Notes under the pieces: generated by a model
The model's input: the letters and a program-made list of their open reading frames with translations, nothing else
Databases searched by the model: none
Told to the model about the DNA's origin: nothing
In this document: positions 1 through 38,288 of the stretch, piece after piece
Layout: every line of letters begins with the position of its first letter
How positions within the stretch are numbered: position 1 is the first letter of the stretch
IMG/VR virus record: IMGVR_UViG_3300042478_000896
Location: 1 to 38,288 of that record
DNA length: 38,288 nucleotides
Direction: 5' to 3' (one strand)
Source: a virus
Translations under genes and position numbers: made by a program

Positions 1-41
1 CGGATGCTTCCAAGCGGCTATGGCGTATTGAGGGGGCAGGG

Positions 42-419
42 ATGAGCCGCAAAGCGAAGACAGACAGAGTCCCGAGAACTCGCGCCGGTGGCGAGTGGAC
101 TGAAGCCGCCTTCTGGGGGTTCATCCGCTCGGGACTTCGTCAGTTATCACGTCGATGGCCTCCGTTAGTTCGTCATGCACTGGAGCGAGTGAAACGCAAA
201 AGCCAGAGCGACAACAAAAGGCTGAAGTGGGAATTTTTATGCGAACGTTGCGACCAATGGTTCGCACGAAAAGAAGTCGAGGTTGACCACATCGAGCCAT
301 GTGGCTCACTGAAATCATTTGCCGATCTGAGCGTGTTTGCCGATCGGCTGTTCTGCGAATCGGATGGTTTGAGAGTGTTGTGTTCTGAATGTCATTTGAA
401 ACGGAAAGAAGAGAAATGA
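42..419 (+). CDS. HNH endonuclease-like protein
   Basis: A 125-residue protein with an HNH-type metal-finger layout: Cys67-x2-Cys70, then Asp82-His83-Ile84 (the DH of the beta-beta-alpha-metal core), then Cys114-x2-Cys117-His118 near the C-terminus. The first 60 residues are basic and probably contact DNA. The family cuts or nicks DNA; here the gene heads a recombination and replication operon, so a role in DNA metabolism or as a homing-type nuclease is plausible. The ATG at 42 follows a GAGGGGG ribosome-binding stretch. The frame stays open to the left edge of the window, so a start further upstream cannot be excluded. The stop overlaps the next start as ATGA. Nuclease activity is inferred from the motif only. 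Confidence 0.75.
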   Translation: MSRKAKTDRVPRTRAGGEWTEAAFWGFIRSGLRQLSRRWPPLVRHALERVKRKSQSDNKRLKWEFLCERCDQWFARKEVEVDHIEPCGSLKSFADLSVFADRLFCESDGLRVLCSECHLKRKEEK

Positions 420-1183
420 AGATCTTGAAAGGTAAACAGGGCGGACCACGTCGCGTCCTGTTTCATGGGACGAACTTTATCGGAAAGACAACGTTTGCTT
501 CGCAGGCATTCGGCGGGGCACTGTTGGCGAATCTCGAAGACGATCGAGACGTGGACATGGATAAGACTCCGCCGATTCGAACGTGGGATGAGTGGCAGGA
601 ATTTTGGTTGCATTGCGACACGACGGCGGCGAAAGGTGAATTCCCTTATCGCTGGATTGCAATTGATACCATCGACGCTTTGCAGCGGATCATCGAAAAG
701 CAGATCTGCAAAGAAAAGAACGTTGAATCGATGGCTGACGACAAATTCAGCTATGGCAAGGGCAACAAGTTCATCGAGGCCATGTGGGACAAGATCAAGT
801 TTCAACTGGATTGGCTGCACACCGAACGCGGGCTGGGAATCATCCTGCTGGCACACAGCGAAGCCGTGAAGATCACTCCGCCAGATGCACCATCTTACGA
901 ACGCTGGGAGCCGTCCGTCTGTGAGTTCGCCAGGGATCTCCTTTGCGATTGGTGTCAGGAAGTTTTCTTCGGATCGTTCCGGACTTACGCAGTCAAAGAA
1001 GACACCGGATTTAATCGCACTCGAAACATCGCGGCGGGTGGCAGCGAGCGTTTCGTTAGGACTCAGCCAACGGCGGGAGTCCGTGCCAAGAACCGTTTGA
1101 ACATGCCGGAAGAAATGGTTGAGTTTTCGTTTGAGAAGTATGCAGAGTTTTTTGTCCCGAGTGAAGTTTTGAAAGGTAATTGA
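416..1183 (+). CDS. Sak4-like RecA-fold ATPase, phage recombination/replication
   Basis: A 255-residue ATP-binding protein. A Walker A motif (GTNFIGKT) lies at residues 18-25, a Walker B-like hydrophobic strand ending in IDTID lies near 80-85, and a third strand with LLAHSE lies near 143. The order and length fit the phage AAA_24/Sak4 group of RecA-like proteins that support single-strand annealing or replication. An ATG at 389 is in frame, but 416 is preferred because GAAAGAAGAG lies just before it and the ATG overlaps the HNH stop as ATGA. The next gene encodes a DUF669-type protein, a common partner of Sak4-like ATPases. Recombinase function is a family inference. Confidence 0.8.
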   Translation: MKILKGKQGGPRRVLFHGTNFIGKTTFASQAFGGALLANLEDDRDVDMDKTPPIRTWDEWQEFWLHCDTTAAKGEFPYRWIAIDTIDALQRIIEKQICKEKNVESMADDKFSYGKGNKFIEAMWDKIKFQLDWLHTERGLGIILLAHSEAVKITPPDAPSYERWEPSVCEFARDLLCDWCQEVFFGSFRTYAVKEDTGFNRTRNIAAGGSERFVRTQPTAGVRAKNRLNMPEEMVEFSFEKYAEFFVPSEVLKGN

Positions 1184-1184
1184 G

Positions 1185-1637
1185 ATGGCTGATTTAGGTG
1201 GTTACGACGCATCGCAAGTGAAGGACAGCGAGTTTGAGGCTCTGCCTGCGGGCGAGTATCGGGCTGTCATGACTGAAAGCGAACGCAAGAAAACGAAGGA
1301 CGGGGCGAGCGAGTTGTTGCAGGTCAAGCTGCAGATCGTCGACGGGCCGTTTAAGAATCGAACCGTGATTGATCGCTTCAACCTTTGGAACAAGAATCCA
1401 GAGGCAACGACGATTGCTCAGCAGCAGTTCAAGAAGGTTTGCGAGGCTCTTAACATTCCGAAGCCTCCGGACTCTTCAGCCCTGCACATGAAGCCGCTGA
1501 TGATAAAACTGGCCGTTAAGGAATACAACGGCAGCAATCAGAACGAAGTGAAGGGCTACAAAGCCTGTTTGCCTCAATCGTCATCTGCTCCTGCGGAAAA
1601 GACAGCGACCGCAGCCACAAAGCCTGGCGGTTGGTAA
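1185..1637 (+). CDS. DUF669-type phage protein, possibly ssDNA-associated
   Basis: A 150-residue protein that opens with an Asp/Glu-rich segment followed by LPAGEY, then a beta-rich middle with the pattern LLQVKLQIVDGPFKNR. This is the layout of DUF669, a family regularly encoded beside phage Sak4-like ATPases and suspected to bind single-stranded DNA. The last 25 residues are Ser/Ala/Thr/Lys-rich and end in GGW; a flexible tail with an aromatic tip recalls SSB-type tails, though it lacks their acidic character. The start lies one base after the ATPase stop, so the two are probably translated together. An intrinsic terminator follows immediately. Biochemical function is not proven by sequence. 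Confidence 0.7.
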   Translation: MADLGGYDASQVKDSEFEALPAGEYRAVMTESERKKTKDGASELLQVKLQIVDGPFKNRTVIDRFNLWNKNPEATTIAQQQFKKVCEALNIPKPPDSSALHMKPLMIKLAVKEYNGSNQNEVKGYKACLPQSSSAPAEKTATAATKPGGW

Positions 1638-1655
1638 TTCTTCATTCACAAAAAC

Positions 1656-1689
1656 AAAAGGCGTGGAGGCAATCCTCCGCGCCTTTTTT
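1656..1689 (+). terminator. Intrinsic terminator after the DUF669 gene
   Basis: A 10-bp stem (GGCGTGGAGG at 1660-1669 against CCTCCGCGCC at 1674-1683, one G-T wobble) has a 4-nt CAAT loop and is followed by six T. Four A precede the left arm, so the hairpin could also work on the other strand. It should cut or attenuate transcription between the recombination genes and the downstream helicase-primase genes. Confidence 0.85.
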
Positions 1690-1708
1690 ATCGACGGAGG
1701 ATGTGGAA

Positions 1709-1915
1709 ATGAGCGAGCGAACAATAGGTGCAGACGGAAACGATGAAAAAAAGCGTTCATCTGAAAAGATGGTTGACTATTTGATCGTGTTGCGAGCGAC
1801 ATTAAATCTTGATCAAGCAGCAGATATGGAAGATTGCGATGAGGTAATCATCAGACATCAGGGTAAGCATTTTTCTGTTCGAGCCGATGTAAAGTTAGCA
1901 GAGGTGATTCAGTGA
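1709..1915 (+). CDS. Small hypothetical protein
   Basis: A 68-residue protein that I do not recognise. It is acidic at the N-terminus, followed by a likely helix (residues about 21-37) and a short beta-rich end (VIIRHQGKHFSV). The longer reading from 1631 would run through the terminator stem; the ATG at 1709 is preferred because GGAGG sits 8 nt upstream. The stop overlaps the next gene's GTG start, which suggests coupled translation. Composition matches its neighbours. Confidence 0.6.
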   Translation: MSERTIGADGNDEKKRSSEKMVDYLIVLRATLNLDQAADMEDCDEVIIRHQGKHFSVRADVKLAEVIQ

Positions 1916-2271
1916 AAGGGAAAACCAGAGAATCACGGTACGCATCCAAAGTTGATTGTCCTGTCGGTGATGTTGTGTTCGGAGGTTTTGCTGCGAGTCC
2001 GATGGGAGCCATTCGACAAACGCCAGAGCAGGCCAAAGAGGCTGACGAGTTCTGGCGCAAGGCGAACGAGGCGAGAGCGAAGGCGTCAGCCAAACTAAGA
2101 GAAGAAATTGCAGGAAGTTGGCTGGAAAACTCAGAGAAAATCTTACAGGAGGCAATTGAACGTGTTCAGCGAACTAAAAGCCAGATGGCTGAAGAAGACC
2201 GGGGAGCCAATGCCAGCGGAGATTCTGCGACTACCGCTCAAAAAGATCTGCAAAGCCGTGTTGTTGGTTGA
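1912..2271 (+). CDS. Hypothetical charged helical protein
   Basis: A 119-residue protein starting with GTG at 1912, which overlaps the previous stop (GTGA) and is preceded by GAGGTG. Residues about 40-100 are rich in Glu, Lys, Ala and Arg, with regularly spaced hydrophobics compatible with one long helix or coiled coil. There is no recognisable domain. The 3' third overlaps the next small gene in another frame, and it belongs to the same compact run that leads to the helicase. Confidence 0.55.
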   Translation: MKGKTRESRYASKVDCPVGDVVFGGFAASPMGAIRQTPEQAKEADEFWRKANEARAKASAKLREEIAGSWLENSEKILQEAIERVQRTKSQMAEEDRGANASGDSATTAQKDLQSRVVG

Positions 2272-2368
2272 GGCCGGTGTCACGGTTGTGGTCCCAAAAG
2301 AGACGGCACCAGTTTTTAGTGATGGCGTTGATTCAATAACAGAGTGGGATTCGCATAAGGAGTTTTGA
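2162..2368 (+). CDS. Small hypothetical protein (GTG start)
   Basis: A 68-residue protein. The reading frame is open from 2108, but the likely start is GTG at 2162 because AGGAGG lies 8 nt before it. It overlaps the previous gene by about 110 bases in another frame. Visible features are a basic helix at the N-terminus and a compact hydrophobic strand segment (AVLLVEAGVTVVV). The stop is immediately followed by the helicase ATG. The function is unknown. A chance open frame is possible, but the strong ribosome-binding site and exact abutment argue for a real gene. Confidence 0.5.
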   Translation: MFSELKARWLKKTGEPMPAEILRLPLKKICKAVLLVEAGVTVVVPKETAPVFSDGVDSITEWDSHKEF

Positions 2369-4054
2369 ATGCTGTCCCCTCGATGGTATCAGTCACAAGC
2401 CAACGAAGCCGTCTGGAAGTATCTCAATGAGAAGTCCGGAAACTGCGTTGCAGTTCTTCCCACCGGAGCAGGAAAGAGCCTCTTGATTGCACTGCTGATT
2501 CAGCAGGCTCTTGAGTTCGGCGGGCGTGTTGTCGTGTTGGCTCACCGAAAAGAGTTGCTGCAGCAGAACGCCGACGAGATCAGGGGGTTGATTCCCGGCG
2601 TTGATGTCGGGATCTATTCAGCGGGATTGAAGTCAAAAGAGATCCATAACGCTGTGGTTGTCGCTGGCATCCAGTCCGTGTTCCGCAAGGCTGACGATCT
2701 TGGCAGGCGGCACCTTGTGATTGTTGATGAAGCTCACCTCATTAGCGATCTCGAAGAATCAATGTATGGCCAATTCCTTACGGCCATGAAGGCCAACGAA
2801 GGACTCCGCATTGTGGGCCTGACCGCGACGCCATTCAGAACCGGGGCCGGTCCAATCTGCGGACCTGACCGACAGTTTCAGCGGATCGTTTTTGAGGCAA
2901 AGACCGCTCAGCTAATTGCTGAAGGTTTTCTTTGTCCGATCACCAACAAGCCATCGGACCTGAAGATCGACACTGACAAGGTCGGACTTCGCGGTGGTGA
3001 GTTCGTCGAATCGGAAATGCAGGCGGTTTTTGATGTCGACGAAAAAGTTCAGGCCGCTTGTGCGGAGATCCTTGAGAAGACACAGGGCAGGCACAGCATT
3101 CTGGTGTTTGCGTCTGGGGTTCATCATGCGGAGCAGATCGCTGAGTTGCTTCCTGACTCCGCTGTCGTCACTGGCGAGACGCTGCCAATCGAACGAGCCG
3201 AAACGCTGCGGAGATTTGTAGCGGGGGAGCTTCGCTTTTTGGTAAACGTGGACGTGCTGACAACAGGCTTCAACGCCAAGTGCGTCGATGCGATTGCCAT
3301 CCTTCGCGCAACCATGTCGCCTGGCCTTTTCTGTCAGATGGTCGGTCGCGGGTTGCGTTTGCATGACAGCAAAGCCAACTGCCTACTCTTAGACTTCGGC
3401 GGAAACATCGCTCGGCATGGTTCAATCGATGACGAGAACTTCGGGCGGTCGGAAGGCAAAGGGCGAGCGGGTATTGCTGCCGAAAACGGACGCGGCAAGA
3501 AATGCCCGTCCTGCGAGCTGGATGTGTCTCCGGCAACAGTCGTCTGCCCTGAGTGCAATTTCATTTTTCCTCGTGAGCGGGAACTGAAGCACGACACTAC
3601 AGCGGATGAGAGCAGCCAGTTGACAGGCTCAATGCCTCCAGAGGAATGGGAAGTCAAAGACGTTGTCGTCCGGGTCCACACAAAGAAGGATGACGGCGAA
3701 GCCCCGCAGACGGTCAGGGTTGATTACGTTTGCACCAAAGAAGGCGAATCCGGAAACCTCGCAAAGATCACAATTGCTGAGTGGACCTGCCCAGGGCATC
3801 AAGGGTTTGCACGCTCGAAGTTCTTGGCGTGGTGGGACGCTCGAAGTCTTTGCGATCCACCCGACAGCGCAACGGATGCGGTCGCGTTGATCAACATGGG
3901 CGTCTGCCGGAGGCCGGTAAGAATCACGACGAAGAAGGACGGGCGATGGCATCGCATCACGGAGTGCTTTTTTGAGTCGGAGAAGCCGACGGAACTGGCA
4001 CAGCAGGAAGAGACAAAAGTTTTCAGTGGGGTGGATGATGACTGTCCGTTCTGA
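2369..4054 (+). CDS. SF2 DEAD/DEAH-type helicase with C-terminal zinc ribbon
   Basis: A 561-residue superfamily 2 helicase. A Q-motif-like start (RWYQSQ) is followed by Walker A PTGAGKS (residues 31-37), DEAH near 120-123, TATPFR near 152, a second RecA-like domain with LTTGFNA, and motif VI QMVGRGLRL near 323. Four cysteines near 379-397 (CPSC then CPEC) form a probable zinc ribbon. The remaining C-terminal about 140 residues are unassigned. Such helicases in phages unwind DNA for replication or recombination. The gene abuts the preceding one and overlaps the next by 20 bases, ahead of the primase, so the two probably act together at the replication fork. Confidence 0.88.
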   Translation: MLSPRWYQSQANEAVWKYLNEKSGNCVAVLPTGAGKSLLIALLIQQALEFGGRVVVLAHRKELLQQNADEIRGLIPGVDVGIYSAGLKSKEIHNAVVVAGIQSVFRKADDLGRRHLVIVDEAHLISDLEESMYGQFLTAMKANEGLRIVGLTATPFRTGAGPICGPDRQFQRIVFEAKTAQLIAEGFLCPITNKPSDLKIDTDKVGLRGGEFVESEMQAVFDVDEKVQAACAEILEKTQGRHSILVFASGVHHAEQIAELLPDSAVVTGETLPIERAETLRRFVAGELRFLVNVDVLTTGFNAKCVDAIAILRATMSPGLFCQMVGRGLRLHDSKANCLLLDFGGNIARHGSIDDENFGRSEGKGRAGIAAENGRGKKCPSCELDVSPATVVCPECNFIFPRERELKHDTTADESSQLTGSMPPEEWEVKDVVVRVHTKKDDGEAPQTVRVDYVCTKEGESGNLAKITIAEWTCPGHQGFARSKFLAWWDARSLCDPPDSATDAVALINMGVCRRPVRITTKKDGRWHRITECFFESEKPTELAQQEETKVFSGVDDDCPF

Positions 4055-4367
4055 AAAGAAGAAAGCAAACGGCGAAGGCACCATCGTGTTGCGAGCCGAC
4101 GGCAGATGGATGGGACGCCTAAGCGTATTGCGAGACACAGATGGGAAAACACATCGCATAACTGTCTACGGGAAAACTCGCGACCAAGTTGAATGGAAGA
4201 TTCAAAGCCTTCAGCAGGGACGCGTTCAATCAGCGAAAGAACTCACTGCGCTTGAACGCATTCGACAACTTGAAGAGCGAGTGGCGGAACTTGAGCGAGT
4301 TATTTTCGCTGAGGTCTTGCGAGTTGAAAAACCAATTGCGACACGTAACCCTTGGGCGAAGCAATAA
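4035..4367 (+). CDS. Stand-alone integrase-arm (AP2-like) DNA-binding protein with coiled coil
   Basis: A 110-residue protein. Residues about 13-55 carry the pattern GEGTIVLRADGRWMGRL, then DTDGKTHRITVYGKTRDQVEWKI. That is the three-stranded sheet plus helix of the arm-binding domain at the N-terminus of many tyrosine recombinases. Residues about 70-95 form heptads (LERIRQLEERVAELERV), a likely dimerising coiled coil. No core-binding or catalytic domain follows. The start is chosen at 4035 (another ATG is at 4038), after a G-rich stretch and overlapping the helicase end; the stop overlaps the primase start (TAATG). A dimeric DNA-binding accessory of replication or a regulator is inferred. Confidence 0.7.
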   Translation: MMTVRSEKKKANGEGTIVLRADGRWMGRLSVLRDTDGKTHRITVYGKTRDQVEWKIQSLQQGRVQSAKELTALERIRQLEERVAELERVIFAEVLRVEKPIATRNPWAKQ

Positions 4368-6532
4368 TGAATGATTACGATCGCGTTCCGCAAGAACTGA
4401 AAGACCTAAAGCGATGGATGCTGTGGAACTACAACAGCAAGGGAACAAAGATTCCGCTCAGGCTTGGCGGCGATGCCGGAAGCTCCACAGATCCGTCTGC
4501 ATGGTGTGCTTTCGATATCGCGGTTGACTCCTCAATCTATTATCAGGGCATCGCCACGGTTATCGCTGAGCCGTACACGGGCGTTGATCTTGACAACTGC
4601 CTGACTGAGGACGGCGATTTTCGCGACTGGGCTTTGCCAATCATTGCGAGGCTTGACGGCGTTGCTTACGCGGAAATCTCGCCAAGTAAAACAGGCGTCA
4701 AGTTTATTACGAAGGCCCGCAAGCCTGACGGGTTCCGCTGTCTTCACAAGATCAATCCCGGCAAGGACGACAAGCAGCAGATTGAATGCTACGACCATGA
4801 TCGATTCTGGACGATCACGGGCGATGTCTACAACGGCAATGATGAGATTGGTGATGGGCAGGCCGTTATTGACTGGCTGTGCAAAACTTACCTGAGCGGA
4901 GAGCAGGAGAAGAAAGGGACCGTTAAGCATGAGCCAGCGCCGCCAAGGATTGAAGCCGAATCGCTGATGCAACGCGGGGCGAAATATGTTGAAAAAGTTC
5001 CGGGTGAAGCGAAAGGAAATCTGAGAAACGCAGCGTTTTCTCTGGCCGGTCATCTTCATTCGATGAAAGATGAGTTTCACGCTCGTTTGACCGATGACGA
5101 GGTTTACCAGTTGCTCTGCGATTGGAATCAGAAAAACAATCCACCACTTCGAGACAGCGAACTGAGAGAGGCATCCGTCAACGGACGCAAGAACGGAACT
5201 CCGCGCGAAGACAAGCCGCCAATGGCTTTGATTCAGCAGTCACATTCTCACGTCGATCTAAGTTTGATCCTGAACACTCGGGAGGCCGCAAAGACGACAT
5301 TGGAGCCATTTCCGATTGACTGCCAATCGCTGCCGGGATTCCTCGGGGATTTGATCCGATACAATTTATCGACTGCTCATTACCCTCTTCCAGAAGTCGC
5401 GATGGGCGCGGCGTTATCGCTCCTATCGACGCTGACCGGCGGCAAGGTATCGGATCGCGGAGCGAGAACCAATCTGATGATTATCAGCCTAGCTCTTTCG
5501 GGAGCTGGGAAGGATCACGGGCGGAAGCTCAACCGCAAGATCCTGAGATTGTGCGGTGGTGATCGGATGATCGGGCCAGAACGGATTGGAAGTCATGCCG
5601 GGATTCTGTCCGCATTATCAGAACAATGGAACATGCTTTTCCAAGTGGATGAGATCCATCATCTGGCAATGGCAATGCAGGACCGATCAAGTCCGCATCT
5701 AGTCCAGATCGCAAGCGTGCTGATGCAGGTGTTTTCATCCGCTGACGACATCTGGACCGGCGACGCTTACGGTGATCGGGCGAAGGTAAAAACTCTGCAC
5801 TATCCTCATCTTGTTTTGCACGGGACTGCAGTTCCTCAAGATTTTTGGGAATCGATGACCGAGAAGAACTTGACCGGCGGGCTGATTGGCCGCTGCCTGA
5901 TCTTTGAGTCTTCGAAGTATGTGGATTATCAAGATCCATCCAATGAGCCGATCCCCCAGTCAATAATCGATCAGGCGGCATGGTGGCTGCAATTGAGGAC
6001 ATCGGCAGGAAATCTTGCGGACAATGCTGATGGATCGTCTCCAATCTGCATCCAGAGAGACGAAGCGGCTCACACAAGGCTGCACGAACATGCCGTAAAG
6101 ATTTCCAAGCGGAGAATGACAGAGGAGCCAATTACAGCAGCCATCTGGTCTAGGGCGGCGGAAAAGACAGTAAAGCTCGCAATGCTGTTCGCCTGCTCCC
6201 GCGCGTCGGGTCAGTATGTTCCAACGATCCAAGCGGAAGATGCCGAACTTGCAATCCGCCTCAACAACTGGATCACGCGCAAAATCCTCCAGCAGGCCGA
6301 TAGGCACGTTTCAGGCAGTCCGTTCGGTCAAATGGTCAATGAGATGAGAACGCTGCTCAGATCGCGTCCAGGGGAATGGACGATGACGGAGATCACCAGG
6401 AAGACTCAGAAGCTCAAGCCAAGAGACAGGGGGGACATCTTAGCGACGCTGATTCAAGGTGGATGTGTTCAGCAGGGAGAAAGAGAATCAAGCGGCGGGA
6501 GGATGGCAATAACCTTTGCTGCGATTGAGTAA
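4367..6532 (+). CDS. Primase-polymerase-like / DUF3987 replication protein
   Basis: A 721-residue protein. The N-terminal about 180 residues resemble the archaeo-eukaryotic primase fold of phage and plasmid replication proteins: KRWMLWNY, GVDLDNC near 72-78 (metal-binding Asp pair), SPSKTGVKF near 105, and a DRFWTITGD strand. A helical PriCT-like linker follows (about 205-285). The C-terminal half matches DUF3987, with a Walker A-like SGAGKD near 380 and an Asp-Glu strand (QVDEIHH) near 427. It probably primes and helps unwind phage DNA. The start is ATG 4367, overlapping the previous stop; a TTG at 4352 is also in frame. The residue usually His in the second primase motif is Lys here, so priming activity is not certain. 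Confidence 0.75.
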   Translation: MNDYDRVPQELKDLKRWMLWNYNSKGTKIPLRLGGDAGSSTDPSAWCAFDIAVDSSIYYQGIATVIAEPYTGVDLDNCLTEDGDFRDWALPIIARLDGVAYAEISPSKTGVKFITKARKPDGFRCLHKINPGKDDKQQIECYDHDRFWTITGDVYNGNDEIGDGQAVIDWLCKTYLSGEQEKKGTVKHEPAPPRIEAESLMQRGAKYVEKVPGEAKGNLRNAAFSLAGHLHSMKDEFHARLTDDEVYQLLCDWNQKNNPPLRDSELREASVNGRKNGTPREDKPPMALIQQSHSHVDLSLILNTREAAKTTLEPFPIDCQSLPGFLGDLIRYNLSTAHYPLPEVAMGAALSLLSTLTGGKVSDRGARTNLMIISLALSGAGKDHGRKLNRKILRLCGGDRMIGPERIGSHAGILSALSEQWNMLFQVDEIHHLAMAMQDRSSPHLVQIASVLMQVFSSADDIWTGDAYGDRAKVKTLHYPHLVLHGTAVPQDFWESMTEKNLTGGLIGRCLIFESSKYVDYQDPSNEPIPQSIIDQAAWWLQLRTSAGNLADNADGSSPICIQRDEAAHTRLHEHAVKISKRRMTEEPITAAIWSRAAEKTVKLAMLFACSRASGQYVPTIQAEDAELAIRLNNWITRKILQQADRHVSGSPFGQMVNEMRTLLRSRPGEWTMTEITRKTQKLKPRDRGDILATLIQGGCVQQGERESSGGRMAITFAAIE

Positions 6533-6538
6533 AAAGAA

Positions 6539-6567
6539 TTGACAAATAGAAACAATTGAAATAACAT
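6539..6567 (+). promoter_or_regulatory. Sigma70-type promoter
   Basis: TTGACA at 6539-6544 and TAACAT at 6562-6567 are separated by 17 bp, in the AT-rich gap directly after the primase gene. It would start transcription about 20 bases before the next gene, whose AGGAGG is exceptionally strong. Confidence 0.6.
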
Positions 6568-6594
6568 GGGGGAACCTTTTGAAAGGAGGTTTCT

Positions 6595-6891
6595 ATGCAA
6601 ATTGAAGTCAGTGAGATCCGGCGCGATGTTCCTGTTGCAGGAAACAAATCAGGAGCCTATGGGGACTTCAGGGAAGAGACAGCAGGAAGGCCGAAAGAGC
6701 TGCTGAGATATCAAGTCGAGCAAATGAAATGCGGCGAATCAATTGTTTGTAAAAACATTGCCAGCATGGAGGAAAGGAAGTTTTTTTGGAGGGTTAACGC
6801 ATCCGCAAGAAACGCGGCGAAGACTGGAGGCTTCAAAGTTACAGTTAGAAAAACCGGAGACAATGAGATTACTGTTTGGCGAGTCTTGTGA
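6595..6891 (+). CDS. Small hypothetical protein, independently transcribed
   Basis: A 98-residue protein of unknown function. Residues about 1-30 look disordered; 35-98 predict an alpha/beta fold with several Lys and Arg residues. It sits alone between its own promoter (6539-6567) and a strong terminator (6911-6945), so it is probably a separate monocistronic unit. AAAGGAGG lies just before the ATG. A small inverted repeat (AACCT at 6573-6577 with AGGTT at 6587-6591) overlaps that site and could modulate initiation. The arrangement suits an early or highly expressed small effector, but that is inference from context only. Confidence 0.6.
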   Translation: MQIEVSEIRRDVPVAGNKSGAYGDFREETAGRPKELLRYQVEQMKCGESIVCKNIASMEERKFFWRVNASARNAAKTGGFKVTVRKTGDNEITVWRVL

Positions 6892-6908
6892 ATTTCAAAC
6901 AGGTGTAC

Positions 6909-6945
6909 AAAGAGCCGTTTCGGACACCCGAAACGGCTCTTTTTG
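6909..6945 (+). terminator. Strong intrinsic terminator
   Basis: A perfect 13-bp stem (6911-6923 with 6928-6940, arms AGAGCCGTTTCGG and its complement), extended by A-T pairs, with a 4-nt ACAC loop and TTTTTG after it. It ends the transcript of the preceding small gene. Confidence 0.92.
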
Positions 6946-7304
6946 TTTAAGCACGAAGTTGAATGAAGTTTGGCCAAAAAAGGACTTCGTTAAACTTCTT
7001 TCTTGAGAGTTCAAGGCGTAGTAATAATTAAGTCATAGCAAATGTACACTACGCAAAACCCTATAAAATAGGGGGAAAATTCTTTTAGCGCTTATAAAAG
7101 ACACTCTTTAAGAGACTTCTTTCTACGTTTCAAGGGGGGGGCACCCTGTTGGGTTTTACTCCATCGAAAACCCCAGTGTTTTCAATATGTCTCTTTCCTG
7201 CCCTCGTATTGAAAGAAGAAAGAAGGGTCGGCGGCAAGTGTACAGAAGATCGCAATTGAAAAGTAACTGTTGACTTCCCGCAATAAACCTATTAGCGTTT
7301 GTCT
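6946..7304. other. AT-rich non-coding region rich in short inverted repeats
   Basis: There is no supportable gene here. It holds GAAGTTT/AAACTTC (6965-6971 with 6992-6998), CCCTAT-AAA-ATAGGG (7059-7073), TCTTTTA/TAAAAGA (7081-7087 with 7095-7101), CTCTT-T-AAGAG near 7104-7114, a TGGGTTTT/AAAACCCC pair near 7150-7174, and TTCAATA/TATTGAA (7191-7197 with 7207-7213). TGTAC cores occur near 7043 and 7239, with a third just upstream at 6904. The density of short dyads in an AT-rich intergenic region between replication and accessory genes would suit a replication origin or an operator cluster. That is inference. Confidence 0.45.
7270..7298 (+). promoter_or_regulatory. Possible promoter before the RHH gene
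   Basis: TTGACT at 7270-7275 is a good -35 box, but the element 17 bp later (TAGCGT) is a poor -10; TATTAG occurs at a short 14-bp spacing. It directly precedes the RHH gene at 7305, so any transcript would have a very short leader. It could be an activator-dependent or self-repressed promoter. Confidence 0.35.
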
Positions 7305-7478
7305 ATGAAAAAGAAAGCCTCAAAAGGTCGCCCGAAACATCCCGCAGGAATGCGAGCCAAGGTCATGTCGCTGTGGATCAGCCCGAAGCGTGAAAAGAAG
7401 ATCAAGGCCCGTGCGAAGCGGCAAGGCGTCAGCGTGTCGGAGGCAATTGGCAGGCTGATTGATGGTGCTGAAGACTAG
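7305..7478 (+). CDS. Ribbon-helix-helix-type DNA-binding protein
   Basis: A 57-residue basic protein. A Lys/Arg/Gly/Pro-rich lead is followed by a short strand (VMSLWISP, about 20-27), helix KREKKIKARAKRQ, the turn GVSVSEA and a second helix ending RLID. This is the RHH (Arc/MetJ/CopG-like) layout, so it probably dimerises and binds operators. It lies between the dyad-rich non-coding region and a DNA methyltransferase, which makes local autoregulation likely. No strong Shine-Dalgarno is visible before the ATG. The function is a fold-based inference. Confidence 0.65.
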   Translation: MKKKASKGRPKHPAGMRAKVMSLWISPKREKKIKARAKRQGVSVSEAIGRLIDGAED

Positions 7479-7507
7479 AGAAGTGGAACATCCGCTGCTC
7501 ATGGTTG

Positions 7508-7532
7508 AACAGAGGAAATTGCATCCGCTGTT
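7508..7532 (+). repeat. Intergenic inverted repeat, copy 1
   Basis: AACAGAGG (7508-7515) and CCGCTGTT (7525-7532) form an 8-position stem with one mismatch and a 9-nt loop, between the RHH gene and the methyltransferase start. The same arms recur after several other small genes downstream. Confidence 0.6.
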
Positions 7533-7563
7533 GGTGGTGATCTCAGAAAACACAGGAGTTATT

Positions 7564-8802
7564 GTGGTCGACAACAACGAAAAATCTGAACAGTCTTCAC
7601 CGTATTTCAGCGATGGAAGTTGCGTGATTTACAACGGGGACTGCGCGGATGTTCTCATGTCGATTCCAGACAACTCGATCGATGCCGTAGTCACCGATCC
7701 GCCGTATGGCCTTTCGTTCATGGGGAAACGCTGGGATTACGACGTTCCGAGCGTTGACGTGTGGGTTCAGTGTTTGCGAGTTCTGAAGCCTGGCGGGCAT
7801 TTGCTCGCATTTGCTGGAACGCGGACACAGCACAGAATGGCAGTCAGAATCGAGGATGCCGGGTTCGAAATCCGAGACATGATTGCGTGGGTTTACGGGT
7901 CTGGTTTTCCGAAGTCTATGGATGTGTCAAAGGCGATCGACAAAGCGGCTGGAGCGGAAAGGAGCGTTGTCGGGGAAGGCACGAAGTTTGGTGCTGGAAG
8001 TATGCGAAACAGGTCGCGGGTCGAAAATGGTTACAGGCCAACTGAGATCAATCCAGATGGCGGCGCGTCGGCCATCACAGAACCGTCTACCGATGCAGCA
8101 AAGCAATGGGATGGATGGGGAACGGCATTGAAGCCAGCACTTGAGCCGATCACGATGGCACGAAAGCCGATTCCGGGGACCGTGGCAGACAACGTACAGA
8201 AGCATGGAACGGGGGCCTTGAATATCAAGGCGTCAAGAATTGATCCGGGAACTCAGGTTCCCGGTGGTGGCCTAAAAGGCGGTGCGTCCTCGCGAAACGA
8301 GGGATGGCAGCGTCCATCGCATGAGACCGGACTTGCTACGGAGTCACACAGTGCAGGCCGATGGCCAGCAAACCTGATCCACGACGGAAGCGAAGAGGTT
8401 GTCAGCCAGTTTCCTGAGACGACGAGCGGAGCAAACCCGACGCGGCGGTCATCAGCTAAATTCAAGAACGCTTACAGTGAGTTTGCCGGTCAGGAATCAT
8501 GTGAGCAACATCGTGGGGCTGACTCCGGGAATGCCTCACGGTTTTTCTATACGGCAAAGGCGGACAGTAGTGAGCGGCGAGGCTCAAAGCATCCGACCGT
8601 CAAGCCGCTGGATCTGATGCGGTATTTGGTTCGGCTTGTGTGTCCAATTGGGTCCATCGTTCTCGATCCGTTCATGGGGTCTGGAACAACGATTGAGGCG
8701 GCAAGGTTGGAGAATTGCAAGTCGATCGGGATCGAGCGGGAAACGCAGTATTGCAGCGATGCAATCAAGCGGATTCGGCAACAGGTTATGTTCGTAGGGT
8801 GA
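7564..8802 (+). CDS. DNA adenine (N6) methyltransferase, solitary, beta class
   Basis: About 412 residues from the GTG at 7564. The catalytic DPPY motif (IV) comes near residue 45, followed by strand motifs with LRVLKPGGHLLAFAG. HPTVKPL (motif X) and DPFMGSGTTIEAA (motif I) come at the C-terminus. Motif IV before I is the beta-class order, and DPPY favours N6-adenine. The long middle segment (about 120-310) is the likely target-recognition region. The frame is open from 7459, but the start is placed at 7564 because AGGAG lies 5 nt upstream and 7479-7563 contains the intergenic hairpin repeat seen elsewhere. With no restriction partner nearby, it probably protects phage DNA from host restriction or alters regulation. 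Confidence 0.85.
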   Translation: MVDNNEKSEQSSPYFSDGSCVIYNGDCADVLMSIPDNSIDAVVTDPPYGLSFMGKRWDYDVPSVDVWVQCLRVLKPGGHLLAFAGTRTQHRMAVRIEDAGFEIRDMIAWVYGSGFPKSMDVSKAIDKAAGAERSVVGEGTKFGAGSMRNRSRVENGYRPTEINPDGGASAITEPSTDAAKQWDGWGTALKPALEPITMARKPIPGTVADNVQKHGTGALNIKASRIDPGTQVPGGGLKGGASSRNEGWQRPSHETGLATESHSAGRWPANLIHDGSEEVVSQFPETTSGANPTRRSSAKFKNAYSEFAGQESCEQHRGADSGNASRFFYTAKADSSERRGSKHPTVKPLDLMRYLVRLVCPIGSIVLDPFMGSGTTIEAARLENCKSIGIERETQYCSDAIKRIRQQVMFVG

Positions 8803-8845
8803 GCAGCGGAACTTGTATTCGATAGTCTTTTGTGGAGCGATAATC

Positions 8846-9169
8846 ATGAGCAGTTGGTGCAATAATGAATACGAACATCGTCGCGATGCTCAAAGAGATT
8901 TTGAGCGAGGTCGAGTAAACCGAGACTGCTACGATCGGCACTCGTTTGACCGCTGCAAAGAGGTCTACACCAAGGAATACGACCGCTGTAAGCAAGATGA
9001 GGAACGTCGGCAGGAACAGCGACAATATCAGGAGGAACGGGAACAACGACGGATCGATCAATTGGCCGCAGAACGTCGCCAGCAGGACTTGGAATACGAG
9101 ATGCACCAAGCCGACCTCAGAGCACAGTGGGAAGAGGCTGAGCAGGCGGCTGAAGAAACTGGTATTTGA
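8846..9169 (+). CDS. Highly charged coiled-coil protein, unknown function
   Basis: A 107-residue protein dominated by Arg, Glu, Gln and Asp. The first 52 residues contain four Cys and many aromatic/His residues (WCNNEYEHRR, RDCYDRHSFDRC, YDRCKQ). Residues about 53-105 form one uninterrupted charged helix, likely a coiled coil. The start at 8846 follows GGAG; an in-frame codon at 8813 lacks such a site. I do not recognise a family. It could be a metal-binding N-terminus on a rod, or a mimic of nucleic-acid charge. It belongs to the run of tiny accessory genes with stop-proximal CGG motifs. Confidence 0.6.
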   Translation: MSSWCNNEYEHRRDAQRDFERGRVNRDCYDRHSFDRCKEVYTKEYDRCKQDEERRQEQRQYQEEREQRRIDQLAAERRQQDLEYEMHQADLRAQWEEAEQAAEETGI

Positions 9170-9202
9170 ACAGCGGAATTCCGTTCCGATAACAGGTGAA
9201 CC

Positions 9203-9391
9203 ATGACAGTCGAAGAAAGAAAAATGATGCGTTCAGACAGCCGCTGGAAAGCAGAATTGCTGAATCTGTACCGGTCAGCGGAGAGGCTTCGCGAGGAAAT
9301 TCCGGACCAAGCAAGCGTCGAATATCAAACTGGTATCATGATGGCCTGCGCGGCAATCTGGCATCGTGTTACGGGCGAGGCGTTGGTGTGA
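9203..9391 (+). CDS. Small hypothetical protein
   Basis: A 62-residue protein predicted to be mostly alpha-helical (two helices joined near residues 34-40), with a Cys and aromatics in the second helix. AGGTG precedes the ATG. The intergenic gap before it starts with ACAGCGG right at the upstream stop. No family recognised; it is a small accessory phage protein by context. Confidence 0.55.
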   Translation: MTVEERKMMRSDSRWKAELLNLYRSAERLREEIPDQASVEYQTGIMMACAAIWHRVTGEALV

Positions 9392-9429
9392 GCATCGGTT
9401 GAGCGTTCCGCTGTTGGTGGGAAAGAACA

Positions 9430-9654
9430 ATGGTTGAAGAGAAATTTGTCGTGATGCTTCGAATGGACGCGGAACGTCAGGTATGGCTTGGATACAACAC
9501 GTTCGGGAATCTCGGGACAACTGACTTCGGGTATGCGTTTCGGTATGACACGAGAACACAAGCCGTCAACGCATTGAAGAAAGCTCGAAGGCTAAAATCA
9601 TGGCCTGATGCTGTTGTCCGCAGCACTCTCGAACAGGTTGCTAAGTGTGAGTAA
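9430..9654 (+). CDS. Small hypothetical protein
   Basis: A 74-residue protein: two predicted strands (KFVVMLRMD and VWLGYN), a Gly/Thr/Phe-rich loop, then a basic helix (TQAVNALKKARRL) and a short terminal helix. The ATG follows GGGAAAG. I do not recognise it. It is flanked on both sides by copies of the short intergenic repeat. Confidence 0.55.
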   Translation: MVEEKFVVMLRMDAERQVWLGYNTFGNLGTTDFGYAFRYDTRTQAVNALKKARRLKSWPDAVVRSTLEQVAKCE

Positions 9655-9677
9655 ACGCGGTTCGTGGTTCCTCTGTT
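9654..9677 (+). repeat. Intergenic inverted repeat, degenerate copy
   Basis: AACGCGG (9654-9660) begins within the stop codon of the preceding gene and CCTCTGTT follows at 9670-9677 after 9 nt. The pairing is imperfect, but position and arm sequences match the other copies, notably the one at 15047-15071. Confidence 0.4.
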
Positions 9678-9706
9678 ACTTTCAAAATCTTTCCCGAATT
9701 GCGTAA

Positions 9707-9722
9707 TTGTGTCTAGACACAA
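9707..9722. promoter_or_regulatory. Perfect 16-bp palindrome, candidate operator
   Basis: TTGTGTCTAGACACAA is a perfect 16-bp palindrome in a 133-bp gap, 66 bp upstream of the next start codon. Two-fold symmetry of this length is typical of sites for dimeric repressors. Its half-site shares TGTGTC with the tandem TTGACACA copies at 10643-10660 when those are read on the other strand. Confidence 0.55.
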
Positions 9723-9787
9723 GTGCCGACGTAAGTAATACTGCACTCAGTCGAAGGCAACACAAAACACGAGCAAGGGAAAGAACG

Positions 9788-9967
9788 ATGAAACTTTCAA
9801 TCGGAACAACAGTTGAAGCCTGCGGAAAGAAGTTTGTTGTTGTTGCGTGTGGCAACGGTCGCTACACGGTTTCAATTAACGGCTCACGCTGGACGATGCC
9901 TTGCAGTGAAGCTCACGACGACATCAAGAGCGGAAAAGCAATAATCGTTTTAGGGGGTGCAAAATGA
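9788..9967 (+). CDS. Small beta-rich hypothetical protein
   Basis: A 59-residue protein. Four short predicted strands (KLSIGTTVEA, KFVVVACGN, RYTVSING, IIVLGG) suggest a small beta-barrel, with three Cys. The start at 9788 follows AAGGGAAAG; an in-frame codon at 9707 falls inside the palindrome and is not used. The stop overlaps the next gene's ATG (ATGA). Unknown function; the 16-bp palindrome upstream suggests repressor control. Confidence 0.55.
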   Translation: MKLSIGTTVEACGKKFVVVACGNGRYTVSINGSRWTMPCSEAHDDIKSGKAIIVLGGAK

Positions 9968-10416
9968 TCGAGGCTGACAATCACGTTGCTGATGCCTTGG
10001 CAAGGTTCCGCAACGTCCCGGAAAGCGACTGGATGACGCTGGATGTGGCGTTGAATATCGTTGCAGATAGACGCGGCAACGTGTATGAGTGGGACCATGA
10101 TTTAATGCACGCTGCGGAGATCATTGCAAAACATCTGTCCGACCATATTGACCGAGCCAAGAGCGACGGCAACGGCGTTGAGCGAACGCGGCTAAAGGTT
10201 AAGGGATGCCGCGTAAAAACACGAGACGACGGTCTACTGTCTGTCACGGGTCCGGGAGAGTTGCGAAACGACGCAATGGAAAAGGCTGTTGCTATTGGGT
10301 ACAGGCTTCTAAGTAGTGGTCCGGCACCGGCTCGCAATGGATTTCCTGAACTGAAAGCCGGTGCGTTTCAGTTTGTTTGTTTTCGGCCTGAAATAGTGGA
10401 AGGAAATCATAAGTGA
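9964..10416 (+). CDS. Hypothetical protein
   Basis: A 150-residue protein. The N-terminal half is helical (about 1-65, with a His-rich stretch WDHDLMHAAEIIAKHLSDHI), followed by a basic strand (RLKVKGCRVKT) and a C-terminal part with Pro-rich loops. The start overlaps the previous stop (ATGA) and follows AGGGGGTG. The stop overlaps the GTG start of the next gene, so three genes (9788-10592) are probably translationally coupled. No family recognised. Confidence 0.6.
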   Translation: MIEADNHVADALARFRNVPESDWMTLDVALNIVADRRGNVYEWDHDLMHAAEIIAKHLSDHIDRAKSDGNGVERTRLKVKGCRVKTRDDGLLSVTGPGELRNDAMEKAVAIGYRLLSSGPAPARNGFPELKAGAFQFVCFRPEIVEGNHK

Positions 10417-10592
10417 CTGACAAAACAAAAACAGGCCGTCCAGCCCCGCTCGGCCGAAAGGTTCCTGTCGGAATTCGGCTGACTCCAGATGTGTTGGAGT
10501 TCTGCAAACAGCATCCGGACGGGTTCACCGTCCTCGAAGATTCGGTGCGAAAGTCAAAGGCGTTTCGGGACTGGCTGAAGGCTCAAAAGTAA
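10413..10592 (+). CDS. Small RHH-like protein
   Basis: A 59-residue basic protein with GTG start at 10413, overlapping the previous stop, and AAGGA upstream. GRP near the N-terminus is followed by a strand VPVGIRLTP and a helix starting PDVLEFC, with a second helix near the C-terminus. That resembles the N-terminal half of RHH proteins (GRPP...VRLTPD patterns are common). It may bind the palindromes that flank this small operon (9707 and 10624-10660). Fold assignment is tentative. Confidence 0.5.
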   Translation: MTDKTKTGRPAPLGRKVPVGIRLTPDVLEFCKQHPDGFTVLEDSVRKSKAFRDWLKAQK

Positions 10593-10609
10593 CAGCGGTC
10601 TGGTACTCC

Positions 10610-10638
10610 GATCGGCGCTGGAAGTGTCAACGCCGATC
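10610..10638 (+). repeat. Hairpin after the RHH-like gene
   Basis: GATCGGCG (10610-10617) and CGCCGATC (10631-10638) are a perfect 8-bp inverted repeat with a 13-nt loop, shortly after the AACAGCGG that begins inside the preceding stop codon. There is no T-run, so it is a pause or mRNA-stability element or part of an operator rather than a clear terminator. Confidence 0.55.
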
Positions 10639-10660
10639 AAAATTGACACATTTTGACACA
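10624..10660. promoter_or_regulatory. Clustered GTGTCAA/TTGACAC sites, candidate operator
   Basis: GTGTCAA at 10624-10630 faces two direct copies of TTGACACA at 10643-10650 and 10653-10660, spaced exactly 10 bp, one helical turn. They lie 11 bp before a start codon. The TTGACA boxes have no matching -10 at 16-18 bp before the gene, so a protein-binding array is more likely than a promoter. Confidence 0.45.
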
Positions 10661-10670
10661 TGGGGAAATC

Positions 10671-10892
10671 ATGGGATTTCATGGATGCCCAATCGAACCG
10701 AGCGACTGGAGTGACGGGCCGGACTACAGCGAAGATGACCTGTGCCCCGACTGTGATAATGGTCGAGTCAATCGTGAGGCAATGACGATCGACGGGATTG
10801 ATTACCCTGCGATCGTCGACCAGAAGTGCGAAACCTGCGACGGTCAGGGGTTTCGTGAGCCATATGAGCCTGATTATCTGGACCTGTACTGA
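10671..10892 (+). CDS. Small zinc-finger-like protein (two CxxC knuckles)
   Basis: A 73-residue acidic protein. CPDCDNGRV (about 25-33) and CETCDGQGF (about 54-62) are two CxxC knuckles separated by about 29 residues, like a single DnaJ-type zinc-binding unit. The remainder is rich in Asp, Glu, Pro and Tyr. The ATG at 10671 follows GGGGAAA and the clustered TTGACACA sites. Small DnaJ-knuckle proteins are common in phages, but their role is unknown; a metal-bound protein-protein adapter is the most one can infer. Confidence 0.6.
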   Translation: MGFHGCPIEPSDWSDGPDYSEDDLCPDCDNGRVNREAMTIDGIDYPAIVDQKCETCDGQGFREPYEPDYLDLY

Positions 10893-10910
10893 GATGCGGA
10901 GAAAAGTACG

Positions 10911-11261
10911 ATGAAGGCACAGCCAATGAAAATCACTGCCGAGGGCTACTCGCCCTGTGAACCATCCGAGGCGACTCACGTCAGGCTGCACATGCCGGGA
11001 CCGTTGGAGAATCGAATAATTCCTGTCATGATCGGCGGCACCAGAGCCGGTACGCCGAACTGGACATGGAACGGGAGTGTGGACAGTCCGACGCTGAAGC
11101 CGAGCATTCTCACCAAAGGCGGCGGGCGGAAGTATCTGGAGTCAGGCGAGTATGTTGAGCACGTCTGCCATTCGTTCGTGAATGATGGGAAGGTGCAATT
11201 CCTCAGTGATTGCACACATGAGTTTGCCGGCCAGACACTGGACCTGCTCGAAGTGGATTGA
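10911..11261 (+). CDS. DUF6527-like conserved phage protein
   Basis: A 116-residue protein. WTWNGSVDSPTLKPSIL in the middle and CHSFVNDGKVQFLSDCTHEFAGQTLDL near the end reproduce the two conserved blocks of the DUF6527 group, including the His/Cys pairs (CH and CTH) that could bind a metal. That family is widespread in phages and has no known function. GGAG precedes the ATG at 10911; an in-frame ATG at 10926 is an alternative start. A perfect intergenic hairpin follows the stop. Confidence 0.65.
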   Translation: MKAQPMKITAEGYSPCEPSEATHVRLHMPGPLENRIIPVMIGGTRAGTPNWTWNGSVDSPTLKPSILTKGGGRKYLESGEYVEHVCHSFVNDGKVQFLSDCTHEFAGQTLDLLEVD

Positions 11262-11265
11262 ATTC

Positions 11266-11291
11266 AACAGAGGAGTGACGCTACCTCTGTT
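11266..11291 (+). repeat. Intergenic inverted repeat, perfect copy
   Basis: AACAGAGG (11266-11273) and CCTCTGTT (11284-11291) form a perfect 8-bp stem with a 10-nt loop, followed by CTTTCT, between two small genes. This is the cleanest member of the repeat family. Confidence 0.75.
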
Positions 11292-11308
11292 CTTTCTGGA
11301 GTGAAAAA

Positions 11309-11551
11309 ATGCAAGTCACGCGAAGTGTACCAGCCGAAAAGCTAGGTCAGTTTCATGAGATACTGTGTGCGACCGGCGGGCGGTATGTGCGGAACCCGCT
11401 TCGCTTCGGTGCGATGGTAGAGGTTTGTTTTGAGCCAGGTGATTATGACGAAATGCAAAAACGTTGGGATCGCGTAACGGTCGATGTAAAGGAGGTTCGC
11501 CGCGATCAGCTTTGGCGGCGAGTTTTCAGGCGGTTTGGTATATCTGTTTGA
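11309..11551 (+). CDS. Small hypothetical protein
   Basis: An 80-residue protein with a ferredoxin-like pattern of short strands and helices: VTRSVPAEKLGQFHEIL, MVEVCFEPGDYDEMQKRWDRVT, then a basic C-terminal helix (RRDQLWRRVFRRF). GGAG precedes the ATG. I do not recognise it. The gap after it contains two short hairpins (GCGTT/AACGC at 11570-11583 and ACCGG/CCGGT at 11592-11605). Confidence 0.55.
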   Translation: MQVTRSVPAEKLGQFHEILCATGGRYVRNPLRFGAMVEVCFEPGDYDEMQKRWDRVTVDVKEVRRDQLWRRVFRRFGISV

Positions 11552-11619
11552 GGATCGGAATAACTGTCCGCGTTTACTAACGCTTGCAATAACCGGGTTG
11601 CCGGTGAAAGGTTTTGATC

Positions 11620-11949
11620 ATGGAAAACGCATCGTCGGCAACTCCGGTTGATTGCATTGCTAGCCTGTGCTGCTATTCGTGGGAGAATGGAACGTTTGTG
11701 TTGCTGCGAACAAAGACGTGGCAGAAGTTGCGCAACGGATGGTTTAAGGCAGAGTTGACGGATGGAACCGAAGTGAGCCACATGGGAATGAGGAAATGGC
11801 GCAAGAATGCAGGTGATGCGTTGGAAGATCTCGTAAGGAGGGTTTGCTGGCGTGCGTGTAACAGAGACGGGAATAGAAAAGTTGAGGCAGATTCAGAGCA
11901 AAAAGCAAAGTTGATCGCACTTGGAAAACTGCTTGAATCATCAGGCTAA
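11620..11949 (+). CDS. Hypothetical protein
   Basis: A 109-residue protein. Four Cys and Trp-rich strands in the first half (CCYSW, KTWQKLRNGWFKAELTDGTEV) are followed by a basic helical second half with two Cys near residues 77-81. Unknown function. GAAAGG precedes the start, and ATG 11620 is preferred over the TTG two codons earlier. The stop TAA overlaps an AACAGCGG repeat arm. Confidence 0.55.
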   Translation: MENASSATPVDCIASLCCYSWENGTFVLLRTKTWQKLRNGWFKAELTDGTEVSHMGMRKWRKNAGDALEDLVRRVCWRACNRDGNRKVEADSEQKAKLIALGKLLESSG

Positions 11950-11973
11950 CAGCGGACTAACCATAGCTCTGTT
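11948..11973 (+). repeat. Intergenic inverted repeat, copy at stop codon
   Basis: AACAGCGG (11948-11955) starts inside the stop codon and GCTCTGTT (11966-11973) follows after 10 nt, so the outer AACAG/CTGTT arms pair. It is placed just upstream of the promoter for the lysis-like cluster. Confidence 0.55.
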
Positions 11974-11982
11974 CAAATTGCA

Positions 11983-12011
11983 TTGACATTTGGCCGCGTT
12001 CCTGGCATGAT
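11983..12011 (+). promoter_or_regulatory. Sigma70-type promoter for the lysis-like cluster
   Basis: TTGACA (11983-11988), 17 bp, then CATGAT (12006-12011). It precedes an 80-base leader containing a 6-bp hairpin (CGCGCA 12050-12055 with TGCGCG 12063-12068) and the first gene of the 12-15 kb cluster. Confidence 0.6.
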
Positions 12012-12093
12012 GTCTCTACCGCTGGTGTTATGACGACTCTTGACTGTTCCGCGCACAGGTTTTGCGCGTTCGCAGCGTCATGGAGCGTCGTAA

Positions 12094-12297
12094 ATGTCAG
12101 CGAATACTAAAGCTTGGTGGCAGTCCAAAACAATTTGGATTAACGCAATCACCGCTGCGACCGCGACGCTGACCGTGCTCGGTGGTCAGCAAATTGTCAC
12201 AGATCACCCTGCAATCGCTGCCGGTCTTGTGGCTGCTCTGGGCGGGCTAAACATCGCCCTGCGAATCATCACCGTGCTGCCGATCGGCGGTGAGTGA
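12094..12297 (+). CDS. Small holin-like membrane protein
   Basis: A 67-residue protein with two probable membrane helices: about residues 14-31 (IWINAITAATATLTVLGG) and 39-62 (PAIAAGLVAALGGLNIALRIITV). A Lys/Trp-rich N-terminus (KAWWQSKTIW) comes first. Small two-helix proteins of this look are often found beside phage lysis genes. Here a papain-family peptidase lies two genes downstream, so a holin or antiholin role is plausible but unproven. GGAG precedes the ATG; the stop overlaps the next start. Confidence 0.6.
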   Translation: MSANTKAWWQSKTIWINAITAATATLTVLGGQQIVTDHPAIAAGLVAALGGLNIALRIITVLPIGGE

Positions 12298-12746
12298 TGG
12301 CCAAAAAAGCCCCCGCAAAGAAGGCACCAGCAAAGCGAAAGCCAGCGGCCAAGAAAGCCCCTGCCATCGCTGTCGCGCCATCGAAGTCAATCGCGTGGCG
12401 GCCTTGGCTAGTCAGTGGGGCCAAGGCTGTCGCGTTGATTGTTTGTGGTGCAGTGGCTGGCGTTTATGCGGCGGGCGGCATTCCAATTGGGCCGGGGCCA
12501 GTTGTCTACACAGACTCGCTCGCACAATCGCACACAAACGATCGAGCCAGTCAGATCCGCATTCTCCGCGAGTATGCTGGCAAGACCTTCTCCGGCGATG
12601 CAGATGCCCAAAAATGGCTGAACGAGCAGAGAATTGCGGCTCGGCCTACAGATTGGATTCCCTACACCGACGAGCTGGGCTTTGCGGCTGATGCTGGTGT
12701 TGATGCGGTCAAGGCGTTTGCCGATAAGCTGGAGGGCAAGCGATGA
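12297..12746 (+). CDS. Lys/Ala/Pro-rich membrane-anchored protein
   Basis: A 149-residue protein. Residues 1-30 are almost only Lys, Ala and Pro (AKKAPAKK repeats), like histone-tail or cell-wall-binding linkers. One membrane helix follows at about 40-62 (AVALIVCGAVAGVYAAGGI), then a helical domain of about 85 residues on the other side. The start is ATG at 12297, overlapping the previous stop; a GTG codon earlier is possible. With a basic inner tail and an external domain it could be a spanin- or holin-like partner in lysis. No family recognised. Confidence 0.55.
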   Translation: MAKKAPAKKAPAKRKPAAKKAPAIAVAPSKSIAWRPWLVSGAKAVALIVCGAVAGVYAAGGIPIGPGPVVYTDSLAQSHTNDRASQIRILREYAGKTFSGDADAQKWLNEQRIAARPTDWIPYTDELGFAADAGVDAVKAFADKLEGKR

Positions 12747-13567
12747 GCGGACACATCGGCGGCTGGTTGCACGACGAAGAAGACAAAGACTTTCTCGACG
12801 CATTGCCGGATGAGACAGCGGTTCTCGCCATGCGTGGCACATACAACGAAGTCAGGATTGACCCGCGCAAGGTCATGAAGATTGAGAATCAAGGCTCGGT
12901 CGGATCATGTCAGGGGCACGACCTCTCCTCCTGCGTCGAACTTTGTTACTACATTGCAACCAGCGATGTGGCACGACAGCTCAGCAGGGCTTATGCCTAC
13001 TACGAAACGCAACGAATTGACGGCATCAACGGCGATCGCGGCAGCACGATCAGCGGCGGGATCAAGCTGGCAACGACCAAGGGAATCCCCCGGGAAGAGC
13101 TGTGGAAGTATTCAGGCAGGTACGACAACCGCAGGCCGACGAATTGGGCCGAAATCGAATCAGATGCTGCTCAACATAAGATCGGCCAGTCGTATCGAAT
13201 GACCTCCTACGATGGGGTCAGGACGTTCCTCGGCAGCGGTCAGGGCGGCATCAGCATCGGCATTTCATGGAGCGGTGAGGTTGATCGCCCGATTGTAAAC
13301 TCATTCTCTGGAACTGGTGGCGGCGGTCATGCGATCGCGTTGCTGGCGTTATCTGAGCGGCTGGATACAGCAGGCAAGCCCTATGTGTGGATGCTCAACA
13401 GTTGGGGTGCAGGCTGGGGCAACAAAGGCTGGGCGGAGTGGTCCGCAAACGCAGTCGAGCAAATGTTGCGGCACAGATACACGGCCTGCTTTGGGCTGTC
13501 TGACATGCCAAACGTTAAGCCGCGAGAATTCAGCCTGGACGAATGGCAGAAAGGATTGCGAGTATGA
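12743..13567 (+). CDS. Papain-family (C1-like) cysteine peptidase
   Basis: A 274-residue protein with the full papain active-site set: Gln50 and Cys56 in NQGSVGSCQGH, His196 in GGGGHAIALLAL and Asn219 in LNSWGAGWG. There is no signal peptide and no propeptide; the conserved catalytic domain begins around residue 45. It lies within a cluster of small membrane proteins where a phage endolysin would be expected, and no muramidase, amidase or transglycosylase is visible anywhere in the window. It may degrade a proteinaceous or peptide-crosslinked envelope, or process virion proteins. The peptidase assignment is firm; the lysis role is inference. The start overlaps the previous stop (ATGA). Confidence 0.85.
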   Translation: MSGHIGGWLHDEEDKDFLDALPDETAVLAMRGTYNEVRIDPRKVMKIENQGSVGSCQGHDLSSCVELCYYIATSDVARQLSRAYAYYETQRIDGINGDRGSTISGGIKLATTKGIPREELWKYSGRYDNRRPTNWAEIESDAAQHKIGQSYRMTSYDGVRTFLGSGQGGISIGISWSGEVDRPIVNSFSGTGGGGHAIALLALSERLDTAGKPYVWMLNSWGAGWGNKGWAEWSANAVEQMLRHRYTACFGLSDMPNVKPREFSLDEWQKGLRV

Positions 13568-14172
13568 AAAATCTGATCTGGTTCGTGCTGTGTTTTATTG
13601 GATGCTCCGAAGCTGCGACCGAGCTGACCACATGGCAGAAATCGATGCGCGATGGCAGCGTTGAGGCTGTCGAAGTTGCGAAGGCTGTCGAAGAAAAAAC
13701 CGATGCTGCTGTGGTCATTCTGAAAGAAAACACGGCAGCATTGGAACGGATAGAAACAAAACTGGAAGCGTCCTTGTCAGTTCCGGAGCCTAACGGTGAG
13801 GAGGTGATCAAGTCTGCCCCTGAGTCCCCGGCAAAAGCGAACGACACCCCAAATCCTCTCAAGGTCGCTACGCCGGGGACTTCTTCTCGTGTTGCATCGG
13901 ACGGGACTCGTCTCAAATGGGATGTGCAGGGCAACTGGAATCCCACAATCCTTGAGACATCAGCACATCTGACAAGCGATCACGGCATTAACACGAATGG
14001 CATGACTCACCAAGAGATGGCCGACATCCATGCGTCAATTCACGATGGCAAACAGATTCCAGTTTCAGCAGTCAGGGTTAAAAATGCGGGTGCGGTTTCG
14101 AATTGCCCTGGCGGAGTCTGCCCAACAAACACTAGACAGCGGCGTGGATTGTTCGGAGGCTTGTTTCGATGA
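13564..14172 (+). CDS. Secreted or lipoprotein-like protein of the lysis region
   Basis: A 202-residue protein with a clear export signal (MKNLIWFVLCFIGCSEA). FIGC could act as a lipobox, so Cys14 may be lipid-modified. Residues about 25-75 form a helix or coiled coil (VEVAKAVEEKTDAAVVILKENTAALERIETKLEA is heptad-like), 80-110 are Pro/Ser-rich, and the end carries CPGGVCP and a basic Gly/Phe tail. Signal, coiled coil and Pro linker recall outer-membrane spanin subunits. The start overlaps the peptidase stop. Spanin function is a guess from architecture. Confidence 0.6.
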   Translation: MKNLIWFVLCFIGCSEAATELTTWQKSMRDGSVEAVEVAKAVEEKTDAAVVILKENTAALERIETKLEASLSVPEPNGEEVIKSAPESPAKANDTPNPLKVATPGTSSRVASDGTRLKWDVQGNWNPTILETSAHLTSDHGINTNGMTHQEMADIHASIHDGKQIPVSAVRVKNAGAVSNCPGGVCPTNTRQRRGLFGGLFR

Positions 14173-14441
14173 GCTTCATTAAGCCGGTCGACTTGAGGCA
14201 TCTAAACATCCGCGAGGCAATCCAAGCGGTAATCAGCGGACGTATCGAGCGAATTGAATGGTCAGAGACGGTCAATTTGAGGCTGAAGCATGATGGCGAA
14301 CAGGCAGTGTTGACAGTGACAGATGGGACGGTTGAGATTGATATTCCGGGGCCGATAAGTCCGGATGTGTTGCGTGTGACAGCTTACGAGGATCATGCTC
14401 TGGTGGATCTGAGGTTGAGCCAGGTGAGGATCAATTACTGA
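14169..14441 (+). CDS. Small beta-rich hypothetical protein
   Basis: A 90-residue protein with a short helix (REAIQAVISG) and then repeated beta strands (VNLRLKHDG, AVLTVTDGTVEIDIPG, VLRVTAYEDHALVDLRLSQVRI). No membrane segment or motif is visible. It starts at an ATGA overlap and ends at a TGATG overlap, so it is translationally coupled within the 12743-15047 cluster. Function unknown. Confidence 0.55.
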   Translation: MSFIKPVDLRHLNIREAIQAVISGRIERIEWSETVNLRLKHDGEQAVLTVTDGTVEIDIPGPISPDVLRVTAYEDHALVDLRLSQVRINY

Positions 14442-14737
14442 TGAGCCGCGATGACACAATCATGACCAGCCTGCTCTACGAGCGAGCCGCGCAATGTGGA
14501 TCATGGGCAGGGGATCTGGCCGTCAGTAAAGAGGGTGAGACAATCGACTTTTACGGTCGGCGGATGTTGAGACTGGAAAAGAAAAAGCGGATCAAATCGA
14601 CGGACACAGACGAGGAAATTGCAAGGGCGATAACTCCAGTCATGGCGTGGCTGTTCTGGCAGATCGCTCCGGAGCTTCTCATGTGGATTGTCGCAGCGAT
14701 CAGAAAACGAATTTGGCAACAGGAGCCGCAGCGGTGA
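14441..14737 (+). CDS. Small membrane protein
   Basis: A 98-residue protein. The first 60 residues are soluble and charged; residues about 66-88 (AITPVMAWLFWQIAPELLMWIVAAI) form a hydrophobic, Trp-rich membrane helix followed by the basic tail RKRIW. C-terminally anchored small proteins are common among phage holin accessories. The start and stop both overlap neighbours. Function unknown. Confidence 0.55.
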   Translation: MSRDDTIMTSLLYERAAQCGSWAGDLAVSKEGETIDFYGRRMLRLEKKKRIKSTDTDEEIARAITPVMAWLFWQIAPELLMWIVAAIRKRIWQQEPQR

Positions 14738-14955
14738 ATATCTCGGCAGAGGTTATCTTGGGAGTGATCACAGCACTCGGTGCGGTCCTAAGTGGGGCTG
14801 TCGGAAAGATGTGGATTTGGTTTACTGCTGAACTTCGCGAGTGCAAAGACGACCGCAAATCGCTCAATGATCGGGTAGAGCAGATGCACCAAAATATCGC
14901 TGAAATCAGCACAACAGTAGGACGGCTTGAAGGCCGATTGAGTGACGACAAATGA
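14734..14955 (+). CDS. Membrane-anchored coiled-coil protein (XhlA-like layout)
   Basis: A 73-residue protein with GTG start overlapping the preceding stop. Residues 4-28 form one membrane helix (ISAEVILGVITALGAVLSGAVGKMW), and residues about 35-70 are a coiled coil (SLNDRVEQMHQNIAEISTTVGRLEGRL). One transmembrane segment plus a coiled coil matches the layout of hemolysin XhlA/holin-accessory proteins, with the order reversed. The gene sits at the end of the lysis-like cluster. Confidence 0.55.
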   Translation: MNISAEVILGVITALGAVLSGAVGKMWIWFTAELRECKDDRKSLNDRVEQMHQNIAEISTTVGRLEGRLSDDK

Positions 14956-15047
14956 CGGCGGTTATCAATGTTGTGGCATTTTTGTTGTCAATGATTTGGG
15001 ACGCGACGGGCGGGCTGGTTTATAGCCTGTGGAAACAGTTGCAGTAA
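14952..15047 (+). CDS. 31-residue single-helix membrane peptide
   Basis: A very short gene (31 residues) whose ATG overlaps the previous stop. Residues 3-27 (AVINVVAFLLSMIWDATGGLVYSLW) form one hydrophobic helix interrupted by Asp17 and a Gly pair. It could be a pinholin-like peptide or the last subunit of the membrane cluster. Support is its exact overlap with the neighbour and the terminator-like hairpin right after it. Confidence 0.5.
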   Translation: MTAVINVVAFLLSMIWDATGGLVYSLWKQLQ

Positions 15048-15078
15048 ACGCGGATCTGTTGATCCGCTGTTGATTTTT
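15047..15078 (+). terminator. Hairpin with T-run after the lysis-like cluster
   Basis: GCGGATC (15050-15056) and GATCCGC (15061-15067) form a perfect 7-bp stem with TGTT loop, followed by TGTTGATTTTT. The flanks AACGCGG and CCGCTGTT also match the intergenic repeat family, so this member has a plausible terminator form. Confidence 0.65.
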
Positions 15079-15092
15079 GGGGAAGTGGAAGA

Positions 15093-15512
15093 ATGACAAA
15101 CGCAGAGCTAAAAGCACTGATCGAATCCGATGCGGAAGCCCTCGGTCACTTCCTTGCGTCTCGTGATCAGCTATGTGCCGAGCGATGCTCTCTGATCGCC
15201 CCCACGATTCGTGTTCCAGTCCCCGCTGCGAATATCCAGTATGACGCATCGGTCAATGGAGTGTGGGCCAAGATCACGATCGCCCGCGAGTCAGCGGATA
15301 CACCTGACGAGATCAAAGGCGTGTGCATCACGTTTCTCGACTGGATTAAATCAGGCAGGCCGATTGATTTTGACATGCCCGAAGTCGTGGGGATGCTGGC
15401 CGGTCTGGTTGCGGTCGGCTTGGTGACATCGCAGCAGGCAATTGATATGGACGCACGGGCCACGGTTGCTCAAGTCATCACATCAAATCAGGTCTCAGCC
15501 TGTAGGAGCTAA
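15093..15512 (+). CDS. Conserved-type phage protein of unknown function
   Basis: A 139-residue protein that starts MTNAELKALIESD, a beginning I associate with a group of small phage proteins near structural genes. It has two Cys around residues 28-32, a beta segment (VWAKITIARES), then helices with IDFDMPEVVGMLAGLVAVGLV and an Ala/Val-rich end. GGAAG precedes the ATG. Being the first gene after the terminator, it may start the structural operon. Function not known. Confidence 0.55.
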   Translation: MTNAELKALIESDAEALGHFLASRDQLCAERCSLIAPTIRVPVPAANIQYDASVNGVWAKITIARESADTPDEIKGVCITFLDWIKSGRPIDFDMPEVVGMLAGLVAVGLVTSQQAIDMDARATVAQVITSNQVSACRS

Positions 15513-15515
15513 CGA

Positions 15516-16052
15516 ATGGCACTGCCAGATTTTTTCAAGGTGTCAACAGGCACCGCCAAGACGATCAAAAACAGCAGCGGTGATGCAGCGATTACACTAG
15601 CAAGCCTCGCCAACGGCAACGGCACGAGTGCAGGCGGTCGGCAAGCCGTGACGCTGGATCTGGGCACTAAGTGGGCACAATGCTGGCGAGTCAATGCGGC
15701 ATTTGAACTGGCCGCAACACCCACAGCAGGCAACGCGATCAATCTGTTTGGAGCATGGCAAGACGCGACAGGAGCAGGCGATGGCAGTACAAGCGGCACT
15801 GATGCAGCCTACACGGGCTATTCCAACAACATTGATGCAGCGACGAAACAATTGGAGTTTTTGGGTGCTCACATTTGCACGGCACAAGCGACATCGACAG
15901 TCCAAAAATCGCTGGTGGGTATCATTTTTCCGAAGGGCCGATACTTGAATTTGGTCGTCGATAATCGCAGCGGTGCGGCGTTTCACAACACCGACACGAA
16001 TCAAGTGATCACACTGACTCCGCTTGAAGAATCTATTGAGGACACCGTCTGA
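15516..16052 (+). CDS. Putative virion structural protein
   Basis: A 178-residue protein rich in Ala, Thr, Gly, Ser and Asn with predicted beta strands throughout and no helical core, as in phage surface or fibre-associated proteins. No motif recognised. It begins with GGAG just upstream and its stop overlaps the LamG-domain gene, so the two are probably co-translated and may assemble together. Structural role is inferred from composition and neighbours. Confidence 0.5.
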   Translation: MALPDFFKVSTGTAKTIKNSSGDAAITLASLANGNGTSAGGRQAVTLDLGTKWAQCWRVNAAFELAATPTAGNAINLFGAWQDATGAGDGSTSGTDAAYTGYSNNIDAATKQLEFLGAHICTAQATSTVQKSLVGIIFPKGRYLNLVVDNRSGAAFHNTDTNQVITLTPLEESIEDTV

Positions 16053-16855
16053 TGATTCTTCCCGGATCATACGCCAACGGTTTCGCACCACGCGATGGAC
16101 AGCCACTCTATCCTGAGTTGTGGCGTGGTTGCGTTGGTGCATGGGCACCCTGCTTGGGGCCGACTGGGCTAACGCTGCGAGATTGGTCAGGATTTGCAAA
16201 TCACGGCACGCTGACAAACATGGATGCTGGTAGTGATTGGGTTTCAAGCACAAAATGTATTGCGTTAGATTTCGACGGGACCAACGATTTTGTCGATTGT
16301 GGAACACGAGTAACAGCAGCGGTGTCAGATGTTGTTTCCGTCTCAATGTGGGTAAGAGTTCGCAGCCGAGCATCGTTGCAATACCTTTTTGCAAACGTCA
16401 ACGTAGCTGGGAACAGTTGTAATTTCGGCCTGATTTTCGGGCTAACAGCCAACAAGCTTGGTTGGACCCAATCCGCAGCTTCACAAGACGCGGTTAGTTC
16501 CGGATCAATAACCGATGGTGAATGGCATCACGTTTGCGCTACGCGGGGCGGAACAACAGGTGCGTGGCGGATCGGCTTGTACATTGACGGGAGCGGAGTT
16601 GTAACGACAACAACGGTCAATCCAGGATCATCCGCCGATGCCTTAGCAATTGGGCGTGCGGGCTCATTCAATGGGCTTTACAGCAATGTCATTGTGGGTG
16701 ATGCAAGATTGTATAACCGCGAAATCGCTCACAAAGAAGTTTTGCTTTTGGCTTTAAATCCTTCAGCCGCATACATGGTTGCACCGCGTCGCAGGGCATC
16801 GTCTGCAGTCCAGTTCAATCGTCGTCGTCGCCTACTTATTGGAGCATCATCATAA
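16052..16855 (+). CDS. LamG / concanavalin-like lectin-domain protein, candidate adhesin
   Basis: A 267-residue protein. Residues about 25-230 have the LamG-type signature: LTLRDWSGFANHGTL, ALDFDGTNDFVDCG, a VSMWVRVR strand, DGEWHHVCATRGG, then YIDGS and DARLYNREI near the end. This jelly-roll fold usually binds glycans, so the protein is a candidate receptor-binding or capsid-surface adhesin. The last 25 residues are unusually Arg-rich (APRRRASS and FNRRRRLL). It lies upstream of the terminase, away from the tail genes, between two other structural-looking genes. Confidence 0.72.
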   Translation: MILPGSYANGFAPRDGQPLYPELWRGCVGAWAPCLGPTGLTLRDWSGFANHGTLTNMDAGSDWVSSTKCIALDFDGTNDFVDCGTRVTAAVSDVVSVSMWVRVRSRASLQYLFANVNVAGNSCNFGLIFGLTANKLGWTQSAASQDAVSSGSITDGEWHHVCATRGGTTGAWRIGLYIDGSGVVTTTTVNPGSSADALAIGRAGSFNGLYSNVIVGDARLYNREIAHKEVLLLALNPSAAYMVAPRRRASSAVQFNRRRRLLIGASS

Positions 16856-18177
16856 TGTGGGCTAAGCAAAGCACAGCAGCGACGTTGATCGTTGGACCGA
16901 TTCTCGATTCAGCCGGGGCGGAATACACGTCTGCGGTGATCGGGGATCTGTCATTGTCAAAGAACGGTGGCACGCTTACGGCGATGGCATCAGCGGCAGA
17001 ACTGACGCACATTGCAAACGGCCAGTACACGTTGGTGATGACGACGGGCAATCTGGACACGCTCGGACGGTTGCAGATCACCTGCAACAAAGCAACGTAT
17101 CAGATGCCGGAAGTGCGGCTGATGGTTGTGCCTGCGATGGTGTTCGACAGTATCATTTTGGGAACGGATGTGCTGACGGCTGATGTGACGCAAATCGGAG
17201 GCGACACCCAATCAGCCACCGACCTGAAAGACTTCGCAGACGCTGGGTATGATCCGGCGACGAACAAGCTGACAGGAGCAGTGGAACTGGACTCCGCTGC
17301 TACTGCCGCACTGGTTGACCTGATCTGGGACGAGCCATTAACAGGAGCCACGCATAATGTCGCAACGTCATCTGGTAAACGGCTGCGTCAGTCAACAGCA
17401 TTTCAGCAAATCGACTCGACTGTCATTGATGCGTCTGCGACCACAACTACGTTTGTTACTGGACTGACTTCAGCCGTCGATGATTTTTATAATGATTCGA
17501 TGCTCGTATTCACCGATGGGGCACTGGCCGGACAGGTCCGTGCAATTTCCGACTATGTGGGAGCCACAAAGACGATTATCCTAGAGGAGGCATTGACATC
17601 GGCTCCGGTCAATGGAGTGGCGTTTACTATCGTGTCGCTGCATATTCATCCGGTGAGTCAGATTCAGAGTGGGCTGGCGACGAGTGCTGCATTGGCCGCA
17701 GCTAAAACTATTTTAGACAAGGTTGATACCGGGCTGGTTCTAGACGGTGCTGTCTACCAGTTTACTGCGAACATGCTGGAGTTGGGGCCGAGTGGATCAT
17801 CAGTGGTCACGGTATTGCCAGCGACTGGCATTGTTGCAGATCGATCGGCCGGAGTGACATTGACGCCGGTGGTGGGGGAAACAATTAGCCAGTCAATCAC
17901 GCTATACCGCACTGATGGTACGACGCCGGTCAGTTTAAGCGGAAAGACATTGGCCATTGTGTTCGAAACACTGGCTGGCGTTGATGTGGCTACCGTTGCA
18001 AGTGGCAATATCACAATCAGTGGTGCAAGTAGTAATGTGGTCACCTTTGCATATCCATCAGCAGTTACGGCGAGCGAGCGAACATTGCGGTTTGCGATCA
18101 GGGATGCAGCAGCCCCATTAACCATGTACCTTCAGGGTGTGTGCAGTGTGGTGGCAGCGCCAAAGGTTGATGCCTGA
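16855..18177 (+). CDS. Large beta-rich structural protein, possible fibre or baseplate
   Basis: A 440-residue protein. The N-terminal about 90 residues look Ig-like (GPILDSAGAEYTSAVIGDLSLSKNGG and then QYTLVMTTGN). A middle segment carries DLIWDEPLTGATHN and LRQ, which I have seen in fibre-type phage proteins. The C-terminal about 100 residues (SQSITLYRTDGTTPVSLSGKTLAIVF) resemble a BppU-like baseplate N-domain. There are almost no Cys. It probably forms part of a host-recognition structure. The start overlaps the LamG gene's stop and the end overlaps the HNH start. Confidence 0.55.
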   Translation: MWAKQSTAATLIVGPILDSAGAEYTSAVIGDLSLSKNGGTLTAMASAAELTHIANGQYTLVMTTGNLDTLGRLQITCNKATYQMPEVRLMVVPAMVFDSIILGTDVLTADVTQIGGDTQSATDLKDFADAGYDPATNKLTGAVELDSAATAALVDLIWDEPLTGATHNVATSSGKRLRQSTAFQQIDSTVIDASATTTTFVTGLTSAVDDFYNDSMLVFTDGALAGQVRAISDYVGATKTIILEEALTSAPVNGVAFTIVSLHIHPVSQIQSGLATSAALAAAKTILDKVDTGLVLDGAVYQFTANMLELGPSGSSVVTVLPATGIVADRSAGVTLTPVVGETISQSITLYRTDGTTPVSLSGKTLAIVFETLAGVDVATVASGNITISGASSNVVTFAYPSAVTASERTLRFAIRDAAAPLTMYLQGVCSVVAAPKVDA

Positions 18178-18503
18178 TGTTAAGGCTGTGCCCATGTGGT
18201 GCTGTGCTGGAGGCAAGGCACAGAGAGTGCGAACGGTGTGGACGTGGCAAGCAAAGGGCATCAATCAGCACCACAGAGGCAGGGTATGATGGAGCATGGA
18301 AGCGGTTGAGTGTGCGGTTTCGACAGGAGAATCCATTGTGTGAAGAATGCAAAAAGCGGGGCATCGCTACAGAGGCACAGGAGGTTCACCACGTCATTCC
18401 GATTGCAGAGGCTCCTTGGCTACGACTTGAATGGAACAATCTCATGGCGTTGTGCGTGGCGTGTCACAGGGCATTAGAGCAGGCTAGGCGTGACGGGCGG
18501 TGA
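18177..18503 (+). CDS. HNH endonuclease next to terminase
   Basis: A 108-residue HNH protein. An N-terminal four-Cys cluster (Cys5, 7, 18, 21) is followed by CEEC, His71-His72 in the EVHHVIPI core, Asn87 and Cys93-x2-Cys96-His97. HNH nucleases directly upstream of terminase genes are common in HK97-type phages, where they are needed for efficient DNA packaging cleavage together with the large terminase. That role fits here. The start overlaps the previous stop. Confidence 0.88.
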   Translation: MLRLCPCGAVLEARHRECERCGRGKQRASISTTEAGYDGAWKRLSVRFRQENPLCEECKKRGIATEAQEVHHVIPIAEAPWLRLEWNNLMALCVACHRALEQARRDGR

Positions 18504-18505
18504 CA

Positions 18506-18540
18506 GGCCGGGGGGCGGTTGGAATGTGGGGGGCGGCCGG
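18506..18540. repeat. G-rich direct repeat before the terminase genes
   Basis: GGGGGGCGG occurs at 18510-18518 and again at 18528-18536, 18 bp apart, each flanked by GGCC/CCGG. It sits in the 94-bp gap between HNH and the small terminase gene, where packaging recognition sites are often found, and could form G-rich secondary structure. Function is not shown. Confidence 0.5.
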
Positions 18541-18597
18541 TCGTCGATATTCCTGTTCCGCGCACGTGTGTGTCCGCAAAATTGAGGATTACTGAAA

Positions 18598-19092
18598 ATG
18601 GCACGAGGACGGAAGCCGATTGCGGCAGAAATCAAGGAGGCGACAGGCTCGTTTCGTAAAGATCCACAAAGGAGAAACAAGGCTGCTCCGAAAGCGGACG
18701 GCCAGTGTCCGAAAATGCCGGAGTGGTTTGGCGATGTTGAAGCACAAAAATGGAACGAGCTAAGTCTTGACCTAAAAACCAACGGCGTGTTGTCATCGGA
18801 TACTCGCGAGATCCTGATTGCCTACTGCACTGCCTATGCTAAGTGGATTGAAGCACGATCCAAGGTTGAAGAGACCGGATTAGCAATCGAAGGCGTCGAT
18901 AAAGAAGGCAACCTTACCATCACAAAGAATGCCTATGTGGGAGAGATGCACAAGTTTCGCGAGCAACTCAATAAGCTGCTTCCGGAATTGGGCCTGACGC
19001 CAGCCAGTCGGCAGAAGTTGACTAGTCTAAAGCTGGATGACAAAAAGGAAGATCCGTTCGCCAAGATCATGGCACGAATGGGGAGAGGATGA
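18598..19092 (+). CDS. terS: Terminase small subunit (P27 family)
   Basis: A 164-residue protein. The RGRKP start, KADGQCPKMPEWF, a helical core with RSKVEETGLAIEG and the end LGLTPASRQKLTSL are the hallmarks of P27-family small terminases. It should bind the packaging start site on phage DNA and recruit the large subunit encoded next; the two genes overlap by four bases. GAGG precedes the ATG. The G-rich repeat just upstream is a candidate for its binding site. Confidence 0.88.
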   Translation: MARGRKPIAAEIKEATGSFRKDPQRRNKAAPKADGQCPKMPEWFGDVEAQKWNELSLDLKTNGVLSSDTREILIAYCTAYAKWIEARSKVEETGLAIEGVDKEGNLTITKNAYVGEMHKFREQLNKLLPELGLTPASRQKLTSLKLDDKKEDPFAKIMARMGRG

Positions 19093-20798
19093 AGAAAAAA
19101 AGCGACACACACAAGGCCGTTGATAAGTACGTCAAAGACGTGCTGAGCGGTCGCATCGTGTCGTGTGTTTCGCATCGGGCAGCAGTGCAGCGATATGTTG
19201 ATGATTTGGAACGACAAAACAGCCCGGAGTTTCCGTATTACTTTTCCCTCGATGTGGCTTCAGCTCATTGTGATTTTTTTCCGGAGGTGCTGAAACATTC
19301 AATCGGGAAAAGCTCAGGGATGCCATTTAAGCTCGAACCGTGGCAACTGTTCGGCATCTGGAACATATTTGGCTGGAAGCGGTGCGAAGACAGAACGCGA
19401 CGGTTCCGCCGGGTGTTCTGGACAATGGCCAGAAAAAACGGCAAATCGACATTGGGTTCCGGCATTGCACTTGATGGCGGAATGGCAGACGTGAATCCGT
19501 TCACGGGACGGCCGGAAGACGTGGCAGAGATTGTGTTGTGTGCTACGAAGAAAGAGCAGGCACAAAAGGTGATGTATGCCGAAATTGAGCGGATGCGGAG
19601 CCAGTCTGATCATGTGAAAGCTCTTTCGACCCCAATTAACAAGCAGATCACGTTCAGTCACAACAAGGGCTATATTCATTGCATCGGAAGCGATAAGCCG
19701 TTCGACGGTCTAAACCCTCACATGGTGCTGATGGATGAAAAGCACGCTTGGCGGGAACATCATCGAAAGTTCTACGACACCATGATGACGGGATCTGGCA
19801 ACCGTTCGCAGCCTTTGATTATCGACTTCACCACGGCCGGAGACGACACGAGCCAGCTCTGGCAGGAGGATTATGATTATGCAACAGGCGTTGTCCGTGG
19901 AGACTTCGTTGACGAGTCATACTTTTCCTACATCTTTGAACTTGACGAAAACGACGACGCCTTGGATGAGTCGCTGTGGCCAAAGGCGAACCCCAATATC
20001 GGCGTTTCGATCGGGCTGGAATCCCTGAGAGAAGCGGCAGCAAAGGCGAAGACATCACCAGTTGAGTTGAATCGATTTACCCGCTACCACTGCAATCGCA
20101 AGGTTTCAGCGTACGAGCGGTTTATTCTGCCTGCTGACTGGGACGACATAGCAGACTCGCTTTCGTCGTGGCGACACGCAGACGCAATCACCGCAGGCAT
20201 CGACCTTGGCGGCCGCGATGACTTGGCATCGTTTGGCGTAATTGCTCGATTCCCGGTGGACGAGGATGAGGAAGGCAAAACGATCTGGCGTTACGAGGGA
20301 TTTACAAAGTCATTCATTGTCGATGAAACAAAACGAGATTTGAAGAAGCAGCCGTGGGCGGGATGGATTGCAACCGGCGAACTGACGGTTGTCCGCTATG
20401 TCGTGGCATCGCTCAGAGACGAGTTTCTTCGAGTGGCGGAAGAGATTGGTATCAGGGCGGTGGCCTATGACCCATACAACGCGGCTCAGCTGGGCGACGA
20501 GCTATCTCAAGCCGGACTTGACGTTATTAAAATGCCGCAGAACTGTTTTCAGTTTCACGAGCCGATGCAGGAACTAACGGCAGCGATTCGCGAAAACAGG
20601 TTCACGCCGGACAAGACAGACAACATCCTTCGCTGGTGTGCCCTTAACATGATGACAACCAGCAACGCACAAGGTAAGATGATGCCAGATAAGCGGAATT
20701 CGAGCGAGAAAATAGACGCTGCTGTGGCTTTGTTGATGGGCATTCGGTTGGCAATGCTGGCTCCATCGCGTCCGACAGGTTCTCTATTCATCGTTTGA
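19089..20798 (+). CDS. terL: Terminase large subunit
   Basis: A 569-residue packaging motor. The ATPase domain shows RKNGKST (Walker A, residues 115-121) and VLMDEKHAW with Asp216-Glu217 (Walker B). The C-terminal RNase H-like nuclease begins with AGIDLGGRDD (Asp372), and further acidic positions include AYDPYN and the final KIDAAVALLM. Length and motif order fit the HK97-type Terminase_1 group. It translocates DNA into the prohead and cuts it, probably with the HNH protein. The start overlaps the small subunit stop. Confidence 0.93.
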   Translation: MKKKSDTHKAVDKYVKDVLSGRIVSCVSHRAAVQRYVDDLERQNSPEFPYYFSLDVASAHCDFFPEVLKHSIGKSSGMPFKLEPWQLFGIWNIFGWKRCEDRTRRFRRVFWTMARKNGKSTLGSGIALDGGMADVNPFTGRPEDVAEIVLCATKKEQAQKVMYAEIERMRSQSDHVKALSTPINKQITFSHNKGYIHCIGSDKPFDGLNPHMVLMDEKHAWREHHRKFYDTMMTGSGNRSQPLIIDFTTAGDDTSQLWQEDYDYATGVVRGDFVDESYFSYIFELDENDDALDESLWPKANPNIGVSIGLESLREAAAKAKTSPVELNRFTRYHCNRKVSAYERFILPADWDDIADSLSSWRHADAITAGIDLGGRDDLASFGVIARFPVDEDEEGKTIWRYEGFTKSFIVDETKRDLKKQPWAGWIATGELTVVRYVVASLRDEFLRVAEEIGIRAVAYDPYNAAQLGDELSQAGLDVIKMPQNCFQFHEPMQELTAAIRENRFTPDKTDNILRWCALNMMTTSNAQGKMMPDKRNSSEKIDAAVALLMGIRLAMLAPSRPTGSLFIV

Positions 20799-20808
20799 AA
20801 GCCCAAAT

Positions 20809-22407
20809 ATGGAACTGTTTCGACGGTTTATTACACGAATTGGCTCTGGTTTGGGTGCTTTCTTTGGCACTTCGCCGGAGTTTGGCACATCTAAGCTAAC
20901 TCCGCGCCGCGCCATTGAGTATGCCCCTGTCTGGTATGCGGTCAACAAGATCGCAGGGCACTTTTCGCAACTGCCTATTAACTGCCATCGCAGACTTGAA
21001 CGCGGCAGCAGCATTGAGCGATCTCACCCCGGCCACAAGATCGTCCACACGCGGCCGAACGATTACCAGACGGCTCCAGAGTGGAAAATGTTTGGTGCTC
21101 CGAGCCTGCTGCTCTACGGCAACTGGCGATGTGTTGTGGAACGCGAAGGCGGGCGGCCAGTTGCTCTTTGGCCACTGTTGCCAGACAGATCAAGTTCCGA
21201 ATGGTACGAAGGCAAGCGATACCACGGCACCGTTTTGTGCCAGCACGAGCCGTTAGCTAAAAAGGTCGGTGTTACGTCCGACAGCCAGACGGTTTGGTTT
21301 CCCGACGAAGACGTGTTTTTCGTGCATGGACTCAGCTTCAACGGGCTGGCCGGTCTGAATGCAGCCGCAGTCATGAGCAACAGCCTAGACGCCGGATTGT
21401 CAGCGGAAGATCAGGTTCGAAACCTCGCCAAAAAGGGATTCAGCGGGTCGTTGATTCTCGAAGCCCCGGGCGGAATGTTCCGCAACGAAGAAGAAGCAAA
21501 GAAATTCCTGTCGATGTTTCGCGAGGCTCACGACGGTGCGGAAAACACCGGCAAGACTGCCATGCTCCGCGAAGGCATCAAGGCCAACATGGTATCGATG
21601 AGCGGCAAAGATTCGCAGTGGATTGAGCAACGGCTATTTCAGCGGCAAGAGGCTGCAATGTGGTTTTGTCTGGAGGAGATTCTTGGCGACGATTCCAGCG
21701 TGTCTTACAACAGCCTTGCAGAAAAGCATTTGGCGTATCTGACAAACTGCTTAAACCGCTGGTTGGTTCACATTGAGGCCGCTTGCAATCGCTCGCTGCT
21801 AACCGAACGCCAGTTGACCAGCGAAACGCATTACTTCAAGTTTAACACTAACGCTTTGATGCGAATGGACCCACTGAAGCAGGCGGAATACCTGACAAAA
21901 TTAATCGCGGCAACGGTGATCAGCCCGAATGAAGCACGCGAAAAACTGGATATGAATCCCTATGACGGCGGCGATGAGTATCAGAATCCAGCGATCACGG
22001 TGACAGCACCGATGGAAGAGGATTCGCCAGACGTTCCCGAAGACCCTGAGCCGGAGGACGATCCAGAAACGGAAGCAGTGCAGCGAATGGCCGTAATTTC
22101 ACGATTGCGACCGTTGCTGGCTATCGAGCAGCAGCGAGTGGCAGCAGCGGTCAAAACAAAAACGCCGATCCAGTCCGTTGAAAAGTTTTACGCTAAATGG
22201 CAACACACGCTGGGCGATGTTTGCGAACAGCTCGGAGGAACGCCATACGCAGCGGCAGAGCATTGCCGCATTTCACAGGATGCGTTGATTGAAGTTATGT
22301 CTAAGACGCAAGGAAAAGCACTTCCAGACGCTGTCGGGGAGCTGACGGCATCATGGGGCGAACGTGTTGAAGATTTGGCAGACTACATACTCGGAGCGAC
22401 AGTATGA
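20809..22407 (+). CDS. Portal protein (HK97 type)
   Basis: A 532-residue portal. It starts with a membrane-like amphipathic lead, then APVWYAVNKIAGHFSQLPI, the conserved opening of HK97-type portals. LLLYGNWRC and the clip/stem helices follow (EEAKKFLSMFREAHDG, and IEQRLFQRQEAAMWFCLEEILGD). The tail from about 400 is acidic and helical (EEDSPDVPEDPEPEDD), an extension common where minor head functions are fused. It forms the dodecameric ring through which DNA enters. There is only a weak ribosome-binding site, 10 bases after the terminase. The stop overlaps the next start. Confidence 0.92.
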   Translation: MELFRRFITRIGSGLGAFFGTSPEFGTSKLTPRRAIEYAPVWYAVNKIAGHFSQLPINCHRRLERGSSIERSHPGHKIVHTRPNDYQTAPEWKMFGAPSLLLYGNWRCVVEREGGRPVALWPLLPDRSSSEWYEGKRYHGTVLCQHEPLAKKVGVTSDSQTVWFPDEDVFFVHGLSFNGLAGLNAAAVMSNSLDAGLSAEDQVRNLAKKGFSGSLILEAPGGMFRNEEEAKKFLSMFREAHDGAENTGKTAMLREGIKANMVSMSGKDSQWIEQRLFQRQEAAMWFCLEEILGDDSSVSYNSLAEKHLAYLTNCLNRWLVHIEAACNRSLLTERQLTSETHYFKFNTNALMRMDPLKQAEYLTKLIAATVISPNEAREKLDMNPYDGGDEYQNPAITVTAPMEEDSPDVPEDPEPEDDPETEAVQRMAVISRLRPLLAIEQQRVAAAVKTKTPIQSVEKFYAKWQHTLGDVCEQLGGTPYAAAEHCRISQDALIEVMSKTQGKALPDAVGELTASWGERVEDLADYILGATV

Positions 22408-23036
22408 CAGAAGGATTTGTGGCGGATCGGCCGGAGTTTGAGTGGCTCACAGAAAAGGCAGGCGGCTGGCAGTTTGGTGAACAGGGAATTTTGGTTGCGT
22501 TGGCGAACCTAATCAACCAGCCAGGCCAGTGCGTTGAAGTCGGTGCTGGCGACGGCGAGGGGCTGCCGTTGACAATCGAGCCGTTTTACAATTACGGGCT
22601 TGATTGCGTGCTGTTTGAAAGAGACGAAGATTCAATCAGGCAACTGGCTGCTAAGTTTCCAAGGGCCAAGATACGCGGGGAATATGCTTTCGAAACAAGT
22701 TCCAATTTCGACGCACATGTGATGCTTTGTGTTATTGATGTGGACAGCATCGACAGTCTTATCATGGAGCATGTGTTGAGCAATCATCAGACGAGCATTC
22801 TGATGGTAGAGCATTTTGACAAATGCAATTCCAGCAATACGGATGATATTGGGCGGGTTCCGGCGTGGCTGCTGGGCATTGAGATTGATGGCGGCTTCAA
22901 GATCCAAGACAACGCCGAAACCGTGTATTCAATTGCTTGTGATTTTAATTACACGCGACTCGGGACGACACGAGTCAATTCAATTTTCGTTCATGATTCC
23001 TTAGTCGAAAAGGTTACAAAGCATGTACCAGTCTGA
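22404..23036 (+). CDS. SAM-dependent methyltransferase-like protein in the head module
   Basis: A 210-residue protein. CVEVGAGDGEG (about 43-52) is a motif I-type glycine loop for S-adenosylmethionine, then CVLFERDEDSIRQL gives the acidic residue at the end of strand 2, and VIDVDSIDSLIMEHVL resembles the later strand. It looks like a class I methyltransferase of the FkbM/Methyltransf_21 neighbourhood. It is inserted between portal and protease, overlapping both, an unusual place for an enzyme. Substrate unknown: glycan, capsid or host component are all possible. Confidence 0.65.
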   Translation: MTEGFVADRPEFEWLTEKAGGWQFGEQGILVALANLINQPGQCVEVGAGDGEGLPLTIEPFYNYGLDCVLFERDEDSIRQLAAKFPRAKIRGEYAFETSSNFDAHVMLCVIDVDSIDSLIMEHVLSNHQTSILMVEHFDKCNSSNTDDIGRVPAWLLGIEIDGGFKIQDNAETVYSIACDFNYTRLGTTRVNSIFVHDSLVEKVTKHVPV

Positions 23037-23691
23037 TTTGGAAACCGGCGAAATCTTTCTTTACGATGCAATTGGTTCCTCGTTTTGGGGCATGATCGAT
23101 GCGGCAACGGTACTGCCTGACCTTGCAAAGATGTCAGGCCGCAAGGTGACGCTTCGGATCTCATCCCCGGGCGGAAGCGTGGATGAAGGGCGAGCAATCT
23201 TTAACGCACTGAAGCGGCATCAGGGCGGCGTTGACGTTGTTGTGGATTCGTCGGCGTATTCGATCGCCAGTTACATCGCAATGGCTGGAGATCGCGTCGT
23301 TATGGCGAAAAACGCGATGATGATGGTTCATAATCCGTGGACAATGGCGATGGGTAGCGCCGCTGAGTTGCGAAAGACGGCCGACGTTCTGGACAAATAC
23401 CGAGATTCCATTCTGGACGCCTACATGGACCGGACAAAAAAGGACCGCAAGAAGATAATGGCCATTCTCGACGCGGAAACGTGGTACACGGCACAAGAAG
23501 CAGTTGCGGCCGGGTTTGCGACAGAGGTCGGAGATATTGTCGTAGACGCTCCAAAGTTCGCAAAGGCGATGTATGGCAGCAAGCCGGAAGGCGAAAAGAC
23601 CAACGAGCCAACGGCAGGAAGTCGGACGCCAGCAACAATTGCATCGCGTGAAATTCGGCTTCAACAGATCAAGGCTATGTTTGGACGATAG
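23023..23691 (+). CDS. ClpP-like prohead protease
   Basis: A 222-residue S14-type head maturation protease. ISSPGGSVDEGRAIFNAL precedes SSAYSIASYIAMAGD with catalytic Ser80, and AMMMVHNP gives His103. The C-terminal 40 residues are a charged tail with Glu/Lys and Thr. It cleaves scaffold/delta segments from the capsid protein during maturation. The start overlaps the methyltransferase-like gene by 14 bases. It is one gene (a FkbM-type insert) away from the capsid gene it should process. Confidence 0.9.
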   Translation: MYQSDLETGEIFLYDAIGSSFWGMIDAATVLPDLAKMSGRKVTLRISSPGGSVDEGRAIFNALKRHQGGVDVVVDSSAYSIASYIAMAGDRVVMAKNAMMMVHNPWTMAMGSAAELRKTADVLDKYRDSILDAYMDRTKKDRKKIMAILDAETWYTAQEAVAAGFATEVGDIVVDAPKFAKAMYGSKPEGEKTNEPTAGSRTPATIASREIRLQQIKAMFGR

Positions 23692-23714
23692 GGCTGGTAC
23701 GACAAGGAGCGATA

Positions 23715-24323
23715 ATGGGAACTGCGGTAATTGTTGGGCAAAACATGCCAGACAAAACACTGGATTGTGTTGTTGACATGCACGATCGCACGATCATGTT
23801 TGAGCCTGTTCCGCAGGCTGCTGAAGCGTGCCGGAAAAGGTACGCAACGCAGCCAAAGGCTATCGTGATCGAAGCGGCCTGCGGGGAGGAGCATGGCAAA
23901 TGTGTATTTAATCTGTATAACACTGATGGGCTATCGTCGTCGCTCGGCAACATTACAGCACAGGCTGAGGGCACATGGCGGAATGTAGATTTCAGCAACA
24001 CCACAGCGATCCATGTGCAAGTTGTGCGGCTCGACCATATTTTGCAGATGCTGGGAGTCACACAGATTGATTGCCTAGTGATCGATGCCCAGGGTATGGA
24101 CTTTGCAATTCTCAAGACGCTCGAACCGATGATCAACGACGGCATGATCGGTTACATTCAACTGGAAGCAGACGGGGCTGGCTTTTGTCACTACACAGGA
24201 ACACCAGATAATTCAGAGGCGGCCATTCTGCAATGGATGTCGCAGTTTGAGCAATACGAGGCATCGCGATTGCCCGGCCGGATGGTGGAGCAGCCAGATT
24301 TAGTGTTTACGTTAAAAGAATAA
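23715..24323 (+). CDS. FkbM-type methyltransferase
   Basis: A 202-residue protein with FkbM features: IMFEPVPQAAEACRKRY, VFNLYNTDGLSSSLG, VRLDHIL, and the block IDCLVIDAQGMDFAILKTL that ends the SAM-binding core. The usual first glycine motif at the N-terminus is short or absent, so the enzyme may be minimal. FkbM enzymes O-methylate sugars or small molecules. Placed between protease and capsid with its own AAGGAG, and with glycosyltransferase genes elsewhere in the window, it may decorate a phage- or host-linked glycan. A promoter for the capsid gene begins right after its stop. Confidence 0.72.
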   Translation: MGTAVIVGQNMPDKTLDCVVDMHDRTIMFEPVPQAAEACRKRYATQPKAIVIEAACGEEHGKCVFNLYNTDGLSSSLGNITAQAEGTWRNVDFSNTTAIHVQVVRLDHILQMLGVTQIDCLVIDAQGMDFAILKTLEPMINDGMIGYIQLEADGAGFCHYTGTPDNSEAAILQWMSQFEQYEASRLPGRMVEQPDLVFTLKE

Positions 24324-24326
24324 ACA

Positions 24327-24355
24327 TTGACACGATTCCGACAATCTGCTTAGAT
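24327..24355 (+). promoter_or_regulatory. Promoter for the major capsid gene
   Basis: TTGACA (24327-24332), 17 bp, TTAGAT (24350-24355), four bases after the FkbM gene. It would give the capsid gene its own transcript with a leader of about 140 nt that begins with a GCAGG/CCTGC hairpin (24364-24368 with 24376-24380). Confidence 0.6.
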
Positions 24356-24411
24356 GCACTCACGCAGGGAGAAATCCTGCACCGAACACAACCTTTCTGA
24401 GCAACTCGTTA

Positions 24412-24466
24412 GCGGCCGGAAAAGTCAAAGCGAAAACATTTCGCCGACTTTTTGCGCCGCGTTTTT
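24412..24466 (+). terminator. Attenuator-like hairpin in the capsid leader
   Basis: There are three stacked stems: GCGGC (24412-24416) with GCCGC (24456-24460), AAAAGTC (24420-24426) with GACTTTT (24446-24452), and GCGAAA (24430-24435) with TTTCGC (24439-24444), loop ACA. GTTTTTC follows at once. It has terminator form but lies between the promoter and the capsid start, so partial read-through or conditional termination would set capsid output. It would also stop transcripts coming from upstream. Confidence 0.6.
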
Positions 24467-24502
24467 CATGGCCTGAGTCGGCATCACAATCGACTAAGGA
24501 CT

Positions 24503-25858
24503 ATGGAAATGATTTGGAATCTGAAAGTAATTCGCGAGCAGATTGACGAAGAGCTTGGCAAGGTTGATGCCATCGTCGCTCTCGCAAAGGAAGAAAACCG
24601 CGATTTCACGCCAGAAGAAGCCGCCGAAGTGGATCGCATTCAGGGCACGGACGACAAGCCCGGCGTTCTGCAGAAATTGTACGCCGACGAAAAACGAGCT
24701 GCTCGCGTTAACGCAAACGCAGCCGCACGAGTTCGCTCAATCGGCTCAATCGAGGTTGGCGGCCAGGCTCACAACACCGCACTTGCAACCATGGAGCCGC
24801 CTCGGGTGCTCGTTCCAGCGACTGCCAAGCGTCACGGCACCGTCAAGCACTTCAAAGGCCCGGACGCTGAGGCAAACGCCTACTTGACCGGCCGATTTTT
24901 GATGGCTGCCATCGGCAACGATGACAGGTCAAAGATGTGGCTGAAAGATCACGGCGTGTCCATGCAGCACAGCAGCGACGACAACAGCAAGGGCGGGTAT
25001 CTCGTTCCTGAAGTGCTGGAAAACGCCCTGATCGACCTCAAGGAAGAATTTGGCATGTTCCGGCGATACGCCATGAACTGGCCGATGACTTCGGATGTGT
25101 CGCTGGTGCCTCGTCGTGTGTCTGGATTCACCACGTACTTTGTGGGCCAGAACGACACGATCACAGCATCCACGACAGCACTGGATCAGGTGCGTTTGGA
25201 AGCTAAGAAGTTGGCTGCTTTGACGCAGTATTCCAGCGAACTTAACGAGGATTCCATCATCGCAGTTGCTGATTACTACGCTCGCGAATTCGCCTATGCT
25301 TTGGCGGTTCGCGAAGACTCCTGCGGGTTCCTTGGCGATGGCACCAGCACTTACGGCGGCATCACCGGCGTTGCAAACGCACTGGCGGCAGGCTCCGTGG
25401 TCACCGCAACTGGCGTCACCGCATTGGCAAACCTGCTGATCGGCACGTTTCAGGAAGCAGTCGGCAAGTTGCCGGAATTCCCAGGCATTCAGCCAGCGTG
25501 GTACGTCCACAAGGCCGTTTACCATGCTTCAATGGGTCGCCTGCAAATGGCTGCTGGTGGAAACACCGTGCAGGATCTTGGCAACGGGCCAGTGCTGCAG
25601 TTCCTCGGCTATCCAGTGCGGTTCATTCAGACTCTGCCATCGACCGCATCCAGCGGGACAAAGATTGCCTATTTCGGCGATCTTGCAATGGCCGCAACGA
25701 TGGGCACGCGTCGTGGCGTGACTCTGCGGGCTGACGAATCGCTGTACTTTGCTCAGGACGCTCTGGCGTTGCGAGTGACGGAACGATTCGACATCAACGT
25801 GCATGAGCGTGGAACGGCCAACGCTGCTGGTCCGCTGCTGATGATCCAGATGGGCTAA
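24503..25858 (+). CDS. Major capsid protein (HK97 fold)
   Basis: A 451-residue protein. The first about 100 residues are helical and charged (IREQIDEELGKVDAIV, then EEAAEVDRIQ), a delta/scaffold domain likely removed by the ClpP-like protease. The mature part shows HK97-type features: GGYLVPEVLENALIDL, the E-loop region with RRVSGFTTYFVGQNDTI, LTQYSSELNEDS, FLGDGTSTYGGITG and GYPVRFIQ. The start is ATG 24503 after AAGGA; the longer frame from 24452 overlaps the leader hairpin. A strong hairpin follows the gene, so it is expressed as its own high-level unit. Confidence 0.92.
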   Translation: MEMIWNLKVIREQIDEELGKVDAIVALAKEENRDFTPEEAAEVDRIQGTDDKPGVLQKLYADEKRAARVNANAAARVRSIGSIEVGGQAHNTALATMEPPRVLVPATAKRHGTVKHFKGPDAEANAYLTGRFLMAAIGNDDRSKMWLKDHGVSMQHSSDDNSKGGYLVPEVLENALIDLKEEFGMFRRYAMNWPMTSDVSLVPRRVSGFTTYFVGQNDTITASTTALDQVRLEAKKLAALTQYSSELNEDSIIAVADYYAREFAYALAVREDSCGFLGDGTSTYGGITGVANALAAGSVVTATGVTALANLLIGTFQEAVGKLPEFPGIQPAWYVHKAVYHASMGRLQMAAGGNTVQDLGNGPVLQFLGYPVRFIQTLPSTASSGTKIAYFGDLAMAATMGTRRGVTLRADESLYFAQDALALRVTERFDINVHERGTANAAGPLLMIQMG

Positions 25859-25890
25859 TGACTGAGCCACTCGTCGCTCCGGGTGGACCC

Positions 25891-25926
25891 GGCCGGAACG
25901 TTGGCTTGCTGGCGTTCCGGTCTTTC
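25891..25926 (+). terminator. Terminator-like hairpin after the capsid gene
   Basis: CCGGAACG (25893-25900) with CGTTCCGG (25913-25920), extendable to 10 bp with one wobble, has a 12-nt loop and is followed by TCTTTCC. The T-run is short, so partial termination is likely. It reduces expression of the genes after the capsid gene. Confidence 0.65.
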
Positions 25927-25963
25927 CAAAAACCAATCGCAATCATTTTCATAAGGTGAACAC

Positions 25964-26407
25964 ATGAAACCGAATCAAAGAACTCAGGCAGTCATCGCAC
26001 TGTCAGCACAGACGGCGGCAGCGACGGTTACAGCCGCTGGAGAAATTGTTGATATGAAGGGGGCAGATTATGCAACCATCATTCTGACAACATCGGTCGC
26101 GGCAAACACAAACGCTGCTCCAGTCGTCGTGAAGATTCAAGAATCCGACACCACAACCACAACCGACTTCACTGACATCAGCACCAGCACGATGCAGTTG
26201 TCAGTGACACTGTCAACGGCGACTGGCCGCGACGCAAAGTTTCACATCAACAACGACGGAACGCGAAAGCGATACGTTCGTCTGTTCGCAACACCTGGTA
26301 CTCACACGACCAACAGCGTCGTGTCATTGGCTGCCGTTGCGGAACTGACAATGGACATCATGCCATCAGGCACCACAGGACAAGCCGACTTCGTTGCGAT
26401 TGGCTAA
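25964..26407 (+). CDS. Putative head decoration or minor head protein
   Basis: A 147-residue protein with beta strands throughout and many Thr, Ala and Ser residues (TTSVAANTNAAPVVVKIQESDTTTT), no Cys and no charged helices. Proteins of this composition placed after the capsid gene are often capsid decoration proteins. The segment KFHINNDGTRKRYVRLFATPGTH is the most distinctive part. The ATG follows AAGGTG. Assignment rests on position and composition. Confidence 0.5.
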   Translation: MKPNQRTQAVIALSAQTAAATVTAAGEIVDMKGADYATIILTTSVAANTNAAPVVVKIQESDTTTTTDFTDISTSTMQLSVTLSTATGRDAKFHINNDGTRKRYVRLFATPGTHTTNSVVSLAAVAELTMDIMPSGTTGQADFVAIG

Positions 26408-26435
26408 TCAAACCCAAAACACCCGGAGCAAACGA

Positions 26436-27098
26436 GTGACCTTAAAATCTGTGAAGGTGTGCGGCATGATGACCTCGCCGCGATACATCAATTGTTTTTG
26501 TCGAGACTACATAGACGCAGCATTCGTGGCAGCAAAGATTCCGCTGCAGGATTCGCAAGGCGTGTTTTACGGCCAGTGTATGCAGCGGATGTTGCAGCAC
26601 GCTGTGGAAAAAGACGTTGATATTGCCGTGATCTGTGACGGTGACTCACTGTTCACAGATCGCGACATCATGCGATTGCTACAGACGTTGGAAGCGAATC
26701 CGCATATTGATGCACTAGCATCCATGCAGATACGGCGTGGAAACAAAACCATGCTGGCAAGCATTAAAGGGCAATCAACAGCAGAGGTGGGCGGAACTCC
26801 GCTGCAAGTTTCGACCGCACATTTCGGGCTGACTGTGATTGATTTGAAGAAGCTCAAGGACGTTGAAAAGCCTTGGTTTTGGTCGAAACCAGATGAGCAG
26901 GGCGAATGGGGCGACCTTCGCATTGATGATGACATTTGGTTTTGGAAGCAGTGGGAAGCGGCTGGCAACACGGTCTATCTTGATCCGCAAACGCGAATCG
27001 GGCATATGGAAGAAATGGTCGTCATGGTCGAGCCGAACACATATGAAGCCGTTCACGCATACCCGAACGAATGGATTGACTCATGCAGGTCGAATTGA
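26436..27098 (+). CDS. GT-A-like glycosyltransferase, insert in the connector region
   Basis: About 220 residues from GTG 26436 (GGAG 8 nt upstream); ATG at 26466 is an alternative. After CGMMTSPRY, a helix and strand lead to AVICDGDSLFTDRDI with the metal-binding Asp68-x-Asp70 of GT-A folds. STAHFGLTVIDL, RIDDDIWFWKQW (acidic motif) and TRIGHMEE with a late His complete the usual pattern. It probably transfers a sugar from a nucleotide donor. It sits between a head protein and the connectors, which is unusual. Acceptor unknown; it may act with the FkbM protein and the 34.5-37 kb enzymes. Confidence 0.7.
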   Translation: MTLKSVKVCGMMTSPRYINCFCRDYIDAAFVAAKIPLQDSQGVFYGQCMQRMLQHAVEKDVDIAVICDGDSLFTDRDIMRLLQTLEANPHIDALASMQIRRGNKTMLASIKGQSTAEVGGTPLQVSTAHFGLTVIDLKKLKDVEKPWFWSKPDEQGEWGDLRIDDDIWFWKQWEAAGNTVYLDPQTRIGHMEEMVVMVEPNTYEAVHAYPNEWIDSCRSN

Positions 27099-27334
27099 TG
27101 CAGGACTGGCGCGGGTATCGCGTTGGGTCTCGGTTTGAATTGGATGTAATTGGCGGAGGCGTCTTCGATGTTTTGCAACGGAACAACGTGGCAAGATTAT
27201 TACCCGGACCGGGCGACGCGGGAGAAGGATCAAGAAATCCGCCATACGGTTCGAGTGGTGACTCCTCCGACGACCGAGCCAGTGACGATCGCAGAGGCCA
27301 AGGCACAGCTCAGCATCGGGGCAAGCGACGATAG
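27083..27334 (+). CDS. Small connector-region protein with overlapping 3' end
   Basis: An 83-residue protein. Residues 1-42 (LMQDWRGYRVGSRFELD, GVFDVLQRNNVARLLP) match the compact strand-helix pattern of small phage proteins found before head-tail connectors. Residues 43-83 are low-complexity Gly/Ser/Asp/Arg and overlap the connector gene in another frame, so this tail may be non-essential or the true stop may have been lost. The ATG overlaps the previous gene by 16 bases. Confidence 0.55.
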   Translation: MQVELMQDWRGYRVGSRFELDVIGGGVFDVLQRNNVARLLPGPGDAGEGSRNPPYGSSGDSSDDRASDDRRGQGTAQHRGKRR

Positions 27335-27800
27335 TCACGACACAGAGCTGGCGTCGATGATTGCAGCGGCTCGCGAGGAATGGGAACGAGACACCTCAAT
27401 TGCATTGATTACGCGGACGCTGGAACATCGGCTGCCAAAGTTTCTGTCTACCGTCGTTTTGTCGGTGCGGCCAGCAATTGCAGTTTCCTCAGTGACCTAC
27501 GTTGACACAACAGGAACAACGCAAACCGTTTCATCGACCAATTACTACTTGGACAGCGACGAGGTGCGTTTTCTTGACACATTTGTAAAACCCGATGTGC
27601 AGGACAGAAGCGAAGCGGTCAAAATCACCTACACGGCCGGATATGGCAGCGACTCCCGCGCGTGTCCGGAACTTGACCGCATGGCAATCAAATTGAGTTT
27701 GGCCAATCGATTTGAAGACCGCGACATGATTGCGGCATCTGGCGAGCGACGGGCGTATGAGGCACTTGTCGCAAAGAAGATGAGGGCAAGTTATCCATGA
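27168..27800 (+). CDS. Head-tail connector (HK97 gp6-like)
   Basis: A 210-residue protein from ATG 27168, which has GGAGG 8 nt upstream. The conserved core starts at VRVVTPPTTEPVTIAEAKAQL, then AREEWERDTSIALITRTLEHRLP, a beta region with TYVDTTGTTQTVS, and AVKITYTAGYG toward the end: the standard gp6/gp15 connector. GTG at 27255 is a second possible start that would give only the conserved part. If 27168 is right, about 30 extra N-terminal residues are read from a region also coding in another frame. It joins the portal to the tail. Confidence 0.8.
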   Translation: MFCNGTTWQDYYPDRATREKDQEIRHTVRVVTPPTTEPVTIAEAKAQLSIGASDDSHDTELASMIAAAREEWERDTSIALITRTLEHRLPKFLSTVVLSVRPAIAVSSVTYVDTTGTTQTVSSTNYYLDSDEVRFLDTFVKPDVQDRSEAVKITYTAGYGSDSRACPELDRMAIKLSLANRFEDRDMIAASGERRAYEALVAKKMRASYP

Positions 27801-28144
27801 CCTTCCGCCCTGAACGAAAATTCCGACTTGGAACGATGCGGCACCGAATTACGGTGAGCGTGGAAGGCACGACACAGGACGGAGCCGGGCAGCCAGTCGT
27901 CACGCTTAGCACTTGGTTGTCAGATGAGCCAGCGAAGTACGAGCCGACAACAGGCGGCGAAGGAGCACGTGGGCGACAAGTGGAGGCCGGAATCAGTGCC
28001 ATATTCACAGTGCGTTATCGGGACGGCTACACGCCAGAAATGGCGATCGACATTGACGGGCAACGTTTCTGGATCGTCTACGTTAAAGCAGTTCAGGGCA
28101 TGGATCGCTATCGAGAACTCTATTGCAAATCGGTGGTGCTGTAA
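27797..28144 (+). CDS. Head-tail adaptor (Phage_H_T_join type)
   Basis: A 115-residue protein. MRHRITVSVEGTTQDGAGQPV begins the typical antiparallel sheet, with EGARGRQVEAGISAIFTVRYRDGYTPEM and a C-terminal DRYRELYCKSVVL strand. These are standard features of the SPP1 gp16/HK97 gp7-type stopper or adaptor. It should close the portal channel below the connector. The start overlaps the previous stop (ATGA) and the stop overlaps the next start. Confidence 0.82.
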   Translation: MTFRPERKFRLGTMRHRITVSVEGTTQDGAGQPVVTLSTWLSDEPAKYEPTTGGEGARGRQVEAGISAIFTVRYRDGYTPEMAIDIDGQRFWIVYVKAVQGMDRYRELYCKSVVL

Positions 28145-28653
28145 TGGCTCGCGTTTCGATTGGGATGGAGCTTATTGATGGCAACAAATTCCTGAAGCAA
28201 TTAGAGCAACTGGAATCTGTCATTCGAAGTACGGTTATTGAGAACGCAATACAGGCTGGAACGGTGCCAGTTGAAGCGGCCATGCTTGCCAACACGCCAG
28301 AAAGTGACGGTTCACGCAAAAAACAATCAACAAAAACAAAACGTCGCTGGAGTGGTGCGAAAAAACTCAAAACGACGATTCGATCAGTAGTAAGGCCAAA
28401 GAAAAAACTGGGTGTGTTGATTGGCCGGATTGGTTTGGTCGGGCCTTCTTACAGTGACGGCGGCGGGCATGGAAACCTGTTTTCAAAAGATCATAAGCGA
28501 AAGGTTTTGTGGGGGCGTGATGCTGGCACAATTCGCAAGGTCAATCAGTTTGTGAAGAAAACGGCAGACGAAACAAAATCAGCGGCATCGGCGGCCGTGA
28601 CTTCGTCTTTGAAGTCAGGAATTGAAGCCGCAGCAAATCGGATGGCAAAATAA
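28144..28653 (+). CDS. HK97 gp10-like tail-completion protein
   Basis: A 169-residue basic protein. It starts with a strand/helix (MELIDGNKFLKQLEQLESVI), then a Lys/Ser-rich loop, the RSVVRPKKKLGVLIGRIGLVGPSYSDGGG segment typical of gp10-type proteins (where a His/Gly-rich loop follows) and a C-terminal helix. It connects head and tail during assembly. The ATG at 28144 overlaps the previous stop; codons upstream are inside the adaptor gene. Confidence 0.72.
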   Translation: MARVSIGMELIDGNKFLKQLEQLESVIRSTVIENAIQAGTVPVEAAMLANTPESDGSRKKQSTKTKRRWSGAKKLKTTIRSVVRPKKKLGVLIGRIGLVGPSYSDGGGHGNLFSKDHKRKVLWGRDAGTIRKVNQFVKKTADETKSAASAAVTSSLKSGIEAAANRMAK

Positions 28654-29081
28654 TGGCGGATCTTGGTAGTGCAGTCAGGGGATATCTTGCGGCGAATGTC
28701 GGCGTAGCAGCCGCCGTATCGACTCGCATATTCCCGGATGTACTGCCGCAAGGATATACAATCAGGACAGGCGGAGCGTTGACGTACACGGTTATCAGCA
28801 CGACGCACGATCACCTCATTAACGGATTGTCTGGAATTGCCAGAAGCCGCATTGAGTTTACTGCATTCGCCTCAACGCGGGCTGGTGCGAACCTGATTGC
28901 AGAAGCGGTCAGGGCAAGTGATTTACAGGGTTACACCGGAGCAATGGGCGGCGTGTCGATTGAATCTGTAATGATCACAGGAGGTATCCAGACGCTGGAT
29001 GAGCGGCCGACTGATGGATCACAGGAGCATCGATATTTAACGATTTTTGATTACATGATCGCATATCAGGAAACGGTGTAA
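28653..29081 (+). CDS. Tail terminator / DUF3168-type protein
   Basis: A 142-residue protein: helix AVRGYLAANVGVAAAVSTRIFPDVLPQG, the strand ALTYTVIST, and RIEFTAFASTRAGANLIAEAVRASL-like helix, ending in a strand with TIFDYMIAYQE. That is the DUF3168 (gp11/gpU-like) pattern of tail terminators, which cap the tail tube. It overlaps the previous stop by one base and precedes the tube protein by one base. Confidence 0.78.
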   Translation: MADLGSAVRGYLAANVGVAAAVSTRIFPDVLPQGYTIRTGGALTYTVISTTHDHLINGLSGIARSRIEFTAFASTRAGANLIAEAVRASDLQGYTGAMGGVSIESVMITGGIQTLDERPTDGSQEHRYLTIFDYMIAYQETV

Positions 29082-29082
29082 A

Positions 29083-29535
29083 ATGGCAACGGGGACACGA
29101 TTCAAAACAGGCAACACAGCCACGATCACTCTTGGCGGAACACAGACAACTGGAATCACCACAGCGTGGGCCGGAAATGTGGTTTCAATCAATCCGGGCG
29201 AATGGACGCTCGGCGAGCGTGACGTAACGGTGCTGGCGGATACTGGGTTTACCAGAAATGACCCGCACGATTTAGCAACGCCAAACGAGATCAGCGGCGT
29301 CGTCCGGTTCAGTCCATCTTTAGGACTGCCGCCAATTGACGGAACAGTCGCAACGGTGACCGTCACGCTTCCGCAGCTCAGCACAGCAACCAGCGGCGTT
29401 ACACGCGGAACGATCACAGGCAAGGCGTTTTTCAGCCGTGTTGCGTTCCCTCAGTTAGCAAACAACGAAACGATGGATTGTGAGTTCACGCTGAAGATGA
29501 CCGGCGAAACCCTATCACAGACACGAGAAACATGA
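29083..29535 (+). CDS. Major tail (tube) protein
   Basis: A 150-residue beta-rich protein placed between the tail terminator and the tail-chaperone genes, the usual position of the tube protein. TTAWAGNVVSINPGEWTLGERDVTVL and GVVRFSPSLGLPPIDG are the most distinctive parts, and the C-terminal DCEFTLKMTGE strand fits a tube subunit. The position and fold pattern support the call. The stop overlaps the next start. Confidence 0.72.
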   Translation: MATGTRFKTGNTATITLGGTQTTGITTAWAGNVVSINPGEWTLGERDVTVLADTGFTRNDPHDLATPNEISGVVRFSPSLGLPPIDGTVATVTVTLPQLSTATSGVTRGTITGKAFFSRVAFPQLANNETMDCEFTLKMTGETLSQTRET

Positions 29536-29798
29536 TGGAAATCAAATTGATTGATCACATTGGCGAAGCTCCCAACGGATCGCCAGTGGATCACGAGCAA
29601 TGGATAGTGTTTTGCGATGACGTGCAGGTCGGATACTTGCCGAAATCGCCTGACGCATGGCTGCAGTGCATTGTGTCATTTAGCGAAACCACGAGGGCCG
29701 AATTGATTCAGGCCGTCAATGAAACAGCAGCATTAAAAATCGGCGGCGTAGTTATGCCGGTCGATCCTGATCTTCAACCGAAAGAGGATGATGAATAA
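29532..29798 (+). CDS. Small hypothetical protein of the tail region
   Basis: An 88-residue acidic protein: strands KLIDHIG, WIVFCDDVQVGYL, an amphipathic helix (TRAELIQAVNETAAL) and an acidic end. It lies between the tube and chaperone genes and overlaps both. I do not recognise it; by position it may assist tail assembly. Confidence 0.55.
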   Translation: MMEIKLIDHIGEAPNGSPVDHEQWIVFCDDVQVGYLPKSPDAWLQCIVSFSETTRAELIQAVNETAALKIGGVVMPVDPDLQPKEDDE

Positions 29799-30196
29799 TG
29801 ACACTAACGAGAGCGACGTTAGGGAAACTGACAAAGCGGCTGACCAAGGACATTGAAGTGTGCGGGCATAAGGTCAGGCTTCAGCGGCCGACACCTTTGG
29901 AGCACTCGCAGTATCAAATGTCATTGGTTGACAAAGAAGGCAAATGGATCGCAACGAATCTTAACGACGCAATCATGCTGCTGACCGCACGCATGTGGAT
30001 CGACGAGGAAGGCGAACGACTGTTCAAGGATACCGAGACAAAACAGCTTGGGTCGATTGATTTGGCTTTCTATCAGGAGTTGTCGGAACAGTGCCAGAAG
30101 TTTGCCATTGTGAGTGAGGCGTCGACAACGCTGGGGGAGTCCGGCAAAACCACCGTCTCCGATTCGCCTGCCGAGTCTGCCTTGAGCTTGGAATAG
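29798..30196 (+). CDS. Tail assembly chaperone, upstream frame (gpG-like)
   Basis: A 132-residue protein. LTKDIEVCGHKVRLQRPTPLEH is the typical opening of siphophage tail chaperones, followed by a helical body and a low-complexity Ser/Thr/Glu end (SGKTTVSDSPAESALSLE). As in lambda G/GT, the following -1 frame continues with the T-type domain. In the overlap a G-run heptamer (CTG GGG GAG, GGGGGAG at 30133-30139) could promote slippage. The chaperone coats the tape measure during tail assembly. Confidence 0.75.
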   Translation: MTLTRATLGKLTKRLTKDIEVCGHKVRLQRPTPLEHSQYQMSLVDKEGKWIATNLNDAIMLLTARMWIDEEGERLFKDTETKQLGSIDLAFYQELSEQCQKFAIVSEASTTLGESGKTTVSDSPAESALSLE

Positions 30197-30498
30197 ACGA
30201 TCCAGAGGCGTGGTTGGATTCAATATCGGATCGGGTTTTTGATGTGTGGTGGGCGTATTACCAGTGCGAGCCGTTTGGATCGCACTGGGAACAGGCAGCT
30301 TCGCTGTCCGCGATGATTCACAGCAACACTGTGATGATGGCGGCAACACGAGGGGCGAAAATGGAATCGCTGAGTGTGATTGATTTCATGCCTGCGGATT
30401 CGATGAGGTGGCAGAAACGAACGAAGCTCAGAGTACGCGGCATTAGTCATCCAAAAGCACAAACGGACATTCTCAAGCGGGCATTTGGTTTCTCATGA
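30118..30498 (+). CDS. T-type tail chaperone domain, expressed by -1 frameshift
   Basis: The -1 frame relative to the upstream chaperone is open from 30118 to 30498. From about 30178 it reads CLELGIDDPEAWLDSISDRVFDVWWAYYQCEPFGSHW, the standard T-domain pattern, and the start of that pattern lies before any good initiation codon (the first candidate is a TTG at 30214 with no ribosome-binding site). So it is best read as the C-terminal part of a G-T fusion made by -1 slippage between 30118 and the 30194 stop. The exact slip point is not certain. Confidence 0.65.
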   Translation, partial: GVDNAGGVRQNHRLRFACRVCLELGIDDPEAWLDSISDRVFDVWWAYYQCEPFGSHWEQAASLSAMIHSNTVMMAATRGAKMESLSVIDFMPADSMRWQKRTKLRVRGISHPKAQTDILKRAFGFS

Positions 30499-32237
30499 CA
30501 ACAATCACCGCACTTAATGTCCGTCTGGGCATGGACGTGTCGAACTTTAGCGAGGGGGCAAACCTTGCGAAGGGCGAGGTCACAAAAGTCGCGTCGATCA
30601 TGCGGCAATCGGTGCCGCCTGCTGAAAAGTTTAAGCAGGAGCTGGGACTGCTGAATCGTGCGTTTAGCGAATCTGGTAAGAAGTCAGTCGAGTATGCAAA
30701 CGCAGTCGAACACTTGAAGCGAAAGCACGAACAGGCCGCACCGGCGATCAGAGATGTAAACAAGGCGTCGAAGGAGGCTGGGGTATCATCATCATCAGCA
30801 ATCGCAGCAATCAAAGGCATGACAGCAGCCTATCTAAGCGTTCAGACTGTCGCCAAATCGATAAATCTTGCATCACAGGTCGAGGATGCGACGATCGCAT
30901 TCGAAGTGTTGACCGGCAGTGCAAAAGATGGCCAGTTACTATTCGAGCAAATTCGCAAGTTTGCTGCCGAATCGCCGGTCACGTTTAGCAATGCTGCAGA
31001 CGCTACAAAAACAATGATGAGCTTCGGCGTGGCTGCACAAGATGTGCAGAAGAACCTACAAATGCTGTCGGATGTCACAGGTGGAAACAACGATCGATTC
31101 AAGATGCTGTCGCTGGCATTCTCTCAGACAACCGCAGCGGGCCGCCTGATGGGGCAGGACTTGCTGCAGATGATTAATGCAGGGTTCAATCCGCTGCAAC
31201 AGATCAGCAAGACCACCGGCGAATCCATGAACGAACTGAAAAAGCGAATGGAGGACGGCGGGATTTCCGCACAGGAAGTTCGGCAGGCATTCATGGATGC
31301 GACTTCCGAAGGCGGAATGTTTCATGGAATGACCGACCGACTTGCTGAAACAGTCAGTGGAAAACTGAACATTGCGTTGAGCGACATGGAGCAAAAACTG
31401 GCGGCAGCCGGGGAAGCAATGGGACCGCTGCTTATTCAATTACTCGACACCTTCACGAGACTGAAGCCCATTCTCGATGCTGTCATCAACCTTATCGATG
31501 GCATTTCGCAGGGGCTTGGGTTCGCAATTGCCGTAGTGACGGACCTGATCAACAGCGTCACGAACTTTACGGTTGACACTACCGAAATGAACAAGTTCCT
31601 TGATTTGCTTGACCAGCGAGACCGAGAAGCCGAAGCAGCCAAACACAAGGCGATCAACGAGGAGTTTCAGCAAAAGGAGGCTGCTGTCAACCATGTGGCA
31701 ATCGCCGAACGCAAGGCAGCCGAGCAGTTAGCGGCAGCCAGAGCAAAGCACATCGAAGACCAAAAGAAGGCGGCAGAAGACGCCGTCAAGCAGCAGCAAA
31801 AGAACATCGAGAAAGAAAAGGCGGCTCGGCTAAAGGCTATCGAAGACGCAAAGAAGGCCCAAGAGCGAGCAGCACAGCAAGCCGAAGAGCAATTCCAGCG
31901 AGACATGGAAAATGCCCGCAAGGCCGCGATGGACTACTTTGCACAGCAGGAAGAAAAGAACAAACAGCGCAGAGCAGACGTTGCGGCCGGGCCGGGTGCT
32001 GGCATGGAAGTCGGATCTGCTGAGGCTGCTAAGTTCTCTGCCGATCAAATCAATCGGCAGATCAGCGTGGCGGCCGTGCCAGATCAGCCGACGCCCGGCG
32101 AAGCTCAGATTGCGTGGAAGGCAGAGCAGCTTTTCAAAGAACAGCAGGCGGCAAACGCTTTGGCGACGCGGCAGATTGCAATCATGGATAGCCTTTTGAG
32201 AGAAGCCAAGGAAAACGGTTTCAGGAGAATTCGATAA
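30495..32237 (+). CDS. Tape measure protein
   Basis: A 580-residue protein with the tape-measure N-terminal core (EDATIAFEVLTGSAKDGQLLFEQIRKFAAESPVTF-like stretch near 130-165, then MMSFGV and LMGQDLLQMINAG). Then come a hydrophobic stretch (about 330-360: LIDGISQGLGFAIAVVTDLI) and a long Lys/Glu/Ala/Gln coiled coil at 370-500. At roughly 1.5 angstrom per residue, length would predict a short tail (about 85 nm). It sets tail length. The start overlaps the chaperone stop. Confidence 0.88.
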   Translation: MTTITALNVRLGMDVSNFSEGANLAKGEVTKVASIMRQSVPPAEKFKQELGLLNRAFSESGKKSVEYANAVEHLKRKHEQAAPAIRDVNKASKEAGVSSSSAIAAIKGMTAAYLSVQTVAKSINLASQVEDATIAFEVLTGSAKDGQLLFEQIRKFAAESPVTFSNAADATKTMMSFGVAAQDVQKNLQMLSDVTGGNNDRFKMLSLAFSQTTAAGRLMGQDLLQMINAGFNPLQQISKTTGESMNELKKRMEDGGISAQEVRQAFMDATSEGGMFHGMTDRLAETVSGKLNIALSDMEQKLAAAGEAMGPLLIQLLDTFTRLKPILDAVINLIDGISQGLGFAIAVVTDLINSVTNFTVDTTEMNKFLDLLDQRDREAEAAKHKAINEEFQQKEAAVNHVAIAERKAAEQLAAARAKHIEDQKKAAEDAVKQQQKNIEKEKAARLKAIEDAKKAQERAAQQAEEQFQRDMENARKAAMDYFAQQEEKNKQRRADVAAGPGAGMEVGSAEAAKFSADQINRQISVAAVPDQPTPGEAQIAWKAEQLFKEQQAANALATRQIAIMDSLLREAKENGFRRIR

Positions 32238-32644
32238 TGGCGGATCTTAGTGGCATCACTGCAGTCAGGCCCACAGCAACAACGCAGGTTCGCACCTTGC
32301 AATACGGCGGCACCGTAGCAGTCGGGCAGCCAGTTTCCCTTAGCTCCAGCAAGTACGTCGCATCGGACGCAAACGCATCGGCAACGCTGGCAGCAGCGAC
32401 AGGAATCGCAATGACGCCTGGCGTGACAGATGGCTATGGACTGGTGGCTGTCGGCGGCTCGATCATTCTTGTCGGCACCACAATGACAGTCGGGGAAACA
32501 TATCTAGTGTCTGACACTGCTGGCGGAATCATGCCGAACGCTGACAGATCGACAGGCGACTATGTGACGCGGCTTGGCACAGCATCGTCGGCAACGCAAC
32601 TTGATCTATCAATTCAAGCCACAGGAATACAGGTGCCAGCATAA
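32237..32644 (+). CDS. DUF2190-like putative structural protein
   Basis: A 135-residue beta-rich, Ala/Thr/Gly/Val-rich protein. VAVGQPVSLSSSKYVASDANASAT and GYGLVAVGGSIILVGTTMTVGETY look like DUF2190-type small structural proteins (often capsid decoration), with the conserved turn GDY near 116. Here it comes after the tape measure, an uncommon position for that family. Overlaps both neighbours by one base. Confidence 0.55.
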   Translation: MADLSGITAVRPTATTQVRTLQYGGTVAVGQPVSLSSSKYVASDANASATLAAATGIAMTPGVTDGYGLVAVGGSIILVGTTMTVGETYLVSDTAGGIMPNADRSTGDYVTRLGTASSATQLDLSIQATGIQVPA

Positions 32645-33507
32645 TGCCAACGACATTTCGAGGCGAAACAAGCGAAGGCAAATCCAGCATCCGGTCATCC
32701 GGTGGCATTGCTGTGCTTGAGGAAGAATATCACTTCCTCGTAGCGTGTGACTCGGTCAACACGCCGAGGCTCGAAGTGCTGGCTACCGCTGGCCTGCCGA
32801 TTGTAAACGTTAGCACATCATCGAGCGGGTTTTGCATTTGCCGTGGACTTGACGCGACGCGAAGAGAAGACCAGCGAAAACTCTGGGATGTAACAGCAAC
32901 GTTCAGTTCCGAGGTGTCCGAGGGCCAATCGTCCACAGCATCATCAGGAACCAGCGTCAGCTCTAACCCGATCGAATGGGTTCCAATTTACGAAACCAAG
33001 TTCGAACGATTGCAGGAGATCGTGACGACAGATCGAAGCGGTGCTCGTATTGCCAACAGTGCTGGGCAGCCGTTTGAAACGGGCGTTGTCCGATCGCGAT
33101 TCATTCCAATTTGGGAGTTTTACCAGTTCGAGCCAGATACTGACACTGATGAAGAAGTGGTCGATCGAAACGAAGTCGTAAACAACGGCACGTTCAAGGG
33201 CAAGTCGGAAAAAACGCTCCTGTGCACTGTGCTGTCATCTGTTGTCGGGTTCTATTACGGATCACGTAAACGATTGACGCGATACGCATTGCGATACAAC
33301 GACCAAACGTGGAAGCATAAACGGCTGGATGTTGGCACTGTCTATTTGGATGGCGGAAAGCACAAGCCGTATTTGGACGACAATAGCAACGTGATTCTCG
33401 GAGGTCTCAATGGGGCCGGAGCAAAGGTTGCTGTCGGAACTGCGCCAAGCGTGCTGGAGTTTGATATTTATGAAGCAGTTTCGTTTAGCAGTTTCCTGAG
33501 AGGCTAA
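32644..33507 (+). CDS. Hypothetical tail-region protein
   Basis: A 287-residue protein that I do not recognise. EYHFLVACDSVNTPRLEVLATAGLPIV, a Cys pair (FCICRGLDATRREDQRKLW), a Ser/Thr-rich linker (SSTASSGTSVSSN), then PIYETKFERLQEIVTTDRSG and RYALRYNDQTWKHKRLDVGTVYLDGG. It lies where distal-tail or tail-tip genes are normally found. A structural role is inferred from position only. Confidence 0.5.
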   Translation: MPTTFRGETSEGKSSIRSSGGIAVLEEEYHFLVACDSVNTPRLEVLATAGLPIVNVSTSSSGFCICRGLDATRREDQRKLWDVTATFSSEVSEGQSSTASSGTSVSSNPIEWVPIYETKFERLQEIVTTDRSGARIANSAGQPFETGVVRSRFIPIWEFYQFEPDTDTDEEVVDRNEVVNNGTFKGKSEKTLLCTVLSSVVGFYYGSRKRLTRYALRYNDQTWKHKRLDVGTVYLDGGKHKPYLDDNSNVILGGLNGAGAKVAVGTAPSVLEFDIYEAVSFSSFLRG

Positions 33508-33508
33508 C

Positions 33509-33883
33509 ATGCCAGACGAGCGAACATATGGATTCAACGCAGAGGATGCGAGATCATTGCTGCAATCAATCAGCACTGGGGAAACCACCTACACGGAGAT
33601 CAGGCCACGCGGTTCAATGGGCCGCATTCAAGTCGTTCTTACGTCCGACCTACCAGCAGCCGTAAACACGAAGCGAGATCCAAGCACGGCGACCGCACGA
33701 ATTCTCCGCAGGAAGACGGATGGAGACCTGACGCTGTCCACCGACTCTATCACGATCGTAAATCGCTTTACACAAATCAGCGTTGACGCTGGCACATATG
33801 GCAAGGCAGAAATGATCGACGGCGAATGGCAGCTATACGCGGCTGACTGTCCGGGCGGCTCAGCATCGTCGGGGAGCGTCTAA
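33509..33883 (+). CDS. Hypothetical tail-region protein
   Basis: A 124-residue protein: helical start (AEDARSLLQSISTGETTYTEI), then beta strands (RIQVVLTSDLPAAV, GDLTLSTDSITIVNR) and a tail ending in CPGGSASSG. No family recognised. GAGAGG precedes the ATG, and the stop overlaps the next gene. It belongs to a run of three unassigned genes after the tape measure that also overlap or abut. Confidence 0.5.
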   Translation: MPDERTYGFNAEDARSLLQSISTGETTYTEIRPRGSMGRIQVVLTSDLPAAVNTKRDPSTATARILRRKTDGDLTLSTDSITIVNRFTQISVDAGTYGKAEMIDGEWQLYAADCPGGSASSGSV

Positions 33884-34467
33884 TGCTATTAGGATGCTGT
33901 CATTGTGGAGAAACGCCGAGTGAGTCGATTCCGCCGAGTGAATCGACGCCGCCGAGCCAGTCGGCATCGGCGTCAATCCTAACGCTAGGCTGCGGGTCGT
34001 GTAGGTATGGAGTAGCGCCGCAGCGAATACGCGTTTCCATCGGAGTGACCGGCGGGTCGGGTCCGTGCTGCTCTCACTATTCGCAGCCGAGCTATTTATG
34101 CAACTGGCGATCTGGAAGTTTCGGGTTTGGGGCTACCTGCGGGGGTGGTTGGGTGTCCGATGCGGGCCCACGTTTTATTCCAAACAACAACCCAAATGTT
34201 TGCAATCCTCCGTTCGTAGATAATGGAGGATTAGTATCGGTTTGGTTGTCGAACTCGTTCGTTGGGAATCAAAATGTAATCAACGCGGTAATACAATTTC
34301 GCGGAAACTCCATTACATACCGTCACGATATATTGACTATTGGTTACTACAATGACGGCGACGTTCCATGCTTAACGACAAATAGCCTGATCTTAATTAG
34401 CGGCGGGTCAAACCCGTCTCCGTGCGGAACTGGCTGGGCCTCGTCAATTTCAATGAGTCCGGCATGA
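33883..34467 (+). CDS. Cys-rich protein with Pro-Ser-Glu-Ser repeats
   Basis: A 194-residue protein. It begins with CCHCG, followed by repeats SESIPPSESTPPSQSASAS (residues 13-31), a Cys-rich Gly/Ser domain (CGSC, CCSHY, C at about 74, 87, 108) and a beta-rich C-terminus ending with CGTGWASS. The Ser/Pro/Thr linker is a natural acceptor for O-linked sugars, and two glycosyltransferase-type genes follow at once. It may be a tail-tip or surface protein. No family recognised. Confidence 0.5.
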   Translation: MLLGCCHCGETPSESIPPSESTPPSQSASASILTLGCGSCRYGVAPQRIRVSIGVTGGSGPCCSHYSQPSYLCNWRSGSFGFGATCGGGWVSDAGPRFIPNNNPNVCNPPFVDNGGLVSVWLSNSFVGNQNVINAVIQFRGNSITYRHDILTIGYYNDGDVPCLTTNSLILISGGSNPSPCGTGWASSISMSPA

Positions 34468-35540
34468 TTGACTGCTTGCACTTTGGTCCGATTGATAATG
34501 TTCGGGCGTTTTGCACGAACACAGAAGACCTGATGCACGACGGAACCGTTCCGGTTGCACTTTGTCAAATATGTCCCTATAGAAAACCTGTGGGCAATCG
34601 TGATTTCTTCGCCCAGACAGAACAACTGCTAATCCAAAAAGCCCGACGCGGAGAAATTACAGTAGCCGCGAAGTCATGCGGTGGATGCGGCGAAACAAAG
34701 CACCGTTCAGCCGAGCCAGAAGTCACACAATTTGTCTGGCCCTATTGGGACGGCGGGGCACAAGCCGACGAGCTTCGATGGTCCATCCGATCAGTCGAGA
34801 CGTTCTTTCAAGGTCGGGCGAAGATCACAATCATCGGTGACAAGCCGGACTGGTATCACGGGCATGTCATCATAAAAAAGAGAGTTCCCGCAACACGGCC
34901 AAACCGAGCGTTCCGCGACATGCTTGGCAAGGTGTTCTACATCGCGACACATGCCGAGATTGACTCCGAGTGCGTCTGGATGATGGACGATATTTATTTT
35001 CTAAAGCCGTTCACCTTAGACGACATTAAGACGCCGCGTGCGGAGCCGTGGCGACCTGATGCCAGCAACAGTTGGCAGAAGCGGAAAACACTGTCGATGG
35101 AGACTCTGGCGGCTCGTGGATTAACGCAGCACGACTACGCAACGCATCTACCGCACTGGCTGGAAAAAGACAAACTGCGGGCGATGTTCGACGACTTCAA
35201 TCTGCACGAGCATACGATGTTGTGGGAAGTGCTTTACGGCAATGTCTACCGAGGCACTCCGCAACGCACGCGGCCATTCTTTGCGCGGTTTCAGCATCAA
35301 GCGGACAAAGAAACGTTCCAGCGACTAACCGCCAACGCGACCGTGATCAACAACACTGAGCCTGCGTGGTGCGATGGTCTACACGACTTTCTGGCCGAAC
35401 TGCTGCCGACGCCTTCGACTGTTGAGGCTGAACACGAGACGGCAAAGCCGGTTTACATCATCACGAAGAAAGGTCCAAGAACTGTAAAGCGGCGGCCATT
35501 AGAAACGCACCGAGACTACATCGAGAAGCAGGCTCAATGA
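34464..35540 (+). CDS. Stealth-like phosphotransferase/glycosyltransferase with Cys cluster
   Basis: A 358-residue protein from ATG 34464, overlapping the previous stop. Residues 4-75 hold six Cys (4, 17, 34, 37, 72, 75; CQIC and CGGC), a likely metal site. From about 85, TQFVWPYWDGG and ELRWSIRSVETFF then ITIIGDKPDWY, and WMMDDIYFL with Asp175-Asp176, follow the order of the Stealth (CR1/CR2) sugar-phosphate transferases or related GT-A enzymes. It probably modifies a surface glycan. The conserved Arg/His core is only partly visible, so the exact class is uncertain. It overlaps the next enzyme gene. Confidence 0.62.
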   Translation: MIDCLHFGPIDNVRAFCTNTEDLMHDGTVPVALCQICPYRKPVGNRDFFAQTEQLLIQKARRGEITVAAKSCGGCGETKHRSAEPEVTQFVWPYWDGGAQADELRWSIRSVETFFQGRAKITIIGDKPDWYHGHVIIKKRVPATRPNRAFRDMLGKVFYIATHAEIDSECVWMMDDIYFLKPFTLDDIKTPRAEPWRPDASNSWQKRKTLSMETLAARGLTQHDYATHLPHWLEKDKLRAMFDDFNLHEHTMLWEVLYGNVYRGTPQRTRPFFARFQHQADKETFQRLTANATVINNTEPAWCDGLHDFLAELLPTPSTVEAEHETAKPVYIITKKGPRTVKRRPLETHRDYIEKQAQ

Positions 35541-36943
35541 TTCCTCATATCATGATCATCCAGTCGGCCTACATTGACCGCAGGCTATCAGAGCGACGGC
35601 TGGAGATTTCTCGACACACTGCGATACCATCGCTCGCATACCAGACCGTCAAGCCTGTTATTCACATCGCGGTCAATCCTGACGATCCGTTTTTGGCTGA
35701 GCGACTTGAGGCATTCCGGGCGACAGGTTGCGAAGTGAAAGCACTTTATCGACCCAACTGGAAACTCTATCGCGAGAACTGGGAACTTCCCGAGGGACGC
35801 AAGATCGTCAGTCGCATGGACGATGACGACGTGATCTGTAAAGAATATTGTGAACTTACAAGGGCACAAGCTCCAGAGTCGGGCGAATGGAATCTCATCT
35901 GGCCAAACGGGTACGTCTTTTGGCGTGAAACCTGCTACCTCCTTCACCATCCCGGCATCCAGTTCGTGACGCTGGTGACTGATCACGACAAAGATCCACA
36001 TCAGGAGCAGCACTGGGGATACCACAAACGATGGCAAACAAAGGTCGTTTCCGATGCAGTCGGCTGGATCTGGGTTCGTCACGGTGACGCGGCATCGTCA
36101 ACGCTGCCGAGATACCGCAAAGTTAAGCGAAGCGGCATTGATGCGAAGCGGATTCCGATCAACCTGAGAGCGATCCTGCGAGCTATTGCGGACTCTGGCA
36201 CAGCGAGCGGAAACTATACGGAACACCGCAATCCGGCACTGTTGGCCCATGTGCTACAGCAAAACAAACGGCACGAACCGGCAACACCAGCGGGGCCGCG
36301 ATTTCTTGTAGTAGTCCCAACGCATCGGTTGGCAGTGGCTCAGGCGACAATCGACGAACTGCAAATGTCGTTCACGTACCCAACAGAGTTTCACGTTCTC
36401 GACGGCACGCCCTCGAAGTGTCACGCACTCAACAAGGCTCTGGCCGAACTGCTCGACCCGTCAAAGCATGACATTTACGTGACGATTGACGACGACATTC
36501 TGCCTGGAGAAAACTGGCAGCACTTTATCGCCTGCGCATTTGATCGCATTCCGAAACTGGGAGCGTGCGGAGTTGATTACAGCGGAACCGAGGAAGGCCG
36601 GGCGTTAATGGCTAACGCGATGCAAGCTCCAGTTACGCAGGTTCGAGACATCCAGTTTCGTAACGCGACGGGCTTGCAGAATCTTGCAGGCGGCTGTTTC
36701 GCAATCAGGTCCGCACTAGCCAAGGAGATTGGCCCGTATCCATTCGCGGACGATGGCAGGCAATACCACGCAGACGAAGACGGCTGGAGATCGCATCAAG
36801 TCACGCGACGGGGCTGGCAAGTCGGTTACGTCACGAATCCCAATGAGCCTGTCAGGATGATTGCTCACCGAAACACAGAGCAATATGAAACGAAAAAACA
36901 AAACGACATTGAGGCATGGCAAGCAAGGCCCGTGTGGTCGTGA
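35537..36943 (+). CDS. Two-domain glycosyltransferase
   Basis: A 468-residue protein with two sugar-transferase-like domains. N-terminal: MIIQSAYIDRRLSERRLE and VSRMDDDDVI (Asp95-98), then a WPNGYVFW strand, like putative rhamnosyltransferases. C-terminal (from about 255): FLVVVPTHRLAVAQATIDEL, EFHVLDGTPSKCHALNKAL, VTIDDDILPGENW (Asp318-320), AGGCFAIRSAL and the acidic YHADEDGWRSHQVTRRGW, a GT2 pattern. It is the last gene before the 37-kb regulatory region. It may build a glycan on virion or host surface together with the two enzymes upstream. Confidence 0.75.
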   Translation: MIPHIMIIQSAYIDRRLSERRLEISRHTAIPSLAYQTVKPVIHIAVNPDDPFLAERLEAFRATGCEVKALYRPNWKLYRENWELPEGRKIVSRMDDDDVICKEYCELTRAQAPESGEWNLIWPNGYVFWRETCYLLHHPGIQFVTLVTDHDKDPHQEQHWGYHKRWQTKVVSDAVGWIWVRHGDAASSTLPRYRKVKRSGIDAKRIPINLRAILRAIADSGTASGNYTEHRNPALLAHVLQQNKRHEPATPAGPRFLVVVPTHRLAVAQATIDELQMSFTYPTEFHVLDGTPSKCHALNKALAELLDPSKHDIYVTIDDDILPGENWQHFIACAFDRIPKLGACGVDYSGTEEGRALMANAMQAPVTQVRDIQFRNATGLQNLAGGCFAIRSALAKEIGPYPFADDGRQYHADEDGWRSHQVTRRGWQVGYVTNPNEPVRMIAHRNTEQYETKKQNDIEAWQARPVWS

Positions 36944-36976
36944 AGTCATAGTTACGGCCCCGGCGTCATGAACCGG

Positions 36977-37031
36977 AGAAACGAAGCCTGGGAAGGGCCT
37001 GCCTCGATCGGGGCAGGCTCGCTTCGTTTCT
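36977..37031. repeat. Nested 11-bp and 7-bp inverted repeat
   Basis: AGAAACGAAGC (36977-36987) with its perfect complement (37021-37031) encloses GCCTGCC (36997-37003) with GGCAGGC (37012-37018). There is no T-run after it, so it is not a textbook intrinsic terminator; it could end transcription with help, or be a dispersed repeat or recombination site. It separates the glycosyltransferase operon from the promoter at 37.1 kb. Confidence 0.6.
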
Positions 37032-37083
37032 GGATACCCCACAAAACACGGGCAAAACAAAATCTTTTCCGCAATCCTGCAAA

Positions 37084-37127
37084 ATGATATCACCAACCAT
37101 TGACGCCAATTCCGATAGTGATATCAT
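37084..37127 (+). promoter_or_regulatory. Promoter bracketed by a perfect 10-bp inverted repeat
   Basis: TTGACG (37100-37105) and TATCAT (37122-37127) are spaced by 16 bp. ATGATATCAC (37084-37093) and GTGATATCAT (37118-37127) are exact inverted copies on either side; the second overlaps the -10. Dyad centres are 34 bp apart, about three helical turns, the geometry of two repressor dimers that could contact each other. It should drive the five small genes and the RNA that follow. Confidence 0.75.
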
Positions 37128-37166
37128 GCCTGCATCGAGACGCAAAACACTGGTAAGGAAAAGAAC

Positions 37167-37319
37167 ATGATCAACACACCAGCAACAATCAACATGATCA
37201 AGCCTTGGCTGACAGGAAACGACGAGAACGACGCAAAGATGCTCAGCCGAATGTTTCGAGCGGTTGGCTTCAGTCTTGGAGAGTGGAGAACAGTGGTGGC
37301 GGAAGCGAAGGCAGCATAA
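37167..37319 (+). CDS. Small hypothetical early protein
   Basis: A 50-residue protein directly after the operator-promoter. TAAGGA precedes the ATG. Mostly helical (DENDAKMLSRMFRAVGFSLGEWRTVVAEAK). No family recognised. The stop overlaps the start of the next gene (TAATG). As the first gene of the unit, it is a candidate regulator or an early host-takeover factor, but nothing in the sequence decides. Confidence 0.55.
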   Translation: MINTPATINMIKPWLTGNDENDAKMLSRMFRAVGFSLGEWRTVVAEAKAA

Positions 37320-37459
37320 TGAGCAAAGAGAAAAGACAAGGGGCTGGCAGACCAGCCCCCACAATCCGCAACCTGCAAGCCCGCATCATTTACGCCCAGC
37401 ACGACGGCAACTACGCCGAAGTCTTGCGGCTCAAGAAGGAACTGGAGAAAGTGAAGTGA
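37319..37459 (+). CDS. Very small hypothetical protein
   Basis: A 46-residue protein with ATG at 37319 overlapping the previous stop. A basic GRPAPTIRN lead is followed by a helical hairpin-like region (LQARIIYAQHDGNYAEVLRLKKELEKV). Unknown. The stop overlaps the GTG of the following RHH-like gene, consistent with coupled translation. Confidence 0.5.
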   Translation: MSKEKRQGAGRPAPTIRNLQARIIYAQHDGNYAEVLRLKKELEKVK

Positions 37460-37611
37460 CAAAGAAAATCAAGGGCAATCCTCAATTGCTGCTGCGTGTT
37501 CCGCCGGAACTGCAAAAGCCGTTGGCGGATGAAGCAACAAAGACCGGCGAGACGAGGCAGGGTGTGCTGTGGCGGATTGCGGCTAGGTATTTCAATGGAC
37601 GACGCAAATGA
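37456..37611 (+). CDS. Small RHH-like DNA-binding protein
   Basis: A 51-residue protein with GTG start overlapping the previous stop. QLLLRVPPELQKPLADEATKTGETRQGVLWRIAARYF has the strand-helix-turn-helix pattern of RHH repressors, with a basic N- and C-terminus. It lies 330 bp after the twin-dyad promoter and is a good candidate for the protein that binds it. Third RHH-like gene in the window. Confidence 0.6.
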   Translation: MTKKIKGNPQLLLRVPPELQKPLADEATKTGETRQGVLWRIAARYFNGRRK

Positions 37612-37886
37612 AAGGCATCAGACCACCAAAACCAGACAGGCCAATACCGCCAAAAGACTCGCTGCTCACAGTGCTCTGGCAGGTGGAATACAAAGTGCGG
37701 AGCGGCAAGCGTTATGGCCAATGGCTATGCCAGTGCAAGTGCGGCGCGACATGCAAAGTGATCAGGGTGCGAATCCAAAATGGCCATACAAGATCATGCG
37801 GATGCCTGCACACTCAGGCATCGAAACAAAACATCAGAACGTGTCTGCAAAAACAAAAAGAACGGAGTCTCGCAAATGCTCAATAG
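37608..37886 (+). CDS. Cys-rich nuclease-associated-type domain protein
   Basis: A 92-residue basic protein. LLTVLWQVEYKV, WLCQCKCG, VRVRIQNGHTRSCGCL is the short zinc-binding domain commonly found in phage proteins and at the N-terminus of some HNH homing endonucleases (CxC, CGC). No nuclease domain is attached. It probably binds DNA. The start overlaps the previous stop (ATGA). Confidence 0.6.
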   Translation: MKGIRPPKPDRPIPPKDSLLTVLWQVEYKVRSGKRYGQWLCQCKCGATCKVIRVRIQNGHTRSCGCLHTQASKQNIRTCLQKQKERSLANAQ

Positions 37887-38016
37887 CTGCTTGGCCTTTA
37901 TGGTGATTGTGATGCTTGGATGCTTTGCGGCTGGCTCGTGCGAACTTGCTGCGGAACGCAAGGAACGGAAATGGGTTGAGAAGCAGATTCGCAACAAATA
38001 TGGGCGGACATATTAA
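37876..38016 (+). CDS. Small membrane or lipoprotein-like peptide
   Basis: A 46-residue protein: hydrophobic residues 5-20 (CLAFMVIVMLGCFAAG), with Cys at 5, 16 and 22, followed by a charged tail (ERKERKWVEKQIRNKYG). A short signal-anchor or lipoprotein-like peptide. It overlaps the previous gene by 11 bases and is the last gene before the structured non-coding region. Such peptides are often superinfection-exclusion factors, but no motif shows this. Confidence 0.55.
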   Translation: MLNSCLAFMVIVMLGCFAAGSCELAAERKERKWVEKQIRNKYGRTY

Positions 38017-38047
38017 CCGGCGAGGGCATGGGTCCACCGGATTAAAT

Positions 38048-38256
38048 CGGAAACGGCTGGATCGTTTTCAGTCGTGCCCCTTGGCAACTGCGGGGGCGAA
38101 TCTCCCTCAGAGCCTGCTGCATTGAAAAATGATTTTCAACGGCTGGCCCCCGCAAGCCAATGAAGGCCAGCAGGCTCTGAATTCTCATCCCTGTGAACAG
38201 TCCGCCAGCGGTGGCGTTCACGGTCGTCAATGGCTGTTCACAGGGTGTTTTTCTAT
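38048..38256 (+). ncRNA. Structured non-coding RNA with interlocking stems, candidate
   Basis: There is no supportable gene in 38017-38258. Paired elements, all exact unless stated: hairpin 38049-38055 with 38063-38069 (one wobble); A, 38089-38097 with 38146-38154 (9 bp), extended by TTGGC 38081-38085 with GCCAA 38156-38160; B, 38107-38119 with 38168-38180 (13 bp); hairpin C, 38122-38128 with 38133-38139; D, 38189-38200 with 38234-38245 (12 bp), enclosing hairpin CGCCA/TGGCG (38203-38207 with 38212-38216), then TTTTT at 38248-38252. A and B interleave (A-B-A'-B'), so they form a pseudoknot or exclude each other. D could end the transcript. Class unknown; no homology to a named family is claimed. 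Confidence 0.7.
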
Positions 38257-38288
38257 CAATGAAAGGACTTCAGAATGTTGGTACTCAG

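Follow-up and report, generated by a model that had tools for sequence, protein, structure and literature searches.

The 38,288-base window analyzed here, an IMG/VR virus record that encodes tail, terminase, helicase, and primase genes, closes with a stretch dense in complementary arms, and this locus raises the question of whether those arms form an RNA, in what fold, and acting on which genes. The preliminary description read the stretch as an interlocked, possibly pseudoknotted non-coding RNA of unknown class. The stems on which that reading was built are all exact, namely a 9-bp pairing (38089-38097 with 38146-38154) interleaved with the 13-bp closing stem of what we call motif A (Table 1), the 7-bp hairpin inside it, and a 12-bp pairing further downstream (38189-38200 with 38234-38245). 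The short competing pairings (GCCCC/GGGGC and GTGAA/TTCAC) and the repeat of AACGGCTGG at 38052-38060 and 38138-38146 are likewise present, and the tail at 38246-38253 reads TGTTTTTC. Such complementarity does exceed chance. Among 2,000 dinucleotide shuffles of the region, none contained a stem of 13 bp or more, two contained one of at least 12 bp, and none contained three stems of at least 9 bp; three such stems were also absent from all 757 other 209-nt stretches of the window tested. Folded as a single strand, the region has a z-score of -5.64.

Table 1. Features at the 3' end of the window and at the start of the gene that follows (window coordinates unless a contig is named).
Feature	Position	Strand	Description
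Hairpin, probable late-operon terminator	36977..37031	+	After last late gene; stem AGAAACGAAGC/GCTTCGTTTCT plus inner hairpin
Inverted repeats	ATGATATCAC 37084-37093, GTGATATCAT 37118-37127		Possible repressor operator
Promoter-like TTGACG-16-TATCAT	37100..37127	+	TG before second hexamer; proposed early promoter
Small ORF	37780..38016	+	Ends ..KYGRTY; last frame before the RNA; from ORF list
Hairpin H0	38017..38040	+	CCGG-CGA-NNNN-loop-NNNN-A-CCGG
Hairpin H1	38054..38074	+	7 bp, 7-nt loop
Hairpin H2	38076..38097	+	Includes GCCCC/GGGGC pairing
Motif A, three-way junction	38107..38180	+	Closing stem 38107-38119/38168-38180; hairpin 38122-38128/38133-38139
Motif A third helix	38144-38147/38156-38159	+	UGGC-CCCCGCAA-GCCA; near-invariant AUGAAGGC next
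Terminator-like hairpin T	38189..38252	+	12-14 bp; tail TGTTTTT
csrA ribosome-binding site	38260..38272	+	UGAA-AGGAC-UUCA; short hairpin, GGA in loop; candidate CsrA site
Phage csrA, first codons	38275..38288	+	14 nt, then record ends; full gene L002:114-383

Relatives decide which of these pairings are conserved. No DNA-level similarity to the window was found in isolated-phage or plasmid collections; 45 related viral contigs were recovered with the AAA ATPase (389-1183) as query, and many of them carry the RNA region at 75-98% identity. In motif A, for which 19 distinct versions were aligned, 96.6% of cells are paired and 11 of the 24 pairs show double changes, a level reached by none of 500 shuffles. 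The compensatory changes fall in its first two helices (98.8% of cells paired in the 13-bp stem, 91.1% in the 7-bp hairpin) and extend to diverged versions (CAUGGUCUGCCCC/GGGGCAGGCCAUG in contig L030, UUGCGA/UCGCAA in L079); the third helix (UGGC/GCCA) is near-invariant, as is GGCCNNCGCAAGCCAAUGAAGGC, and its pairing stays predicted. For hairpin T (20 sequences), every cell of the outer stem (100%) is paired, and six pairs show double changes. Upstream, H1 is also fully paired (100% of cells, double changes in four pairs), and H0 occurs in 13 distinct versions in which one pair is seen as AU, GC, CG, and UA; its pattern returned 49 stretches across viral contigs, with a single H0 in each. Across alignments A3, A4, and A5, G-U pairs number 91 against 6 A-C pairs (with some overlap in the counts, as A3 and A4 have sequences in common), which points to the plus strand, sense for csrA, as the molecule that folds. 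A protein-coding reading was discarded, as relatives carry 1-nt insertions that shift the frame at 38129, which diverges immediately. So was a reading of the 13-bp repeats as the ends of a MITE transposon, because these repeats show the covariation and G-U pairs of an RNA stem.

The interlock itself fared differently. While the 13-bp, 7-bp, and 12-bp stems all covary, the 9-bp pairing showed no compensatory change among 16 distinct relatives: 84.7% of its cells are paired, which equals the shuffle mean, with zero double changes, and it drops to six of nine pairs where the 5' hairpin has changed. On the 5' side it uses the 3' arm of H2, an arm that covaries with the H2 5' arm (CCCGCUG/CGGCGGG versus CCCUGUG/CACAGGG), and its 3' half is invariant. 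The GCCCC/GGGGC pairing, first taken for a competitor, is part of a conserved hairpin. The two partners also occur separately: the 3' half is retained intact in phages lacking H2 (L020, L032, L037, L047, L051, L053, and L058), and the H2 arm is present without it in L109, where motif B replaces motif A. The lack of double changes, the covariation of H2, and this separate occurrence together indicate that the interlock is a feature of the window's own sequence and not a conserved fold. Without a conserved interlock, and with no match to a ribozyme in Rfam, the HDV-like and twister-like ribozymes suggested by the interleaved layout were dropped.

Membership of a known class was not found. The window had no match at or above the gathering score in Rfam release 15, and the RNA region searched alone gave none to an E value of 5 apart from one chance hit of 15.7 bits. 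A search for the exact motif A core in genomes from about 85,000 species of bacteria and archaea found nothing; a covariance model (R1) had no match among 80 bacterial csrA loci or in 392 genomes from the phylum of a Planctomyces MAG, the latter searched under strict filters that could lose weak matches. On the phage records where it was expected, the same model recovered motif A, one copy each, and the motif is single copy per phage genome. No structured RNA of this kind before a phage csrA gene was described in the open-access papers found. The non-coding RNA of no known class proposed earlier is, on this evidence, real: it belongs to what is apparently an undescribed family of structured modules supported by covariation.

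The position of the RNA suggests what it might act on. Upstream, the hairpin after the last late gene contains an 11-bp inverted repeat whose arms covary in many relatives (e.g., AAACGAAGC/GCTTCGTTT versus AAACGCAGT/CTGCGTTT). Between this hairpin and the early genes lies the only sigma-70-like site in 36900-38288 (0.7 expected by chance), in a block that is nearly invariant in 19 of 20 aligned sequences and that, with its inverted repeats, likely serves as early promoter and operator. The RNA is located roughly 0.9 kb downstream of this block and begins immediately 3' of the stop codon of the small ORF, whose C-terminus recurs in relatives; with the promoter-like block so far upstream, the RNA looks like an intercistronic leader within an early operon. 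Its placement ahead of the replication operon is borne out. That the stretch holds no gene is correct for the RNA itself, but the reader of the window could not see that csrA starts at its very end. Contig L002 extends the window end (127 nt at 100% identity, with no mismatch) and encodes a product of 89 residues assigned to the CsrA family above the gathering score (Pfam PF02599, 42.4 bits against a cut-off of 27, E = 6.9e-11). L002 also has 462 nt between positions 38288 and 1, so joining the window end to its start was rejected as not real. A CsrA-like gene lies 3' of every leader that reaches its next gene, across divergent CsrA alleles; a tblastn search of isolated phages gave no match to the allele of L002.

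Cellular relatives of one phage CsrA allele are nearest in Planctomycetota for the most part (up to 70% identity), and the hosts are therefore probably Planctomycetota; relatives of the AAA ATPase in Planctomycetota genomes are distant only (about 23-36% identity). Contigs L003, L004, and L075 break at the same places as the window, either in the first codons of csrA or at window position 1. The csrA alleles of close relatives differ strongly, so assemblies probably break at a hypervariable gene. One allele, ILVLTRKLDEK (L009:3131; also L008 and L013), has an apparent ATC start, with no ATG, GTG, or TTG at the expected place.

What the RNA does is best approached through hairpin T, an intrinsic-terminator-like hairpin directly before the ribosome-binding site. 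Of 37 distinct leaders, 34 have a stem of at least 9 bp with a trailing U-run that ends 23-39 nt, usually 25-30 nt, 5' of the csrA start; a comparable stem and U-run was present in 61 of 1,500 random stretches. Where T is lacking, a U-run in the equivalent position comes after motif A (L037, L047, L056) or after motif B (L207), three contigs (L112, L226, and L228) have tandem terminator-like hairpins, and L030 and L031 have motif A and no U-run ahead of csrA. The interval of 23-39 nt leaves scant space for a second promoter. Given this placement and the little room 5' of csrA, polymerase most likely gains access to csrA and the replication genes by reading through a terminator inside the operon, and the upstream modules most likely set how often it does so. 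With U-runs that often number only four or five, the hairpins may terminate weakly or may serve RNA stability instead.

We propose that transcription would start at the conserved promoter near 37100-37127 and that polymerase crossing the leader would either halt at T or read through, at a level set by the upstream modules and presumably by whatever those modules recognize; the leader would thereby control csrA and the downstream replication genes by attenuation. The sequences themselves establish the module folds, the strand, the csrA context, the conserved position of the terminator-like stem, and the swapping of modules; promoter use, termination, regulated read-through, and CsrA autoregulation are inferences from them. 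We give this account of a modular early-transcript leader an even chance. Visual inspection of alignments A3-A5 gave no conserved alternative pairing that could act as an antiterminator, so a classical two-state switch is not supported. A further layer of control may come from CsrA repressing its own translation through the hairpin at its ribosome-binding site. The CsrA binding consensus and short hairpins with GGA in the loop have been described (PMC7652899), and the GGA in the loop of this hairpin fits the expectation for autoregulation; a GGA-loop hairpin is present in most csrA alleles, with stem variants CGAA/UUCG, AACA/UGUU, and GGAA/UUCC, but its predicted stability is low, and autoregulation so read depends on very weak predicted hairpins.

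The leader is built from modules (H0, H1, H2, A or its substitutes B and C, and T) that have been gained, lost, and swapped. Contigs gathered by DNA patterns and protein queries include about 43 with motif A, 17 with motif B, and at least two with motif C, a third fold in the A/B slot (GAGGC...GCGAAAGAAUCGC...GCCUC; L034/L100/L229 and L226). Among forty distinct upstream regions, H0, H2, A, B, T, and a tRNA-like element are combined in over a dozen ways. Motif A stands before eight or more CsrA alleles, and four CsrA allele classes are preceded by A in some phages and by B in others, so the modules appear interchangeable and are not matched to one CsrA allele. The tRNA-like element lies between H0 and motif B (L112:2208-2275, L219:6348-6415, and L208:191-258 on the minus strand). 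It scores as an Rfam tRNA at 48.7 bits with a three-nucleotide anticodon loop; ARAGORN made no tRNA call for the element of L112, and it is perhaps a tRNA mimic or remnant. In L063 (7133-8150; also L009, L107, and L225), an insertion between H0 and H1 comprises a gene, whose product starts MITFTLETISPHVAKQYLERN, and an RNA-like sequence bearing a T-arm and acceptor-like ends (GACTGTG/CACAGTC).

Alternatively, the modules could be trans-acting stable small RNAs that arise from the early transcript by cleavage or termination, with T as their 3' end and csrA expressed by leaky read-through. Their compact, self-contained, and independently swapped form would suit such RNAs, as would the tRNA-like element among them (L112, L208, and L219), which recalls the stable-RNA clusters of phages. 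Against this, every phage has the RNA in the same position directly ahead of csrA, motif A is present only once in a genome, and in several phages it ends within about 30 nt of the csrA start; we regard trans-acting RNAs as a possible but doubtful alternative. The leader, antiterminator, and small-RNA roles offered by the preliminary description are in this way narrowed without being settled: position in an early transcript and a conserved terminator-like hairpin before csrA favor a cis-acting leader, and control of the csrA-replication operon in cis is, in our estimate, about as probable as not.

An RNA-only antiterminator of the HK022 put type would fold, bind polymerase, and carry it past T and later terminators. 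Such RNAs need no phage protein to keep polymerase from terminating downstream, and the phage leader resembles them as a folded RNA ahead of terminators in a phage early transcript, although to our knowledge the two have no sequence in common. Tandem terminators ahead of the replication genes would require some passage, and no antitermination protein was identified, which counts toward this option. Against it, A, B, and C differ from one another in sequence and layout, unlike what one polymerase-binding surface would require, and phages in which motif A lies right before csrA have nearby only the U-run of motif A to pass. We consider such an antiterminator improbable. Less probable still, and disfavored, is a sponge or cis binding platform for CsrA resembling CsrB or RsmZ. 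The neighboring csrA gene, the GGA at its ribosome-binding site, and a CGA-AGGAA-UCG element in motif B would accord with it, but the many GGA-bearing hairpin loops typical of CsrB and RsmZ are missing from the leader: GGA is not enriched (3 against 4.1 expected in the 234-nt leader, with similar values in relatives), the conserved core of motif A contains none, and motif C has AAGAA in place of the AGGAA of motif B. That the interlocked 9-bp and 13-bp stems form the functional fold is the least credible reading, since, although both are exact in the window and eight of nine pairs can form with one bulge in most relatives, the 9-bp pairing lacks compensation, competes for bases with the covarying H2, and has partners found apart, and the minimum-energy fold, from a program that cannot draw pseudoknots, lacks the interlock and prefers H2 to the 9-bp stem.

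Compared with known systems, the leader is most like attenuators and riboswitch-like leaders, being a structured RNA in the transcript of one gene with a terminator-like hairpin before the ribosome-binding site. Unlike them, it lacks a conserved alternative pairing, exchanges its pre-terminator part for unrelated folds, presumably sits mid-operon, and was seen in phage genomes only. The csrA leaders of Gammaproteobacteria and their CsrB/RsmZ RNAs (PMC7652899) share the csrA context and the GGA in a ribosome-binding-site hairpin but differ in having multiple GGA hairpins, and the phage modules are not GGA elements. Phage-borne CsrA homologues are already known from Pseudomonas, Vibrio, and other phages, and the available text of one survey neither establishes a role for them nor mentions RNA control of a phage csrA gene (PMC7366521). 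In three annotated phage csrA records, csrA overlaps or closely trails the preceding gene, leaving no space for a comparable leader.

We tentatively suggest, as a possibility on the weaker side, that unrelated folds (A, B, C, and the tRNA-like element) share one slot between early promoter and terminator as cassettes that would set expression of phage CsrA and the replication genes. If so, the arrangement would constitute a modular RNA-based checkpoint on early expression and replication, previously undescribed. Backed by covariation and linked to phage csrA wherever the locus is complete, this RNA family offers a testable handle on how phages time a host-type global regulator together with replication. 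The swapping of whole folds at one site, with the terminator retained, provides a natural experiment of an unusual kind for asking which part of the leader works. Elsewhere in the window, the longest perfect inverted repeat (15 bp, AAAGAGCCGTTTCGG, 6909-6942) lies 3' of the primase gene.
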